A stretch of DNA of 64,000 nucleotides. Origin: Parvularcula dongshanensis (GTDB lineage Bacteria; Pseudomonadota; Alphaproteobacteria; Caulobacterales; Parvularculaceae). The notes under the pieces were generated by a model. The model was given only the letters and a program-made list of their open reading frames with translations. It made no database searches and was not told the origin of the DNA. Shown one piece after another: positions 1 through 64,000 of this stretch; within the stretch, counting starts at the first letter, position 1; every line of letters starts with the position of its first letter. Location: positions 62,001-126,000 of the forward strand of contig NZ_JACHOB010000005.1 of assembly GCF_014199615.1 (NCBI RefSeq), in the 5' to 3' direction. The translations under genes and the position numbers were made by a program.

Positions 1-410
1 CTTTCTTCCTCTTCGAAGACCGCGTTGCAGTCGATGCCGAGGAGGCCGGAGGGGCCTTGCGTGACGTCGGCGTCCGGCAGGGAGACGTCGGGCAAGGCGC
101 TCCGCGGTGTCGGCGCGGGGGGCGGCGCGGGCGCGGGATCGGGTCGGTCTTCCGCAGGTTCCGGGGGCGCCTCGTTCGGTTCGGCGCCCTCCCCCTCGCG
201 CGCCCGGACGACGGCCGATCGGGGAGTTTCGGGCACGACGGCGACGATGGTGACCGGGATCGCGTCCGGCCGGCGCTTCGGCGGCTCGGGATCGAAGGCG
301 AGGAGCAGCACGGCGCCGAGGCCGAAATTGATCGCGAGCGCGCCGACGACCGGCCCGCCCCGGCGCCGAGCGCGCGCCGCCAGACCGTCACTTCCCCCGA
401 ATCGTCCCAT
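1..410 (-). CDS. Proline-rich, single-pass membrane protein (3' end outside window)
   Basis: The frame is open from an ATG at 410 down to the window edge, so the C-terminus is missing. The protein begins MGRFGGSDGLAARAR, has one hydrophobic segment at about residues 20-38, then a long Pro/Ala/Glu-rich stretch, and near the edge reads GLLGIDCNAVFEEEE. This layout (short cytoplasmic tail, one helix, proline-rich linker, small domain with a conserved Cys) resembles TonB-like or other periplasm-spanning anchored proteins, but no domain can be named. It is divergent from purD with 65 bases between the start codons. Function unknown. Confidence 0.6.
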   Translation of the reverse strand, partial: MGRFGGSDGLAARARRRGGPVVGALAINFGLGAVLLLAFDPEPPKRRPDAIPVTIVAVVPETPRSAVVRAREGEGAEPNEAPPEPAEDRPDPAPAPPPAPTPRSALPDVSLPDADVTQGPSGLLGIDCNAVFEEEE

Positions 411-475
411 TGCGCGCAAAGTGCGGTGCCGCCACACGGAACGCACCTGACAATCGCGCAAAAGGGGACGCTGGC

Positions 476-1723
476 ATGGACATCCTGCTGATCGGTTCGG
501 GCGGCCGGGAGCACGCCCTGGCCTGGAAGATCGCAAAGAGCCCGCTGGTGGGACGCCTCGTCTGTGCGCCCGGCAACCCCGGGATCGCGAACGTCGCCGA
601 CTGCGTTCCCCTTCCGGAGGACGTGGCGGCCTACGCCAAGGCAGAGGGCTTCCACCTCGTCGTCGTCGGCCCTGAACAGCCCCTCGCCGAAGGGCTCGCC
701 GACGCCTGCGAGGCGGCGGGGGTGGCCTGCTTCGGGCCGAGCAAGGCCGCAGCGCAACTCGAGACGTCGAAGGCGTTCGTGAAGGCGCTCTGCCGAGAAG
801 CGAACATCCCGACCGCGCGGTCAGAGACCTTTACGGACGCGGCGTCGGCCCATGCCTACCTCGCCGAGCGGTCCGCGCCCTACGTCGTCAAGGCCGACGG
901 CCTCGCGGCCGGCAAGGGCGTCGTCATCGCGCAAAGCCTCGACGAGGCGAAGGCGGCGGTCTCCGAAATGCTGTCCGGCCGGTTCGGTGAGGCGGGTGCG
1001 CAGGTCGTGATCGAGGAGTACCTCGAAGGCACCGAGGTGTCGCTGTTCGCGCTGACCGATGGCGACACGATCCTGCCCTGCGGCGCGGCGCGCGATCACA
1101 AACGAGCCTTCGACGGCGACCAAGGACCGAATACCGGGGGGATGGGCGCCTACGCGCCGCCCGACAACCTCGACGCCGGGATCGAAGAGCAAGCCTACGC
1201 CGAGATCATCCGCCCTGCCCTGGACGCGATGCGTCGCCGCGGCACCCCCTATAAGGGTGTCCTCTACGCCGGGCTCATGCTGACCGCGGACGGGCCGAAG
1301 CTGATCGAGTTCAACTGCCGCTTCGGCGATCCGGAGTGCCAGGTGCTGATGCGCCTCTTGCGCTCGGACATCCTTCAGGCGCTTTGGGCCGCCGCCACGG
1401 GGCGCCTCGGCGGGGTGGGACTCGACTGGTACACCGAGGCCTGCGCCCTCGTCGTCATGGCGACCAAGGGCTACCCGGACACCTATGAGAAGGGGTCGGA
1501 GATCAAAGGCCTCGCAGACGCCGAGGCGAAGGGACTCGTCGTCTTTCACGCCGGAACGAAGGCGGACGGGGACCGCCTGCTCGCGAATGGCGGGCGCGTC
1601 CTCAACGTCACCGGCACGGGCGCGACCGTCGGGGACGCGGCGCGAGCGGTCTATGACGGGATCGGCGCGATCGACTGGCCGCAAGGCTTCTATCGCACCG
1701 ATATCGGTCGCCCTCAGGGGTAG
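476..1723 (+). CDS. purD: Phosphoribosylamine-glycine ligase
   Basis: GARS catalyses step two of purine synthesis, joining glycine to 5-phosphoribosylamine with ATP in the cytoplasm. The 415-residue protein has the N-terminal motif GSGGREHAL (residues 7-15), the ATP-grasp segment with KADGLAAGKGV, the GPNTGGMGAYAP signature and FNCRFGDPE near the metal site; the length is normal. An in-frame upstream start at 410 exists, but the ATG at 476 gives the usual MDILLIGSGGREHAL beginning and has an AAGGGG ribosome site 9 bases before it. Its stop lies inside the end of the convergent pdxH (10-base overlap). Confidence 0.97.
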   Translation: MDILLIGSGGREHALAWKIAKSPLVGRLVCAPGNPGIANVADCVPLPEDVAAYAKAEGFHLVVVGPEQPLAEGLADACEAAGVACFGPSKAAAQLETSKAFVKALCREANIPTARSETFTDAASAHAYLAERSAPYVVKADGLAAGKGVVIAQSLDEAKAAVSEMLSGRFGEAGAQVVIEEYLEGTEVSLFALTDGDTILPCGAARDHKRAFDGDQGPNTGGMGAYAPPDNLDAGIEEQAYAEIIRPALDAMRRRGTPYKGVLYAGLMLTADGPKLIEFNCRFGDPECQVLMRLLRSDILQALWAAATGRLGGVGLDWYTEACALVVMATKGYPDTYEKGSEIKGLADAEAKGLVVFHAGTKADGDRLLANGGRVLNVTGTGATVGDAARAVYDGIGAIDWPQGFYRTDIGRPQG

Positions 1724-2397
1724 AGGCGCGTCTTCCGCCAGGCGGGACCGTCCCGCTCGAACAGCAGGCGGTCGTGCAGACGGTACGGCCGGTTGACCCA
1801 GAACTCGATGCTCATCGGCTTGAGGCGGTAGCCGCCCCAGAACGGCGGGCGCGGCACGTCCTGTCCGTCGAAACGCGCTTCGACTTCGTCGACCCGCCCT
1901 TCCAGCGTCTTCTTGTTGGCCAAGGGGTGAGACTGCCGCGAGGCCCAGGCTCCGGTCTGGGCGCCGCGGGACCGGGAGGCGAAGTAGGCATCGGCCTCGT
2001 CGTCCGCGACCTCTTCGACCATGCCCCGTACGCGGATCTGTCGCCGGATCGACTTCCAATGGAAGGCCATCGCGGCACGCGGATTCGCCGAGAGCTCCCT
2101 GCCCTTCGCCGAGTCCTTGTTGGTGTAGAAGGTGAAGCCGTCGTCCAGATCCTTGAGAAGGACGACCCGGACGTCGGGCAGCCCGTCCGCATCGACCGTC
2201 GCGAGGGAAAGCGCGTTGGGATCGTTCGCCTCGTGCTTCTTCGCGAGTTCGAGCCAGTCGCGGAACAGGGCGAAGGGGTCGTTCTTCGTGAAGACCTCGC
2301 CCTGATCGTCGTCCACGGCGAAGGCTTCCTGCGCCTTGGCTTCGCGGGTGTAGTCCTCGTCGGTGGGCGAGCGCGGGATGAGGGTGTCTTCGGTCAT
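1714..2397 (-). CDS. pdxH: Pyridoxamine 5'-phosphate oxidase
   Basis: FMN-dependent oxidase that makes pyridoxal 5'-phosphate from pyridoxine or pyridoxamine phosphate, the last step of vitamin B6 synthesis and salvage. The 227-residue protein has the FMN-binding stretch RVVLLKDLDDGFTFYTN, the RQSHPLANK segment, the substrate-phosphate region around PYRLHDRLLFER and the family-ending WRKTRLYP. Full length. It is convergent with purD and divergent from aroC, with 43 bases between the pdxH and aroC starts, so both promoters must sit in that short gap or overlap coding DNA. Confidence 0.95.
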   Translation of the reverse strand: MTEDTLIPRSPTDEDYTREAKAQEAFAVDDDQGEVFTKNDPFALFRDWLELAKKHEANDPNALSLATVDADGLPDVRVVLLKDLDDGFTFYTNKDSAKGRELSANPRAAMAFHWKSIRRQIRVRGMVEEVADDEADAYFASRSRGAQTGAWASRQSHPLANKKTLEGRVDEVEARFDGQDVPRPPFWGGYRLKPMSIEFWVNRPYRLHDRLLFERDGPAWRKTRLYP

Positions 2398-2440
2398 GCG
2401 GGATAGCTAGAAGGATCGCTGAGGCCCGCAAGGAGGGATC

Positions 2441-3559
2441 ATGTCTCACAACACCTTCGGGCACCTGTTCCGCGTCACGACCTTCGGCGAGAGCCACGGT
2501 CCGGCCATCGGCTGCGTCGTCGACGGCTGCCCGCCGGGGGTGCCCCTGCCCACCGAGACGATTCAGGCCGCGCTCGATCGGCGGCGGCCCGGCACGTCGC
2601 GCTTCGTCACGCAGCGGCAGGAGGCCGACGCGGTGCGCGTCCTGTCCGGCGTCTTCGAGGACGAGCGCACGGACGGCCCCCGCACGACGGGTACGCCGAT
2701 TGCCCTCCTGATCGAGAACACCGATCAGCGCAGCCGGGACTACGCCGAGATCCGCGACACCTACCGGCCCGGCCATGCCGACTACGCCTACGACGCGAAG
2801 TACGGCCTGCGGGACTACCGGGGCGGCGGCCGATCGAGCGCGCGGGAAACGGCCTGCCGGGTCGCTGCGGGCGCCGTCGCGAGCGCGGTTCTCGACCACC
2901 TTTATGACGGCGCCGTCCGCATCCGGGGCGGCCTCGTCGCCATGGGCCCGCACGAGATCGACCGGTCGCGGGTCGATTGGGACACGGCGGCGGACAACCC
3001 GTTCTGGTGCCCGGATCCCCTGGCGGCGCAGGATTGGGAAGGCCTGCTCGACTCGGCCCGCAAGTCCGGCGACTCGCTCGGCGCGCTGATCGAGATCACG
3101 GCGTCCGGCCTGCCTGCCGGGCTCGGCGCGCCGGTCTACGGTAAGCTCGACGCGGAGCTCGCGGGTGCCCTGATGTCGATCAACGCGGCCAAGGGCGTCG
3201 AGATCGGCGAAGGCATGGCGGCCGCGCGGCTTTCGGGCACGGCGAACGCCGACGAGATGCGCAGCGGGGACGGCGGCCCTTCGTTCCTCTCCAACCATGC
3301 CGGCGGGGTGATGGGCGGGATCAGCACCGGTCAGGACCTCGTCGCCCGCGTCGCGATCAAGCCGACCTCGTCGATCCTGACGCCGCGACGCACGGTGAAG
3401 GCGGACGGGACCGAGACCGAAGTCGTCACGAAGGGCCGCCACGACCCCTGCGTCGGCATCAGGGGCGTGCCGGTCGCCGAGGCGATGGTGGCTTGCGTGC
3501 TTGCCGATCAGGCGCTGCGGCACCGAGCGCAGACGGGCCGCCTCGGCGCGGCAGGCTAG
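2441..3559 (+). CDS. aroC: Chorismate synthase
   Basis: Converts 5-enolpyruvylshikimate 3-phosphate to chorismate using reduced FMN, the last step of the common aromatic pathway. The 372-residue sequence carries the family signatures [11 protein letters not shown] near the N-terminus, [10 protein letters not shown] in the middle and [20 protein letters not shown] near the C-terminus. The ATG at 2441 is preceded by an AAGGAGG ribosome site 6 bases upstream. The start and length match the family. The gene is unlinked to other aro genes here. Confidence 0.97.
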
Positions 3560-3591
3560 CGCCGGGCCGTGGCCGCGCTTACCTTCCAAGG

Positions 3592-3927
3592 ATGAGCGAG
3601 ACCTACGAGACGCAAGCCCCGCCCCCGCCGAGCGACCGGTCGCGCTACGCCGCGCCTCGCCGCTCGCACGCCGTCAGGGGAACGGTGGTGACGTTGATCA
3701 AGCTGATCGTCGCCTGCCTGGTCGTCGGCTTTCTGCTCGCCCTTCTCGGGGTGAACCCGGTCGAGCTCTGGCAGAGCCTATGGCGGGCCGCGGTCGAGGG
3801 GGTTCGCAACGTCTTCGACTTCGGCACGGACGGCATCGCGCTCGTCCTCGGCCTGATCGCGACGGGCGCCGTCGTCGTGCTCCCGATCTGGCTCGTTACC
3901 CGCCTCCTCAAGATGCGCGGGCGCTGA
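3592..3927 (+). CDS. Small two-helix membrane protein, DUF6460-like
   Basis: The 111-residue product starts MSETYETQAPPPPSD at an ATG preceded by AAGG; an open frame extends upstream but lacks such a start. A polar N-terminus is followed by two membrane helices, roughly residues 30-50 and 80-105, with GVNPVELWQSLW between them. This fits the small alphaproteobacterial DUF6460 proteins, whose function is unknown; the family call is from memory of the pattern. It lies 32 bases after aroC and ends just before a strong terminator shared with the convergent recA. Confidence 0.7.
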   Translation: MSETYETQAPPPPSDRSRYAAPRRSHAVRGTVVTLIKLIVACLVVGFLLALLGVNPVELWQSLWRAAVEGVRNVFDFGTDGIALVLGLIATGAVVVLPIWLVTRLLKMRGR

Positions 3928-3934
3928 ACGCGAA

Positions 3935-3958
3935 AACGCCGCCCCGGAGGGCGGCGTT
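3935..3958. terminator. Bidirectional hairpin terminator between DUF6460 gene and recA
   Basis: Perfect 10-bp inverted repeat AACGCCGCCC / GGGCGGCGTT around a CGGA loop. It is flanked by AA on one side and T on the other, so it can end transcription from both convergent genes. Confidence 0.8.
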
Positions 3959-3981
3959 TCGGTTCTGGCCTGCCGCCGGAC

Positions 3982-5052
3982 TTATGCTTCGGCCGCGTCG
4001 TCCTGAGCGTCGGGGCCCACCAGCATGTCGTCGGCGATGAGACCCGCATTCTTGCGGACGGCCGCTTCGATCTGGTTCGCGATGTCTTGGTTGTCGGCGA
4101 GGAACTGCTTCGCGTTCTCGCGGCCCTGGCCGATCCGCTCCGAGTTGTAGGAGTACCAGGCGCCCGACTTCTCGACCACGTTGGCGAGGACGCCGAGGTC
4201 CAGAAGCTCGCCGGTCTTGGAGATGCCCTGGCCGTACATGATGTCGAACTCGACCTGCTTGAAGGGCGGCGAAACCTTGTTCTTGACCACCTTCACGCGG
4301 GTCTGGTTGCCCACGACCTCGTCGCGCTGCTTGATCGCACCGATCCTACGGATGTCGAGGCGGACCGAGGCGTAGAACTTGAGCGCGTTGCCGCCCGTCG
4401 TCGTCTCGGGGCTGCCGAACATGACGCCGATCTTCATCCGGATCTGGTTGATGAAGATGACGAGGCAGTTCGAGCGCGCGATCGAGCCCGTCAGCTTGCG
4501 AAGCGCTTGCGACATCAGACGCGCCTGAAGGCCGGGCAGCGAGTCGCCCATGTCCCCTTCGAGCTCGGCGCGGGGGGTGAGCGCCGCGACCGAGTCGATG
4601 ACGAGGACGTCGATCGCGCCCGAGCGCACGAGCGTGTCCGCGATCTCGAGCGACTGCTCGCCCGTGTCGGGCTGGCTGATCAGCAGCTCTTCGAGGTTCA
4701 CGCCCAGCTTGTTGGCATAGGTCGGATCGAGCGCATGCTCGGCGTCGATGAAGGCGGCCGTGCCGCCCTTCTTCTGGCACTCGGCGATGGCGTGCAGCGC
4801 CAGCGTCGTCTTGCCCGAGCTCTCCGGCCCGTAGATCTCGACGATCCGGCCCTTGGGCAGGCCGCCGATGCCGAGCGCGATGTCGAGGCCGAGCGACCCC
4901 GTCGAGATCGACTCGATCTGCACGATGTTCTCGGCCGAGCCGAGCTTCATCACGGAGCCCTTGCCGAACGCTTTGTCGATCTGTGACAGCGCCGCCTCGA
5001 GCGCCTTCGCCTTGTCCATTCCGCCGTCCACAACTTTGAGATTCTGCGCCAT
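3982..5052 (-). CDS. recA: Recombinase A
   Basis: ATP-dependent strand-exchange protein for homologous recombination and the co-protease that triggers LexA self-cleavage. The 356-residue sequence has Walker [10 protein letters not shown], Walker [11 protein letters not shown] and loop L2 with [15 protein letters not shown], and ends in an acidic tail (DAQDDAAEA). An open frame runs 23 codons further upstream, but the ATG at 5052 gives the usual [10 protein letters not shown] start and has AGGA 10 bases before it. Two candidate LexA sites lie upstream (5103-5117 and 5167-5181), which supports SOS control. Confidence 0.97.
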
Positions 5053-5102
5053 ACCGCGTCCTAACCTGAGGGGCTTCTGTCTTCCGTCAACCGGAATCTC
5101 AT

Positions 5103-5117
5103 GTACCTCGTTTGTTC
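5103..5117 (-). promoter_or_regulatory. Candidate LexA (SOS) box, promoter-proximal
   Basis: On the recA strand this reads GAACAAACGAGGTAC, i.e. GAAC-N7-GTAC, one base off the alphaproteobacterial LexA consensus GAAC-N7-GAAC. The GAACAAA half is typical. It lies 51 bases upstream of the recA start codon, where a repressor would overlap the promoter. Confidence 0.55.
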
Positions 5118-5166
5118 TCATTCTGCAAGTTCGGAACGCGAGTAATCACGCGGGTTCTGGAAAAAT

Positions 5167-5181
5167 GTTCTCCGGCTGTTC
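5167..5181 (-). promoter_or_regulatory. Exact alphaproteobacterial SOS box upstream of recA
   Basis: GTTC-TCCGGCT-GTTC on the plus strand, which is GAAC-N7-GAAC on the recA strand: a perfect match to the direct-repeat LexA site of Alphaproteobacteria. It lies 114 bases upstream of the recA start codon and 107 bases upstream of the divergent DUF6324 gene. Confidence 0.6.
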
Positions 5182-5288
5182 CGCCCGGTATGGCCGTAGA
5201 GCAGCACCATTGACGCCACTGCCGAACTCGGCTGTGCGCGAGCGCCAAGCGACCTATCCTCGCCTCTCATGACTCGGGACGAAACGCC

Positions 5289-5483
5289 ATGGGCCTGAAC
5301 ACGCAGAGCGACGAAGGAGCGGACCTGACGATCGGGCCGACCGATCAAGGCATGGTCCGCATCTACGTCTTTTCCGACCGCATCGACGTACCGCTCGACT
5401 TCGATCCTGACGATGCCGAGGCGATCGCCGAGGAGTTGATCGCCGCCGCCAAGGCCGCGCGCATGGGAAGGACCAAGCGATGA
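5289..5483 (+). CDS. Small acidic protein, DUF6324-like
   Basis: A 64-residue soluble protein, MGLNTQSDEGADLTIGP onward, with the central IGPTDQGMVRIYV and FDPDDAEAIAEELIAAA helix. I recognise the pattern as the small alphaproteobacterial DUF6324 family, function unknown. Its stop overlaps the start of the AsmA-like gene by 4 bases (ATGA), so the two are translationally coupled. It is divergent from recA. Confidence 0.75.
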   Translation: MGLNTQSDEGADLTIGPTDQGMVRIYVFSDRIDVPLDFDPDDAEAIAEELIAAAKAARMGRTKR

Positions 5484-7576
5484 AGAAGATTCTGGTCGGG
5501 CTCGGCGTCCTCGTCGCTCTCCTGATCGTCGCGGCCCTGGTCGCGCCGATGCTGATCCCCAAGGACACGCTCGAGGCACAGATCGAGACCCGCGCATCGG
5601 AGGCGCTCGGCCGACAAGTGACGATCGACGGCGCGCCGGACATCAGCATCTTCCCGCGAACGTCGCTCCAGGTACGCGGCCTGACCGTCGCGAACGCCGA
5701 GGGCTTCGATGCGCCCTACCTCCTGCAGGTCGGCGAGGCGAACATCGGCGTGAAGCTGTTGCCGCTCCTGTCGAAGCGCATCGAGATCACGCGCTTCGAC
5801 CTCGACGCGCCCGACATCCACCTCCAGGCGACGCCCGAGGGCGAGGCGAACTGGACGCTGACGCAGCAGACCGAGGCGCAGGAGCAAGGCCCCCTCCCCG
5901 ATCTTCGGCTCGGCACGGTGAACATCAATGACGGCGCGATCAGCTATGACGGCGGCACCGGGCGGACCTACGCGGCGACGGACGCGGACATCACGCTGAA
6001 GCTGCCGAGCCTCGACGATACGCTGGAGGCAGACGGCACGATGACCCTCGAAGGCCGTCCCGCGAGCTTCGAAGCGGAGGTGACGAGCCCGAGGAGCCTC
6101 GCCGAGCAGGGCGCCGCCGACATTGGATTGCAAGCGAAGGTCGGCGAGAACACGGTCGACGCGCAGGTCCGCCTGTCCGAGGGCCTCGCCTTCGGCGGGC
6201 AACTGGCCGTCGCCGTGCCGCAACTGCGCGACCTGATGGCGCTCGCGGGGACGGAGCCGCCCGCCGGTCCCGGCTTCGAGCGGCTCGCCCTTTCCGGCGA
6301 GGTGAACGGAACGCCCGAGCGCGTGACCTTCGCGGAGGGGACGCAGCTGCAATTCGACGCCATCGAGGGGACGGGCAACCTGACCGTCGACCTGTCAGGG
6401 GAGCGGCCCGCCGCGACGGGCGCGGTGCAGACGGGCGTCCTCGACCTTCGGCCCTACCTGCCCGAGGCGCCGGCGGAGGAACCGGCGGAAGGCGCGGGCT
6501 TCCCGCCCTGGTCCGAGGAACCGATCGACCTCTCGGCCCTCCGGACGGCGGACGCCGACCTCTCCTTCTCTGCCGATGCCATCGTCCTGCCGACGATCCG
6601 GGTCGGACAGAGCGCGGCGCGCCTGACGCTGGAGAACGGTCTGATGACGATGCGGCTCGAACGCATGGGCCTCTACAGCGGCTCCGGGACCGGGGCGCTG
6701 ACGGTGAACGCCCGGGGGCAGACGCCCACCGTCGCCGCGCAGTTCAACCTCTCCGGCGTCGACGCACAGCAGCTCGCGACGGAGGTGATGAACACCTCGC
6801 GCCTCAGCGGTTCCGGCGACGTCGCCCTCGACCTCACCACCGCCGGCAACAGCCAGGCCGACTTCGTTCGCGGTCTCGACGGGACGGTGACGGCGAGCCT
6901 CGCCAACGGCGCGATCCAGGGCGTGAACCTCGGCAAGATCGGCCGGGCCGCGTTCGGCGTCGTCGACCAACTTCAGGGCGGCGGCCTCAACGTCGCGAAC
7001 ATCGCCTCCTCGCTGAACACCGTCGCGACCGAGGCGCGCGGACCTGCGGAGCAGACCGACTTCGCCTCCTTGGTGGTCGATCTCGGCATCGCGGACGGCA
7101 TCGCGACGTCGAGGCAGATCGCACTCGATGGACCCTATTACGAGGTCACGGGCGACGGCACGGTGAACCTGCCCGAGCAGAGCATGAGGATGACGTTGCA
7201 GCCCAGCGTCGCTGGTCCTCAGTCCGATACGCGGCGGACCCTGCCCGCCCCCATCCTCGTCTCCGGCACCTTCTCGAACCCGAAGATCGGCGTCGACGCG
7301 CAGCCGCTGGCGCAGGCCGCGGCGAGCGGCGCGCTACGCAACGTGCTCGGCGGGCAAGGCATCAACCTCGGCGAGGGTGAGACCGTGCGCGAGGGCGTCA
7401 CCAACCGCGCCCGCGACGAGGTCGGCCGCATCCTCGGACGCGGGCGGCCAGCAACCGAGGATCCGGACGCGCAAGCGCCGGAGGAGGAGACGGACGAGAC
7501 CGAGGAAGAAGAGGAAGAGGAGGCCGACCCGATCTCCAGGGGCCTCGACTCTATCTTCGGCGGAAAAGGTCAGTGA
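5480..7576 (+). CDS. AsmA-family inner-membrane/periplasmic protein
   Basis: The 698-residue protein has one N-terminal helix (about residues 4-24) and then a long periplasmic beta-rich region. The start of the domain (MLIPKDTLEAQIETRASEAL) and the C-terminal AsmA part (GSGDVALDLTTAGNSQADFV, LDGTVTASLANGAIQGVN) are typical. AsmA proteins are VPS13/chorein-like bridges proposed to move phospholipids between the inner and outer membranes. The last 45 residues are a very acidic tail (EEEEEEEADPISRG). It is coupled to the small gene before it and overlaps the convergent acyl-CoA ligase by 26 bases. Confidence 0.88.
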   Translation: MKKILVGLGVLVALLIVAALVAPMLIPKDTLEAQIETRASEALGRQVTIDGAPDISIFPRTSLQVRGLTVANAEGFDAPYLLQVGEANIGVKLLPLLSKRIEITRFDLDAPDIHLQATPEGEANWTLTQQTEAQEQGPLPDLRLGTVNINDGAISYDGGTGRTYAATDADITLKLPSLDDTLEADGTMTLEGRPASFEAEVTSPRSLAEQGAADIGLQAKVGENTVDAQVRLSEGLAFGGQLAVAVPQLRDLMALAGTEPPAGPGFERLALSGEVNGTPERVTFAEGTQLQFDAIEGTGNLTVDLSGERPAATGAVQTGVLDLRPYLPEAPAEEPAEGAGFPPWSEEPIDLSALRTADADLSFSADAIVLPTIRVGQSAARLTLENGLMTMRLERMGLYSGSGTGALTVNARGQTPTVAAQFNLSGVDAQQLATEVMNTSRLSGSGDVALDLTTAGNSQADFVRGLDGTVTASLANGAIQGVNLGKIGRAAFGVVDQLQGGGLNVANIASSLNTVATEARGPAEQTDFASLVVDLGIADGIATSRQIALDGPYYEVTGDGTVNLPEQSMRMTLQPSVAGPQSDTRRTLPAPILVSGTFSNPKIGVDAQPLAQAAASGALRNVLGGQGINLGEGETVREGVTNRARDEVGRILGRGRPATEDPDAQAPEEETDETEEEEEEEADPISRGLDSIFGGKGQ

Positions 7577-9257
7577 TGCCCTTCTTTTTCGTATCGCCCG
7601 CGACCGACTCCAGCGGCGCATCGCGGTCCAAGGCCCCCTCGTCTTCCGGCAGGACGTAGCCTTCGAAGCGCTTGCGGAGCTCGGTCTTCAGGACCTTGCC
7701 CGTCGCGCCCAGGGGGATCTCGTCGACCACCTGGACATCGTCGACCCGCGAGATCCGGGGCAGCTTCTCGTTGACGAAGGCCTTTACGGCCGCCGTATCC
7801 ATCTCGGCACCCGGCGCCGCCTGCACGATCAGGAGCGGTCGCTCCTGCCACTTCGGGTGCGGCATGCCGATCGCGGCCGCCTGGCAGACGCTCGGATGGC
7901 GCAGCGCGACGTCCTCGATCTCGATCGTCGAGATCCACTCGCCACCCGACTTGATCACGTCCTTCGCGCGGTCGGTGATCTGCATCCGGCCGTCGGGGTG
8001 AATGACGGCGACGTCGCCGGTGTCGAACCAGCCATCCTCCGTCGTCGCCGTCTCGTCCTCGCGATAGTAGCGCTCGACGACCCAAGGGCCACGCACGTGC
8101 AGGTTCCCGTCGGTCTCGCCGTCCCAAGGAAGCGGCGAGCCGGCCTCGTCCACGACCCGCATGTCGACGAAGGGGAGCGCCTTGCCCTGGCGTAGCTGAC
8201 GCTTCATGCGCTCTTCGGTCGGCAGGTCGTGGAAGCCCTCTTCCTCGTAGTTCGTCGTGCCGATGGGCGACATCTCCGTCATGCCCCATCCCTGACGCGT
8301 ACGGACGCCGTAGGCCTCGTAGCCCTCGATGATCTTGCGGGAGAGCGCGGCGCCGCCGACCAGCGTGTATTTCAGCGCGCCGAAGTCCAAACCGTTCTCG
8401 TTCACGTAAGCCAGCAGGTTCAGCCAAACCGTCGGTACGCCGACGGCGTAGGTCACGCGCTCCTTCGCGATCAGCTCGTGCAGGCTCGCGCCGTCCATAC
8501 CGGGGCCCGGCAGCACCAGCTTCATGCCGACGAGGAGCGCCGAGTACGGAATGCCCCAGGCGTTGACGTGGAACATCGGCACGACGGGCAGGATCACGTC
8601 GTCCGCCGCCGCCCCGATCGAGGTCGGCAGCAGGGAGGCGAAGGTGTGCAGGACGAGCGCGCGGTGGGAGTAGAGAACGCCCTTGGGCTGGCCTGTCGTG
8701 CCCGAGGTGTAGCAGAGCGCGCAGGCCGTATTCTCGTCGAAGCTCGGCCAATCGAAGACGTCGTCCTCGCCTGCGATCAGCGTCTCGTAGTCGGGAACCT
8801 CCCCGGGCAGCTTCGCCGCCTCCTCCGCCGTCGTCATGGCGACGACGCCTTCCACCATCGGCAGGTAGGGCGCGATCCCGAGGACGAGCGGAGCGAAGGT
8901 CATGTCGAAGAAGACGAAGCGGTCCCCGCCATGCCCCATGACGAAGCCCGCGTTCTGGGGACCGAGCTTGGGATTGATCGTGTGGCAGACGGCACCGAGC
9001 CCGGCCACGGCGTAGTAGAGCTCGAGCTGCCGGTGCGTGTTCCACCCCATCACCCCGACCCGGTCGCCGGGCTTCACGCCCATGCGGGTAAGCGCATGAG
9101 CCAGCTTCGCGACCCTGCGCCCGAACTCTGCATAGGTGTAACGGTGGATGCTGCCTTCCACGAGCCGGGTCACGATCTCCTGGTCCGCATGGTTGCGAAG
9201 GGCATGCTTGAGAATGCCCGTGACCAGCAACGGGTCGTTCATCATCAAGCCCTGCAT
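7551..9257 (-). CDS. Medium/long-chain fatty-acid-CoA ligase (AMP-forming)
   Basis: Activates a fatty acid to acyl-CoA through an acyl-adenylate. The 568-residue protein has the AMP-binding P-loop YTSGTTGQPKGVLYSH, the adenine-site motif GWGMTEMSP, the hinge region WFDTGDVAVI and the C-terminal catalytic lysine in GATGKVLKTELRKRF. The beginning MQGLMMNDPLLVTGILKH resembles the AlkK-type medium-chain ligases. Full length. It is divergent from an SDR oxidoreductase; together they may serve acyl-chain catabolism, but the exact substrate cannot be read from sequence. Confidence 0.9.
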   Translation of the reverse strand: MQGLMMNDPLLVTGILKHALRNHADQEIVTRLVEGSIHRYTYAEFGRRVAKLAHALTRMGVKPGDRVGVMGWNTHRQLELYYAVAGLGAVCHTINPKLGPQNAGFVMGHGGDRFVFFDMTFAPLVLGIAPYLPMVEGVVAMTTAEEAAKLPGEVPDYETLIAGEDDVFDWPSFDENTACALCYTSGTTGQPKGVLYSHRALVLHTFASLLPTSIGAAADDVILPVVPMFHVNAWGIPYSALLVGMKLVLPGPGMDGASLHELIAKERVTYAVGVPTVWLNLLAYVNENGLDFGALKYTLVGGAALSRKIIEGYEAYGVRTRQGWGMTEMSPIGTTNYEEEGFHDLPTEERMKRQLRQGKALPFVDMRVVDEAGSPLPWDGETDGNLHVRGPWVVERYYREDETATTEDGWFDTGDVAVIHPDGRMQITDRAKDVIKSGGEWISTIEIEDVALRHPSVCQAAAIGMPHPKWQERPLLIVQAAPGAEMDTAAVKAFVNEKLPRISRVDDVQVVDEIPLGATGKVLKTELRKRFEGYVLPEDEGALDRDAPLESVAGDTKKKGITDLFRRR

Positions 9258-9435
9258 GGCGCTTCCTTCCCTGACTCACGTTGTTTTCGGCCAGTTTGGC
9301 CGATGCCCGAGGGGCAGGCAACGCGAGTCTGAACCGCCGCGATCGGTCGCAGGGGCCGCGACTCGCCAAGATCCCCCCGAGCGCCATGTCCTGCCCGGCA
9401 TGGGCCGAGCGGCTCGACAGACGAACGGATTGAAC

Positions 9436-10224
9436 ATGGACCTCGGGATCAGCGGCCGCAGGGCGGTCATCTCCGGCGGCGCGGGCGACATCGGCATGGC
9501 GGCGGCACGGTTCCTCCTCGCGGAGGGCGTGAAGGTGGTGCTGACGGACCTCAAGAAAGACGATCTCGAGGTGGCCCAGGACCAGCTCGGCGACGTCGAA
9601 GCGGTCATCGAAGCGGACCTTTCCACCCAGGACGGCGCGGACAAGGTGCTGGCGGCGATCGACGGCGACGTCGACATCCTGGTTCATGCGGCCGGCATCA
9701 CAGGCGCCAAGGGCGATCCGCTGCAGATGAAGGAAGAGGACTGGAGCGAGGCCTTCCAGGTCGACTTCATGTCCGCCGTCCGCATGGCGAAGACCTTCAT
9801 CCCTCCCATGGGCGAGCGCGGCTGGGGCCGAGCGGTCTTCGTGACGTCCGAGAACGCGGCGCAGTCCTATCCGGACGAGGTCGTCTACAACATGGCCAAG
9901 GTCGGCGTCCTCTCCTTCATCAAGGGCGTCAGTCAGACGGTCGCGAGCAAGGGCGTGCTCGTGAACTCCGTCGCGCCCGCCTTCATCGAAACCAACATGA
10001 CCGACGGCATGATGGAGAAACGGATGAAGGAGCAGGATTCCAGCTTCGACGAGGCGGTACAGTCCTTTCTCAAGGAGGAACGCCCCTACCTCGTGCTCGA
10101 CCGCCGGGGCCAACCCGACGAGGTCGGCGCCGTCATCGCGTTCCTCTGTTCCGAACTCGCAAGCTTCGTCACCGGATCGAACTATCGCGTCGACGGCGGC
10201 GCGGTGATCGGGCTCGACATCTAG
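9436..10224 (+). CDS. SDR-family NAD(P)-dependent oxidoreductase
   Basis: A 262-residue classical short-chain dehydrogenase. The Rossmann glycine motif GGAGDIG is at residues 14-20, HAAG at 84-87, and the catalytic Ser138, Tyr151 and Lys155 (YNMAK) have normal spacing. The C-terminus ends in the usual FVTGSNYRVDGGAV. There is an insertion of charged residues (MMEKRMKEQDSSFDEA) in the substrate lid. The ATG at 9436 was chosen because it gives MDLGISGRRAVISGGAG. Its stop is 12 bases before the alpha-glucosidase start, so the two are probably co-transcribed. Substrate unknown. Confidence 0.85.
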   Translation: MDLGISGRRAVISGGAGDIGMAAARFLLAEGVKVVLTDLKKDDLEVAQDQLGDVEAVIEADLSTQDGADKVLAAIDGDVDILVHAAGITGAKGDPLQMKEEDWSEAFQVDFMSAVRMAKTFIPPMGERGWGRAVFVTSENAAQSYPDEVVYNMAKVGVLSFIKGVSQTVASKGVLVNSVAPAFIETNMTDGMMEKRMKEQDSSFDEAVQSFLKEERPYLVLDRRGQPDEVGAVIAFLCSELASFVTGSNYRVDGGAVIGLDI

Positions 10225-10236
10225 GAGCGACGGGGC

Positions 10237-11865
10237 ATGGGGCAGAAGAGCGACGGGGGCGGCGCGGGCCGCCCCTGGTGGCATGGCGCGGCCATCTATC
10301 AGATCTACCCGCGCAGCTTCCTCGACACGACGGGCAGCGGGCTGGGCGACCTTCCGGGCATCACGCGGAAGCTCGACTACGTGGCCGGCCTCGGCGTCGA
10401 CGCGGTCTGGCTGTCGCCATTCTACCCTTCGCCGGACAAGGACTTCGGCTACGACATCACCCGGCACTGCCACGTCGACCCGCGCTTCGGCACGATGGAC
10501 GACCTCGTCGCGCTCGTGGAACGGGCCCACGAACTCGGCATGAAGGTCATCATCGACGCCGTTCTGAACCACACCTCCGATCAGCACTTCTGGTTCAAGG
10601 AGAGCCGCCTCGACCGGACGAACCCGAAGGCGGACTGGTATCAATGGGTGGACCCGAAGCCGGACGGAACGGTGCCGAACAACTGGCTGAACCGGTACGG
10701 GGCGCCCCAGTGGACCTGGTGTCCGGTCCGCGAGCAGTACTATCGTCACCAATACCTGCCGAGCCAACCGGCGCTGAACCTGTCGAACCCCGACGTCGTC
10801 GAGGCGCGGCTGAAGTTCGTGGACAAGTGGCTCGACCGGGGCGTCGACGGCCTGCGCTTCGACGCGGTCGCCGAGTACTATGCCGACGAAGGGTTGCGGG
10901 ACAATCCGCCCGCCGATCCGGACGACGACGAAGTGACGCCGGTTGGGCGCTTCAACCCCTTCGCCTGGCAAAAGCACGTCCATGACTGCAACGGCGAGCC
11001 GGTCGCAAAGTTCGTCGCGGGACTCCAGGACCAGGTCGAATGCGCCGGCTGCACCTTCACCTTCTCGGAGATCGACGTCCGCTGGGACGCCTATCGCAGC
11101 CTCGGCCGGTACACGGGCGGGAAGGAATTCAACGCGGCCTACACGCCCGACTTCATGGCCTCGTCCCTGCTGCCGTCCAACTTCGCACGGATCGCGGAGA
11201 GCGTGGAGCGGGAGTCCAGCCTGCGCAGCCTCGTCTGGGCCGTGACGAACCACGATGCGAGCCGGATGGTGTCGCGCTGGGCGCCGCAGGGGGCCGACGA
11301 CGAGTTGAAGGCGAAGGTGTCGAAGCTCGGCTGCGCGATCCTGACCTGCCTCGATGGTCAGATCTCGTTCTTCCAAGGCGAGGAACTCGGCCTGCCCGAC
11401 GCCGATTACGCCTATGAAGAGCTCAAGGACCCGCAAGGCATCGCTTTCTGGCCGATGGGCGGGGGGCGCGATCCCATACGGCACCCCTTCCCTTGGGACG
11501 GGACGCCGATGGCCGGCTTCACGACGGGCGGCACGCCGTGGCTGCCGGTGAAGGAAGAGGTCGCCCGGCTGAACGTGGCGACGCAGGACGGAGACGAAGC
11601 GAGCGTCCTGAACGCCTGGCGGCGGTTGTTGCGCCTCCGCCAAGAGACGCCCGCCCTGCGCTACGGCGCGATGACGGTCTTGGACGCCGACGATGCGCTG
11701 GGCTTGCTACGTCTGCGCCGCGAGCACGATGGCGAGGCGGTCGAAGCGGTATTCCGCCTGGCCGACGTCGAGATCGCGCCCGAACTGCCCGAAGGCGAGG
11801 TTCTGGACGCCTCCGCCGAAGGGCCGCTCGAACCCTTCGGCTGGAGGATCGTTCGGCTCGGTTGA
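10237..11865 (+). CDS. GH13-family alpha-glucosidase
   Basis: Hydrolyses alpha-glucosidic bonds of maltose-like or sucrose-like substrates. The 542-residue protein has the GH13 regions in order: IYQIYPRSF and GVDAVWLSPFYPSP at the N-terminus, DAVLNHTS, then the nucleophile Asp209 in GVDGLRFDAV, acid/base Glu278 in FTFSEID and Asp340 in VTNHDAS. No signal peptide, so it is cytoplasmic. It follows the SDR gene by 12 bases. The stop is 2 bases from that of the convergent M28 peptidase. No sugar transporter or regulator is adjacent, unusual for a maltose-utilisation gene. Confidence 0.92.
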   Translation: MGQKSDGGGAGRPWWHGAAIYQIYPRSFLDTTGSGLGDLPGITRKLDYVAGLGVDAVWLSPFYPSPDKDFGYDITRHCHVDPRFGTMDDLVALVERAHELGMKVIIDAVLNHTSDQHFWFKESRLDRTNPKADWYQWVDPKPDGTVPNNWLNRYGAPQWTWCPVREQYYRHQYLPSQPALNLSNPDVVEARLKFVDKWLDRGVDGLRFDAVAEYYADEGLRDNPPADPDDDEVTPVGRFNPFAWQKHVHDCNGEPVAKFVAGLQDQVECAGCTFTFSEIDVRWDAYRSLGRYTGGKEFNAAYTPDFMASSLLPSNFARIAESVERESSLRSLVWAVTNHDASRMVSRWAPQGADDELKAKVSKLGCAILTCLDGQISFFQGEELGLPDADYAYEELKDPQGIAFWPMGGGRDPIRHPFPWDGTPMAGFTTGGTPWLPVKEEVARLNVATQDGDEASVLNAWRRLLRLRQETPALRYGAMTVLDADDALGLLRLRREHDGEAVEAVFRLADVEIAPELPEGEVLDASAEGPLEPFGWRIVRLG

Positions 11866-11867
11866 GT

Positions 11868-13508
11868 TCAGTCCGCCCCGACGGCCGCTTCGTCACCCGC
11901 ATAGAGATCGCCGAAGAAGTCGCCCCGGTTCCATTCGGGCCGTTCGTCGGCGTTCGCGATCGCCTTGGCGATCCGGTAGTTCAGCTCCGCGAAGCGCGCG
12001 CCGACGTCGTAGCGGATCGGCAGCCTCGGTGAGTCCGACACCTGGTGGTAGTGCGTGCTCATGAAGTTGCGGAAGCTCTGCTCGCCGCCGTTCGAGAAGC
12101 CGAGGAACAGGAAGACCGAGGGCACCCCTTCCTTGACGAAGCTGTAGTGGTCCGAGCGTACGAAGAGGACCATCTCGGGCACAGGGTCGGGCGCCAGGGT
12201 CACGTCCATACCCTCGGCCGCCTCCGCGACGATGTCTTGCAAGGTCGAGTGCTGCGCGCCGAAGGCGATGACGTCGGTGAAGTCGTGCATCAGGATGGGC
12301 ATGTCGAGGTTCACGTCGGCGACCATCGCGCCTTGGGGCACGGTCGGGTTGGACGCGAAGTACTCCGAGCCCAAGAGCCCCTTCTCCTCCGCTGTGACGG
12401 CGACGAAGAGGACCGAGCGGCGCGGACGCTCCTCGTCCGTCGTGAAGCGGCGGGCCGCCTCCAGCATGGTTGCGATGCCCGAGGCGTTGTCCATCGCGCC
12501 GTTGTGGATGACATCCGCGCCCTTCGCGTGCTCGCCATCGTCGATGCCGACGTGGTCGAGGTGCGCGGAGAGGACGACGTACTCGCCCTTCAGCTCGGGG
12601 TCGGACCCTTCGATCATGCCGACGACGTTCGGTGCGGTGTAGTTCTCGAACCGACCCTCGGCACGGAGGGTCATCGTGCCGCCAAGGTCGATGGCCGCGA
12701 TCCGGCCCGCCTCATCGGGCGTCGCCGCCGCATCGAGGTCCTCGCCCGCCGCCTCGAAGAGGCGCATCGCCGCGCTTCCGGACAAGTGACCGGTGACGAC
12801 GTCCTCGTGACCGGCGTCGCGCCCGGCGAAGGTGTTGGCGGGCATGTCGGCGTAGCGGGCCATACGGGCGCGCATCTCCGGCGTCTCCTCCGCCGCGCTG
12901 CCGAGAACGAGGACGGCGCTCGCCCCGCGGGCGGCGGCGGCGGCGATCTTGGTGGTCGTCGATTGGAAGTGCGCCGCCTCTTCCGACGGCAGGCCGTCAG
13001 GGGCGCCCTGCAGCAGGAGGACGACCTTCCCGGCCGCGTCGATCCCGGCATAGCTGTCGATGCCGAGGGACGGTGCGTCGATGCCGTAGCCTGCGAAGAC
13101 CACGCCGCCCTCGGCCGTCGCGATGGCGTCTTCGGCGCCCGGGTCCGACAACGACGGCGCGTCGAGCAGGAAGTCCTCGCGGTCTGTCAGGGTCAGGTCT
13201 TCGTCCGGCCCCTCGAACGTCGCCAAGGCCGTGCCGGGCGCGCCGCGATAGGCTCTGCGAAGCGGGACGTCCTGGAGGTAGCCGTCCTCGCCTGCGGGTT
13301 CGACGCCCATCTGGCGGAACTGCGCGACGACGTAGTCCACGGCCAGGTCGTAACCGCGAGTCCCGGCCTCGCGGCCTTCATACGCATCGCTCGCCAGGGT
13401 CGTCAGGTCGGCCTTGAACCGCCTCTCGGCGTCGTTTCCGCCCGTGGTCGCACAGGCCGCAGCGGTGAGGAGCGCCAGGACCGACGCGGTACGGGGAAGA
13501 AGCTTCAT
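11868..13508 (-). CDS. M28-family zinc aminopeptidase, lipoprotein
   Basis: Exported peptidase of 546 residues. A signal peptide ends in a lipobox with Cys19 (LTAAAC), so it is probably lipid-anchored in the periplasm or outer membrane. A protease-associated (PA) insert lies near residues 140-260 (GGVVFAGYGIDAPSLG). The M28 zinc-site residues are visible in SAHLDHVG, GAMDNASG, VTAEEKGLLGSEY, VNLDMP and RSDHYSFVKEG. Members remove N-terminal residues from peptides. Its stop nearly touches that of the convergent alpha-glucosidase. Likely a nutrient-scavenging enzyme. Confidence 0.9.
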   Translation of the reverse strand: MKLLPRTASVLALLTAAACATTGGNDAERRFKADLTTLASDAYEGREAGTRGYDLAVDYVVAQFRQMGVEPAGEDGYLQDVPLRRAYRGAPGTALATFEGPDEDLTLTDREDFLLDAPSLSDPGAEDAIATAEGGVVFAGYGIDAPSLGIDSYAGIDAAGKVVLLLQGAPDGLPSEEAAHFQSTTTKIAAAAARGASAVLVLGSAAEETPEMRARMARYADMPANTFAGRDAGHEDVVTGHLSGSAAMRLFEAAGEDLDAAATPDEAGRIAAIDLGGTMTLRAEGRFENYTAPNVVGMIEGSDPELKGEYVVLSAHLDHVGIDDGEHAKGADVIHNGAMDNASGIATMLEAARRFTTDEERPRRSVLFVAVTAEEKGLLGSEYFASNPTVPQGAMVADVNLDMPILMHDFTDVIAFGAQHSTLQDIVAEAAEGMDVTLAPDPVPEMVLFVRSDHYSFVKEGVPSVFLFLGFSNGGEQSFRNFMSTHYHQVSDSPRLPIRYDVGARFAELNYRIAKAIANADERPEWNRGDFFGDLYAGDEAAVGAD

Positions 13509-13575
13509 GATCGCCCTTGGGAAACTCAGGCGGCTAGATTGACCGCTTCTGCCCGAGGCGCAACTCCCGGCCCGA

Positions 13576-13932
13576 TCAGACGATCTTCTTGATCGTGTTG
13601 TCGTCGTTCATGAGCACGACCGTCGGATGGTAGTTTCGGGCTTCGGAGGCATCGACCTGGCCGAAGGCGGCGATGATGACCTTGTCGCCCGCATGGGCGA
13701 GCCGAGCGGCCGCGCCGTTGAGCATGAACTGCCCCGAGCCGCGCTCGCCCGGAATGGCGTAAGTCGCGAGGCGGGCGCCGTTGGTGACGTTCCAGATGTC
13801 GACGTGCTCGTGGGGAAGGATACCGGCCGCGTCCAGTATGTCCTGATCGATGGCGATCGAGCCTTCATAGTGAAGATCGGTCATGGTCAGCGTCGCGCCA
13901 TGGATCTTCGCTTTGAGCATGTTCAGCAGCAT
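13576..13932 (-). CDS. panD: Aspartate 1-decarboxylase
   Basis: Pyruvoyl enzyme that makes beta-alanine for pantothenate and coenzyme A. The 118-residue proenzyme self-cleaves between Gly24 and Ser25 ([10 protein letters not shown]), turning Ser25 into the pyruvoyl group. With the ATG at 13932 the serine is number 25, as in E. coli, and a GGAGG ribosome site is 7 bases upstream. A second Met at residue 5 is a weaker alternative. No other pantothenate gene is adjacent, but coaX lies 17 kb away. Confidence 0.96.
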
Positions 13933-14057
13933 TGAGGCCCTCCGTGGGTCGCCCCTTACATATAGGCATTGTGCGCCGCAACGCGCAGAGGGTTGATCAA
14001 AGCGGCGGCTTGGCCAAATAAGGCCGGACTCCTTTCCAAAGACTCTAAGGCTTGCCG

Positions 14058-14837
14058 ATGTCCAGCGCCTTCACGACCGAGCGCGTGCTCTCCGTCGACC
14101 ACTACACCGACCGCTTGTTCAAGTTCCGGATCACCCGGCCTCAGACCTTCCGTTTCCGGTCGGGCGAGTTCGTCATGATCGGTATGAAGCCCGCCGAGGG
14201 TGAGAAGGCGCTCGTGCGCGCCTACTCCGTCGCCTCGCCGGCCTGGGACGAGGAGCTCGAGTTCTTCTCGATCAAGGTCGAGGACGGTCCCCTGACCTCC
14301 AAGCTCCAGAAGATCGAGCCGGGCGACGAGCTGATCCTGGGCCGCAAGCCGACCGGCACGCTCGTGCTCGACGCGCTGACGCCTGCGAAGCGGCTCTACA
14401 TGTTCTCGACCGGCACCGGCTTCGCGCCCTTCGCGAGCCTCGTCCGCGAGCCCGAGACCTATGAGAAGTTCGACGAGGTCATCGTCACCCATACCTGCCG
14501 CCTCGGCGCGGAACTGCAGTACTCGGCCGACGTGATCGGCAGCCTGCCGGAGGATCCGCTCGTCGGCGAGGAAGCACCGGAGAAGCTGCGCTACGTATCG
14601 TCGTGCACCCGCGAGGACCACGCGACGAAGGGACGGATCACCGATCTGATCACGAGCGGGCAGCTGTTCGAGCAGCTCGGCGTGCCGCGCCTCAACCCCG
14701 AGACCGACCGGGTGATGATCTGCGGCAGTCAGGAAATGATCGCCGATACCAAGGCTCTGACGATGGAGCACGGCCTGACCGAGGGCTCGAACGCCAAGCC
14801 GGCGGAGTTCGTGGTCGAGAAGGCCTTCGTCGGTTGA
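14058..14837 (+). CDS. fpr: Ferredoxin-NADP reductase
   Basis: FAD enzyme moving electrons between NADPH and ferredoxin/flavodoxin. The 259-residue protein has the FAD motif RAYSVASP, the NADP-binding [12 protein letters not shown], the segment VMICGSQEM and the bacterial-type C-terminus VVEKAFVG. The ATG at 14058 has AAGG 7 bases before it; an in-frame TTG six bases earlier is less likely. It is divergent from panD, and followed by a hairpin terminator. Likely supplies reduced ferredoxin for iron-sulfur and stress enzymes. Confidence 0.93.
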
Positions 14838-14845
14838 CGAAAGAA

Positions 14846-14865
14846 GGGGGCCGGTGACGGCCCCC
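14846..14865. terminator. Hairpin terminator after fpr
   Basis: Perfect 8-bp stem GGGGGCCG / CGGCCCCC with a GTGA tetraloop, 8 bases after the fpr stop and before the convergent ybjN-like gene. There is no T-run, so it may be weaker than the terminator after recA. Confidence 0.6.
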
Positions 14866-14890
14866 TACCCTGCCGGTCCAGCGCTGGACA

Positions 14891-15394
14891 TCAGGCGTTT
14901 CCGACGGTCTCGAGCACGCAGGCCTCGATCGCCTCGGCGGCGGTCTTTCCGCCCCACATGACGTAGTTGAAGGCCGGGTAGAACTTCTCGAACGCCTCTA
15001 CCGCGCCGCGCAGCAGGATCTCCGCCTGGCTCGGATCCATGGACTGCCCCGCGGGCAGGACCGCGCCGTTGCGGTAGATGAGGCCGCCGCCGCTCTCCCA
15101 CAGGTCAAAGTGGCCAAGCCAGAGCCGCTCGTTGACGAGGGCGAGGAGCGCGCAGACCTCGGCCCGCTTCGCTGCGGGCACCTTGATCTCGAGCGGCGCA
15201 CCGATCTGCAGGACCTGCGCCTCCTCGCGCCAGGCGAACCAGACCGCCACGTCTCGCCAAAGCCCCGTGATGTTCACGTGCAGCTCGGTGGCATCAACGC
15301 GCTGGGCGTCGAGGTCGGAGGTGAGCGCCAGCCGCTCGATCGTATCGAGGGGGCCGATCGCTTCCAGTTCGAACTCGGCGGAGGTGAAGGCCAT
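14891..15394 (-). CDS. YbjN domain-containing protein
   Basis: A soluble 167-residue protein starting MAFTSAEFELEAIGPL, with AGGA 8 bases before the ATG. The later part (VPAAKRAEVCALLALVNERL, FDLWESGGGLIYRNGAVLP) matches the YbjN fold (DUF1790), related to type III secretion chaperones. In E. coli YbjN over-expression affects motility and stress genes; no enzymatic role is known. An upstream 67-codon extension has no ribosome site and a non-YbjN composition. The promoter region contains a CtrA-type box and DnaA-like box. Confidence 0.82.
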   Translation of the reverse strand: MAFTSAEFELEAIGPLDTIERLALTSDLDAQRVDATELHVNITGLWRDVAVWFAWREEAQVLQIGAPLEIKVPAAKRAEVCALLALVNERLWLGHFDLWESGGGLIYRNGAVLPAGQSMDPSQAEILLRGAVEAFEKFYPAFNYVMWGGKTAAEAIEACVLETVGNA

Positions 15395-15618
15395 GGGCGG
15401 TCCTGATCGTTGCGCGACTTGTGCGACTCGAAGGGACGAACGCCCTCCGGACACAAGATATAGGGGCCTGATTTGCCGTTGTCGCCAACCCGCACCGGAC
15501 AGTCTGTGTAGAAGTCGCCCCGAACCGAAAGATTTTTCCCGAAGCGGGACAGGTTGAGTCTGCGGCGCAACACACGCGCTCAGCGCGTGAATCATCCTTC
15601 CAAGGCGTGTGGAAAACC

Positions 15619-15633
15619 TTAAGGCTTCCTTAA
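15619..15633. promoter_or_regulatory. CtrA-type binding box (TTAA-N7-TTAA)
   Basis: TTAA-GGCTTCC-TTAA is an exact full CtrA site, overlapping the ubiK stop codon and lying about 225 bases upstream of the ybjN-like start. Just beside it (15609-15617) GTGTGGAAA reads TTTCCACAC on the minus strand, close to the DnaA box TTATCCACA, and GANTC methylation sites occur in the same gap (GAGTC, GAATC, GACTC). Confidence 0.5.
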
Positions 15634-15893
15634 CGCCCTTCGCCGCCCTCGGGCGCTCCGCCCTTCAGCTCGGCGACCTCGGCGGACAGCCGCTCGACCT
15701 CCGCCAGCGCCTTGGCGGCCATCTCCTTGACCGCCTCGAACTCCTCGCGCGGGACGAGTTCCATGTCGGCGACGAAGCGCTGAAGCTGGCTGTGAAGCAC
15801 CGTCTCCGCCTCGCGCCGAACGCCGTCGGCGGCGCCCGCCGCCTCGGCGATGACGCGCGCCATGCCGTCGAAGAAGGGAGAGTTGGTCTGCAT
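15630..15893 (-). CDS. ubiK: UbiK-type ubiquinone biosynthesis accessory factor
   Basis: An 87-residue coiled-coil protein, MQTNSPFFDGMARVIAEA onward, with the BMFP (brucella membrane fusogenic protein) pattern of an amphipathic N-terminal helix and a C-terminal coiled coil (VKEMAAKALAEVERLSAEV). UbiK helps the soluble Ubi enzymes, with UbiJ, in aerobic coenzyme Q synthesis. The ATG at 15893 overlaps the creA-like stop by one base (TGATG), which fixes the start against a longer reading. The gene pair is co-transcribed. Confidence 0.82.
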   Translation of the reverse strand: MQTNSPFFDGMARVIAEAAGAADGVRREAETVLHSQLQRFVADMELVPREEFEAVKEMAAKALAEVERLSAEVAELKGGAPEGGEGR

Positions 15894-16408
15894 CAGGAGG
15901 CCTCCGGCTTTCCGCCCGTCCACGTGACGTCCTGCCCGTAAAGGGCGACGGTGGACAGGGACATCTTCGCCGACCCTTCGACGGGCCGACGGGAGTAAGC
16001 GATGTACATCAGCGTGTCCGCCTGCGGGTCGTAGATTCGCCGCACGATGATCGACTTCAGCACGATCGACCGGCTCTGCGAGAAGACGCTCTCCCCGCCC
16101 CGGCCCATGTCGATGTCGCCGATGACGATCGGACCTGTCTGACGGCAGGCGATCGAACTGTTGGACGGGTCCTCGAACCAGTTGCCGTTCTTCGCACGGT
16201 CGAGCACGCCCCTGTCGAAGTAGGTGATGTGGCAGGTGACGCCCTCCACGTCCGGGTCCGCCATCGCCTCGACCTTGATCTCGTTGCCGAGGAAGTCGTT
16301 CTTGAACTCGCCGACCTCGTCGTCCCCGCCGCAGGCGGCGAGGAAGGGCAGCAGGGTCAAAGCGGCAAGACGGCGTCGCAAGGGCGGCTCCTTCGAATCA
16401 TCGCGCAT
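15893..16408 (-). CDS. CreA-family periplasmic lipoprotein
   Basis: The 171-residue protein has a signal peptide with lipobox Cys26 (PFLAAC) followed by the CreA domain: VEGVTCHITYFDRGV, DPSNSSIACRQTGPI and LKSIIVRRIYDPQADTLMY. CreA proteins are conserved in Proteobacteria with unknown function. Two conserved cysteines (in VTCHI and IACRQ) may form a disulfide. It is translationally coupled to ubiK and lies 29 bases from the pspA-like gene, on the same strand. Confidence 0.87.
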   Translation of the reverse strand: MRDDSKEPPLRRRLAALTLLPFLAACGGDDEVGEFKNDFLGNEIKVEAMADPDVEGVTCHITYFDRGVLDRAKNGNWFEDPSNSSIACRQTGPIVIGDIDMGRGGESVFSQSRSIVLKSIIVRRIYDPQADTLMYIAYSRRPVEGSAKMSLSTVALYGQDVTWTGGKPEAS

Positions 16409-16437
16409 GTGGGGACGCGAGCCGCGCCGCGAAAGGC

Positions 16438-17139
16438 TCAGGAGCTGCCGAGCTTCTTCGGCTCGCCCGACTTCGCCAGGGCCAGGATGTCATCGGTCGA
16501 GGACGACTGGTCGGTGATGCCTGCCTTGGCGAGGCGTTCGTCGAGGTCGCCGCCCTGCTGCGCGAGGTCGCGCGAGGCCTCGATCTTCGCGCGCGTCTCC
16601 GCCTGGCGCTGCTTGATCCGCTGAAGGCTGTCGGCCGCGTTGCCCAAAGACGAGTTCGCGCCGCCATGGCTGACGGAGGCGGCGGACTGCGCCTTAACGA
16701 GGGCTTCGTTCGCCTTCACCGTGTCGACCTCGCGGCGGAGCTGCTCGATCGTGCGGTCGTTGTCGCGGATCGCGCCGCGCAGATCCTCGATCGTCCGGTC
16801 GTAAGTGGCGATGACCTCTTGCTCGGTCTGGCCTTGCTCCTCGATCTGCTTGACGGCGTTGGCGACGTCACGGGCAAGGTCTTCGTCGCCCTTGTCGAGC
16901 GCGGCGCGAACCTGTCCCATGCGGCGTTCGTAGTCCGCTTGGAGGCCGTCGAGCTTCTGCTCGGCCAACTTCTTCTTCGCCATGATCGAGGCGAGCTGGT
17001 CCTTCGCCTTGCCGTTCGAGACCTCGGCGTCGCGAAGCTCCTGGTCGAGGATGCGCATCGCGTTGGCGTCGACCGCCTTCTGCCCCGCCTCGTTGGTCGC
17101 GCCTCTGAGCGCCGTAAGCAGCTTGGACAGGAACCCCAT
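16438..17139 (-). CDS. PspA/IM30-family membrane-stress protein (YjfJ-like)
   Basis: A 233-residue, almost fully coiled-coil protein from MGFLSKLLTALRGAT, with a short amphipathic N-terminus and long charged helices. PspA/Vipp1/IM30 proteins form ESCRT-III-like polymers that protect the inner membrane. The ATG at 17139 has GGGAG upstream; a longer frame before it is not PspA-like. The neighbours on the other strand (channel, DUF2491, DUF350, DUF1190) match the E. coli yjfJKLM order, so this one is probably the YjfJ-type rather than the classic pspABC copy. Confidence 0.87.
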   Translation of the reverse strand: MGFLSKLLTALRGATNEAGQKAVDANAMRILDQELRDAEVSNGKAKDQLASIMAKKKLAEQKLDGLQADYERRMGQVRAALDKGDEDLARDVANAVKQIEEQGQTEQEVIATYDRTIEDLRGAIRDNDRTIEQLRREVDTVKANEALVKAQSAASVSHGGANSSLGNAADSLQRIKQRQAETRAKIEASRDLAQQGGDLDERLAKAGITDQSSSTDDILALAKSGEPKKLGSS

Positions 17140-17245
17140 GGATCGCACTCCCTCTATCGCGTCGTCCCTCGCGAGGTTCGACCTGTTGTTGATGTGACCG
17201 CCTGTCAAGATTAGCAAGGGAGTGGGAACATCGAGGGGACGCGGC

Positions 17246-18253
17246 TTGCCGATCATCCTAAGACGGCTCGTGATCGCGACGATCGAGGCGCATGGCTGGG
17301 TCATGACGCTGGCCGCGGCTGTCCATATCGGCGTCACCTGGCTCGTGCTGCGGCTTCTCGGCGAGACGGCGCTGACCGGCGAGGCCTTCGGCTACTACTA
17401 CCTCACCACGGTCACGACGGTCGGCTATGGCGACCTTTCGCCCGAAGGCACGGCGGCGCGGTGGTTCGCCGGCCTCTGGCTGATGGTCGGCGGCATCGCG
17501 CTCTTCACGACGGTGCTCGCGAAGGTGCTAGGAACGGTCAGCGCGGCGTGGAGGCGGCGGATGGAAGGGTACGGAGATCACGGGCAGCTCGAAGGGCACA
17601 CCGTCCTGATCGGCTACGAGCCGGGGCGGACGAAGCGCCTGATCGCGGAGCTGCGCGCGGACGACGGCGCGGCCGGCGGCACGGACGACGCGGAGATGGT
17701 CGTCGTCTCGACCAGCGAGGCGAAGCTGCCCGAGGACGTACGGCTCGTTCGGACCGAGCGCCTGGCCGACACCGACGCGCTGAAGCGAGCGGGCCTCGAA
17801 AGCGCCGACCGGATCATCATCTACGCGGATAGCGACGACGTAACGCTCGCGGCGTGCCTGGCCTCGGCGGCGGTGAACGGGGAGGCGCATACCGTCGCCT
17901 ACTTCAAGGACGGCGACACGGCCGCCCTCGCCCGCCACCACTGCCCGCACCTGGAGACCGTGACGTCCCCGTCCGAAGAACTCGTCGTCCGCGCCGCGCG
18001 CGACCCCGGCGCGAGCGCGGTCCTGATGGCGCTCGTCTCCGCCACCGACGAGGCCGGGGCCCTCTACTCGACCAAGGGCGAGCGGGTCGGCGCGCCGACG
18101 ACCGCCGCCCGCGTTACCGACTTCCTCCGCGACAAGGGCGCGACGCTGCTCGCGCTGCAGGACGGCGGCGCCCCTGCTCTTTGCTTCGGCCCCGAGCAGG
18201 ATGTCGCCGTGGACACGGTCGTCTTCTACGTCGCCCGCTCGAGGGTCGCCTGA
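17246..18253 (+). CDS. Two-helix K+ channel with RCK/TrkA-N domain
   Basis: A short N-terminal stretch is followed by helix 1 (VMTLAAAVHIGVTWLVLRLL), the pore TTVTTVGYGDLSPEG with the GYG selectivity filter, helix 2 (WFAGLWLMVGGIALFTTVLA) and a cytoplasmic Rossmann-like RCK domain (VLIGYEPGRTKRLIAEL). Such channels pass K+ and are gated by ligands on the RCK domain. Start: a TTG at 17246 has GAGGGG 7 bases before it; a GTG at 17222 is in frame but its ribosome site touches the codon. The stop overlaps the DUF2491 start (TGATG). 335 residues. Confidence 0.88.
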   Translation: MPIILRRLVIATIEAHGWVMTLAAAVHIGVTWLVLRLLGETALTGEAFGYYYLTTVTTVGYGDLSPEGTAARWFAGLWLMVGGIALFTTVLAKVLGTVSAAWRRRMEGYGDHGQLEGHTVLIGYEPGRTKRLIAELRADDGAAGGTDDAEMVVVSTSEAKLPEDVRLVRTERLADTDALKRAGLESADRIIIYADSDDVTLAACLASAAVNGEAHTVAYFKDGDTAALARHHCPHLETVTSPSEELVVRAARDPGASAVLMALVSATDEAGALYSTKGERVGAPTTAARVTDFLRDKGATLLALQDGGAPALCFGPEQDVAVDTVVFYVARSRVA

Positions 18254-18894
18254 TGGTCCTCGGCAAGCTCATTCGCTCCTTCGGCAGCGAGCCGCCCAAG
18301 CGCGCGCTTCCCATCGTCGGCCCCGCCACGCTCGGCCGCTCGGTCCGCCTCGACCCTTCCATGCTCGCGGCGATGGAAGGCGCGCTCGGCGAGCCCGTCT
18401 CCCCCGACCTCGTCATCACCGGCCAGGGCCTGATCGCGATGGAGGACGATGCGGGGACGACCTACCTTCACCGGTTCTACGACGACGAAGACCGCATGCT
18501 GCAGGCGTTGACCGACAGCGAGGACGGCGGCGATGCGCTCGAGTGGTCCTTCTACGTACCGGCGGGGTCGGAGTACCTCGCCTCCGGTACCAGCGTGTCG
18601 GACTGGACCGCCCGCCTCTCGCGCGCCCACATCGAGCACGACGGGGAGCGCTTCGAGCGCACTTGGTACGACGACGACACGCGCGAACAGCCGCCGGTGC
18701 GCTTCACCGAGCTCGTCTACGAGGACGAGACCGGACAGACGGGCCGGAACCTGCCGCAGGAGTGCATGGTCTACGCCCGCGACACCGCGCAAGGCGAACT
18801 GCTGCTCCTCGCCCTCGTCATGGGCGAAGGCGAGGAGGCGAGCTTCGAGCGCATGCTCGGCACGGGGCTTCGGCCCCATCAGGTAACGGTCTAA
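18253..18894 (+). CDS. DUF2491-family protein (YjfK-like)
   Basis: A soluble 213-residue protein, MVLGKLIRSFGSEPPKRAL onward, with acidic strands (YDDEDRMLQALTDSED, FTELVYEDETGQTGRNLPQE, LLLLALVMGEGEEASFERML). This matches DUF2491/YjfK, always found beside DUF350 and PspA-like genes and of unknown biochemical role. The start is fixed by the TGATG overlap with the channel gene. It lies 15 bases before the DUF350 gene. Confidence 0.82.
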   Translation: MVLGKLIRSFGSEPPKRALPIVGPATLGRSVRLDPSMLAAMEGALGEPVSPDLVITGQGLIAMEDDAGTTYLHRFYDDEDRMLQALTDSEDGGDALEWSFYVPAGSEYLASGTSVSDWTARLSRAHIEHDGERFERTWYDDDTREQPPVRFTELVYEDETGQTGRNLPQECMVYARDTAQGELLLLALVMGEGEEASFERMLGTGLRPHQVTV

Positions 18895-18909
18895 AAGAGG
18901 GGATACGGA

Positions 18910-19332
18910 ATGTTCGACGTCGGCACGGGGCTTTCGAGCCTGGGACAGGGGCTGCTGCCCTTCCTCGTCTACTTCATCGTCGGGCTCGCCCTGACGGGCG
19001 GGTTCGCCGCGCTCTACGCGGCGGTGACGCCGCACGAGGAGCTGAAGCTCATCAAGTCGAACAACGCCGCCGCCGCGGTCAGCTTCTCGGGCGCCCTTCT
19101 CGGCTTCGCCCTGCCGATGGCGCACCTGATCGCGCAGGCGGTGACCGTGTTCGAGTTCCTCTTCTGGGGAATCGCGGCAGGCCTCGTGCAGCTTGCCGCG
19201 TTCTTCTTGTTCCGCCTCGTCTTCCCGCGCATCAGCGTAAGGATCGAGGGCGGCGAGATGGCCGCACCGGTGGCCCTCGCCGCGACGCACGTCGTGATCG
19301 GCCTCATCAACGCGGCGAGCCTGACGTACTGA
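18910..19332 (+). CDS. DUF350 membrane protein (YjfL-like)
   Basis: A 140-residue integral membrane protein with four helices arranged as two DUF350 halves. TPHEELKLIKSNNAAAAVSF and SGALLGFALPMAHLIAQAV are the typical internal motif. DUF350/YjfL proteins are found in envelope-stress gene sets with PspA and DUF2491, and are sometimes linked to glutathionylspermidine-synthase-like enzymes. Preceded by GAGGGG 9 bases upstream of the ATG. Function unknown. Confidence 0.87.
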   Translation: MFDVGTGLSSLGQGLLPFLVYFIVGLALTGGFAALYAAVTPHEELKLIKSNNAAAAVSFSGALLGFALPMAHLIAQAVTVFEFLFWGIAAGLVQLAAFFLFRLVFPRISVRIEGGEMAAPVALAATHVVIGLINAASLTY

Positions 19333-19389
19333 GGTCAGAACATTGATAGGGCGCAGCGAAGCGTCCACATTCGGATCCAGGAGGCTCCC

Positions 19390-20118
19390 ATGAAACGCTC
19401 GCGCGCCGTACCGCTTGTCCTCATGTCAGGCGCTGCCGGCATGGCCGGTTGCGACGGGGCCGACCAGGCCGCGCGCGACGCGCCTCCCGCGCCGACCTTC
19501 CCGACCGAAGCCGCCTGCCTCGACACCGGCGTCTTCGCGGCCAAGGCCTGCGCGGACCTCGTCGTGCAGGAAGGCCGCGAGGCGCCGCCCGCGCAGGCGA
19601 TGAACTACGCGAGCGTCGATGAGTGCCGCGCCGACGACTACTTCCAGGACGACTACTGCGTCGCGAAGTACGAAGAGGCGCTGCAGCTGAGCCAGGACTA
19701 CGCGCCCTCCTACGACAACGTCGCGGCCTGCGAGGCGGACTATGGTCCGCAAGGCTGCGGCCGGCAGACGGTCCAGGGTGGCGGCGGCGGCTATTGGAGC
19801 CCCTTCTTCACCGGCTTCCTGGTCAGCTCGGCGATCAACGGCATCTTCGCGCAGCCCCAGCCCTACTATCGCGACTATTATGGCGGCGGTTACCGGACGC
19901 TCGGCGGCTACGGCTTCGACGGGCGGGGCCGCGGCACCTACGTGCCGCAGCAGGCCTACCGGCAGACGCAGACCGTGACGACCGGTCGGACCAATGCCGT
20001 CAAGGCCCGCACGGGCCAGCTCCGCGCGACGCCCACGCGCGCGAACGCGCAGCGGACCTCGGTGGCGCGGCGCGGCGGCTTCGGCGGACGATCGGGCGGC
20101 CGCGGTTACGGCGGCTGA
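19390..20118 (+). CDS. DUF1190-family lipoprotein (YgiB/YjfM-like)
   Basis: The 242-residue protein has a signal peptide with a lipobox-like Cys21 (GMAGC) and then a cysteine-rich region (AACEADYGPQGCG, DECRADDYFQDDYC) typical of YgiB/YjfM. The C-terminal 90 residues are low-complexity, rich in Gly, Tyr, Arg and Gln (RDYYGGGYRTLGGYG, GGFGGRSGGRGYGG). A GGAGG lies 6 bases before the ATG. It is the last gene of the yjf-like module; the glutathionylspermidine-synthase-like gene that often ends such modules is absent here. It ends 3 bases from the convergent LOV-kinase stop. Confidence 0.8.
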   Translation: MKRSRAVPLVLMSGAAGMAGCDGADQAARDAPPAPTFPTEAACLDTGVFAAKACADLVVQEGREAPPAQAMNYASVDECRADDYFQDDYCVAKYEEALQLSQDYAPSYDNVAACEADYGPQGCGRQTVQGGGGGYWSPFFTGFLVSSAINGIFAQPQPYYRDYYGGGYRTLGGYGFDGRGRGTYVPQQAYRQTQTVTTGRTNAVKARTGQLRATPTRANAQRTSVARRGGFGGRSGGRGYGG

Positions 20119-20121
20119 GGC

Positions 20122-21156
20122 TTACGTCTCGAAGCGCAAGGTCACCCGAGTTCCCGGCCTCTCCTGATCGGGCCAACGAGGCTGGACGGAGACGTCGCCG
20201 CCGATTCGCTCGACGAGGGACAGGACGATCCGTCCCCCAAGACTATCCGCCCGAGGCCAGGCGCCGTCGGGCGTTCCGCAGCCATCGTCGAGGACATGAA
20301 GCTCGGCGGTGTTCTCGTGGCAGGTCAGCTCGATTCGGACTTCGCCCTCGTCCCGTTCGCCGAAGGCGTGCCGGAAGGCGTTCGTCAGCACTTCGGAGAG
20401 GTAGAGGCCGAGGCGCGCTGCCGTATCGATGGCAATGCTGGCCTTCGCGATCTCGACGTTCAGCCTGACCTCCGGGCGACCGTCGATCTCGTGTACGGCG
20501 GACGCGATTCGCGACAGGTAAGCGCCCGGATGGATCCGTTCGTTCTCTTCGCCGCCTGTCCGCGTCGCGAACTCGTCGTAGAGTAGGCTGATCGCCTCCA
20601 CGCGCCGGCTGATGGTCTCCGCGAACTCGGGTGCCTGACGCTGCTCCGCCGCTTCGAGGCGAATCATCGCCAGGATCATGGCGAGGTGGTTCTTCACGCG
20701 GTGCTGGAGTTCGCGCAGCCGCTCGTCGAGTTCGCGGGCGCGTTCCTCGTGATCCTCCGAGGTCTGCCGCCTCGTCTGGACGCCGAGGAAGTAGGTGACC
20801 TTTCCGCAGGGATCACGCAGCGGCGTGATGAGGAGACGATTGAGGAACGGCGTACCGTCCGCCCTGTAGTTCAGGATGTCGACGGAGACTTCCTCCCCGC
20901 CTTCGATCGCGGCGCGGATCTTGGAACGGTCGCTCTCCCTCGTTCCGGGTCCTTGAAGGAAGCGGCAGTTTCTGCCGACGACGGCGTTGGCGCTGTAGCC
21001 CGTATCGCGCACGAAGGCGGAGTTCACGTAGACGATCGGACAGTCGTCCTGGTTCGGGTCCGCCAGCACCATCGCGAGCGGGAAGCTCGCCAGCGTCTTC
21101 TGCGACAGATCCCCCGGGAGAGGAGACGGCAACGGGAATGTCTGGTGTTCGTTCAT
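20122..21156 (-). CDS. LOV-domain (blue-light) histidine kinase, HisKA_2 type
   Basis: 344 residues without membrane helices, so cytoplasmic. An N-terminal PAS domain has the LOV signature GRNCRFLQGPGT, with Cys64 the residue that forms the photo-adduct with FMN; a PAC segment follows (FLNRLLITPLRDPCGKVTYF). Then a HisKA_2 dimer helix with phospho-acceptor His152 (LRELQHRVKNHLAM) and an HATPase (LYLSEVLTNAFRHAF, VLDDGCGTP). Alphaproteobacterial LOV kinases of this sort feed the PhyR/EcfG general stress response. No response regulator is adjacent. An in-frame GTG at 21216 would add 20 residues. Confidence 0.9.
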   Translation of the reverse strand: MNEHQTFPLPSPLPGDLSQKTLASFPLAMVLADPNQDDCPIVYVNSAFVRDTGYSANAVVGRNCRFLQGPGTRESDRSKIRAAIEGGEEVSVDILNYRADGTPFLNRLLITPLRDPCGKVTYFLGVQTRRQTSEDHEERARELDERLRELQHRVKNHLAMILAMIRLEAAEQRQAPEFAETISRRVEAISLLYDEFATRTGGEENERIHPGAYLSRIASAVHEIDGRPEVRLNVEIAKASIAIDTAARLGLYLSEVLTNAFRHAFGERDEGEVRIELTCHENTAELHVLDDGCGTPDGAWPRADSLGGRIVLSLVERIGGDVSVQPRWPDQERPGTRVTLRFET

Positions 21157-21279
21157 CGAGCGGAAGGTTAGCAGCGCCGTCACACGAACGTTACTCACGT
21201 TTTGTACTGGCTTCACTCACCGGCATGCTTGCTCTGCTCCATCAGGCCAGTAAGTCTCGGCGAACCCTAGGAGGACGCG

Positions 21280-22767
21280 ATGCTGCCCAAACCCGAGACC
21301 GGCCTGAAGCCGAACACGCTCGCCTACGAGATGACGCCGCTCGTCAAACCGACGGGCTTCCGCGAGTACGACGCGCGCTGGATCTTCGAAGAGGAGATCA
21401 ACCGCCTCGGCATCCAGGCGCTCGGCGCCGGCCTCGGCACGCTGATCCACGAACTCGGCAAGGAGCCGGCTTGCGTCGTCGGGCACGACTTCCGCTCCTA
21501 CTCCTCCTCGATCAAGCAAGCGCTGATCGTCGGTCTGATGAGCGCGGGCGTGAAGGTCCACGACATCGGCCTCGCCCTGTCGCCGGTGGCCTACTTCGCG
21601 CAGTTCGAACTCGGCGTTCCTTGCGTCGCCATGGTGACCGCCAGCCACAACGAGAACGGCTGGACCGGCGTGAAGATGGGCGTCGACGCCCCCCTGACCT
21701 TCGGCCCGGAAGAGATGGGTCGCCTCAAGGAGATCGTTCTCTCGGGTTCGTTCAAGGGTCGCGAGGGCGGCGGCTACACCTACGTCACCGACATGCGCGA
21801 GCGTTACATCGCCGACGTGACGAGCCGCGCGAACCTCTCGCGCAAGATCAAGGTCATCGCCGCCTGCGGCAACGGCACCGCTGGCGCCTACGCGCCCGAA
21901 GCGCTCGAGCGGATGGGCGCGGAAGTCGTGCCGATGGACGCCGAGCTCGACTTCACCTTCCCCAAGTACAACCCGAACCCCGAAGACATGAAGATGCTGC
22001 ACGCGATGCAGCAGGCCGTGCGCGAACAGGGCGCGGACGTGGCCTTGGGCTTCGACGGGGACGGCGACCGCTGCGGCGTGGTCGACAATGAGGGCGAGGA
22101 GATCTTCGCTGACAAGATCGGCGTCATGCTGGCGCGGGACATCTCCGCCCAGCACGAGAACGCGAAGTTCGTCGTCGACGTGAAGTCGACGGGCCTCTTC
22201 ACGACCGACCCCGTCCTGAAGGATCAGGGCGCGCAAACCGTCTACTGGAAGACCGGCCACAGCTACATCAAGCGCAAGACGACCGAGATCCAGGCGCTGG
22301 CGGGCTTCGAGAAGTCAGGGCACTTCTTCTTCCGCCCGCCCTACGGCCGCGGATATGACGACGGCCTCGTCGCGGCGGCGGCGATCCTCAACATGCTCGA
22401 CCGCAACCCCGACAAGACGATGGCGGACCTCCGCCGTGACCTGCCGCGTACGTACCAATCGCCGACCATGTCCCCGCACTGCGACGACGACAAGAAGTAC
22501 GACGTGGTCGAGAAGATCGTCGCGGAGCTGAAGGGCCGCTCCGACATGATCGGTCAGAAGGTGGTGGACGTGAACGACGTCAACGGCGTCCGCATCACGG
22601 TGGAGGACGGCACCTGGGGCCTCATCCGCGCCTCTTCGAACAAGCCCGAGCTCGTCTGCGTGGTCGAGAGCCCGGCCTCGGAGGAGAACCGGAACGCCAT
22701 GTTCCGCGAGCTGCAAGGCGTCCTCGCAGAGCACCCCGAAGTCGGCGAGTTCAATCAGACCCTCTGA
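21280..22767 (+). CDS. Phosphomannomutase/phosphoglucomutase
   Basis: AlgC/ManB-type enzyme that interconverts hexose 1- and 6-phosphates to supply GDP-mannose or UDP-glucose for glycans. The 495-residue protein has the phospho-serine loop TASHNENGWTG (Ser122), the metal loop GFDGDGDRCG and the sugar-binding KTGHSYIKRK. An AGGAGG site lies 5 bases before the ATG. Full length for the family (455-500). It would serve the sugar transferase and exopolysaccharide export genes further along, but is not next to them. Confidence 0.93.
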   Translation: MLPKPETGLKPNTLAYEMTPLVKPTGFREYDARWIFEEEINRLGIQALGAGLGTLIHELGKEPACVVGHDFRSYSSSIKQALIVGLMSAGVKVHDIGLALSPVAYFAQFELGVPCVAMVTASHNENGWTGVKMGVDAPLTFGPEEMGRLKEIVLSGSFKGREGGGYTYVTDMRERYIADVTSRANLSRKIKVIAACGNGTAGAYAPEALERMGAEVVPMDAELDFTFPKYNPNPEDMKMLHAMQQAVREQGADVALGFDGDGDRCGVVDNEGEEIFADKIGVMLARDISAQHENAKFVVDVKSTGLFTTDPVLKDQGAQTVYWKTGHSYIKRKTTEIQALAGFEKSGHFFFRPPYGRGYDDGLVAAAAILNMLDRNPDKTMADLRRDLPRTYQSPTMSPHCDDDKKYDVVEKIVAELKGRSDMIGQKVVDVNDVNGVRITVEDGTWGLIRASSNKPELVCVVESPASEENRNAMFRELQGVLAEHPEVGEFNQTL

Positions 22768-22778
22768 CGGGAGGAGCG

Positions 22779-22804
22779 GGGCGGCGCCCTAGCGGGGGCC
22801 GCCC
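22779..22804. terminator. Hairpin between phosphomannomutase and Tat-SDR genes
   Basis: Inverted repeat GGGCGGC / GCCGCCC with further CCC/GGG pairing inside, 12 bases after the phosphomannomutase stop and in the gap to a convergent gene. GC-rich without a T-run. Confidence 0.5.
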
Positions 22805-22835
22805 GTCGTTCCGCCCATCGGCGCTAAGCGATCAA

Positions 22836-23840
22836 TCAGGGCTGCCCGCTGCCGCCCGCCGCGCCGTAGATCTGACCGGTGGCGTAGCTCGCATCCGAGG
22901 CCGCGAGCTGCACGTAGATCGACCCTAGCTCCGCGGGCTGGCCTGGCCGCCCGAGCGGCGCGTCACCGCCGAATTCCTGCAGCTTGTCCATGGTCGCGCC
23001 GCCCGCGACTTGCAGCGGTGTCCAGATCGGGCCCGGCGCGACGCCGTTGACGCGAATCCCCTTCGGACCGAGCTGCTTCGCCATCGATCGCGTGAAGTTC
23101 AGCATCGCCGCCTTCGTCATCGCGTAGTCGACGAGGTCCTTCGACGGATCGGTCGCCTGCTCGGAAGTCGTCTGAATGATCACCGAGCCCGGCTTGAGGT
23201 AGTCGAGCGCCGCCTTGGTGATCCAGAACATCGCGTAGATGTTCGTCTTCATCGTCGCGTCGAACGCTTCGGTCGTGATGTCCTGAAGCGTCGGCTTGGT
23301 CTGTTGGCGCGAGGCGTTGTTGACCAGGATGTCGAGGCCGCCGAGCTCTTCGGCTGCCCGCGCGACCATCGCCGTGCAGTGCTCCTCGTCCCGGATATCG
23401 CCGGGCAAGGTCACCGCCTTGCGCCCTGCCTTCTCGATGAGGGCGACCACCTCCTGCGCGTCCGGCTCTTCGTCCGGAAGGTAGCTGATGGCGACATCCG
23501 CGCCCTCGCGGGCGTAAGCGATCGCGGCCGCCCTGCCCATGCCGCTGTCCCCGCCCGTTATCAGCGCCTTGCGGCCCATAAGGCGGCCCGAGCCCTTGTA
23601 GCTCTCCTCGCCATGGTCGGGACGCGGCTTCATCTTGCTGGCGAGGCCTGGGAAGGGCTGCTTCTGCTTCTCGAAGGGCGGTTGGGGGTACTTCGTCGTC
23701 GGGTCCGTCATCGGGGCGGCGGTCGCTGCGCCTTGCGCGCTGCCGGATTGCTGCGCGCGGGCCCCGGTGACCGAAGCGCCGGCGCCGAGCGCCGCGGCCG
23801 CGCCCAGAACGTGACGGCGGGAGAGGTGATCGTTGGACAT
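22836..23840 (-). CDS. SDR-family oxidoreductase with Tat signal (YghA-like)
   Basis: The 334-residue protein begins with a twin-arginine signal (LSRRHVLGAAAALGAGASV) and a proline-rich linker ending KYPQPPFEKQKQPFPG, then a full SDR domain: GGDSGMGRAAA, DILVNNAS, catalytic YAMTKAA and GIRVNGVAPGPIWTPL. This arrangement matches YghA-type SDRs (NADP aldehyde reductases). A Tat signal means it may fold with its cofactor in the cytoplasm and be exported. It shares a hairpin with the convergent phosphomannomutase. Substrate unknown. Confidence 0.85.
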   Translation of the reverse strand: MSNDHLSRRHVLGAAAALGAGASVTGARAQQSGSAQGAATAAPMTDPTTKYPQPPFEKQKQPFPGLASKMKPRPDHGEESYKGSGRLMGRKALITGGDSGMGRAAAIAYAREGADVAISYLPDEEPDAQEVVALIEKAGRKAVTLPGDIRDEEHCTAMVARAAEELGGLDILVNNASRQQTKPTLQDITTEAFDATMKTNIYAMFWITKAALDYLKPGSVIIQTTSEQATDPSKDLVDYAMTKAAMLNFTRSMAKQLGPKGIRVNGVAPGPIWTPLQVAGGATMDKLQEFGGDAPLGRPGQPAELGSIYVQLAASDASYATGQIYGAAGGSGQP

Positions 23841-23923
23841 GGAGAGGCTTTCTCGTCGAGTGCCCTCCGGAAACGTCTTGGCGCCGCGACCGGTTCGCTA
23901 AGCCGTTCGGAAAGCTTCGGACT

Positions 23924-24256
23924 TTACGCCGCAGCCGTAGCGCCCGCCGACCCTGCGCCCTGCCCCTCGCCCGCCTCCTTCGCCATCTGCGCACGCAGCT
24001 GCCGGTTCGGGTGGAGCAGGTAGCGATAGATGCCGATGAGATTGATGACGAACATGACGGCGTTCTGAACGAACAAGGCCGTCCCCTCTTCCCGCATCAG
24101 CGCCGTGACCATCCAGGCGACCGACGAGACGGTGAACACGACGAAGGCCCACCCGGTAACGCGCACGCCGAGGTTCAGCGACACCAGGACCGCGGCGAGG
24201 ATCCCAGTGCCGGTGGCCGCCCAGGAGAAGGCGTTGTCGATGAGGCTGTGTTCCAT
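23924..24256 (-). CDS. Small multi-pass membrane protein
   Basis: The 110-residue product has three membrane helices (ATGTGILAAVLVSLNLG, GWAFVVFTVSSVAWMVTAL, NAVMFVINLIGIYRYLL) and a charged Ala/Gly-rich tail. The pattern is of small inner-membrane proteins conserved in Alphaproteobacteria without assigned function. It sits alone between the Tat-SDR and mgtE genes, on the same strand. An ATG at 24256 has GAGAG upstream. I cannot name a family. Confidence 0.6.
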   Translation of the reverse strand: MEHSLIDNAFSWAATGTGILAAVLVSLNLGVRVTGWAFVVFTVSSVAWMVTALMREEGTALFVQNAVMFVINLIGIYRYLLHPNRQLRAQMAKEAGEGQGAGSAGATAAA

Positions 24257-24312
24257 GGAGAGGGCTCGCTTGCTCGGCTAGCTAACCCGCTGGCCCGGCG
24301 CTTCGTTCCGCT

Positions 24313-25791
24313 TCAGCGACCGACGAGGAACACGGCCGCAAGGCCGAGGAAGGCGAAGAAGCCGACGACGTCCGTGACCGTGGTGACGAACACGGCCGAG
24401 CTGACCGCGGGGTCGGCGCCGGCCTTCTGCAGGCCGAGGGGAACCAGCGTCCCCGCGAGGCCCGCGCAGACCATGGTGATGATCATCGCCGCAGCGAGGA
24501 CGCACCCCAGGATCAGGCCGTCGCCTGCCTCCCCATAGCCCGCCAAGTCGTACCAGAAGCCCGCCGCGACGCCGAGAAGGATCGCGAAGGCGATGCCGTT
24601 GATCAGGGCCACGATGGTCTCGCGCGTGACGACGCGGATGGCGTTGGCCCCTGTGAGGTTCCGCGTCGCCAGGTTCCGAACGGCGACGGTCAGCGTCTGC
24701 GTGCCCGCATTGCCGCCCATGGAGGCCACGATCGGCATGAGGACGGCAAGCGCGACCGCCTGCGCGATGGTCGCGTCGAAGAGGCCGATGATGAAGCTCG
24801 CCAGGATCGCGGTCAGAAGGTTCACCGAAAGCCAGGTGAAGCGCGAGCGTGCGACCTGACGCACAGGGATCGACAGGCCGCCCTCTTCCCGGTCGACACC
24901 GGCGAGGGCGAGCATGTCCTCGTCGCGCTCCTCGTGGACGATCTCGACCACGTCGTCGACGGTGATCATCCCGACGAGCCGCTGGGATTCGTCCACCACC
25001 GGCGCGGAGATCAGGTTGTACTTCTCGAAGAGGTAGGCGACCTCCTCCTGGTCCATCAGGTCACGGACGAGCGGGTGATCCTCGAGGATCAGAGTCTCGA
25101 TCACCGTGTCGCGGGGCGCCTTCAAGAAGCGCGAGAGGGGCACCACCCCGACGACGCGGAAGGTCGGGTCGACGACGTAGATCTCGTAGAAGCGCTCGGG
25201 AAGGTCGTCCTGACCACGCAGGCGGTCGATGATCTCGCCGACGGTCCTGAAGGCAGGGGCCGCGAAGACCTCCCGCTGCATCATCCGCCCGGCGGAGTCG
25301 TCCGGGTAGTCGAAGGCCGCCTGCAGCGCGAGCCGGTCTCGGACCGGCATCTCGGCGAGAACCTCGGCGCGGTCGTCCTCGTCCAGATTCTCGATGACGA
25401 AGGCGGCGTCGTCGGTGTCGAGTTCGGCGACCGCGAGGGCGAGCTGGTCGTTCGGGATCGCCTCGACCAGCGCATCGCGGACGTCCTCGTCCAGCTCGAC
25501 GAGGGTCTCGGCGTCGAAGGCGTCGCCGAGGAGCGTGAAGAGGCCGCCGCGGTGGCCCTCCTGCATCTGCTCCATCAGGTCGGCGACGTCGGCGGGGTGC
25601 AGCTCCGCGGTCAGCCGCCTGACTTCCGCGGCGTCCTCTACCTCGACGGCGTCGTCGACCGCCCGCACGAAGTCGGGATTGAGCGACATGCGCTCGTCGA
25701 GCGGCGCTTCTTCGACGACCGCTTCCTCGGCGGGGGCGTCGGCGGATGCGTCGTCGCCAGGCACGAGGCGGGTATCGGGCTCGTCGGTCAA
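24313..25791 (-). CDS. mgtE: Magnesium transporter MgtE
   Basis: Mg2+ channel gated by cytoplasmic Mg2+. The 492-residue protein has an acidic extension (about 40 residues), the superhelical MgtE-N domain (DVADLMEQMQEG; AVAELDTDDAAFVIENL), two CBS domains (VVGVVPLSRFLKAPRD; RLVGMITVDDVVEIVHEE), then five membrane helices with SMGGNAGTQTLTV and DVVGFFAFLGLAAVF. All parts are present. It is alone, and I see no M-box riboswitch upstream, so control is probably by protein gating. Confidence 0.93.
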   Translation of the reverse strand: MTDEPDTRLVPGDDASADAPAEEAVVEEAPLDERMSLNPDFVRAVDDAVEVEDAAEVRRLTAELHPADVADLMEQMQEGHRGGLFTLLGDAFDAETLVELDEDVRDALVEAIPNDQLALAVAELDTDDAAFVIENLDEDDRAEVLAEMPVRDRLALQAAFDYPDDSAGRMMQREVFAAPAFRTVGEIIDRLRGQDDLPERFYEIYVVDPTFRVVGVVPLSRFLKAPRDTVIETLILEDHPLVRDLMDQEEVAYLFEKYNLISAPVVDESQRLVGMITVDDVVEIVHEERDEDMLALAGVDREEGGLSIPVRQVARSRFTWLSVNLLTAILASFIIGLFDATIAQAVALAVLMPIVASMGGNAGTQTLTVAVRNLATRNLTGANAIRVVTRETIVALINGIAFAILLGVAAGFWYDLAGYGEAGDGLILGCVLAAAMIITMVCAGLAGTLVPLGLQKAGADPAVSSAVFVTTVTDVVGFFAFLGLAAVFLVGR

Positions 25792-25870
25792 GTCCGGGCT
25801 CTAAAGTAGGCGTTGGGGCGGCGGCTTTGGGCTGCCACGAAACGCGCCTTCGAGCAAGGGCGCCGCCCCG

Positions 25871-28825
25871 TCAGGCGCTGGCGACCTCGTCCTTACCGGT
25901 ATCGTCCCCGCCAGCCCAACGCGTCAGGATCGTCTGGAGCGCATCCTTGCGGATGGGTTTAGACAAGTAGTCGTCCATCCCGTGAGCGAGGCACTCGTCC
26001 CGCTGCCCCTGGAGCGCGTGCGCCGTAAGGCAGACGACCGGTGTGCGCGGACGGTTCTCCTTGTGCTCGAGTGCCCTGATGGCGGCCGTCGCTTCGTAGC
26101 CGTCCATTCGCGGCATGGAGAGGTCCATCAGCACGATGTCGAACCGGTCGGCCTTGTAGGCCTCGTAAGCTTCCTGCCCGTCCTCGGCGTAGGAGACCGC
26201 GTACCGGCCCTCGCCCAGGAGGTTCCCAAACACCAGCCTGTTCACCGCGTTGTCGTCCACCACCAAGATGCGCAGCATCGCACCGGCCTCGTCAGGCATG
26301 GCCGGCGGGGTGCCCACGGGCGCCGCGACCGCCTCCAGCGCCGGGTTCGAGCGCGCGAAGGCATTGGTGAGCGCACGATAGAGCTGCAGCGCGCGGACGG
26401 GTTTGACGAGGTAGCCCTCGGTCCCGATCTCGCGGAACGCGGCGATCGAGGCGTCGTCGTCGGCGGACGACAGGACCACAACCTTGGTCATGCTGAGCAT
26501 CTCCGACTGGGCGATGTGCCGGGCCACGTCGAGGCCATCGACCTCGGGCATGTGGTAGTCGAGAACGACCGCCTCGAAGGGATGGCCGTCGGTCGCCGTG
26601 CGGTCGAGAAGCTCGATCGCCTCGCGCCCCCCGGCGGCGCGGGTCGGCAGGAGACCCCAGGAGCGGCATTGCTCCTCGAGGATGTCGAGGTTGACGTCTA
26701 CGTCGTCGACGAGAAGCACGCGGGCCGTTGGAAGCTGCTGCATGCCGATCGGGGCCGTGCCCGTATCGTCCGCGACCGGAAGGGGAAGCTCCACCCAGAA
26801 GGTGGATCCTGCGCCCAGCGTCGAGTCGACGCCGATGCGCCCACCCATCATCTCGGCGAGGCGGCGGCAGATCGTCAGGCCTAGCCCCGTGCCGCCATAG
26901 ATGCGTGTCGTCGACTCTTCGGCCTGAGCGAACTCTTCGAAGATCGTCTCCAGCTTGTCCTCGGGAATGCCGATGCCGGTGTCGCGAACCTCGATACGCC
27001 AACGGGACTCGCTGCCTCGGGCCTTGCGCACGTCGATCTTGACGTAGCCCTCCGGCGTGAACTTCACGGCGTTGCCGGTCAGGTTGGTGACGATCCGGCG
27101 GATGCGGCCGCCATCGCCGATCAGCGAGGCGGGAAGGTTCGGGTCGCAGCGCACGACGATCTCGACGCCCTTGTCCTGCGCCGTCGTCGTCAGCAGCGTG
27201 GCGACGTCCTCGACGGCTTCGCGCAGGTCGAAGGGATGGGGGTCTAGTTCCAACCGGCCTGCGTCGATCTTCGAGAAGTCGAGCACGTCGTTGATGACCG
27301 TCAGGAGCGCGTTGCCGGACTTGAAGATCGTGTCGGCGAAGAGCTGCTGACGCTCGGTCATCTCCGTCTGCGAGAGAAGCTCGGCCATGCCGAGGATGCC
27401 GTTCATCGGCGTGCGGATTTCATGGCTCATGTTGGCGAGGAAGTCCGACTTCGCCTTGCTCGCGGCCTTGTACTTCTCGGTACGCTCGCGGACGCGCTCT
27501 TCGAGCGTCTCGATGAGCGCGTCGTGATCGCGCTTCGCCGCGACGAGCGTGCCGGCCAGGATGCCGATCTCGTCGGGCTTCTGACACGCCATGACGAGCT
27601 TCGGATCGTCGAGCCGCTGCTCGTCGACGGGACGACCGAACACGGCGGCGATGTCGCCCAAAGGCCGGATGAACCGGCGGCGGATGAAGAGCCCGACGAG
27701 GAACGCCTGCGCCAGAAGGCTTCCGAGAAGCAGCAAGGTGACGAAGAGCGGGGCGCGCAGCAGGGACATCATGATCGTCCGCCGCTCGATCAGATCGATC
27801 AGCACCCAGTCCGGGCCGGTGAAGTGGTGGTACCGGACGATCCATCGCCCGTCCGCCGAGACGAAGGCGCCCGCGCCCTCTTCCTGGGCTTCGAGTTCGT
27901 CGGTCAGGGTCGCGACTGGATAGAGTCTTCCCAGGTGTTCGATCTGCTCGGGCGTCGCGGTTGCGGAGAAGCCGAGTTCGGGCGCCACGATGACCGTGCC
28001 GTCCGTGGTCGCAACCAGGCTCGAGGCGACCTCGGCCTCGGTTTCGAGAAGGGAGAGCAGGCGGCTGTTGAGCGCGAGGGTCGTGTCCCAGGCCCCGACG
28101 ATTTCGTCGCCTTCGATGATCGCGGTCTGGCAGCTTGCGGCCAGCGAACGCCCCGTAGGGTCCCACCCGACCTGGACCGGACCTTCGCAGACGGTCCGCC
28201 CCGAAGGATCCAAACTCTCGACGACGTATCCCCACACGGCGAAGTCGGAGGGCGCGTCGTAGCGATAGTAGGATAGCCTGTCCGGCCGGTCCGGCGCGAA
28301 GACGACCATGTCGTTGTCGGGCAGCGCGAGCGCTATGCTCTCGACCTTGCCCTCGAAGGCCGCCGCGGCGGTCCTGATCGCCTCCAGCGCCGCGACCATC
28401 CGGCGCTTGCGGTCGAGGGTCACCTCGCCCGGCGCGACGAAGGCAGCGAAGGATTCGTAGTGGCGACCGCTGAGGGTGGTGCCTTCGTAGTAGCGGTCGG
28501 AAAGCCTGGTGGTGCCGTCGGGCCGCAGTTCGAAGGCGTCGGCGAAGGTCGCTTCCACCTCCGCGTCCGTCAGCCCGGCAAGAAGATCCTCGTACTCGGC
28601 GTTGGCCGTCGCGTGAGCGTCCGACACGCGTGCGAAGGGCCGGTCGGCCCGACGTCCGCGTTCGATCATGAAGCGCGACTCGACCGCGACAGCGCGGTCG
28701 GCGATGTAGTCGGTGGACAGGACGAAGCAGACCCAACCTGCGGCGATGCCGGTCACGGCCGCGACGCCGGCCAACATCCATCCCAGCTGCCGCCCCAGCG
28801 GCCTCTTCGCTCGTTCGCTCCGCAT
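25871..28825 (-). CDS. Hybrid sensor histidine kinase with two receiver domains
   Basis: 984 residues. Helix 1 at about 13-35, a periplasmic sensor of about 300 residues with no clear domain, helix 2 around LLLLGSLLAQAFLVGLFI, a short coiled linker, HisKA with phospho-acceptor in MSHEIRTPMNGILGM, HATPase (DTGIGIPED, GGTGLGLTICRRL) and two receivers with phospho-aspartates in AVVLDYHMPEVDG and IVLMDLSMPRMDG. No Hpt domain, so a separate Hpt protein is expected. A LacI-type operator lies 147 bases upstream. Signal unknown. Confidence 0.92.
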   Translation of the reverse strand: MRSERAKRPLGRQLGWMLAGVAAVTGIAAGWVCFVLSTDYIADRAVAVESRFMIERGRRADRPFARVSDAHATANAEYEDLLAGLTDAEVEATFADAFELRPDGTTRLSDRYYEGTTLSGRHYESFAAFVAPGEVTLDRKRRMVAALEAIRTAAAAFEGKVESIALALPDNDMVVFAPDRPDRLSYYRYDAPSDFAVWGYVVESLDPSGRTVCEGPVQVGWDPTGRSLAASCQTAIIEGDEIVGAWDTTLALNSRLLSLLETEAEVASSLVATTDGTVIVAPELGFSATATPEQIEHLGRLYPVATLTDELEAQEEGAGAFVSADGRWIVRYHHFTGPDWVLIDLIERRTIMMSLLRAPLFVTLLLLGSLLAQAFLVGLFIRRRFIRPLGDIAAVFGRPVDEQRLDDPKLVMACQKPDEIGILAGTLVAAKRDHDALIETLEERVRERTEKYKAASKAKSDFLANMSHEIRTPMNGILGMAELLSQTEMTERQQLFADTIFKSGNALLTVINDVLDFSKIDAGRLELDPHPFDLREAVEDVATLLTTTAQDKGVEIVVRCDPNLPASLIGDGGRIRRIVTNLTGNAVKFTPEGYVKIDVRKARGSESRWRIEVRDTGIGIPEDKLETIFEEFAQAEESTTRIYGGTGLGLTICRRLAEMMGGRIGVDSTLGAGSTFWVELPLPVADDTGTAPIGMQQLPTARVLLVDDVDVNLDILEEQCRSWGLLPTRAAGGREAIELLDRTATDGHPFEAVVLDYHMPEVDGLDVARHIAQSEMLSMTKVVVLSSADDDASIAAFREIGTEGYLVKPVRALQLYRALTNAFARSNPALEAVAAPVGTPPAMPDEAGAMLRILVVDDNAVNRLVFGNLLGEGRYAVSYAEDGQEAYEAYKADRFDIVLMDLSMPRMDGYEATAAIRALEHKENRPRTPVVCLTAHALQGQRDECLAHGMDDYLSKPIRKDALQTILTRWAGGDDTGKDEVASA

Positions 28826-28972
28826 GAACTCGCCCCAGTCCGCAGCGCAACCGGCTTCGCCCCGCTGCGTTGCAGAAAAGTTAAGTTCGTCGGTCGTGTT
28901 GCGCCGAAATGGCGAATCTCAGCGTTTTCACACGCGCAGGTTGGGTTCCACGCCGACCGCACCGCCTACAGT

Positions 28973-28986
28973 TGGTAGCGCTAACA
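28973..28986. promoter_or_regulatory. LacI-family operator-like palindrome (xyl-box match)
   Basis: TGGTAGCGCTAACA, a palindrome with one mismatch per arm centred on GC. It equals the 14-base xyl-box recalled for XylR-type LacI regulators in Xanthomonas, also similar to Caulobacter sites. It lies in the gap between the DUF1467 stop and the hybrid-kinase start (147 bases upstream). Confidence 0.5.
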
Positions 28987-28994
28987 CGCTGCGG

Positions 28995-29240
28995 TCAGAC
29001 GTCAGGCTCGAGCACGCCGGTGCTGATCACCGCGAAGACCACGACCCAGAGAACCGCCGCGATGAGGCTCGTCCTCTTTACCTTGAACCATAGCTCCGGC
29101 GACACGGGCGCCCCCCGCTCGACACCCTTGGGATGGTTAGCCTCGTCCTCCCAAACGCCGCGCACCCGCATAGGGAGGACGGCGAAGAGAACCGTCCACC
29201 ACAAGAGCAGGTAGACGATGACGCCGCCGACCGGACCCAT
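28995..29240 (-). CDS. DUF1467-family small membrane protein
   Basis: An 81-residue protein with two helices (VIVYLLLWWTVLFAVLP and IAAVLWVVVFAVIST) and the conserved loop VRGVWEDEANHPKGVERGAPVSP. This is the DUF1467 pattern, typical of Alphaproteobacteria, which sits just after ribonuclease J. Its ATG is 2 bases beyond the rnj stop, so it is part of the same transcript. Function unknown. Confidence 0.87.
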   Translation of the reverse strand: MGPVGGVIVYLLLWWTVLFAVLPMRVRGVWEDEANHPKGVERGAPVSPELWFKVKRTSLIAAVLWVVVFAVISTGVLEPDV

Positions 29241-29242
29241 GG

Positions 29243-30910
29243 CTAACCCCTCGTGATCATCACGGCGATGTCGGACCGTTTGCCCCAGCGCGCCGAGAGT
29301 TCGCTTCGAACACCTCGACGAACGGCGCCCTCGATGTCCTTGTCGCTGCCGCGCTTCGCCTTGGACAGGTTGGCCAGCGCGTCCTCCGCGGCCTCTTCGA
29401 TGACCGCGTGCAGATCGTCGCCGTCATTGTCCTCGCGCGGCACGCCCTTGATCAGGACCTGAGCGCCGCCCCGCTGGCGATCGTCGCCATCGAACGCGAC
29501 CGCGACGACGATGATGCCGTCATTGGCAAGGTAGCGCCTGCCCCGGATCACACCGTCGCCTTCGGGCAGGAGAATCTTGCCGTCGACGTAGAGGCGGCCG
29601 GCCGGAACCTCGTCGATGCGTTCGGGCGTGCCGGGTCCCAAGCGGATCACGTCGCCGTCCCGAGGAACGATCGTCCGCTCGGTGCCGAGGGAACGGGCGA
29701 GCTTCGCGTGCTCCCGCAGGTGGCGTGCCTCGCCATGCACCGGAATCGCGCATTGCGGCTTCACCCAGCGATACATGTCCTTGAGCTCGTCGCGGCAGGG
29801 GTGGCCGGACACGTGAACGAAGGCGTCCGCCTCGGTGATGACCGCCACGCCCTGATCGGTCAGCATGTTCATCAGGGCGTAGATCGGCTTCTCGTTGCCG
29901 GGAATGATCTTGGAACTGAAGATGACGGTATCGCCGCTCGACAGGGTGAGCTCGGGGTGGTCGTCCCGGGCGATCCGCGCGAGGGCCGCCCTATCCTCGC
30001 CCTGGCTGCCGGTGCAGAGGTAGAGCACTTTGTCCTTCGGCAGGTAGCCCGCCTCGTTCGGTTCGACGAAGCTGATGCCCTCGGGCAGGAGACCGACTTC
30101 GCGCGCGACGTCGATCATGCGCAGCATCGACCGGCCGAGCAGGCAGACGGAGCGGTCGGCGGCCTTCGCCGCTTGGCACGCCGAGACCAGCCGGGCCACG
30201 TTCGAGGCGAAGGTCGTCACCGCGACCCGTCCGGTCTGATGACCGATCACCTGCTTCAAGGTCTCGGCGACATCGGCCTCCGAACCCGATCGCCCTTCGG
30301 AGAAGACGTTGGTCGAGTCGCAGATCATCGCGAGGACGCCCTCGCGTCCGATCTCCGCGAGCCGGTCCCCGTCCGTCCGGTCGCCAAGGACCGGTCTCGG
30401 ATCGAGCTTCCAGTCGCCCGTATGGAGGATCGTGCCGAAGGGTGTGCGCAGCACGACCGCATTGGGCTCGGGGATCGAGTGGGTCAGCGTGACCAACTCG
30501 ATGTCGAAGTCACCGAGTTTGAAGCGCGCCTGAAGGTCGATGATCTTTATCGGCGCGTCGGTGATGCCGACTTCCTTCAGCTTTCGCCGAACGAGTTCGG
30601 CCGTGAAAGGCGTCGCGTAGATGTCGCAATCGAGGTCGGGCCAAAGATGGGCGACCGCCCCGATGTGGTCCTCGTGGCCATGGGTCAGGACGAGGCCGAG
30701 GAGGTCGCCGCCCTCGTCCAGCTCGTCCAGGAGATAGCCCGGATCGGGCGTGATGAGGTCCACGCCGGGCACGCTGTCGTCGGCGAAGGTCACGCCGCAG
30801 TCGATCATGATCCACTTGCGCGCGTCGGGCGGACCCAGCGCGAAGAGGTTCATGTTCATGCCGATCTCGCCGGTCCCGCCGAGCGGCAGGAAGATCAGTT
30901 CGTCGTCCAT
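29243..30910 (-). CDS. rnj: Ribonuclease J
   Basis: Metallo-beta-lactamase-fold RNase with 5'-to-3' exonuclease and endonuclease activity for rRNA and mRNA processing. The 555-residue protein has the zinc motif HGHEDH (His77, His79, Asp81, His82), HTGDWKLDP and a beta-CASP domain with TTFASNVARL, and a C-terminal domain ending FITRG-like. Alphaproteobacteria usually have this enzyme beside coaX and birA, as here. It is 40 bases after the coaX stop and continues directly into DUF1467. Confidence 0.95.
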   Translation of the reverse strand: MDDELIFLPLGGTGEIGMNMNLFALGPPDARKWIMIDCGVTFADDSVPGVDLITPDPGYLLDELDEGGDLLGLVLTHGHEDHIGAVAHLWPDLDCDIYATPFTAELVRRKLKEVGITDAPIKIIDLQARFKLGDFDIELVTLTHSIPEPNAVVLRTPFGTILHTGDWKLDPRPVLGDRTDGDRLAEIGREGVLAMICDSTNVFSEGRSGSEADVAETLKQVIGHQTGRVAVTTFASNVARLVSACQAAKAADRSVCLLGRSMLRMIDVAREVGLLPEGISFVEPNEAGYLPKDKVLYLCTGSQGEDRAALARIARDDHPELTLSSGDTVIFSSKIIPGNEKPIYALMNMLTDQGVAVITEADAFVHVSGHPCRDELKDMYRWVKPQCAIPVHGEARHLREHAKLARSLGTERTIVPRDGDVIRLGPGTPERIDEVPAGRLYVDGKILLPEGDGVIRGRRYLANDGIIVVAVAFDGDDRQRGGAQVLIKGVPREDNDGDDLHAVIEEAAEDALANLSKAKRGSDKDIEGAVRRGVRSELSARWGKRSDIAVMITRG

Positions 30911-30950
30911 AAGTTCGTCTTCCGTTCGGCGCGACGTCCGCGCCCTCTCA

Positions 30951-31724
30951 TCATTCGTCAGGCGCCAGGCGGCGCGCGATCTCTGTCAGGCCCCGTATCG
31001 TGAGGTCGGGGTCGAAGTGGTCGATGGCATCGGTCGCGCCTCTGAAGAGCGAGCTGACGCCCCCCGTCGCGACCACCGTCATGGGACGGCCGTACTCGGC
31101 CTTGATCCGGCCGATCAGCCCCTCGATCAGCCCGACGTAACCCCAGAAGACACCCGACTGCATCGCCTCGACGGTGCCGGTGCCGATCGTCCTGTCGGGG
31201 CGTGCGATCTCGATCCTCGGCAGGCGTGCGGCGGCGGTGTGCAGCGCCTGGACCGAGAGGTTGATGCCGGGGGCGATGACGCCGCCCTCGAAGGCGCCGT
31301 CGGTGCCGACGACATCGAATGTGGTGGCGGTGCCGGAATCTACAATGATCAAAGGGCCGCCATAGGCGACGAAGCCGCCGACCGCCCCGACGAGGCGATC
31401 GGCCCCGGCCTCCGAAGGGCGTTCGATCCGTACTTCGATGCCGGGGATGTCCGGACCGACGATCATCGGCTCGCAGTTAAGGTAGCGGCGCGCGAGGTTG
31501 CGCAGGTTGAAGAGCGCCTGAGGCACCACGGTCGAGACGATGCAGGCCGACAGGTCCGTCAACGCACCCTGCCCGCCCATCGCCATGAGCTGCGACAGCC
31601 AGACGGCGTACTCGTCGGCCGTCCGCTGCGGCGCGGTCGCGGTGCGCCATTGAGCGATCGCCTCGCCGTCCCGGACGAGCGCGAACACGGTGTTGGTGTT
31701 GCCGACGTCGACGGCGAGCAGCAT
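30951..31724 (-). CDS. coaX: Type III pantothenate kinase
   Basis: Phosphorylates pantothenate in the first step of coenzyme A synthesis. The 257-residue protein has the phosphate-binding [31 protein letters not shown] and the [12 protein letters not shown] loop with the catalytic Asp. The ATG at 31724 is 45 bases after the birA stop. CoaX is not inhibited by CoA, unlike CoaA. Conserved order birA-coaX-rnj. Confidence 0.95.
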
Positions 31725-31769
31725 CAGTCCTTACCTCGCGGCGCCTGCGGCCGCAGCTTCACTTCGTAC

Positions 31770-32495
31770 CTAGGCCGGGCGTCCAGAAAAGAACACGTCT
31801 CCCGCCGTCACACGATGAAGACCGGCGCCGGTACGCAGAAGGAGCGTCCCGTCAGCGTCTATGCCTTCGAAGATACCCGAGATCTCCGCCCCGGGCAGGC
31901 GGGCGGTGAGCCGTTCACCGAGGCCGTGCGCGGCGTCGAGCCAAGCTTCCCGCAGCGGTACCAAACCTTCCTCGTTCCAGCGCGCCAACCAGCCGTGGAG
32001 ACTACCGTCGAGGTCGGTGAGCACCTGCCCCGCGTCGGCGCCCACCGCCAAGGCGGCTGTCCGGTAGGCTGCGACCGAGGGTGCCGAAGCGAGGTTGATC
32101 CCTATGCCGAAGGCCGATGCGGCCCTCGGTTGAGCGGTCAAGAGTTCGACCAGTATGCCCGCAACCTTCGCGCCGCGCAGCAGAACATCGTTGGGCCATT
32201 TGAGCGTGAGCGTGGCGGGCTCGATCCCAGCCGAGATGCAAGCGTCCCGAACCGCGAGGGAGGTCGAGAAGGCCCAAGCAGCCGGGGCGCCGTCCCGAAG
32301 AGGCAAGGCTTGGGGCATGAGCAAGGTCGCGAACAGGTTCCCTTCCCCACCGTGCCAGCGCCGCCCCCGCCGGCCGTAGCCGGCGGTCTGACGATCCGCC
32401 TGGAACCATACGGGGCCGTCCTCTCCACGCTCGAACGCGGCGCGGGCCTCGGCACTGGTCGAACCGACCTCGCCGAGGGCGCGGACCGGCGTCAG
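31770..32495 (-). CDS. birA: Biotin-[acetyl-CoA carboxylase] ligase, probable CTG start
   Basis: Attaches biotin to carboxylases through biotinyl-AMP. Domains seen: SEVGST-like N-terminal strand with GSTSAEARAAFE, YGRRGRRWHGGEGNLFATLL, LKWPNDVLL, KVAGILVELL and the C-terminal DGTLLLRTGAGLHRVTAGDV. There is no helix-turn-helix, so it is a group I enzyme. No ATG, GTG or TTG lies in frame near the start; the first usable codon is a CTG at 32493-32495 which overlaps the nuoN stop (CTGA), suggesting coupled translation. About 241 residues. Confidence 0.88.
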   Translation of the reverse strand: MTPVRALGEVGSTSAEARAAFERGEDGPVWFQADRQTAGYGRRGRRWHGGEGNLFATLLMPQALPLRDGAPAAWAFSTSLAVRDACISAGIEPATLTLKWPNDVLLRGAKVAGILVELLTAQPRAASAFGIGINLASAPSVAAYRTAALAVGADAGQVLTDLDGSLHGWLARWNEEGLVPLREAWLDAAHGLGERLTARLPGAEISGIFEGIDADGTLLLRTGAGLHRVTAGDVFFSGRPA

Positions 32496-33930
32496 AACAG
32501 CGGCGCCGCCGCCGCCTCTGCGACGGCGCGGAGCGGCCCGATCGCGACGAGGATGCCGACCACCGTGACGATCGAAGCGAGCGCCGCGGTCAGGCGAACG
32601 GCCGGACCGTTCTCCCGCACGAAGCCCGTCTGCGGCTCGTCGAACCAGATCGTCTTGATCACCGACAGGTAGTAGTAGGTCGCAACGACCGAGGTGATCA
32701 CGCCGACCGCCGCCAGGACGTAGAGCCCCGCGCCGACCGCGGCCATGAAGACGAAGAACTTGGCGAAGAAGCCGATGAAGATCGGGATGCCCGCCAGCGA
32801 GATGAAGAGGAAGGTGAAGGCGAAGGCGAGGCCGCGCTGGGTCTGGGAGAGGCCGGCGAGGTCGGAGATGTTCTCCGCCATCCCTTCCGACCGCCGCATC
32901 GAGAGGATGCAGGCGAAGGTGCCGAGCGTCATGATCAGGTAGATCACCATGTAGATGACGACCGAGGAGATGCCCGCTTCGGTCCCGGCCGCGAGGCCCA
33001 TCAGGGCGTAGCCGATGTGGCCGATCGAGCTGTAGGCCATCAGGCGCTTGATGTTGGTCTGAACGAGGGCGGACAGCGCACCGACGATCATCGACGCCGC
33101 CGACAGCAGCCAGACGATGGGTTGCCACTGATCGATCAGGCTTGGGAAGGCCTCGACCAGGACCCGGCCGAACAGGACCATGCCTGCGAGCTTGGGCGCC
33201 GCCGCGAAGAAGGCCGTGACGGGCGTCGGGCTGCCTTCGTAGACGTCGGGCGTCCACATGTGGAAGGGCGCAGCCGACACCTTGAAGGCGACGCCGGAGA
33301 TCAGGAAGACGAGGCCGAAGGTCAGGCCGACCGGGCTCTCCACCCCGCCGGCGACGGCGGCGATGGCGTCGAACTGCGTAGACCCGGTGAAACCGTAGAC
33401 GAGCGACGCGCCGTAAAGCAGCAAGCCCGAGGACAGGGCGCCGAGCACGAAGTACTTCAGGCCCGCTTCCGTCGAGCGGCGGCTGTCTCGGTTGAACGCC
33501 GCCATGACGTAGGCCGCGAGCGACTGAAGCTCGATGCCCATGTAGAGCGAGATCAGGTCGGTCGACGACACCATCAGCGCCATGCCGACGCAGGCGAGCA
33601 GGATGAGGACCGGATATTCCGGCCTGGCGAGCCGCTCGCGCTGGAAGAAGCGGTCCGCGAGCAGAAGCGAGATCAGCGCCGCGACGAAGATGAAGGCTTT
33701 GGACGAGCGCGCGAGCGTGTCGTCGACGAACGCGCCTTCGAACGCACTGACCGTCTCCGCATGGCCGGTGACGAGCACGATGAACACGGCCGCAACGAGG
33801 CAGACCGCGGCGCCGAGCCCGACTTCGCGTGCGCGATCGCCGCGAAGGTACACACCGACGAGCAGCAGAACCATCGCTGCGATCGAGAGGAACAGCTCCG
33901 GTAGGAGGAGCGTCACGTTATCGCTCAGGG

Positions 33931-33934
<4 letters not shown>
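32492..33934 (-). CDS. nuoN: NADH-quinone oxidoreductase subunit N
   Basis: Proton-pumping antiporter-like subunit of complex I. 480 residues, about 14 helices, with the conserved [18 protein letters not shown] (lysine and helix break), [19 protein letters not shown] and [14 protein letters not shown]. Its ATG overlaps the nuoM stop by 4 bases and its stop overlaps the birA start. Confidence 0.95.
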
Positions 33935-35538
<1,604 letters not shown>

Positions 35539-35547
35539 GGACGGGCC

Positions 35548-37707
35548 TTAAAGCAGGATCATCAGGAGGAGGACCGTCACGCCGATCAGCATGACGAAGG
35601 CGTAGTGGAAGACGTAGCCTGTCTGGCCACGAACGACGGCACGAGCGCCGCCCGAGGTGATGCGCGACAGGCCGTCCGGACCGAGGGCGTCGATGGTCGC
35701 CTCGTCGCCCTTCTTCCACAAGAAGCGCCCGAGGATGCGCGCTGGCTCGAGGAACAGGCGGCGGTAGAGGCCGTCTATGTACCACCGGTTCGACAAGAAG
35801 CCGTAGAGCAGCCCCCCCTGCCCGATCAGGCCGGGCCGGAACGGATCGCCTCCGCGGTACTGGAACAGGGCCGCGAGGAGGCCCGCCAGCATGGCGACGA
35901 AGGGCGAGACGAGGACCCAGGTCGGGAACTCGTGATGGCCGCCGGCTTCTTCGCCATGAGCCTCGGCTCCGTGCGACTCGTCGGCATGCGCCGTGTCGGT
36001 CGCGTGCCCGCCGACGCCGGTCGGCTCGGCCGCGCCTTCTGTTTGCTCCGTATCGACCCCGACCGGCTCCTCTCCGCCGGTATCGGCGGTCGACGCGATC
36101 GATTCGTACGTGTCGCCCGTGTTCAGCGACGCCGCCCAGAAGCGCCCCGCGCCGTCGCCGACGAAGGAGCTGTAGAACATGATGCCCGCAACCACCGCCC
36201 CGAGGGCGAGAGGCACCATCGAGAACATCATCACGCCCGGCACGTGGTGGGGGTGTTTGCGGACCGACTCGGGGGCGCGCCACTTGCCGGAGAAGGTGAG
36301 GAAGACGAGCCGCCAGGAGTAGAAGCTGGTCAGCGCCGCGACGAGGAGCCCGATGACGAAGGCGTAGGTCGCGAAGCCCGCGCCCTCGCCGATGCCTTCG
36401 TAGGCCCCCTCGATCATCATGTCCTTGGAGACGAAGCCGGCGAAGCCGAACGGCGCGCCGAACAGGGTGACGAGCGGGATGCCCACCCCCGTGATCGCGA
36501 GCGTGCCGATCAGCATCAGCGCGAAGGTCGCAGGCATCTGTTCACGCAGGCCGCCCATGCGGCGCATGTCCTGCTCGTGGTGGCTGAAGTGGATGACCGC
36601 GCCCGCACCGAGGAAGAGGAGCGCCTTGAAGAAGGCATGCGTCGTCAGGTGGAACATCGACGCGCCGTAAGCGCCGACGCCCGCCGCGAAGAACATGTAG
36701 CCGAGCTGCGAGGCCGTCGAGTACGCGATGACCCGCTTGATGTCCTGCTGCACCAGCGCGACGGACGCCGCGAAGATAGCCGTCGTCGCGCCGATGAAGG
36801 TGACGAATGCGGAAGCCCCCGGCGCCGCGGCGTAGAGATCCGACATCCGGCAGACGAGGAAGACCCCCGCCGTCACCATGGTCGCGGCGTGAATCAGCGC
36901 CGAGACCGGCGTCGGCCCCTCCATCGCGTCGGGCAGCCAGGTGTGCAGCAGGAACTGCGCGGACTTACCCATCGCGCCGATGAACAGAAGGATGCCGATG
37001 ATCTCGAGCGCCGGCGGCGTGCGGTCGAGGAAGCCGATCTGCAGCTGGTCGAGCGGCACCGCCGCCTCCGCGCCGAAGGGCTGGACGGCCGCGTTGTTGC
37101 GGACCGCGTCGAGGATCACGTCGAACTCGACCGACCGGAAGACGAAGAAGCAGGCCATGATGCCGAGCGCGAGGCCGACGTCGCCGACGCGGTTCATCAC
37201 GAACGCCTTGATCGACGCGTCGTTGGCGCTGTCCTTGAAGTGGTAGAAGCCGATCAGGAGGTAGCTCGCGAGACCGACCCCTTCCCAGCCGAAGAAGAGC
37301 TGGATCAGGTTGTCCGCCGTCACCAGCATCAGCATGGCGAAGGTGAAGAGCGAGAGGTAGGCGAAGAAGCGAGGCCGCGAGGGGTCTTCGTGCATGTAGC
37401 CGATCGAGTAGACGTGCACGAGCGTCGACACCGTCGTCACCACGATGAGCATCACCGCGGACAGCGTGTCGACCCGCACCGCCCAGTCGGCGACGAGGTC
37501 CCCTACCGCGATCCAGGTGAAGAGCCTCAGGACGTGCGGCTGCGCGTCGCCGAGCCAGAAGCCGAAGAAGGTGATCCAGGCCAGGAAGCAGGCGATGCCG
37601 ACGAGCACGCTCGTCACCACCTCGGCCGCGCGGGCGCCGCCGGTATGGCCGAGCGGCATGGCGAGGATCGCGCCGAGGAGCGGCAGGAGGACGATCAGGA
37701 CTTCCAT
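35548..37707 (-). CDS. nuoL: NADH-quinone oxidoreductase subunit L, with acidic/His-rich insert
   Basis: Antiporter-like subunit with the long lateral helix, 719 residues. Conserved segments are MHEDPSRPRFFAYLSLFTFA, LFFGWEGVGLASYLLIGFYH, AMGKSAQFLLHTWLPDAMEG, GAMGKSAQF and IAYSTASQLGYMFFAAGVG. Residues 539-593 form an unusual soluble loop rich in Glu, Asp, Thr and His (TAHADESHGAEAHGEEAGGHH) just before the lateral-helix region. The rest is normal. It is 4 bases after the nuoK stop. Confidence 0.95.
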   Translation of the reverse strand: MEVLIVLLPLLGAILAMPLGHTGGARAAEVVTSVLVGIACFLAWITFFGFWLGDAQPHVLRLFTWIAVGDLVADWAVRVDTLSAVMLIVVTTVSTLVHVYSIGYMHEDPSRPRFFAYLSLFTFAMLMLVTADNLIQLFFGWEGVGLASYLLIGFYHFKDSANDASIKAFVMNRVGDVGLALGIMACFFVFRSVEFDVILDAVRNNAAVQPFGAEAAVPLDQLQIGFLDRTPPALEIIGILLFIGAMGKSAQFLLHTWLPDAMEGPTPVSALIHAATMVTAGVFLVCRMSDLYAAAPGASAFVTFIGATTAIFAASVALVQQDIKRVIAYSTASQLGYMFFAAGVGAYGASMFHLTTHAFFKALLFLGAGAVIHFSHHEQDMRRMGGLREQMPATFALMLIGTLAITGVGIPLVTLFGAPFGFAGFVSKDMMIEGAYEGIGEGAGFATYAFVIGLLVAALTSFYSWRLVFLTFSGKWRAPESVRKHPHHVPGVMMFSMVPLALGAVVAGIMFYSSFVGDGAGRFWAASLNTGDTYESIASTADTGGEEPVGVDTEQTEGAAEPTGVGGHATDTAHADESHGAEAHGEEAGGHHEFPTWVLVSPFVAMLAGLLAALFQYRGGDPFRPGLIGQGGLLYGFLSNRWYIDGLYRRLFLEPARILGRFLWKKGDEATIDALGPDGLSRITSGGARAVVRGQTGYVFHYAFVMLIGVTVLLLMILL

Positions 37708-37711
37708 GAAA

Positions 37712-38017
37712 TCAGTTCCGCATCGAATCGGCGGCCTCGACCGAGATGTCGCCGCGGTTCCGGAAGAAGGTGACGAGGATCGCGAGGCCGATCGCGGCCT
37801 CCGCCGCCGCCACGGTCAGCACGATGAAGGCGAAGACCTGGCCGACGAGGTCGCCGAGGTAGATCGAGAAGGCGACCATGTTGATGTTCACGGCGAGCAG
37901 CATCAGCTCGATCGACATCAGGATGACGATGACGTTCTTCCGGTTGAGGAAGATGCCGCCCGCGCCGATCGCGAAGAGGATCCCCGCGACGAGGAGGTAT
38001 TGTCCGAGGTCGATCAT
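37712..38017 (-). CDS. nuoK: NADH-quinone oxidoreductase subunit K
   Basis: Small three-helix membrane subunit (101 residues) in the proton path. It has the conserved buried glutamates in [20 protein letters not shown] and [21 protein letters not shown]. Its start overlaps the nuoJ stop by 4 bases (ATGA). Confidence 0.96.
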
Positions 38018-38691
38018 AGCTGAATCCCCTTGCGGCTCGGAACGGAGACGACCTCCACCCCCTCCTCGCGCTTGCGCCCGACCTGACGCCCGACGTCCTG
38101 CGTCTTGACGCCGCGGCGCTCGCGGAAGGTGAGGATGATCGCGCCGATCATGGCGACGAGGAGGATGAGCCCTGCGATTTGGAAGAAGTGCACGTAGCGG
38201 GTGTAGAGCACCATGCCGAGCTGCTCGGCGTTGTTCGGCGCCTGCAGCACGCGGTCGCCCTGATCGACCTCGTTATCGGCGCCCGGCTCGACCACCTGCA
38301 CGCTCTCGACGACGGGGACCTGGCGGACGGCCATCGCTTCGTCCGGAATCTGCCAGGACGCGACGATGAAACCGATCTCGACGGTGAGCACGATCGCCAC
38401 GACGAAGCCGATGGGCAGGTACTGCGCGTAGCCGGACCGAAGCTCGGCGAAGTCCACGTCCAGCATCATGACGACGAAGAGGAACAAGACCGCGACCGCC
38501 CCGACGTAGACCACGATCAGGAGGAAGGCGAGGTACTCGGCGCCCATCAGCACGAAGAGGCCCGCCGTCGAGATGAAGGCGAGGATGAGGAACAGGACCG
38601 AGTGAACCGGGTTGCGCGACAGGATCACCCCCAACCCGCATCCCACGGTCAGGACCGCGAACACGTTGAAGGCGAGTTCGACGAAGCTCAT
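38014..38691 (-). CDS. nuoJ: NADH-quinone oxidoreductase subunit J
   Basis: Five-helix membrane subunit near the quinone end of complex I. 225 residues. [35 protein letters not shown] and [17 protein letters not shown] are the family core; a long, polar C-terminal tail follows. It is the first gene of this block: nuoI, which precedes nuoJ in most genomes, is absent, and a 364-base gap to a divergent receptor gene lies upstream. Confidence 0.95.
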
Positions 38692-39055
38692 GCGAAGCGC
38701 TTTTCGGGTTACGGGGCGGCACCGACCGGTCGCCCCTCACTTGAGTTGCGCGCCGGTTAGCCGATCCCCCTCGCCCGGGTAAAGCCCGCTCGGTGCGGCC
38801 ATTCCTGCTCGCGGAGAGTCGCGCGGAACGCCTGCGTGACGTATCTGCAACATCGTAAACGCCGATGTTCGCGGGTGCAGAACGCTTCCTTGACCGTTTG
38901 GTAAACCCGGACATAGTGCCCGCAGACGTGCGTCGTGCGGTGCTGGCGTCAGTGGGATCTCGACAGACCTGCAGCCCCAGAGCGACCGTTCGAAGAAGCG
39001 CACCGAATCGGGAGGGACGGCACCTTCGAGGGCCATCCGTTCAACTGGAGGACAA
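38692..39055. other. Intergenic region between divergent nuoJ and TonB receptor
   Basis: No protein gene fits here: open frames have no ribosome site or homologous features. A hairpin GGGGCG...CGCCCC with an inner ACCG/CGGT pairing lies at 38713-38736, 22 bases upstream of nuoJ. A candidate sigma-70 promoter for the receptor, TTGACC-N17-ATAGTG, is at 38890-38918, leaving about 130 bases of leader before the ATG at 39056 (GGAGG at 39047-39051). Confidence 0.6.
38890..38918 (+). promoter_or_regulatory. Candidate promoter of the TonB receptor gene
   Basis: TTGACC and ATAGTG hexamers with a 17-base spacer, about 140 bases before the receptor start. Five of six bases match the -35 consensus; the -10 match is partial. 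Confidence 0.4.
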
Positions 39056-42000
39056 ATGTCCAAGTCTAAGCTGATGGAGCGCCTGCTCCAGACCACGATC
39101 GTCGCAGGTGCGATGGCCGCCGCTGCTCCTGCCCTCGCGCAGGAAACCGCCCAGTCCGGCGATGGCGCTCCGCAGGACGTCATCACCGTTACCGGTTCGC
39201 GCATTCAGCGGGACGGCAACCTCGTGGAAACGAGCCCAGTCACCCAGATCGGTGCGGCCGAGTTCGACGAGCGCGGTGTGGTGCGGGTCGAGGACGTGAT
39301 CAACACGCTGCCGCAGGCCTTCGGTGCGCAAGGCTCGACGGTGGTGAACGGTGGTACCGGCACGGCCTCGCTGAACCTGCGCGGCCTCGGTTCCAACCGC
39401 ACGTTGGTCCTGATCAACGGCCGCCGCATGCCCTACGGCTCGATCAACATCGCCGCGCCCGACGTGAACTTCGTCCCGGCCCAGTTGATCCAGAACGTCG
39501 ACGTCCTGACGGGCGGCGCTTCGGCGACCTACGGTTCGGACGCGGTCGCGGGCGTCGTCAACTTCGTCCTCGACACGGACTTCGAAGGCTTCCGCATCGA
39601 TGGAAACCTGTCGAGCTTCCAGCACAACAACAACAGCGACACCTTCCAGGACCTGTTGAGCGGCTACCAGGACCTCAACCCGAGCCAGTTCCGCGTTCCG
39701 AACGGCTCGACCTGGGACGGCGCGGCGGTCGACGTAACGGCGATCATCGGTGGCGAGTTCGGTGAAGGCCGTGGCCACGCGACCGCCTATGTCGGCTATC
39801 AGAACCAAGAAGAGGTTCTTCAGGACGGCCGGGACTACTCCCAGTGCGCGCTCGGCACGAGCGGTGGCGAGTTCACCTGCTCCGGCTCGAGCACGAACCA
39901 ATTCACCAACATCCTGGACTTCGCGGGGCTGCTGCCGACCGGCACGTCCGCACGGGTCGATCCGACGAACGACACCTTCATCGCGCGCGACGGGGTGACC
40001 GACACGTTCAACTTCAACCCCTACAACCACTACATTCGTCCGTCCGAGCGTTATCAGTTCGGCGCCTTTGCCGACTACGAGCTCACCGACAGCGTCGATG
40101 TGTATACCGAACTCATGTTCATGGATAACCGGACCAACGCGCAGATCGCGCCGTCCGGCGTGTTCGGCTACGGCGTTGCCGGGGACAATGGCGGGATCAA
40201 CTGCGACAACCCCTTCCTGTCCGATCAGCAGGTCGAGTTCATCTGCGGCAGCCGCGGCCTCGACCCGGCTGACGATCCGGAAGGTGACGGCTTTGGCCCT
40301 GTGGCCGGTGTCGGTGACATCCTGTTCCTTCGCCGCAACGTCGAAGGCGGCAACCGTAACCAGGACATCCGCCACACGACCTATCGCGGCGTCGTCGGCC
40401 TGCGGGGCGAGATCGGCGATACGGGTCTGAGCTGGGACGTCTCCGGCATGTACTCCAACGTGCACCGCGCGGACGTCTACAACAACGACTTGTCGATCAT
40501 CAACGTTTCGAACGCGCTGTACGCTGTGACCGATCCGGACACGGGCGATACGGTGTGTAAGATCAACGTCGACTCCGATCCGGTGAACGACGACGCGAGC
40601 TGCGCGCCCTACGACATCTTCTCCGGTGCCGGTCCGAGCCGGGCTTCCCTCGACTACGTCGTCAGCCCGCTGAACCGGGACGGCACGGTCGAACAGGTCG
40701 TCGTGTCGGGCGTCCTCTCGGGCACCCTCGAAGAAGTCGGCGTCGTCTCGCCGTTCGCAGACGAAGCGGTAGCCTTCGCGGTCGGCGCGGAGTACCGCCG
40801 CGACCGGCTCGACTCGAACCCCGACCGCGGGTTCCAGACCGGTGACGGTGCGGGTCAAGGCGGCCCGACGACCCCGATCGAGGGTGCGCAGGACGTCTAC
40901 GAACTCTTCGTCGAGCTCAACGTGCCGATCCTTCAGAACAAGCCGTTCGCCGAACAACTCGGTATCGACGGGGCGTTCCGTACCTCGAGCTACACCAACT
41001 CGTCGGTCGGCGTGCAGAACACGAGCTTCTCGGCCGAGTCGTACAAGATCGGTGCCGACTGGGCGCCGATCGCGGACGTCAGGTTCCGTGGCTCCTACCA
41101 ACGAGCGGTCCGTGCGCCGAACATCTTCGACCTGTTCGACGCACAGAGCATCGGCCTGTTCGACCTCGATTCGTACGCCAACGGTCTTTATGACCCGTGC
41201 GCGGGCGATCTAGACGCGACCACGGCGACGCCTGCGCCGTTCTACACTGCGGCACAGTGCGCCAACACCGGCGTCAGCTCGACGCAGTACGGCACCATCG
41301 TCGACAACCCGGCGGGCCAGTTCAACGCGCTCTTCGGTGGTAACCCCGACCTCGATCCTGAAAAGGCGGACACCTACACGATCGGCGTCGTCATCGAGCC
41401 TGAAGCCCTGGACGGCTTCATCCTCTCGGTCGACTACTTCAACATCGAGGTGGACGGCTTCATCGGTACGGTGCCGCAACAAGTCGCGCTCGACGAGTGC
41501 GCGACGACGGGTGACGAGTACTTCTGCGGTCTCATCAACCGCGGTAACGGTGCGACGCTCTGGGCGAACCAGACGGGCTTCATTCAGGCGACCAACCTGA
41601 ACACGGGCTCGCTCGCCACGTCGGGTATCGACGTGCTCAGCACCTACTCGTTCGCTGTGGCCAACGCAGGCGACGTGACGCTGGACTTCGTCGGCACGTG
41701 GCTGGACGACCTCAGCACCGAACCGATCCCGGGCTTCGAACCCTACAACTGCGTGGGCTTCTATGCTGGCCGCTGCGGCACGCCGAACCCGGAATGGCGC
41801 CACAAGTTCTCGGCCCGTTGGGACACGACCTTCGGTCTCGGCCTGACGGCGACGTGGCGCTACTTCGACAACGTCACGCAGGAAGGCGACGATTCGGGCG
41901 ATCCCGACTTCGCCCTCGGCGACCAGACCTACATCGACCTGTCGGCGCGCTACGAGCTCAACGACAGCACGCGGCTCCGCGTGGGCGTGAACAACGTCTT

Positions 42001-42121
42001 CGACAAGATCCCGCCGATCAGCTCGGTTGCCGGCACTGCGCCCGGCAACGGCAACACCTACCCGACGGTCTACGATGCCCTCGGCCGGTACTTCTTCGTC
42101 GGCGCGACGGTCGACTTCTGA
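39056..42121 (+). CDS. TonB-dependent outer-membrane receptor
   Basis: The 1021-residue protein has a signal peptide (PALAQE cleavage), the TonB box DVITVTGSRI, a plug domain (LRGLGSNRTLVLINGRRMP, LTGGASATYGSDAVAGVVNF) and a 22-strand barrel that ends ALGRYFFVGATVDF with terminal Phe. Several close cysteine pairs lie in the loops (CALGTSGGEFTC, CATTGDEYFC, CVGFYAGRC), likely surface disulfides. The family takes up sugars, peptides or other nutrients; the ligand cannot be read. A GGAGG site precedes the ATG. Confidence 0.93.
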   Translation: MSKSKLMERLLQTTIVAGAMAAAAPALAQETAQSGDGAPQDVITVTGSRIQRDGNLVETSPVTQIGAAEFDERGVVRVEDVINTLPQAFGAQGSTVVNGGTGTASLNLRGLGSNRTLVLINGRRMPYGSINIAAPDVNFVPAQLIQNVDVLTGGASATYGSDAVAGVVNFVLDTDFEGFRIDGNLSSFQHNNNSDTFQDLLSGYQDLNPSQFRVPNGSTWDGAAVDVTAIIGGEFGEGRGHATAYVGYQNQEEVLQDGRDYSQCALGTSGGEFTCSGSSTNQFTNILDFAGLLPTGTSARVDPTNDTFIARDGVTDTFNFNPYNHYIRPSERYQFGAFADYELTDSVDVYTELMFMDNRTNAQIAPSGVFGYGVAGDNGGINCDNPFLSDQQVEFICGSRGLDPADDPEGDGFGPVAGVGDILFLRRNVEGGNRNQDIRHTTYRGVVGLRGEIGDTGLSWDVSGMYSNVHRADVYNNDLSIINVSNALYAVTDPDTGDTVCKINVDSDPVNDDASCAPYDIFSGAGPSRASLDYVVSPLNRDGTVEQVVVSGVLSGTLEEVGVVSPFADEAVAFAVGAEYRRDRLDSNPDRGFQTGDGAGQGGPTTPIEGAQDVYELFVELNVPILQNKPFAEQLGIDGAFRTSSYTNSSVGVQNTSFSAESYKIGADWAPIADVRFRGSYQRAVRAPNIFDLFDAQSIGLFDLDSYANGLYDPCAGDLDATTATPAPFYTAAQCANTGVSSTQYGTIVDNPAGQFNALFGGNPDLDPEKADTYTIGVVIEPEALDGFILSVDYFNIEVDGFIGTVPQQVALDECATTGDEYFCGLINRGNGATLWANQTGFIQATNLNTGSLATSGIDVLSTYSFAVANAGDVTLDFVGTWLDDLSTEPIPGFEPYNCVGFYAGRCGTPNPEWRHKFSARWDTTFGLGLTATWRYFDNVTQEGDDSGDPDFALGDQTYIDLSARYELNDSTRLRVGVNNVFDKIPPISSVAGTAPGNGNTYPTVYDALGRYFFVGATVDF

Positions 42122-42143
42122 TCTCTGTCGGCAACGACATCGG

Positions 42144-42170
42144 AAAGGGCGCCTCCGGGCGCCCTTTTCT
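42144..42170 (+). terminator. Rho-independent terminator after TonB receptor
   Basis: Perfect 10-bp stem AAAGGGCGCC / GGCGCCCTTT, TCCG loop, followed by TCTTTT. Strong by the usual criteria. Confidence 0.85.
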
Positions 42171-42216
42171 TTTGGGCTGGTTCAGCCGCGTCGGCTTTGC
42201 TGCTAGCGGCCCGTTC

Positions 42217-43602
42217 ATGGCCGCCCGTTCTGCCACCGTCCGATCCGCCTTCGCGCTTGCCTGGCCGGCGAGCCTAGCGGCAATCGTCACGCCCGTTCTG
42301 GGGCTGATCGACGCCGCCGTCCTCGCGCGGGCGGCCGGGCCGACGGACATGGCTGGCGTCGCGCTCGCCGCGGCGGTTTTCTCCCTCCTCTACTGGTCCT
42401 TCGGCTTCCTGCGGATGAGCGTCGCCGGGCTGACCGCGCAGGCCGACGGCCGGAACGACGAAGGCGGGGTTCGGGTCGCGGTCGTCCAGGGCCTCCTGAT
42501 CGCCGCGGCGGTCGGCTTCAGCCTGCTCCTCCTGAAGAGCCCGATCGCAGCCCTGTCGGAAGTGGCGATGACGCATGGGACCGAAGCCTCGGACGGTGCG
42601 GCGGGGGCCATGCGGACCTACCTCGCGATCCGTCTCTTCGCCGCGCCCTGCGTCATGGTGACCAACGCGCTCGTCGGTTCGCTGACCGGTCAGGGGCGGA
42701 TGCGGGCGGTGATGATCGTCATGCTGAGCGTGACGGCGCTCAACGCCCTGCTCGACGTCGTCTTCGTCATGGGCATGGGCATGGGCGTCGCAGGCATCGC
42801 GCTCGGCACCGCCATCGCGGAGACCGTGGGCGCCCTACTCGCCGGCCTCGCCGTTCTGAGGGCGCTCGAACGGCGAGGCGGCGTGCGGCTTGGCTGGAAC
42901 AGGGCTCGCCTGACGGAGGGCTGGCGCGCGGTCCTGTCGCTCAACCTCGACATCTTTCTGCGCACGCTGGTCCTTTCTCTCGTCTTCGCCTGGTTCGTGC
43001 GGGCGGGCGGCCAGTTCGGCGACGTGACCCTTGCAGCCAACGAGGTGCTTTTGAACCTCGTCCTCGTCCCAGGCCTCTTCCTGGACGGCCCGGCGATCGC
43101 GGCGGAAACCCTCACTGGCCGAGCCTTGGGCGCGAAGAACGAGCGCCCTGCCCGCTTCGCCGCCGCGGTCCGGGCGACGACGACCCTCTCCGCCCTGTTC
43201 GCCGGCGCGCTGTTCCTCGTCATGCTGGTCCTGGGGGGTGCGGCGCTCGCCCTGATCGTTCCGCCAGGCAGCGACGCGGCCGCGATCCTAGGCGAGGCGA
43301 GGCGATACCTTCCTTACGCGATCGCGAGCCCGCTCGTCCTCGCAGCCGCGTTCCAACTCGACGGGCTCTACATCGGCGCGACGCGAGGGCGCGCGCTGCG
43401 CAACGCGATGCTGGTCAGCGGCGTGGTCTTCACCGCTTTGATCCTCCTGCTGCCGGACCTGATCGGCAATCACGGCGTGTGGGCGGCCTTCGGCCTCTTC
43501 ATGCTGAGCCGTGCCGCTACCCTTCTCGCCGCGTGGCCCGGCTTCGCCGCGCTGACGCGCGATGTGCCGCCCTTCACGCGGGAGCGACCGCAGACTATCT
43601 AG
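42217..43602 (+). CDS. MATE-family efflux transporter
   Basis: A 461-residue, 12-helix cation-antiporter. SLAAIVTPVLGLIDAAVLARAA, MAGVALAAAVFSLLYWSFGF and NALVGSLTGQGRMRAVM are typical of the DinF-like subgroup of MATE. The start ATG at 42217 was picked because the first membrane helix begins soon after; there is no clear ribosome site. Its stop is 7 bases before ccmC. Substrate unknown; members export drugs or cationic toxins. Confidence 0.88.
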   Translation: MAARSATVRSAFALAWPASLAAIVTPVLGLIDAAVLARAAGPTDMAGVALAAAVFSLLYWSFGFLRMSVAGLTAQADGRNDEGGVRVAVVQGLLIAAAVGFSLLLLKSPIAALSEVAMTHGTEASDGAAGAMRTYLAIRLFAAPCVMVTNALVGSLTGQGRMRAVMIVMLSVTALNALLDVVFVMGMGMGVAGIALGTAIAETVGALLAGLAVLRALERRGGVRLGWNRARLTEGWRAVLSLNLDIFLRTLVLSLVFAWFVRAGGQFGDVTLAANEVLLNLVLVPGLFLDGPAIAAETLTGRALGAKNERPARFAAAVRATTTLSALFAGALFLVMLVLGGAALALIVPPGSDAAAILGEARRYLPYAIASPLVLAAAFQLDGLYIGATRGRALRNAMLVSGVVFTALILLLPDLIGNHGVWAAFGLFMLSRAATLLAAWPGFAALTRDVPPFTRERPQTI

Positions 43603-43609
43603 CGGCGTC

Positions 43610-44362
43610 ATGGGCATGCTTACCCAGCTTTCCAACCCCGCTCGGTTCCTGAGCGTGACGCGCCCCGTGCTGCCGGCGGCGGGCGTGATCGCGCTTCTCT
43701 GCCTCGGGGTCGGCAGCTGGCTCGCCTTCTTCGGCTCGCCGCCCGACTTCCGCCAGGGCGAGAGCGTACGCATCATGTACGTCCACGTCCCCGCCGCGTG
43801 GGGCGCGCTGCAGACCTACGCCTTCGTCGCGATCGCCTCGCTGATCGGCTTCGTCTGGCGGCATCGCCTCGCCGACGTCGCCGCACGCGAGGCGGCGCCC
43901 CTCGGCCTCGCCTTCACCGTCCTGGCCCTCGTGACCGGCAGCTTGTGGGGCAAGGTCACATGGGGCGTCTTTTGGGACTGGGACCCACGGCTGACGTCTA
44001 TGATGGTCCTCGCCTTCCTCTATGCGGGCTACCTCGCGATCTGGCGGGTGATGGACGAGGCCCAGGCGGCGCGAACGGCGGCCCTCCTCGCCATGCTCGG
44101 CGCGGTGAACCTTCCGATCATCAAGTTCTCCGTCGAGTGGTGGGATACGCTGCATCAGAAGGCGACGGTGATTCGCGCCGACGGTCCGGCGATGCCCGCA
44201 TCGATGCTGTGGCCGCTGGGCCTGATGACCCTCGGCTACGCCGCCCTCTTCGTCTTCGTCCTCTTGTTGCGGATGCGCAGCGCCTTGGCGCGGCGTCGGG
44301 CCGGCGTTCCGGCCCGCCCGTCCCGCGCCGTGCTGGAACCCGCGCCGGAGGTAGCTTCGTGA
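43610..44362 (+). CDS. ccmC: Heme exporter/ligase protein CcmC
   Basis: Inner-membrane protein that passes heme to CcmE in cytochrome c maturation. 250 residues, six helices, with the tryptophan-rich heme motif TWGVFWDWDPRLTSMM and the two axial His in MYVHVPAAWGA and TLHQKATVI. Two nearby in-frame ATGs exist (43610 and 43616). The stop overlaps the ccmD GTG by 3 bases. Confidence 0.94.
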   Translation: MGMLTQLSNPARFLSVTRPVLPAAGVIALLCLGVGSWLAFFGSPPDFRQGESVRIMYVHVPAAWGALQTYAFVAIASLIGFVWRHRLADVAAREAAPLGLAFTVLALVTGSLWGKVTWGVFWDWDPRLTSMMVLAFLYAGYLAIWRVMDEAQAARTAALLAMLGAVNLPIIKFSVEWWDTLHQKATVIRADGPAMPASMLWPLGLMTLGYAALFVFVLLLRMRSALARRRAGVPARPSRAVLEPAPEVAS

Positions 44363-44463
44363 CCGCCGATCCCACGCCCTACATCGCCGCGGCCTGGCTC
44401 CTCTCCTTCGGTGTCTTGGGAGGCATGACGGTGCAAGCCCTCTTGCGGGCGAGGCGCTCATGA
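44359..44463 (+). CDS. ccmD: Heme exporter protein CcmD (34 residues)
   Basis: Tiny one-helix protein starting at GTG 44359 with MTADPTPYIAAAWLLSFG and ending RARRS. Small size, one hydrophobic segment and a tyrosine before it are typical of CcmD, which helps release holo-CcmE. It is too short to be picked by long-ORF methods; the overlaps with ccmC (GTGA) and ccmE (ATGA) and the order C-D-E support it. Confidence 0.85.
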   Translation: MTADPTPYIAAAWLLSFGVLGGMTVQALLRARRS

Positions 44464-44948
44464 AGGCGACCGCCCCTAGCCGCCGTGCCCTTCCGTTCCG
44501 CCGCCGCCAGCGCCGGGCGCTCCTCCTCGGCCTGGTGCTTCCGGCCTTCGCGGGCGCGACGGCGCTCGCGGTCACCGCCATCAGCCGGACGCAAGTCTAC
44601 GCCTACGCACCGTCCGCCCTTCCGGCGTCGGACGAGCTCGCGGGCCGGACCGTCAAGCTCGGCGGCCTCGTCGAGGAAGGCAGCTTGCGGCACGGCGCGG
44701 GCACCGAGGTCTACTTCGCCGTGACGGACGGCGCCGCGACGGTTCCCGTCCGCTTCGACGGGTTCCTGCCCAGCCTCGTCGCCGAGGGCGACGGCGCGGT
44801 CGTGACGGGGACCGTCTCTTCCGATGGCACGTTCGAGGCGACGCTCGTCGCGGCCCGCCACGACGAGCTCTATATGGCGCCCGAAGTCGCCGACGCCTTG
44901 AAGTCGACGGGACGCTACGACGAGTACGTGGCGCAGAAGCGCCGCTAG
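44460..44948 (+). CDS. ccmE: Cytochrome c maturation heme chaperone CcmE
   Basis: Periplasmic heme carrier, 162 residues. It has an N-terminal anchor helix (ALLLGLVLPAFAGATALAV), an OB-fold domain and the heme-binding His134 with Tyr138 in ARHDELYMAPE. No ccmF, ccmG or ccmH follows: a lipoprotein and MFS gene come next, so the rest of the system is elsewhere. Confidence 0.95.
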   Translation: MKATAPSRRALPFRRRQRRALLLGLVLPAFAGATALAVTAISRTQVYAYAPSALPASDELAGRTVKLGGLVEEGSLRHGAGTEVYFAVTDGAATVPVRFDGFLPSLVAEGDGAVVTGTVSSDGTFEATLVAARHDELYMAPEVADALKSTGRYDEYVAQKRR

Positions 44949-44982
44949 GGCTAAGGTCGCCCTCCGTCGTCAAGGAGCGTCC

Positions 44983-45423
44983 ATGCGGTTCCCCATCCTC
45001 GCGCTGTCGCTCCTCCTTCTTGGCGCCTGCGCCCTGACGCCAGAACCCTGCACGCGCGATTACTTCGCCTATCAGGCCGACCGCATGCAGGACCACTTCG
45101 TCCGCCGTAACCGCAGCGAGGTTCGGCGCCTTCGCACACTGCGCGACGACCTCCGCGCCGATAGCGGTCCGGATGTCTTCACCGCCCTCGCGCTGGTCGC
45201 CGCCAAGCGCGACCTCGAGGCTGTCGCCGCCGACTTCCGCAGCAACGTCATCCCCGAGGCGCGGCGGATCGCGGACTTCTGTGAGATCGACGGCGGGTTC
45301 GACTTGATGATGAACGCCTTCTTGGCTGAGCAGGGCATCGACGCCGACCTGGTCCGAACGCTCGGGCTGCTCGACCTCTTCGAGTCCGACGGCCTGCGTA
45401 CCAGCATCGAGCCCTCGTTCTGA
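44983..45423 (+). CDS. Small hypothetical lipoprotein
   Basis: The 146-residue product has a signal peptide with lipobox Cys16 (LLLLGAC) and a mostly helical charged mature part (RRLRTLRDDLRADSG, ALVAAKRDLEAVAADF). An AAGGAG lies 8 bases before the ATG. There is no domain I recognise. It follows ccmE by 34 bases, probably in the same transcript. Confidence 0.7.
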   Translation: MRFPILALSLLLLGACALTPEPCTRDYFAYQADRMQDHFVRRNRSEVRRLRTLRDDLRADSGPDVFTALALVAAKRDLEAVAADFRSNVIPEARRIADFCEIDGGFDLMMNAFLAEQGIDADLVRTLGLLDLFESDGLRTSIEPSF

Positions 45424-45446
45424 CGACGGCGCAGCAGCCTCGATTC

Positions 45447-46784
45447 GTGCCGTCGCTACTCGCCTCGCGTCGATTCTGGCCGCTCTTCGGCGTTCAGGCC
45501 TTGGGCCCGTTCGCCGACAACGTCCTGCGGGCCGCGACCATCGTCGCGGTGGCGTCGGCGGCCGGCGCGGCGTGGGGCACGGCCGACTTCTCCTTGCCGC
45601 TGGGATGGAGCGCGGAAGCCGGCAGCTTCGTCTCCATGGGCTTCACCCTACCGATCTTCTTGTTCTCGATGATCTCTGGTCAGGTCGCGGACAAGGTCGA
45701 CCGTCATCGCCTCCTGTGCTTCGTCAAGGGGGCGGAGATCCCGATCATGATCTTCTCGGCCTTCTGCTTCTGGTTCGGAAGCGGCCTCCTGCTCCTCTTC
45801 TCCCTCTTCCTGATGGGGGCGCAGTCGGCCTTCTTCGGCCCGCTCCGCAACACGCTGGTGCCGCAGTACTTCGCGGGCGACGAGCTGCCGCGGGTCAACG
45901 GCTACTTCAACGCGCTCCAGTTCGCCGCGATCGTCGCGGGACTTCTTCTCGGCAGCGTGCTGACCAACGCTCCGGCCTTCGGTTCCCCGCAAGGGGGTCG
46001 CCTCGTGGTGTCGGCGCTCCTCCTGGCGACGGCCGTGGGCGGAACGCTTATGGCCCTCTTCACGCCGCCCGCCCCGGCGCCCGGCCTCTCCCGCATCGAC
46101 TGGAACGTGCTTCGGGTGGCGGGACGTTTCTATCGCCGCGTGGCGGACATGCCCCGCGTCTTCTGGCCGATGATGGGCGTCGGATGGTTCTGGATGGGCG
46201 GCGCCATCATCCTCGCGAACCTGCCGACCTGGGTTTCGGTCAGCCTGGGCGGCAGCGATCTCGACCTCGGCTTGTTCATGGTCCTCTTCGCGGTCGGCGC
46301 AGGCGTCGGCTCGGTGACGGCCGGCATCGCGGCCTCGCGCAGCGGTGCGCCCATGACCGTGGCAGGCGTCGGTGTGGTGCTGACGATCCTAGGGGCGGTC
46401 CTCGTCTTCCTGACGAGCGCGCCCTACGACCCTGGCGCCGGACCCGTCTTCCGGATGGAGAACGCTGCCCTCTTCGGTGCGATCGTCCTGACCGCCGCGG
46501 GCAACAGCGTGTTCGGCGTGCCGGTGATCGCCACCCTGCACGACCGCGCGCCGGCAGGCGAGCGAGCCCGCATCATGGGCACTTCGAACATGACCAATGG
46601 CGGGCTCGCGACCCTCGGCGCGCTCCTCGTGCCTCTTGCGAGGCCCGTCGGCGTCGGTCCGACCGGGACCTACCTGGCGGTCGCAGGCCTCCAGGTCGGC
46701 CTTCTCGGCTTCATGCTTCTGCGGCGGCGGCAGGCTGTCAGGGCGGCGAAGAGCGCCGCCCCGATGCCGGCGCGGAACGGTTGA
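45447..46784 (+). CDS. MFS transporter (LplT-like)
   Basis: A 445-residue, 12-helix major facilitator protein. ALGPFADNVLRAATIVAVAS and SGQVADKVDRHRLLCFVKGAE are the signature around loop 2-3, and GAQSAFFGPLRNTLVPQYFAG resembles the lysophospholipid transporter LplT and the Aas fusion proteins. No acyltransferase domain follows, so it is not an Aas fusion. GTG start at 45447; a weak ribosome site. It is 23 bases after the lipoprotein gene. Confidence 0.83.
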   Translation: MPSLLASRRFWPLFGVQALGPFADNVLRAATIVAVASAAGAAWGTADFSLPLGWSAEAGSFVSMGFTLPIFLFSMISGQVADKVDRHRLLCFVKGAEIPIMIFSAFCFWFGSGLLLLFSLFLMGAQSAFFGPLRNTLVPQYFAGDELPRVNGYFNALQFAAIVAGLLLGSVLTNAPAFGSPQGGRLVVSALLLATAVGGTLMALFTPPAPAPGLSRIDWNVLRVAGRFYRRVADMPRVFWPMMGVGWFWMGGAIILANLPTWVSVSLGGSDLDLGLFMVLFAVGAGVGSVTAGIAASRSGAPMTVAGVGVVLTILGAVLVFLTSAPYDPGAGPVFRMENAALFGAIVLTAAGNSVFGVPVIATLHDRAPAGERARIMGTSNMTNGGLATLGALLVPLARPVGVGPTGTYLAVAGLQVGLLGFMLLRRRQAVRAAKSAAPMPARNG

Positions 46785-46787
46785 TCG

Positions 46788-47972
46788 TCAGGGACGGTCC
46801 GCTCGCGTCCCGGCGTTCCAGTACGAGCCGCAGGGGATGCGGCGCTTGTCGCAACGCCCGGCATATTTGCGGGCGATCTGCGTGACCTCTTCCATCAGCC
46901 CTTCATCGAGGGTGATCGGATTGAGCCCCATGTCGAGGAACTGCTTGTTCTCGACGCGCAGCTCGTTCTCGTCCGCTTCGTTGCGCGGATTGCGGACGCG
47001 GTCGATCGGCACGCCGGTCTTGTCAGAGATCATCTTCGCCAGGTCGCGGACCCGGGCGGTCTCCGTCATCTGGTTCAGGATCTTCACCCGGTCCCCCCGC
47101 GCCGGCGGATTCAGAAGGGCAAGCTCGACGCAGCGCACCGTGTCCGAGATGTGGATGAAGGCCCGCGTCTGCCCGCCCGTGCCGTGAACCGTCAGCGGGT
47201 AGCCGATCGCCGCCTGCATCAAGAAGCGGTTGAGCACCGTGCCGTAGTCGCCGTCGTAGTCGAAGCGGTTTATCAGCGCCTCGTCCCGCTTCGTCTCCTC
47301 GGTCTGGGTGCCCCACACGATCCCCTGGTGAAGGTCCGTGACGCGAAGATGATCGTTCTTCGCGTAGTAGGCAAAGAAGAGAGCGTCCTGCGTCTTCGTC
47401 ATGTGGTAGATCGAGCCGGGATTGGCCGGGTAGAGGATCTCCTGGCTGACCTCGCCGGCTGCGCCGGCATCGACCTTCACGGTCAGGTAGCCCTCCGGAA
47501 TCGACATCCCCGCCGTGCCGTAGCCGTAGACGCCCATCGTGCCGAGGTGGACGATGTGCACGTCGAGGCCGCTCTCGACGATCGCGGCGAGCAGGTTGTG
47601 CGTGGCGTTCAGGTTGTTGTCGACGGTGTAGCGCTTATGCCAGCTCGACTTCATCGAGTAGGGCGCCGCGCGCTGCTCGGCGAAGTGCACCACGCTGTCC
47701 GGTTCGAACCGGCGGAGCAGACCCAAGAGTTCCGCATAGTCTTGCGAGACGTCGATCGTCGACGTCTCGATGCTCGCGCCCGTCACGCGGTGCCATGCCG
47801 ACACCCTGTCGGACAACGGCGCGATCGGCGTCAGGGATTGCGTCTCCAGCTCCACGTCCGTCTTCCGACGGACGAGGTTGTCGACGATCATCACTTCGTG
47901 CCCCTGCGCAGACAGGTGCAACGCCGTGGGCCAGCCACAGAACCCGTCACCGCCAAGGATCATGACCTTCAT
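46788..47972 (-). CDS. sqdB: UDP-sulfoquinovose synthase-like NAD-dependent epimerase
   Basis: Extended SDR, 394 residues, which by homology turns UDP-glucose plus sulfite into UDP-sulfoquinovose. The NAD motif is GGDGFCGWPTALHL, and the catalytic Thr145, Tyr189 and Lys193 (YHMTK) match the SQD1 triad and its spacing. DYDGDYGTVLNRFLMQAA and GTGGQTRAFIHISDTVRC are characteristic. ATG at 47972 with GGAGG upstream. No sulfolipid transferase (SqdX/SqdD) is adjacent; the neighbour is a sugar transferase, so the product might serve a lipid or polysaccharide. Confidence 0.83.
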   Translation of the reverse strand: MKVMILGGDGFCGWPTALHLSAQGHEVMIVDNLVRRKTDVELETQSLTPIAPLSDRVSAWHRVTGASIETSTIDVSQDYAELLGLLRRFEPDSVVHFAEQRAAPYSMKSSWHKRYTVDNNLNATHNLLAAIVESGLDVHIVHLGTMGVYGYGTAGMSIPEGYLTVKVDAGAAGEVSQEILYPANPGSIYHMTKTQDALFFAYYAKNDHLRVTDLHQGIVWGTQTEETKRDEALINRFDYDGDYGTVLNRFLMQAAIGYPLTVHGTGGQTRAFIHISDTVRCVELALLNPPARGDRVKILNQMTETARVRDLAKMISDKTGVPIDRVRNPRNEADENELRVENKQFLDMGLNPITLDEGLMEEVTQIARKYAGRCDKRRIPCGSYWNAGTRADRP

Positions 47973-48125
47973 CGGGTAAGCCTCCGAATCTTGCCTTTGG
48001 TCATAAGTAGCGCGGGGGTATCCGGCAACTGGCACGGGGTGCGCTGCGGAAGAGATAGACTTGTCGCTCTCACGCGGATGTGATAACCACCGAGCCGGAC
48101 AGGGGGCTGGCAGAGCGCGTCCGCG

Positions 48126-48157
48126 GAAGGGAGTGGCCCGGGAAGGCCGCTCCCTTC
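48126..48157 (-). terminator. Hairpin after sugar transferase gene
   Basis: 13-bp stem GAAGGGAGTGGCC / GGCCGCTCCCTTC with one G-T pair and a 6-base loop, 12 bases past the sugar-transferase stop. No T-run. Confidence 0.55.
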
Positions 48158-48169
48158 GTCGTTTCGGCC

Positions 48170-49747
48170 TCAGTAGGCGTTCCTGGGAAGGACGACGGCG
48201 AGCACGGTCATCAGGATGATCCTGACGTCGAACCACAAGGACCAGTTCTCGATGTAAGCGAGGTCGTAGCGGACCCGTTCGGCCATGGAGCCATCCTCGG
48301 AGGTCTCGCCGCGGAAGCCGTTGACCTGCGCCCAGCCGGTGATGCCGGGCTTCACCTTGTGCCGGCCGGCGTAGTCCGCGATCACGTCCATGTAGTACTT
48401 GTCGTGCGCGATCGCGTGCGGCCGCGGCCCGACCAGGCTCATGTCGCCACGAAGCACGTTCCACAGCTGCGGCAACTCATCGAGGCTGTAGCGGCGCAAG
48501 ATCCGTCCGACGCGGGTGATCCTGTCGTCGTCCTTGCGGGCTTGGATGACCTTCTCGCCGTTCTCCATCACGCGCATCGTGCGGAACTTCACGATCGGGA
48601 AGATCTCTCCGGCGAAGCCCTGGCGATTCTGGATGAAGAAGATCGGTCCCGGGCTGTCGAGACGGACGGCGATCGCGCAGACGATCATGACCGGCAGCGC
48701 CAGCAGGAAGATGAGGCTGCCGATGATCTTGTCCTCGACCGTCTTCACGAAGCCGCCCCACCCTTCGAGCGGGCGGCGGTGAAGCGTCAGGAGGGGCATC
48801 GCGCCGATCGTCGTCACCTGCCCCATGCCGCGCTCCAGCCAGAGCGGGTCGGGGCACATCGCGACGTGGCAGGGCAGCGCGGACAGGCGGTGCATGAGAT
48901 GCTCCATCCGGCCCTCTTCCTGCGGCGGAAGACAGAGGATGAGGTCGTCGAGCTGACCGGCCTCGATCATCGCGTTCGCGCGCGCCAGCGTCCCGTGGCC
49001 GGGCGTGTCCAAGCCTTCCGCAGAGAACCTCGCCACCACGCTGAGACCGCTCTCCCGCTCGGTCGCGTGGCGGATGAAGAGGTCGGCCGCGTGCCCTTCC
49101 CCGACGACACCGACCTTGCGGCACAGGCTGCCGCCCTCCGCGGCGAGGCGTTTGAGGACGCTCGCCGTTACGAAGCGGCCGACGATCAACCCGACCGTCG
49201 TGCCCCCGGCCCAGGCGGCGAGCCATGGACGCGGCAGAAGGCCGATGATCCCGAAGGCATAGCAAAGCGCAATCAGGCTAAGCAGGGTCAGCGCCCAGCG
49301 CCACACGATGCCGCGCAGCGCGGCCCAGGTTTCGAGGAGCTGATCAAAGCGGAAGTAGCCGCCCTGACGCAGCGCCTCGACCAGCGCGAGGCCACCGAGG
49401 AAGCCGGTGCAAACTAGGATGACCGGATCGCTCTGCGCCGTCATCCCGTTGATCGGCTTGCCGTAGTCCGCGACCGCGACCGCCGCGAAGGCGGCGCCCG
49501 TCACGATCAGAACCGTCAGGGCCTGCGCGATGTCGCCGGCCATCTCCCGTGACAAGACGGGTCTGCGCCGCGGCGGGGTCATCGCCGCACGGCTGCCCTC
49601 GATGCTGGCCTTGCCCATAGGCTTGAGCGTCGACTGCTTCATCCCATCGCCGACCGCAACACCCGCACCAACACTCGCCCCCAACTCGGGAGAGATCACT
49701 ATGGCAGCCCCTGCGGTCTCCTCCTTACGCAACTGTGACTCGAACAT
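48170..49747 (-). CDS. Undecaprenyl-phosphate sugar transferase (WcaJ/PssY type)
   Basis: Transfers the first sugar-phosphate to undecaprenyl phosphate, starting an exopolysaccharide or O-glycan unit. 525 residues with four N-terminal helices, a Rossmann-like CoA-binding part (VGVVGEGHAADLFIRHA), a fifth helix and the catalytic domain (FPIVKFRTMRVMENGEK, RRYSLDELPQLWNVLRGD, MSLVGPRPHA, KPGITGWAQVNG). An ATG at 49816 would add 23 residues but has a poor ribosome site. Confidence 0.92.
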   Translation of the reverse strand: MFESQLRKEETAGAAIVISPELGASVGAGVAVGDGMKQSTLKPMGKASIEGSRAAMTPPRRRPVLSREMAGDIAQALTVLIVTGAAFAAVAVADYGKPINGMTAQSDPVILVCTGFLGGLALVEALRQGGYFRFDQLLETWAALRGIVWRWALTLLSLIALCYAFGIIGLLPRPWLAAWAGGTTVGLIVGRFVTASVLKRLAAEGGSLCRKVGVVGEGHAADLFIRHATERESGLSVVARFSAEGLDTPGHGTLARANAMIEAGQLDDLILCLPPQEEGRMEHLMHRLSALPCHVAMCPDPLWLERGMGQVTTIGAMPLLTLHRRPLEGWGGFVKTVEDKIIGSLIFLLALPVMIVCAIAVRLDSPGPIFFIQNRQGFAGEIFPIVKFRTMRVMENGEKVIQARKDDDRITRVGRILRRYSLDELPQLWNVLRGDMSLVGPRPHAIAHDKYYMDVIADYAGRHKVKPGITGWAQVNGFRGETSEDGSMAERVRYDLAYIENWSLWFDVRIILMTVLAVVLPRNAY

Positions 49748-49905
49748 TTTAACGTCGTTCTCCAGGGACGAGCGACAGCGCTCCCGACTGAGCCCCTCCT
49801 CGCCCCCGCCCACCATCCTGGCCGGTCCGGAACCGAGTTAACGCGGCGTTCTTCCCTTCGCACGCAAGAAGCTTACCACGTCGCCACGCTTCGCCGAGAG
49901 TTTCT

Positions 49906-50703
49906 ATGGATCACGATCTCAACACCCTCATCGACCTTGCCCACCGCGCGGGAAAGCTCGTGATGGACGTCTATGAAGGCGACTTCGTGACGCGCGAGAA
50001 GGAGGATGGCTCAGCACTTACTGAGGCCGACGAAAGGGCGGAGAAGCTGATCCTCGAGGGGCTTGCGAAGGCCTTTCCGGACGTCCCGGTCCTGGCGGAA
50101 GAGGCGGCTGCGCGCGGTGAGATCCCCGAGCTCGGCGGCCGGTTCATCCTCGTGGACCCGCTCGACGGCACGCGGGAGTTCTCGAATCGGACGGGCGAGT
50201 TCACGGTGAACATCGCGCTGGTCGAGGACGGCGTTCCGGTGATGGGCGTCGTCTACGCGCCCGCCATGGCGAAGATGTACGCCGGCGCGTCCGGCCGCGG
50301 TGCGTGGCTACAAAGCCTGGACGCGAAGCAGACCCGAAGCGACGCCGCTGACGCCACCGAGATCAAGACACGCAAGCGCCCGGCGCAAGGCTTGGTCGCC
50401 GTTGCGAGCCGGTCCCACCGTTCGGCCGAGACCGAGACCCTCCTTGCGGACCTCGGGGTCACCGACTTCGAACCGGCTGGATCTTCGCTGAAGTTCTGCT
50501 TGGTCGCGACCGGCGAAGCCGACGTCTACCCCCGCCTGGGCCGCACGATGGAATGGGACACGGCGGCGGGCCAGGCCGTTCTCGAGGCGGCCGGCGGGCG
50601 CGTCCACGTGCTCGATTCGAGCGGCACGGAGGGCGAGCCTCTGCGCTACGGAAAGGCCGAGCGGGGTTACGACAACCCCCACTTCATCGCTTGGGGGGAG
50701 TGA
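49906..50703 (+). CDS. cysQ: 3'(2'),5'-bisphosphate nucleotidase CysQ
   Basis: Removes the 3'-phosphate from PAP/PAPS-type nucleotides, in sulfur assimilation. 265 residues with the Mg-binding signatures [25 protein letters not shown] and [15 protein letters not shown] of the inositol-monophosphatase fold. Its stop overlaps the queG GTG by 4 bases (GTGA), so both are coupled. A link to the nearby sulfoquinovose synthase-like gene (sulfur metabolism) is possible. Confidence 0.93.
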
Positions 50704-51740
50704 CGGACTCCAGATCGGAGATCGCCGCACAGGCGGCAGCTCTCGGGTTCGACGCCTTCGGCGTGACGAGAGCGAACCTGCCGCCTTCGGCACGCGAGGG
50801 CCTGGAAGCCTTCTTGAATGCGGGCCATCACGGCACGATGGGATGGCTCGAAACGCGCGCGGAGCAACGCGCGGACCCGCGGGCGCTCTGGTCTGAAGCC
50901 GCGAGCGTCATCGCGCTCGGCGTCTCCTACGGACCGGACCAGGACCCACGCGCGCGTCTCGCCGACGCGGGCATGGGGAACATCTCCGTCTACGCGCAGG
51001 GCGACGACTACCACGACGTGATCAAGAAGCGCCTCAAGCAGTTGGGGCGCTGGATGGCGGCGCGTTACGACTGCGCGCTGAAGGTCTTCGTCGATACGGC
51101 ACCGGTCATGGAGAAGCCGCTCGGCGCGCAGGCGGGGATCGGTTGGCAAGGCAAGCACACGAACCTCGTCAGCCGCGAGCACGGCTCCTGGCTGTTCCTC
51201 GGTTGCATCTACACGACCCTCGAACTCGAGCCGGACACGCCGCACCCCGACCGGTGCGGCTCGTGCGATGCCTGTCAGACGGCCTGTCCGACCAACGCCT
51301 TTCCCGCCCCCTACCAGCTCGATGCGCGGCGTTGCCTCTCCTACCTCACGATCGAGCATGACGGACCGTGGCCGGAAGAGTTTCGCGCCGCGATGGGCAA
51401 TCGCATCTATGGTTGCGACGACTGCCTCGCCGCCTGCCCCTGGAACAAGTTCGCGGGCGAGGCTCGGGAGGCGAAGTTGAAGGCGCGCGACGAGCTGCGC
51501 GCTCCCCGCCTAACCGAGCTCGCCGCCTTGGACGACGCGGGGTTCCGGGCGCTCTTCCGGAAGAGTCCGGTCAAACGGATCGGCCGCGACCGCTTCGTGC
51601 GCAACGTCGTCTATGCGATCGGGAACAGCGGCGACGCCTCGTTCCGCCCTGCCCTGATCCCCCTCCTGTCCGACGAGAGCGAACAGGTTCGGGACGCCGC
51701 GAGGTGGGCGGACGAGCGGCTGGAAACCGCGACCGAATAA
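50700..51740 (+). CDS. queG: Epoxyqueuosine reductase
   Basis: Cobalamin- and iron-sulfur-dependent enzyme making queuosine from epoxyqueuosine in tRNA wobble positions. 346 residues. The two [4Fe-4S] motifs are [16 protein letters not shown] and [13 protein letters not shown]; the C-terminal HEAT-like part ([19 protein letters not shown]) closes it. GTG start at 50700, coupled to cysQ. A large hairpin terminator follows. Confidence 0.95.
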
Positions 51741-51742
51741 AG

Positions 51743-51769
51743 AAAGGCCCGCCACCAGGGCGGGCCTTT
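51743..51769. terminator. Bidirectional terminator between queG and petC
   Basis: Perfect 11-bp stem AAAGGCCCGCC / GGCGGGCCTTT around ACCAG, with A-rich and T-rich flanks, between two convergent genes. Confidence 0.88.
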
Positions 51770-51788
51770 GATCGAACCGAAGAACGGG

Positions 51789-52733
51789 TCAGTGCTCGAC
51801 GTTGCGCCAGATCTGGCGGTAGCTGGCATAGACGATGCCTGCGAAGGCGAAGAGGTAGAGGAGGACGAACCCGCCCATACGCTTGCGCTGCTCGAGTTCC
51901 GGTTCGGCAGCCCACTGAAGGAAGGCGACGACGTCCTCGGCCATCTGCTCGACCGTGCAGTCCGTTCCGTCCTCGTAGGTGACGAGGCAGTCCTGCGACA
52001 GCGGCGGCGCCATCTTGAACGAGCCGCCGTCCGGCGCGTGAACGCCGGGCAGAAGATGGCCGTCCTCGTCCAGGTACTCCGCCTTCATCAGGCTGAGCGT
52101 GTCGCCGTGATAGTAGGGGTTGTAGTACTGCCCCGGGGGGACGGTGATCTCTTCCGGAATCTCGGCGGGTCCTTTCGGCAGGCCGGGATAGCCGGTGATC
52201 AGGCTGTAGATGTAGTTCCGACCGTCCTCGCGCGCTTTGACGAGAAGGCTCATATCGGGCGGATTCGCTCCCCCGTTGGCCAGCATCGCCTGCTGCTGGT
52301 TCGCATAGGGGCTGGGGAAGTAGTCGGACGGCAGGCCGGGCCGCGACAGCGGATCGCCCGAATCGTCGACCCCCGCCGTGATGGTGAAGTCCGCGGCGAT
52401 CGCCTTGACGAACGGGTTCGCCGCCGGATCGGAGCAGTCGACCGTGTCGGCGAGGCCGAGTTCCTCAGGGCATGCGTCCAGGTGGTACGGCCCGCCCGGC
52501 TGTCCGAGGTGGCGGAACGCGACGAGCTTCATCGAGTGGCAGCTCGAGCAGACGGTTCGGTAGACCTGATAGCCGCGTTGAAGCTGGCGTTGGTCGTAGG
52601 AGCCGAACAGGCCCTGGCTGTGCCACTCGTGCTCGATCGGCTCCTTCGGATGCCCGCCGGCAGCGTGCGCGTTCCCGGCGAAGAGGAGCGGAAGGGCGGC
52701 GAGCCCGGCGGTCAGGAGAACTCTTCTCATCAT
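51789..52733 (-). CDS. petC: Cytochrome c1 of the bc1 complex
   Basis: Heme c subunit passing electrons from the Rieske protein to cytochrome c. 314 residues with a signal peptide (AHAAGG), the heme motif CSSCH in YRTVCSSCHSMKL, and a C-terminal anchor helix (GGFVLLYLFAFAGIVY). An upstream GTG at 52739 is possible, but the ATG at 52733 begins the signal peptide. It is 8 bases after petB. Confidence 0.94.
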   Translation of the reverse strand: MMRRVLLTAGLAALPLLFAGNAHAAGGHPKEPIEHEWHSQGLFGSYDQRQLQRGYQVYRTVCSSCHSMKLVAFRHLGQPGGPYHLDACPEELGLADTVDCSDPAANPFVKAIAADFTITAGVDDSGDPLSRPGLPSDYFPSPYANQQQAMLANGGANPPDMSLLVKAREDGRNYIYSLITGYPGLPKGPAEIPEEITVPPGQYYNPYYHGDTLSLMKAEYLDEDGHLLPGVHAPDGGSFKMAPPLSQDCLVTYEDGTDCTVEQMAEDVVAFLQWAAEPELEQRKRMGGFVLLYLFAFAGIVYASYRQIWRNVEH

Positions 52734-52741
52734 TGTCACTC

Positions 52742-54076
52742 TTACTCGGCCGGGGCGGGCTGTGTGCCGCCGGCGGTCACGCCGAGCGGGCTCTTGCGCT
52801 TCTTGCTGCCAGCCTTGTCCGCAACCACCGCCTCGGAGATCGAGCGGGGCAGCGGCTTCGGCGTCTCTGTCACCGAGAGGACCGGCAGGATGATCAGGAA
52901 GTACGCGAAGTAGTACGCCGTCGCGAGTTGGCTGATCAGGATGTAGGGCTGTTCCGCGACCTGCCCGCCGAGCCAACCCAGCAGGAAGACGTCGGCGAAG
53001 AAGATCATCAGCCACCACTTCGCGATCGGGCGGTAGCGCATGGAGCGTACCCGCGAGCGATCGAGCCAGGGCAGGACGAACAGGATCAGGATCGACCCCA
53101 GCATGACGAGCACGCCGCCGAGCTTGGAGTTGATGATGACGATGTCCGTGAAGGGAATGCCGATGTCGAAGGTGATGGCCCGCAGCATCGCGTAGAAGGG
53201 CAGGAAGTACCACTCCGGCACGATGTGCGACGGCGTCACGAGCGGGTTGGCCCCGATGTAGTTGTCCGTGTGGCCGAGAACGTTCGGCATGTAGAAGACG
53301 AACGCCGCGTAGAGGATCATGAAGGCGACGATCGCGAAGCCGTCCTTGACCGTGTAGTACGGGTGGAACGGCACGGTGTCCTTCTTGGTCTGGACCTCGA
53401 CGCCCGAAGGGTTGTTGTTGCCCGGCACGTGCAGTGCCCAGATGTGCAGAATCACGACGCCCGCGATCAGGAACGGCATCAGGTAGTGAAGCGCGTAGAA
53501 GCGGTTCAGCGTCGGGTTGTCGACGGAGAAGCCGCCCCAGAGCAGCGTCTTGATCGGGTCCCCTACCAGCGGCACGGCCGAGGCGAGCGAGGTGATCACC
53601 GTCGCGCCCCAGTAGGACATCTGACCCCAAGGCAGGACGTAGCCCATGAAGGCCGTCGCCATCATCAAGAGGAAGATGACCACGCCGAGGCCCCAAAGGA
53701 TCTCACGCGGCTCCTTGTAGGAACCGTAGTAGAGGCCCCTGGCGATGTGCAGGTAGACCGCGATGAAGAACATCGACGCGCCGTTGGCGTGCGCGTACCG
53801 CATCAGCCAGCCGTAGTTCACGTCGCGCATGATCATCTCGACCGAGTCGAAGGCATGCTCGACGTGCGCCGTGTAGTGCATCGCGAGCACGACGCCGGTG
53901 ACGATCTGCACCACCAGCATGATCGCGAGGATGCCGCCGAAGGTGTACCAGTAGTTCAGGTTCTTCGGCGTCGGAAAGTCGATGAAGCTGTCATAGCCGA
54001 GGCGGATGACGGGCAGACGCTTGTCGACCCAACGCTCGAAGCCAGTCCCGGGGACGTAGGTGCTCTCGTGAGCCAT
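52742..54076 (-). CDS. petB: Cytochrome b of the bc1 complex
   Basis: Quinol-oxidising, two-heme membrane subunit, 444 residues. The heme-ligand histidines are in [17 protein letters not shown] and [20 protein letters not shown], and the Qo motif is [12 protein letters not shown]-terminal tail of about 40 residues ([12 protein letters not shown]) is soluble and basic. It follows petA by 6 bases. Confidence 0.96.
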
Positions 54077-54082
54077 GGCGCG

Positions 54083-54673
54083 TTACCCTAGCCTAATGTT
54101 GGTGTCGGAGAGGAACTCGAGCGGCGGAACCGCGAGGTTCTGCGGCGCCGGGCCCTTACGGATGCGGCCGAGGCTGTCGTAGTGGCTGCCGTGACAGGGG
54201 CAGAACCAGCCGCCGTAATCGCCCCTGTTGTCACCGCTGTCGGTGCCGAGCGGCACGCAGCCCAAATGCGTGCAGACGCCGAGCACGATGACGAAGTTGT
54301 TCTGCTGCAGACGGTTCTCGACCGTCGCCTCGCCGGGCATCGCGTCGTTGCGCGATTCGGAATCCTTGAGCGCGGAGATCGGCGTCTCTTCGTCCTCGTT
54401 GAGCTCTCGCTCGGTCAGGTGCCGGATGAAGACCGGCTTGCCCTGCCAGACGACCTTGATCGCTTGTCCGGCCTCGACCGCGCCGATGTCGACTTCCTTG
54501 GTCGCCAAGGCGCGAACGGCCGCGTCGGGGGCGAGCTGCGTGATCACGGGGATCGCCACGCCGACAACGGCCGCGGCGGCGGTGCCGCCCGCGAGGAGGT
54601 GAATAAAGTCGCGGCGTCCCTCGTCGACCTCGATCTCGACGTCGTGGGGGCGGCCTTCCGTCGTGGAACTCAT
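54083..54673 (-). CDS. petA: Rieske iron-sulfur subunit of the bc1 complex
   Basis: 196 residues. A twin-arginine segment ([12 protein letters not shown]) precedes the membrane helix, as in Tat-exported Rieske proteins, and the [2Fe-2S] ligands are in [11 protein letters not shown] and [11 protein letters not shown]. Order petA-petB-petC is the usual proteobacterial operon. It is divergent from hemF with 153 bases between, which may hold both promoters. Confidence 0.96.
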
Positions 54674-54826
54674 GCGTCTCGTGCCCGTATGGATTTTCCC
54701 GGGCGTGTGCCACGCACCGGCTTGGCGGTAAAGGCGAGTTACGCCGGAAAGCGCGCCGGTTCCACTGCGCGAAGCGTCGCGGCGGGAAGTATTGCCGCTC
54801 GGACGCGACGCCCCTACCCCGGCACG

Positions 54827-55708
54827 ATGACCGACTGGGCAGACAGGAAGACGCGAGCGCGACGCTGGTTCGAGAGCCTGCGGGACGACCTTTGCGCCGC
54901 CTTCGAGGCGATTGAGGAGGAGGCCGAGACGGCTCTCTACGGGGCGGGTACGCCGGCCCGATTCGAACTCACGCCGTGGGACCGCTCGAACGATCCTGCG
55001 GTGGAGGCGGGCGGCGGCGTGATGGGCATGCTGCGCGGCAAGGTCTTCGAGAAGGTGGGCATCCACTGCTCGACCGTTCATGGCGAGTTCAGTCCGGAGT
55101 TCGCGAAGGCCATTCCCGGCGCGCAGGACGACCCGCGCTTCTGGGCCAGCGGCATCAGCCTGATCGCCCATGCCCGGAATCCGCACGTGCCCGCCGCGCA
55201 CATGAACACGCGGATGATCGTTACGACCAAGGGCTGGTTCGGGGGCGGCGGCGATCTGAACCCGATGATGGACGCCTATCGGAACGCCGAGCACGAAGAC
55301 ACGCTCGACTTCCATGCTGCGATGAGATCGGCGTGCGACCGGCACGGGCCGGACTACTACGCGCGCTTCTCCGAGGAGTGCGAGCGCTACTTCTGGCTGC
55401 CGCACCGGAACGAGGCCCGGGGCGTCGGCGGCATCTTCTACGACCGACACGACACCGGCGACTGGGCGGACGACTTCGCCTTCACCAAGGACGTCGGACG
55501 CGCCTTCCTCGACGTCTATCCTCGCCTCGTGCGTCGCCGGATGCATCAGCCCTGGACCGAGGCGGAGCGTGAGCATCAGCTCTTCCGCCGCGGCCGCTAT
55601 GCCGAGTTCAATCTTCTCTACGACCGCGGCACGACGTTCGGCCTCAAGACCGGAGGGAACGTGGAGTCGATTCTTTCGAGCCTGCCGCCCCTCGCGACCT
55701 GGCCCTGA
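54827..55708 (+). CDS. hemF: Oxygen-dependent coproporphyrinogen III oxidase
   Basis: Makes protoporphyrinogen IX in heme synthesis, using oxygen. 293 residues with the family segments [43 protein letters not shown] and [14 protein letters not shown]. It lies next to the heme-using petABC genes, a sensible pairing. The ATG at 54827 gives [17 protein letters not shown]. Its end overlaps a convergent small gene by 65 bases. Confidence 0.95.
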
Positions 55709-56102
55709 GGCGAACGGCGCCGGCGGCCCCGAGGAGCGAGCCGAACAGGCCTGCGGCCCAGACCCCCCAACCATAGTCCTGGTCGGTCGCGAGGATCAGG
55801 ATCACGCCGAGGACGCCCGCCGCCCCCGTGACGATCGCGGTGACCCCGCCCCTGCCCCGCAAGGGTTTCACGAGCGCGAGGAGGTGGACCGTCGCGCAGA
55901 AGAGCGCGAGGACAGCGACCGTCAGGCTCGTCAGGCCGATCACGCCGCCCTCCGGCAGGCAGAGAGGCGAGGCGTGCCACCGGGCCGATTGCAGGCATCG
56001 TCCGACCGGGGAAAGGAGCACGGCGCCGGTCCGTCCCCCCGCCTCCCACGGCGCGAAGAGAGCACTGATCGCGAGGCCGACGGCGAGGAGAAGCCGGATC
56101 AT
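55644..56102 (-). CDS. Hypothetical membrane protein
   Basis: The 152-residue frame has four hydrophobic helices ([68 protein letters not shown]) and a basic tail. That composition is not expected from a random shadow frame, but no ribosome site is clear and it overlaps the hemF end by 65 bases on the other strand. It is 43 bases upstream of the ATPase stop, i.e. downstream of the XrtA-type genes on the same strand. Confidence 0.55.
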
Positions 56103-56145
56103 CGTTCAGGGCGCCGATAGTCTGGCACCGGACCGGCGATCAGCC

Positions 56146-57618
56146 TCACGCCTCCTTCGATGCGTTCTCGATGCGCAAGGCATGAAGGCGTTTGGCCTGG
56201 CGTTCCAGGTCCTCGTCGATACGATCGCGCCGTGCGCGCCGCCGCGCATCCATCGCATCCGTCTCCCGGCGGATGAGCGCTAGGCTCTCGCGTAGGCTGT
56301 CGAGCGCCTCCGTCGTCTCCGCGAGGAAGGACTCGAGTGCGGCGCGGGCCGCTCCGTTGTCCTCCGTCGGTCGAACCTCTTCCGGATCGGCGGCCGCGGC
56401 CGGATCTTCCAGCGGCGCGGGACGAGACTCATCGTTGGCCGGCCTCTGAGCGCTGCTCATCAACTCGTCCGGCGACGTGAAGCCCCGCGCCCTTTGATGC
56501 GGCATTGCCTGTATCTCGAGGATGGCTGCGTTGATGTCCTTGACGGAGACCGTCCGCCCGCCGGCGCGCGCATCGTCCGGCACCGATGTTCCGCGAGACG
56601 GCGCCTTCGCCGTCGGCGCATCCTCTCGGGGCCGCGGCCGTGGCGGGGGTCCGGCCGCCGCCATGCTTCCGAGGCTCGCCGTCAGAAGCGCGAGCGTGCG
56701 CTCGGCTTCGGCTTCCTCCTCGGCGCTCGCCGCGGCCTCGACATCCGCCGCTGAAACGGCGTCCGCTAGAGGTTCCCGCCGCTCCCCGGCTTCGACTTCG
56801 ACTTCGGCCTCGACCTCCGCCGGCTCGGCATCTGACAACGCCGCGTGGACGTCTTCTGCGGTCGCCTGCGACTTTCCATCGAGCGCGAGCTTCATGAGAA
56901 CTTGCGAGCAGACCGCGTTGATACGCTGGGGGACGCCCTTGGTCTCCCGGTAGATGCTGCCGGCCGCTTCGGGCGTGAAGACGTCCTCGCCGGTCCAGCC
57001 GGCGATACGCAGGCGGTGGCGAATGTAGGCCTCCGTGTCCGCCGCGCTGAGCGCCGGCAGGTGGTAGGAGGCGACGACCCGCTGGCGGAACTGTTCCATC
57101 TCGGCACGGTAGAGCGCGCTGCGGAGGCTCGTCTGCCCGATTAGGCACAACTGAAGCAGCGCTTCCCCATCATGGGACAGGTTCGAGACGAGGCGCAGCG
57201 CTTCGAGCGCGTCGTCGTCCAGGCGTTGCGCCTCGTCGACGAGCAGGGACGCCTTGCGCCCGCGTTCGCGCTCGTCACGCAGGAAGTCGTGGAGCGACCG
57301 CATCGGATCCGCGCCTTCGATCGGCTGGCGGTCGAAGGCGGCAAGCACCTGTACCGGCAGCGCTTCGGCCGAGACGGCATCCGGGAGAAGCGTGCCCGCC
57401 ATCGTTTCGGTCTCGTCGAGGTCCATCAGGAGCCGCTCGACGACGATGGTCTTTCCGACGCCAGGCTCGCCGGTGATCACGACGAAGCCCTCGCCCTGCC
57501 GCAGGCCGTAGCGCAGATGCGCCATGGCCCGGCGGTGGGGGTCGCTCTCGTAGTAGAAGCCGACATCGGTGCTCAGTCGGAACGGCGTCCGCTCGAGTCC
57601 GAAGTGCTCTTCGATCAT
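56146..57618 (-). CDS. XrtA/PEP-CTERM-associated AAA ATPase (ExeA-like)
   Basis: 490 residues. The N-terminal AAA part has Walker A GEPGVGKT (residues 50-57), Walker B KASLLVDEAQRLDDDALEAL and arginine-containing sensor regions (RQRVVASYHLPALS). A long disordered, acidic Ala/Glu linker and a C-terminal coiled coil (RRARRDRIDEDLERQAKR) follow. The ExeA/GspA-like ATPases adjoining exosortase (XrtA) loci are thought to act in exopolysaccharide assembly. It is 19 bases after the outer-membrane protein stop. Confidence 0.82.
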   Translation of the reverse strand: MIEEHFGLERTPFRLSTDVGFYYESDPHRRAMAHLRYGLRQGEGFVVITGEPGVGKTIVVERLLMDLDETETMAGTLLPDAVSAEALPVQVLAAFDRQPIEGADPMRSLHDFLRDERERGRKASLLVDEAQRLDDDALEALRLVSNLSHDGEALLQLCLIGQTSLRSALYRAEMEQFRQRVVASYHLPALSAADTEAYIRHRLRIAGWTGEDVFTPEAAGSIYRETKGVPQRINAVCSQVLMKLALDGKSQATAEDVHAALSDAEPAEVEAEVEVEAGERREPLADAVSAADVEAAASAEEEAEAERTLALLTASLGSMAAAGPPPRPRPREDAPTAKAPSRGTSVPDDARAGGRTVSVKDINAAILEIQAMPHQRARGFTSPDELMSSAQRPANDESRPAPLEDPAAAADPEEVRPTEDNGAARAALESFLAETTEALDSLRESLALIRRETDAMDARRRARRDRIDEDLERQAKRLHALRIENASKEA

Positions 57619-57637
57619 GGCTTTCGCCTTCAGGGTT

Positions 57638-59620
57638 TTAGAACGTCCAGCGGAGGCCGGCGCTCACTGCGTTCTCCTTGTAATCAAGTTGCGTGCCGGT
57701 CGAGCTGCGCTCGGCATGGTAGATCTGTCCGGTCGCGGATAGTTGAGGACCGAGCTGCCAGGCCGCGCCGACCGCCCCGAAGATCTGACTGGAGTTGCGG
57801 TCCCGGTTGCCTTCGAGGCCGACGATGACGTCCTCGTAGAAGCGGCCGTCGTTCCGCTGATAGCGGGCGTTGGCGTAGGCCGACAGGCGGCGGGATATCT
57901 GCCGCCTCACCTGGCCGTTGAGCGAGACGATGCTGTTGCTGTTGTCGTCCGTGCCGCCGCCCAGGCCGAAGAGATCGCTGCCGGTGTAGTTGACGCTCGC
58001 CGAGACGCTGGTCCGGCGAAGGAAGTACGTCGCCGAGAGCGAGTATCGGTCGTACGCCCCTGCCCCGGACCCTTGCCGCGTCACGTCGTCGAAGCCGCCC
58101 TGGAAGCTGACCGCCTGTTCGAGCAGGCGTTCGGCCGACCCCGCCTGAACGTTCGAGAGCTGATCGAGGACGCGGACGGTGCGGCTGTTGAAGCCGCGGA
58201 ACCCGCGGAAGGTGCCTTGCGTGCCGGTGTCCAGGCGACGTTCGGCCGACGCCGTCACGTTGATGCGCGCGCTGGGGCGGTAATGGCCCTCGACCTCGAG
58301 CAGCGTTCCGCTGAACCGCTCGCCCAGCCGGACCTGGAGGCTGCTTCGCCGGCTCGGGACGGCGGTGAAGCCCACGGTCCACCAGACGCCCGAAAGGCCG
58401 CTCTCGGTATTGTCGGTGGGCGGTACTGAATCGACGAACCCCTGCGGGGTCAGTTCGACCGAGACGTCGTCATAGCCGACGCTCGCCGTCGCCGCGAAGA
58501 CGGAGTTGATCTCGTAGGCGCCTTCGACCTCGGCGGAGAGGCGTTCGATCTTCGACTCCGCGAGGATGTCGCTGCCGCTCTCCTCGGTGCGGTTGGCGAC
58601 GCCGGTCACGCGGAAGGCAATCTTGTCGAGAAGATCGCCGCTCCGGTACTCGAGGATGCCTTCGTGCGCCGTGCTGTCGTTGGCGTAGTTCTGTCCCTCG
58701 TCGACGAGGAAGAGGCGCTCGCCGGTGAAGCGTTCCGACTGGTCCAGGTTCTCGTCCACGACGAAGACACCCGTGTAGCGGTATCGCGCCTCGACCGAGC
58801 CGCCTTCGGCCACGTTGCGGAAGATGTACGGGCTCAGCGAGCCGCCCGCGAAGACGATCCGGTTGTCGAGGGCGCCGGAGCTCTCCGCGCTCAGGTTGTT
58901 GCGGGTGGACAAGGCCTGCTGCTCGGCGACCGCCGAGGCGTCGACGTAGAAGAGGTCGTCGACGATGCGGGCCGTCGCGGACCCCGCGATGTTCGGCTCG
59001 ATGAAGACCTCGTCGAGGTCGTTCAAACCGAAGGTCGGCCGGTCCGTGGCGAGGACCCCGTCCGGCAAGGCCACGTTGGGATCGATCGAATCGAGGAGGC
59101 GCTGATCGAGCGAGGCCCTGTCGGCGTAGGTGCCGACACGGACGCCGCCGTTCACGACGCCGGTCAGACCGGCGCGTTCGTAGACGGTGGCCCCCCGAAG
59201 CGAGGCGCTCAGCACGACGTTGTCGGGCGGCTCGACATCGACGAGTTGGAGGGTCGGGACGAAGTCGATGATCGGCTCGCCGGTCTCCTCGTCGACGACC
59301 GGTGCGCCCTCGTCGTCGATACGCGGCACCAGCACGCCGACTGTCGACTCGTCGCCCGTCTCGTCCGCCCGAAGGAAGTAGCGGGCCCGCTGATCGGAAA
59401 GGCGCCGGAAGTTGTCCGAGTAGGTGGCCCTGAGGTCGAGGTTCCAGCTCGAGACCAAGTTCCGCCGGGGCGCGGCGGGCACCCGGCGGTTGGGCACGTC
59501 CTGGCCCTCGCGGTCAGGCCGGTAGGTGTCTTGCGCCGCCGCCGGAAGGGCGGCGACCGCCAAGCCGCTCGCCGCGCAGAGAAGGGCGCGGCGAGCCGGT
59601 CGGTGTCTTCGGGTGGTCAT
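57638..59620 (-). CDS. PEP-CTERM-system outer-membrane beta-barrel protein (TIGR03016-like)
   Basis: 660 residues with a signal peptide (LAVAALPAAAQDTYRP) and a barrel of alternating short strands with aromatic residues (RYRYTGVFVVDENL, YSLSATYFLRRTSVSASVNY), ending VSAGLRWTF. The pattern matches the PEP-CTERM-system-associated outer-membrane proteins. It could be an outer-membrane component for exopolysaccharide. The ATG at 59620 (MTTRRHRPARR) has GAGGGA 8 bases before it; the 59638 ATG has none. Confidence 0.78.
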   Translation of the reverse strand: MTTRRHRPARRALLCAASGLAVAALPAAAQDTYRPDREGQDVPNRRVPAAPRRNLVSSWNLDLRATYSDNFRRLSDQRARYFLRADETGDESTVGVLVPRIDDEGAPVVDEETGEPIIDFVPTLQLVDVEPPDNVVLSASLRGATVYERAGLTGVVNGGVRVGTYADRASLDQRLLDSIDPNVALPDGVLATDRPTFGLNDLDEVFIEPNIAGSATARIVDDLFYVDASAVAEQQALSTRNNLSAESSGALDNRIVFAGGSLSPYIFRNVAEGGSVEARYRYTGVFVVDENLDQSERFTGERLFLVDEGQNYANDSTAHEGILEYRSGDLLDKIAFRVTGVANRTEESGSDILAESKIERLSAEVEGAYEINSVFAATASVGYDDVSVELTPQGFVDSVPPTDNTESGLSGVWWTVGFTAVPSRRSSLQVRLGERFSGTLLEVEGHYRPSARINVTASAERRLDTGTQGTFRGFRGFNSRTVRVLDQLSNVQAGSAERLLEQAVSFQGGFDDVTRQGSGAGAYDRYSLSATYFLRRTSVSASVNYTGSDLFGLGGGTDDNSNSIVSLNGQVRRQISRRLSAYANARYQRNDGRFYEDVIVGLEGNRDRNSSQIFGAVGAAWQLGPQLSATGQIYHAERSSTGTQLDYKENAVSAGLRWTF

Positions 59621-59700
59621 GAGCGTCCCTCTTCTCATCGGTCGCGGCGCACGCGCTCCGGCTCCCCAGCCTTATCGTTAGTCTCGTTCGGATCGTCCGG

Positions 59701-60339
59701 TCAGAACCGGCTCTCCGGCACGATGATGATGTCGCCGGGCTGAACCGGCACGTTGGCGCTGACGTCGCCGCGCCGCAGCAGGTCGTCGAGGCGAACGCGG
59801 TAGGTTTGATCGCCGCGGATCAGCTTCGTCCTGTTGCCCGAGGCGAACTCCGTCAGGCCGCCGACCTGAAGCATCACGTCGAGCACGGTCATGTTGGAGG
59901 AGTAGGGCAGCGGCGTCGGCTGCACGACTTCGCCGATGATGCGGACTTGTTGCTGTATGTCGCCGGTCGGCCGGTCGACGATGACCGTCACCTCCGGGTT
60001 CTTCACGTACTCCGACAGGACCCCTTCGATGTCGCGGGCAAGCTGGGTCGGCGTCTTGCCGGCGGCCATCATGTCCTCGACCAGCGGCGTCGAGATGCGC
60101 CCGTCCGGGCGGACGACGATGTTGGTGCTGAGCTCCGCGGCGCGCCAGACGAAGATCTGGAGCGCGTCGTTGGCGCCGATGAGGTAGTCCGGCGCGAGCT
60201 CGACGGCCCCCTCCCCGTCGCCACCCGGCAAGGCGCCGGCACCCGGCGCCTGCGGTCCGATCGGAGCTTGGCAGGCGGCGAGGGCCAGCAGGGCCAGCGC
60301 CCCGAATCCGGCTGCGGAAAGGCGAGCTTGAAGCAGCAT
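59701..60339 (-). CDS. Wza-type polysaccharide export lipoprotein (XrtA system)
   Basis: 212 residues with lipobox Cys23 (LLALAAC), the Poly_export domain (DYLIGANDALQIFVWRAAEL, STNIVVRPDGRISTPLVEDM) and a SLBB domain (VRIIGEVVQPTPLPYSSN, LDVMLQVGGLTEFASGN). It forms the outer-membrane part of capsule or exopolysaccharide channels. It is followed by the PEP-CTERM barrel gene; no chain-length (Wzc/GNVR) or tyrosine-kinase gene lies between them. Confidence 0.9.
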   Translation of the reverse strand: MLLQARLSAAGFGALALLALAACQAPIGPQAPGAGALPGGDGEGAVELAPDYLIGANDALQIFVWRAAELSTNIVVRPDGRISTPLVEDMMAAGKTPTQLARDIEGVLSEYVKNPEVTVIVDRPTGDIQQQVRIIGEVVQPTPLPYSSNMTVLDVMLQVGGLTEFASGNRTKLIRGDQTYRVRLDDLLRRGDVSANVPVQPGDIIIVPESRF

Positions 60340-60536
60340 GATCTCTTCACTCCATTCGCCGCGCGCGCGGGCCCCCGCGCGGTCGCGACCTTGCAAGAAA
60401 CGGTGACAGGCCCAGCCGGGCCGACCCCTCATATCGGACGATCCTAGGCGGGAAAGACGCCGCACGATAGCGCCCGCCCGACAGGCGCCGCAGCGGCGTG
60501 GTCTTCGTTCGCGGATACCGGGCCCGAACCGCCGAC

Positions 60537-60953
60537 CTAGTCGTCGCGGTGGACCTTCTCGCGCTTCTCGTGGCGCTCTTGCGCTTCGAGGCTCAACGTC
60601 GCCGTAGGCCGGGCCTCCAGACGCCCGAGCGAGATGGGGTCGCCCGTCTCGTCGCAATAGCCATACTCGCCCGTCTCGATGCGGCGGAGCGCGGCGTCGA
60701 TCTTCGAGATCAGCTTCCGCTGACGGTCGCGCGTACGCAGTTCCAGCGCGTGGTCCGTCTCCGACGAGGCGCGGTCTGCCGGATCGGCGAGGTGGAGGCT
60801 CTGACCCTGAAGATTGCCGATCGTGTCCTTGCTCTCGCGGAGGATGTCCTCACGCCAGGCCAGAAGCTTCTTCTTGAAGTAGTCGAGCTGCCGTTCGTTC
60901 ATGAACGGCTCGTTGTCGCTCGGTCGATAGTCTACCGTATTCGTCGCCGTCAC
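60537..60953 (-). CDS. dksA: RNA polymerase-binding protein DksA
   Basis: 138-residue coiled-coil protein that works with ppGpp at the RNA polymerase secondary channel. It starts at GTG 60953 (GGAGAGA upstream) and has FMNERQLDYFKKKLLAWRED, RASSETDHALELRTRDRQRK and SLEAQERHEKREKVHRDD. The Zn-finger has only one cysteine (YGYCDETGDP) where E. coli DksA has four, as is normal in Alphaproteobacteria. A hairpin sits directly before the ribosome site. Confidence 0.92.
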   Translation of the reverse strand: MTATNTVDYRPSDNEPFMNERQLDYFKKKLLAWREDILRESKDTIGNLQGQSLHLADPADRASSETDHALELRTRDRQRKLISKIDAALRRIETGEYGYCDETGDPISLGRLEARPTATLSLEAQERHEKREKVHRDD

Positions 60954-60964
60954 GTCGATCTCTC

Positions 60965-60987
60965 CTGCCCTCTCGGCGGTAGGGCAG
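60965..60987 (-). promoter_or_regulatory. Hairpin next to the dksA ribosome site
   Basis: Perfect 7-bp stem CTGCCCT / AGGGCAG with a 9-base loop; its 3' arm on the mRNA ends immediately before the GAGAGA ribosome site of dksA. It could affect translation initiation. Confidence 0.4.
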
Positions 60988-61186
60988 CGGCCCACGCCAC
61001 CCCTTACCCGCCCGTCTGCCCCGCGCGGCTGATACCGGCACTGGGGGTCAGGAACAACTCCATACTCTCACGCCAGCGTGTGAAGGAGCCGTGAACGATC
61101 GGTAAGCGGAAACGAGACCTTACGGAAAGTTGTCCCCCTCGGCCGCGACGCCGCCATCGTGCCCCCCAGAGTGCCGGGAGGACGCG

Positions 61187-61705
61187 ATGAAGGTGAGTGA
61201 GGACGGAAGAGCGCTGATCAGGCGCTTCGAAGGCTTGGCGCTTCGGGCCTATCAGGATGCCGCCGGCGTCTGGACGATCGGCTACGGGCATACGGGCGAG
61301 GCCGCGCGGCAGGGCAGCTCGCTGGGAGAGGCCGATGCCGAAGCGCTCCTCCGATCGGACCTCGCGCGCTTCGAAGAGGGCGTCGCCGAACGCCTGCTCG
61401 TTCCGGTCGATCAGAATCAGTTCGACGCGCTCGTGTCGCTCGCGTTCAACATTGGGCTGGCCGCCTTCGGCAGGTCGACGGCGCTGCGCCGTCTCAACGC
61501 CGGCGACGTGGTCGGCGCGGCGTCCGCCATGACGTGGTGGAACAAGGCGACGGTGGCGGGACGCAAGCGGACTCTGCCCGGACTGGTCCGGCGCCGCGCC
61601 GCCGAAGCGGCGCTGTTCCTCTCCGGCCCGGACTACCAGTTGCCGGTCGTCGCCACCCAGTCTGGATCGTCCTGCACCTCGCGCTCGAAGGTCAGGAAGT
61701 CGTAG
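61187..61705 (+). CDS. GH24 (phage-type) lysozyme
   Basis: 172 residues with the GH24 triad in RRFEGLALRAYQD and WTIGYGHT: Glu15, Asp24 and Thr30, spaced as in T4 lysozyme (Glu11, Asp20, Thr26). No signal peptide or membrane anchor, and no holin nearby. A GGGAGG site is 6 bases before the ATG. It is not in a prophage here. It overlaps the convergent YkgJ-type gene by 73 bases. May be domesticated or a cell-wall remodeller. Confidence 0.88.
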   Translation: MKVSEDGRALIRRFEGLALRAYQDAAGVWTIGYGHTGEAARQGSSLGEADAEALLRSDLARFEEGVAERLLVPVDQNQFDALVSLAFNIGLAAFGRSTALRRLNAGDVVGAASAMTWWNKATVAGRKRTLPGLVRRRAAEAALFLSGPDYQLPVVATQSGSSCTSRSKVRKS

Positions 61706-62025
61706 TAACCGCACCTGTTCTGCGCGGGGAAGTCGCGGCAGATCGCCGGTCGCGCTTCGTAGATGCTGCAGCCGCGGGTCTCCGTATCCAGCATTCGGCA
61801 GATCGTACCGAAGTGCTCGTCGGGCTTGTGCCGAAGCACGAGCGGGCTCTCCGCGTCACCCTTCCTGACGAAGCGGCGGCGGGCGCCCGCGAAGTCGAGC
61901 CCGAAATGCGCCGCGAGCCGGTGGATGTCTTCCTCCGTTACCGGAATGTGCTGGTAGGAGCAGCAATAGGCCGGGCACTTCAGGCAGTCGTAGCGCGCGG
62001 CGGGATCGTCATCCGTGGTCGTCAT
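61633..62025 (-). CDS. YkgJ-family cysteine-cluster protein
   Basis: 130 residues with a Cys-rich zinc/iron-chelating pattern: CLKCPAYCC, TICRMLDTETRGC, ARPAICRDFP and NRCGYY. YkgJ (UPF0153) proteins are metal-binding with unknown function. The start ATG at 62025 gives MTTTDDDPAARYDCLKCP. Its C-terminus overlaps the lysozyme end by 73 bases on the other strand; both frames are well supported. Confidence 0.85.
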   Translation of the reverse strand: MTTTDDDPAARYDCLKCPAYCCSYQHIPVTEEDIHRLAAHFGLDFAGARRRFVRKGDAESPLVLRHKPDEHFGTICRMLDTETRGCSIYEARPAICRDFPAQNRCGYYDFLTFEREVQDDPDWVATTGNW

Positions 62026-62110
62026 CCGTCCGACTTCCGCTGTGCTGCCACCGAAGGCAAGGCTGATCAGGACGTTGACAAGCGAATCGCTTCTCGCGCT
62101 TCATAAGGAC

Positions 62111-62590
62111 ATGAACCAAGCCGCCCTCAAGCCCGTTCCGACTGACGACTTGCCCATCGACGCCAGCGCCGCTGCGACCGGACGTCCGGACACGACGCTC
62201 GCGCTCACCCGCGGCGTCGCGCGGCTGATGACGCAGATGGGGCTTGCCGTGATCGCCGAGTTCAAGCTCCCGAACGGACGGCGGGCCGACCTCGCCGGGC
62301 TGGGGCCGAAGGGCGAACTCGTCATCGTCGAGGTGAAGTCGTGCCGCGCGGACCTGGCCGTAGACACGAAGTGGCCCGAGTACCGGGACTACTGCGACCG
62401 TTTCTACTTCGCCGTGAACGAGGTCTTCCCGCTCGAGATGGTCCCGGAAGACGAGGGCCTCATCGTCGCGGACGCGTTCGGCGGCGCGATCCTGCGCGAA
62501 GGCGAACTGAGGAAGCTTTCGGGCGCTCGCCGCAAGGCGGTCACCTTGCGTTTCGCCCGTCAGGCGGCCTTCGGTTGCGGTGGTTTCTGA
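62111..62590 (+). CDS. mmcB: MmcB-family DNA repair protein
   Basis: 159 residues with a PD-(D/E)XK nuclease-like core: RRADLAGLGPKGELVIVEVK, SCRADLAVDTKWPEYRDYC. MmcB is SOS-induced in Caulobacter and helps survival of mitomycin C. AAGGAC lies 5 bases before the ATG. No GTTC-N7-GTTC box is seen upstream here, so LexA control is not supported for this copy. Confidence 0.88.
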   Translation: MNQAALKPVPTDDLPIDASAAATGRPDTTLALTRGVARLMTQMGLAVIAEFKLPNGRRADLAGLGPKGELVIVEVKSCRADLAVDTKWPEYRDYCDRFYFAVNEVFPLEMVPEDEGLIVADAFGGAILREGELRKLSGARRKAVTLRFARQAAFGCGGF

Positions 62591-62680
62591 CAGGCGAAGG
62601 CCGGGTGCGGCGGAATGCCCCCTCTCCCGCTTGTCACGCGTATCGCCTTGGAACGCTTTGGAAAGGGCGTAAGTGAAGCA

Positions 62681-62859
62681 GTGGCGGCGTCCGTGGCGCT
62701 CGTCCTGACGGACTGAGCGCGAGGTCTCTACTCTCTCCCCCGAAGGGGACCTTGGCGGACGCCGCCACCACCGGAACCGAAGTTCCTGAGTGGGAATGTG
62801 GGCAGGTACACTCCCCCCGAAGCGCGGCGACATGAGGTTGGGCAGGTGCCGCCACGCGC
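62681..62859 (-). ncRNA. Candidate structured RNA in the mmcB/HAD gap
   Basis: The 305-base gap (62591-62895) between convergent genes has no protein gene. On the minus strand, in order: an 8-bp stem (62850-62859 with 62822-62829, 2-base bulge), a 5-bp stem (62809-62813 with 62788-62792), GGAAC-UUCG-GUUCC (62773-62786), then a perfect 13-bp stem (62756-62768 with 62681-62693) closing two hairpins, one CCCC-UUCG-GGGG (62737-62748, with an outer AGGU/ACCU pairing) and one of 10 bp (62696-62720). cUUCGg loops form only in minus-strand RNA. It does not look like 6S, SRP, RNase P or tmRNA. No U-run terminator found; 3' end unknown. Confidence 0.55.
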
Positions 62860-62868
62860 CACAATCCT

Positions 62869-62884
62869 AGCACAAACCGTGCCA
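62869..62884 (-). promoter_or_regulatory. Sigma-54-type promoter for the candidate RNA
   Basis: TGGCACGGTTTGTGCT on the minus strand. It matches the RpoN consensus TGGCACG-N4-TTGCW except for one T to G. The GG and GC are spaced 11 bases apart as for the -24 and -12 elements, which predicts transcription start near 62858, exactly the edge of the first hairpin of the candidate RNA. It is 12 bases after the HAD stop. Confidence 0.5.
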
Positions 62885-62895
62885 AGTGAGGACGA

Positions 62896-63618
62896 TTATG
62901 TGGCCGCTTCGCGGCGCGATAACAGGTTCGTGAACTCGTCGGTCAGCTGTTCGTGCGTGGCGAAGACACGTTCGGCCCCGGCATCGATTAACGCTTCGGC
63001 GTGGTCCGGCAAGCAGTGCCCGCCTCCCGTGAAGCCCCAGACCGTCGCTTCGGCCGCAACCCCCGCCGCCACGCCATGCGCGCTGTCTTCGATGACGAGG
63101 CAGCGTTCGGCCGCGACGCCGAGCCTCGTCGCGGCGAAGAGGAATATGTCCGGGGCGGGCTTTCCGTGGCTGACATGGTCCGCCGAGTAGACATGCTGAC
63201 CGAAGACGGGCCGCAGGCCGTATCGGTCGATCTTGTCGTCCAGAAACGCCTGTCCGGATGACGAGGCGACCGCGATCCGGACGCCGGGAAGCCCTTGCAC
63301 CATGCGCAGCAGGTCTTCGGTCCCCGTGACCAACGTCATCGTGTGCCGCTTCGCCCGCCGGGTTTCGATCAGCCCGTCGATGAGCTCCTCGAACTCGCGT
63401 TCGTCGGCATCGCGTCCGAGGATCTGCCCATAGGCCTCGCGCAGCCCCGCCGCGAAGCGGTCGTAGCGCATGCCGCTGAAGCGACGGATGAAGTCCTCGG
63501 TCGTCCAGGCGAAGCCGTGGCCGGACAGGTAGGCGGCCGCGTCCTCGAGTCCGACGACCTCGGAATCGACGAGAACGCCGTCGCAGTCGAAAAGGATCGC
63601 ATCGAAGGGAAAGCTCAT
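62896..63618 (-). CDS. HAD-family hydrolase (beta-phosphoglucomutase-like subclass)
   Basis: 240 residues with the HAD motifs: nucleophile Asp in LFDCDGVLVDSE, motif II in AVASSSGQAFLD, Lys in GKPAPDIFLFAA and the acidic motif IEDSAHGVAAG. A four-helix cap follows the first motif. The family acts on sugar phosphates or phosphoglycolate; the substrate cannot be read. The ATG at 63618 has no ribosome site: a hairpin ends 2 bases before it. Confidence 0.87.
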   Translation of the reverse strand: MSFPFDAILFDCDGVLVDSEVVGLEDAAAYLSGHGFAWTTEDFIRRFSGMRYDRFAAGLREAYGQILGRDADEREFEELIDGLIETRRAKRHTMTLVTGTEDLLRMVQGLPGVRIAVASSSGQAFLDDKIDRYGLRPVFGQHVYSADHVSHGKPAPDIFLFAATRLGVAAERCLVIEDSAHGVAAGVAAEATVWGFTGGGHCLPDHAEALIDAGAERVFATHEQLTDEFTNLLSRREAAT

Positions 63619-63619
63619 A

Positions 63620-63644
63620 CGGCGGGGGTTAGCAGCCCCCGCCG
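63620..63644 (-). terminator. Hairpin between hppA and HAD genes
   Basis: Perfect 9-bp stem CGGCGGGGG / CCCCCGCCG with a 7-base loop, 17 bases after the hppA stop and touching the HAD start codon. Likely the hppA terminator. Confidence 0.65.
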
Positions 63645-63660
63645 CGTAAGGAAGCCTCGA

Positions 63661-64000
<340 letters not shown>

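Follow-up and report, generated by a model that had tools for sequence, protein, structure and literature searches.

The gap between the convergent genes mmcB and a HAD-family hydrolase gene of Parvularcula dongshanensis is strongly structured when its folding is compared with that of shuffled sequences. The question raised by this locus is what the structure represents: one RNA or more than one, and read from which strand. A preliminary description of the window, the whole stretch of 64,000 nucleotides that was analyzed, took it for a single undescribed minus-strand RNA with UUCG tetraloops and an RpoN-like promoter at its core. The best explanation, probable though well short of certain, is that two small RNA genes converge within the gap: a plus-strand sRNA built on a three-way junction with a putatively anti-Shine–Dalgarno (anti-SD) C-rich loop (module A), and a minus-strand RNA (module B).

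The gap between mmcB and the HAD hydrolase gene

The upstream neighbor of module A is mmcB (62111–62590, plus strand; PF06319, E = 4.1e-50, scanned as a longer frame from 62015). The HAD-family hydrolase gene (62896–63618, minus strand; PF00702, E = 5.5e-24) is the convergent neighbor in genus g1, and the convergent arrangement is present in all ten congeners, a count that includes the genome under study (G000). A phage-lysozyme-like gene (PF00959; 61130–61705 of the window) is found near a dksA-like gene and mmcB, on a bacterial chromosome.

On the minus strand, positions 62660–62880 fold with a minimum free energy (MFE) of −113.8 kcal/mol (z = −4.88), which none of 200 shuffles equaled; on the plus strand, the MFE is −99.2 kcal/mol (z = −2.00; 6/200 shuffles as good). 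The z-score of the whole region is better on the minus strand in 10/10 congeners, with the boundaries taken from minus-strand folds. An Rfam 15 scan of the 64-kb window gave no match at gathering score, in agreement with the earlier exclusion of 6S, SRP, RNase P and tmRNA. A lax scan of the gap returned adapt33_4, CRISPR-DR29 and BjrC80 below threshold and at chance level (E = 0.84 to 7.6), the last of these (RF02354) as a weak full-length alignment on the minus strand that scores 15.7 bits where the gathering score is 80 (E = 0.84). Rfam scans of relatives likewise yielded only sub-threshold matches. At E ≤ 10, BLAST of the gap matched every one of 41 genomes, though the matches were convincing in G002 and G008 alone; members beyond these two were identified via synteny, motifs and models.

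Two kinds of structured stretch occupy the gap within the genus. Six type I congeners (G000, G002, G004, G006, G007, G008) have one of 164–183 nt, and four type II congeners (G001, G003, G005, G009; loci L103, L113, L118, L142) have one of 96–104 nt with three hairpins. The type II loops are C-rich, for example UUCCCCCACCCACC and GAUCCCCCAC, and in three of the genomes (G001, G005, G009) the minus strand continues into a T run. Against the Rfam family CcsR1 (RF02791), the type II RNAs score 32.6, 31.9, 29.0 and 23.2 bits, under the cut-off of 65.3; the first value, from G003, is the best RF02791 score at the mmcB–HAD gap. None of 62 genomes of the family exceeded the cut-off anywhere, the best score being 36.8 bits (G064). 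Trees of MmcB alone and of MmcB with HAD group the four type II genomes, with support 1.0 in the combined tree.

The hairpins CCCC-UUCG-GGGG and GGAAC-UUCG-GUUCC, to which the preliminary description drew attention, are indeed present on the minus strand. The third CUUCGG also exists, at 62817–62822 rather than at 62819–62824, and it lies in a linker and forms no loop in the MFE structure. As core features, however, the tetraloops and the promoter have to be given up: among the nine further congeners, no RNA stretch contains CUUCGG and no gap contains TGGCAC, which forms the core of the RpoN-like site.

Module A is a conserved three-way junction

Module A (62681–62768, plus strand) is defined by model matches and covariation. 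Its stem P1, the perfect 13-bp stem already noted in the preliminary description, pairs 62681–62693 with 62756–62768 and encloses two branches, P3 (62696–62720) and P2 (62721–62753). Branch P2 carries the C-rich loop ACUCUCUCCCCCGAA (62730–62744), which is conserved across genera and repeated in other hairpins. In G000, the probability of being unpaired is 0.68–0.98 across UCUCCCCC and 0.2–0.3 at the two preceding bases.

The junction was traced in relatives through UCGGGGGAGAGAGU on the minus strand, equal to ACUCUCUCCCCCGA on the plus strand, and in genera g7 and g8 it likewise follows mmcB, with no HAD gene found adjoining it. A model made from six g7/g8 members (R2), with G000 left out, gave new matches among 62 genomes of the family in G020 (E = 1.9e-7), G043 (8.2e-7), G012 (1.2e-6) and G000 (0.0144). 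The last is the sole match in the G000 genome and falls on module A on the plus strand, with 27.7 bits against 22.1 for the opposite strand. When these four were added, the resulting ten-member model (R3) found a clear match in 11/398 genomes of the order, all from one family; ten are its own members, among them module A of G000 at E = 7.5e-8, and the new one is G002 (E = 2.0e-4). R2 and R3 missed the junction in G004, G006, G007 and G008. R2 found no clear match in 385 genomes of the class, two weak ones (E = 0.016 and 0.044) being dropped; because such wide scans consider only a handful of candidates in each genome, they may overlook distant members.

The junction is present in two of the eleven carriers in which mmcB was undetected, G012 and G020 (genus g4; assemblies 95 and 94% complete), where it lies between ferredoxin-like and SCO1-like genes, as named by eye (L224 and L226, both 1501–1586). 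Module A is therefore not merely the 3′ end of mmcB. Behind mmcB, the pattern TCTCCCCC occurs on the plus strand at 11/128 loci and on the minus strand at none, against two for the reversed control; a pattern match in G055 lies in a different place and was not counted. An R3 match in G054 (E = 0.015; genus g6, L235 1480–1590), also left out of the count, amounts to a simple hairpin whose loop is UUCUCCCCCGAGAA, perhaps a reduced relative.

Compensatory base changes, which the preliminary description had proposed to look for in relatives, are found in both modules. For module A, the model-fitted alignment has two-sided changes in 9/19 pairs (0/500 shuffles), and 95.2% of its cells are paired, against 35–51% in slid versions. 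A plain MAFFT alignment of six gives three two-sided pairs, a number reached by 36/500 shuffles, and a covariation score that none of the 500 equals.

The G.U pairs point to the plus strand. Read in that direction, the junction cells of the model-fitted alignment comprise 157 Watson–Crick pairs, 23 G.U, 3 A.C and 6 others, in an alignment that leans to the plus strand by way of a model built on that strand; the MAFFT alignment of six, which is not fitted to the structure, has 15 G.U cells and no A.C on the plus strand. Taken by itself, the junction sequence folds more stably on the plus strand in 8/15 members, by 0.2 to 8.2 kcal/mol, and more stably on the minus strand in 7/15: by 24.2 kcal/mol in G008, 8.3 in G004, 3.3 in G007 and 3.0 in G015, and by the smaller margins of 1.4 in G006, 1.1 in G022 and 0.8 in G049. 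In P1 of G008, seen by eye, minus-strand G.U pairs would become A.C if read on the plus strand.

Transcription of module A is most likely from the plus strand and from its own promoter, to judge by the sequence. A promoter-like TTGGAA-N16-TAAGTG lies at 62648–62675 on the plus strand, recognized by comparison of 13 upstream sequences; TTG and TA at a spacing of 16–18 stand upstream of the junction in 10/13 members by eye. A near-consensus promoter is found only in G015 and G049 (0/1000 shuffles as good), and the match of G000 taken alone is equaled by 19.7% of shuffles (P = 0.197). The EcfG promoter motif is GGAAC-N16/17-CGTT, and the GGAAC upstream of module A, at 62650–62654, is without CGTT at the required spacing by eye. 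No intrinsic terminator was seen by eye directly after module A in G000.

The loop is also found at several other loci. Rows of two or three hairpins with CUCUCCCCC in the loop of the C-rich strand were recognized by eye in G000 (C1, 692 kb), G002 (C2, 256 kb), G015 (C1, 479 kb, and C2, 123 kb) and G046 (C156). After several of these arrays, GC-rich hairpins and short T runs come next on the C-rich strand, again by eye. Two tandem hairpins of the CUCUCCCCC type stand in G000 (C1:691700–693100; L266) and three in G002 (C2:256000–257400; L267). Both arrays adjoin the apparent 3′ end of a malate dehydrogenase gene (named by eye in L266), and the G000 genome therefore likely has a further sRNA locus here. 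A small ORF adjoins one tandem array.

Counts of the loop complement differ between genomes. GGGGGAGAGR outnumbers its reversed form in G015 (23:5), G046 (29:6), G022 (14:6) and G012 (18:4) but shows little excess in G000 (23:17) and none in G002 (23:26). For GGGGGAGAGAG against the reversed control, the count is 53:12 over nine junction or type I genomes, own copies included (G004, G006, G007, G008, G016, G020, G043, G049, G052), and 16:5 over ten others; in the four type II genomes together it is 2:9. Some complement sites come as pairs or triplets about 60–355 bases apart. Among 84 motif sites (all 23 of G000, 23 of G015 and 14 of G022, and 24 of the 29 in G046), 22 form hairpins at a cut of −15 kcal/mol, compared with 7.4% of 325 controls; at the looser cut of −8, it is 44/84 against 41% of controls. 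Several of the strong G000 hairpins sit inside long ORFs. Complement sites stand just ahead of a possible start codon at 7/23 sites in G015 (four of them ATG), 2/24 in G046 and 1/14 in G022, counts that have no control beside them; by the test used, 0/23 sites in G000 are SD sequences. In G015, GGGGGAGAGA immediately precedes terminator-like hairpins of its own strand (L281, L279); this places the G-rich motif in what may be the 3′ ends of mRNAs, where it could act as a decoy.

In the proposed mechanism, transcription of module A would begin near 62681, at a promoter of its own immediately after mmcB, and the three-way junction would offer ACUCUCUCCCCCGAA in a largely open loop. Module A would be one of a group of sRNA-like hairpins that have a common CUCUCCCCC loop on unrelated stems, some of them in tandem. 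The most likely pairing partners of the loop are G/A-rich Shine–Dalgarno regions (GGGGGAGAG) of mRNAs, whose translation would thereby be blocked or altered. This anti-SD action is proposed by precedent, from alphaproteobacterial sRNAs with C-rich loops (SmelA075/CcsR, GsrN).

Module B and the competing readings of the locus

Module B (62788–62860, minus strand) is a double hairpin with CUGCCC loops. H1 (62822–62860; loop CUGCCCAAC at 62837–62845) and H2 (62788–62818; loop CUGCCC at 62800–62805) were established by BLAST, motif and covariation; BLAST located them in G002 and G008, and the motif located them behind mmcB in G004 and G007. Next to them on the same strand, fold comparison places H3, the small hairpin GGAAC-UUCG-GUUCC (62773–62786). 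A hairpin is kept at this position in most type I loci, and the UUCG loop is not. An extended −10-like TGCTAGGAT (62864–62872, minus strand) precedes H1, and TGnTA is found 12–17 nt ahead of the first hairpin in 7/10 congeners, a pattern that was chosen post hoc.

Module B is thus far confined to the genus: it is present in 5/10 congeners, a sixth (G006) has a variant, and the other four have the CcsR1-like RNA. A model of the five type I loci G000, G002, G004, G007 and G008 (R1), which served only for searching elsewhere, refinds its own loci at E of about 1e-11 or better. Of 62 genomes of the family, 26 match at E ≤ 1, and outside these five the score never exceeds 25.4 bits; among 240 genomes of the class, seven reach E ≤ 0.1, including G000, and the others have at most 25.3 bits. 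Most of the weak matches were inspected (16 loci), and all of these were dropped. G006 shows UGCCCA loops in two hairpins by eye, and its R1 score of 11.1 bits is at chance level.

In the MAFFT alignment of the five, 84.6% of the module B cells are paired (1/500 shuffles), and 6/16 pairs have two-sided changes (0/500 shuffles). A version slid by +3 has seven two-sided pairs against six, but only 50.7% of its cells are paired. Minus-strand G.U pairs whose plus-strand counterparts would be A.C number six in H1 (ten sequences, type II included) and four in H2 (six sequences); the arms for this count were chosen manually for their ability to pair. When the hairpins are folded in isolation, H1 is more stable on the minus strand in G000, G002 and G004 and on the plus strand in G008 and G007, G006 showing no difference; H2 is more stable on the minus strand in 5/6 type I loci.

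For the twelve UGCCC copies in H1 and H2 of the six loci, stem span and energy are matched by 0.6–3.4% of 323 background UGCCC sites. Further UGCCC sites are a third one in G002, in H3 (0.6%), and an extra one in G004 (7.4%). Since the same loop is repeated in two hairpins, the double CUGCCC loops probably represent two copies of one site for pairing or protein binding, the repetition being the basis of this reading. Module B would then be a genus-specific minus-strand RNA whose two hairpins present CUGCCC loops, and at the same site the four type II congeners would make a different minus-strand RNA with C-rich loops.

The minus-strand assignment of the preliminary description stands for the H1–H2 part and is probably wrong for the junction, which outside the genus follows plus-strand pairing (23 G.U to 3 A.C). 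Its undescribed structured RNA is real in that a conserved structure with covariation and without an Rfam match at gathering score exists; the single RNA is probably the wrong reading. Two RNAs are the probable reading because the junction has plus-strand pairing outside the genus and the C-rich loop is common to other hairpins.

A single uninterrupted RNA of about 180 nt from the minus strand, running H1–H2–H3–junction and specific to the genus, is nonetheless a conceivable if rather doubtful alternative. It is kept as a rival because the junctions of G008 and G004 clearly favor the minus strand, and the whole-region z-scores of all ten congeners and the −10-like site ahead of H1 in seven of them fit it as well. 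It is hard to reconcile with the junction of g4, g7 and g8, which obeys plus-strand wobble rules in genomes where R1 gives no strong H1–H2 match, and with a C-rich loop that other hairpins have in common. At the 3′ end of such a minus-strand RNA in G000, no terminator was seen by eye.

The same minus-favoring folds and z-scores, and the score of R2 on the opposite strand, keep a further reading under consideration, one that is clearly less likely: the junction may be used on both strands, the plus RNA pairing with mRNAs and the minus RNA, with GGGGGAGAGAG, acting as a sponge of the C-loop RNAs. The two strands are exactly complementary, and G004 and G008 have junctions that favor the minus strand, but antisense complementarity is trivial at any locus, and in G000 the minus-strand MFE structure pairs part of the G tract with CCCC. 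Just as improbable is the fuller version, in which a palindromic locus would yield an anti-SD sRNA from one strand and its own sponge from the other, the balance of two convergent promoters would set the activity of the genome's entire CUCUCUCCCCC-loop family, and in four congeners, whose genomes nearly lack the loop complement, a CcsR1-like RNA would have taken the place of the locus.

Very improbable, finally, is structured non-regulatory DNA, in the form of terminators or dispersed palindromes: GC-rich palindromes between convergent genes are often terminators, and some C-loop hairpins elsewhere adjoin terminator-like hairpins, but the loop is kept while the stems vary, the element is kept where the next gene runs in the same direction (G012 and G020; G043 by eye), and the region is no repeat in its own genome, so that the REP-type dispersed palindrome considered in the preliminary description was rejected on a second-best listed own-genome BLAST match of 26 bases at 88% (E = 0.03).

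Relation to known RNAs with C-rich loops

The CcsR or cuckoo family is marked by co-transcription with a DUF1127 protein (the CIN1 locus), induction by stress and processing by RNase E. In the passages of PMC3927594 that describe them, SmelA075 and SmelA099 are rows of hairpins with CCUCCUCCC loops and variable stems, present in several copies per genome; the CcsR RNAs of Rhodobacter are placed beside a DUF1127 protein in the corresponding part of PMC10253847. SmelA075/SmelA099, RS0680a and CcsR (CcsR1, RF02791) resemble the present RNAs in their constant C-rich loops and varying stems, perhaps in the several copies per genome, in the hairpin rows, here found at other loci of the genomes, and in the proposed action on ribosome-binding sites. 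They differ in having CCUCCUCCC loops in rows of hairpins, whereas module A has one CUCUCUCCCCC loop inside a three-way junction. Module A falls short of both the Rfam cut-off and the loop motif and is therefore not filed as a CcsR member.

GsrN of Caulobacter, another alphaproteobacterial sRNA, exposes a C-rich loop for base pairing with a G-tract of the katG leader, according to the relevant section of PMC5869019, and module A would be like it in offering such a loop for pairing with a G-tract in an mRNA leader. The difference is that gsrN genes typically lie near regulators of the general stress response (not in C. crescentus) and behind an EcfG site. SisA–D (alphaR8), in the portion of PMC12559287 that deals with them, are dispersed siblings with the common anti-SD segment UUUCCUCCCU, and their sponge CrfA has a G/A-rich stem loop. 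The dispersed siblings, the shared anti-SD segment and the G/A-rich stem-loop counterpart would be points of likeness; in SisA–D, however, the segment is single-stranded beside a weak hairpin, a terminator is present and the sequence is another one, as described there.

Among the paper titles listed, none points to a description of a Parvularcula small RNA, an mmcB sRNA or the loop sequence. If the reading as two RNAs is true, anti-SD sRNAs with C-rich loops, known from Rhizobiales, Rhodobacter and Caulobacter, would be extended to a family for which the titles revealed no sRNA paper, and the novel features would be the different loop sequence and its setting in a three-way junction. The genus itself offers a natural experiment, with six type I members and four that have a different RNA in the same spot and nearly lack the loop complement (2:9). 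By analogy with these systems, module A most likely works as an anti-SD sRNA of the C-rich-loop kind, with a loop and a fold of its own.
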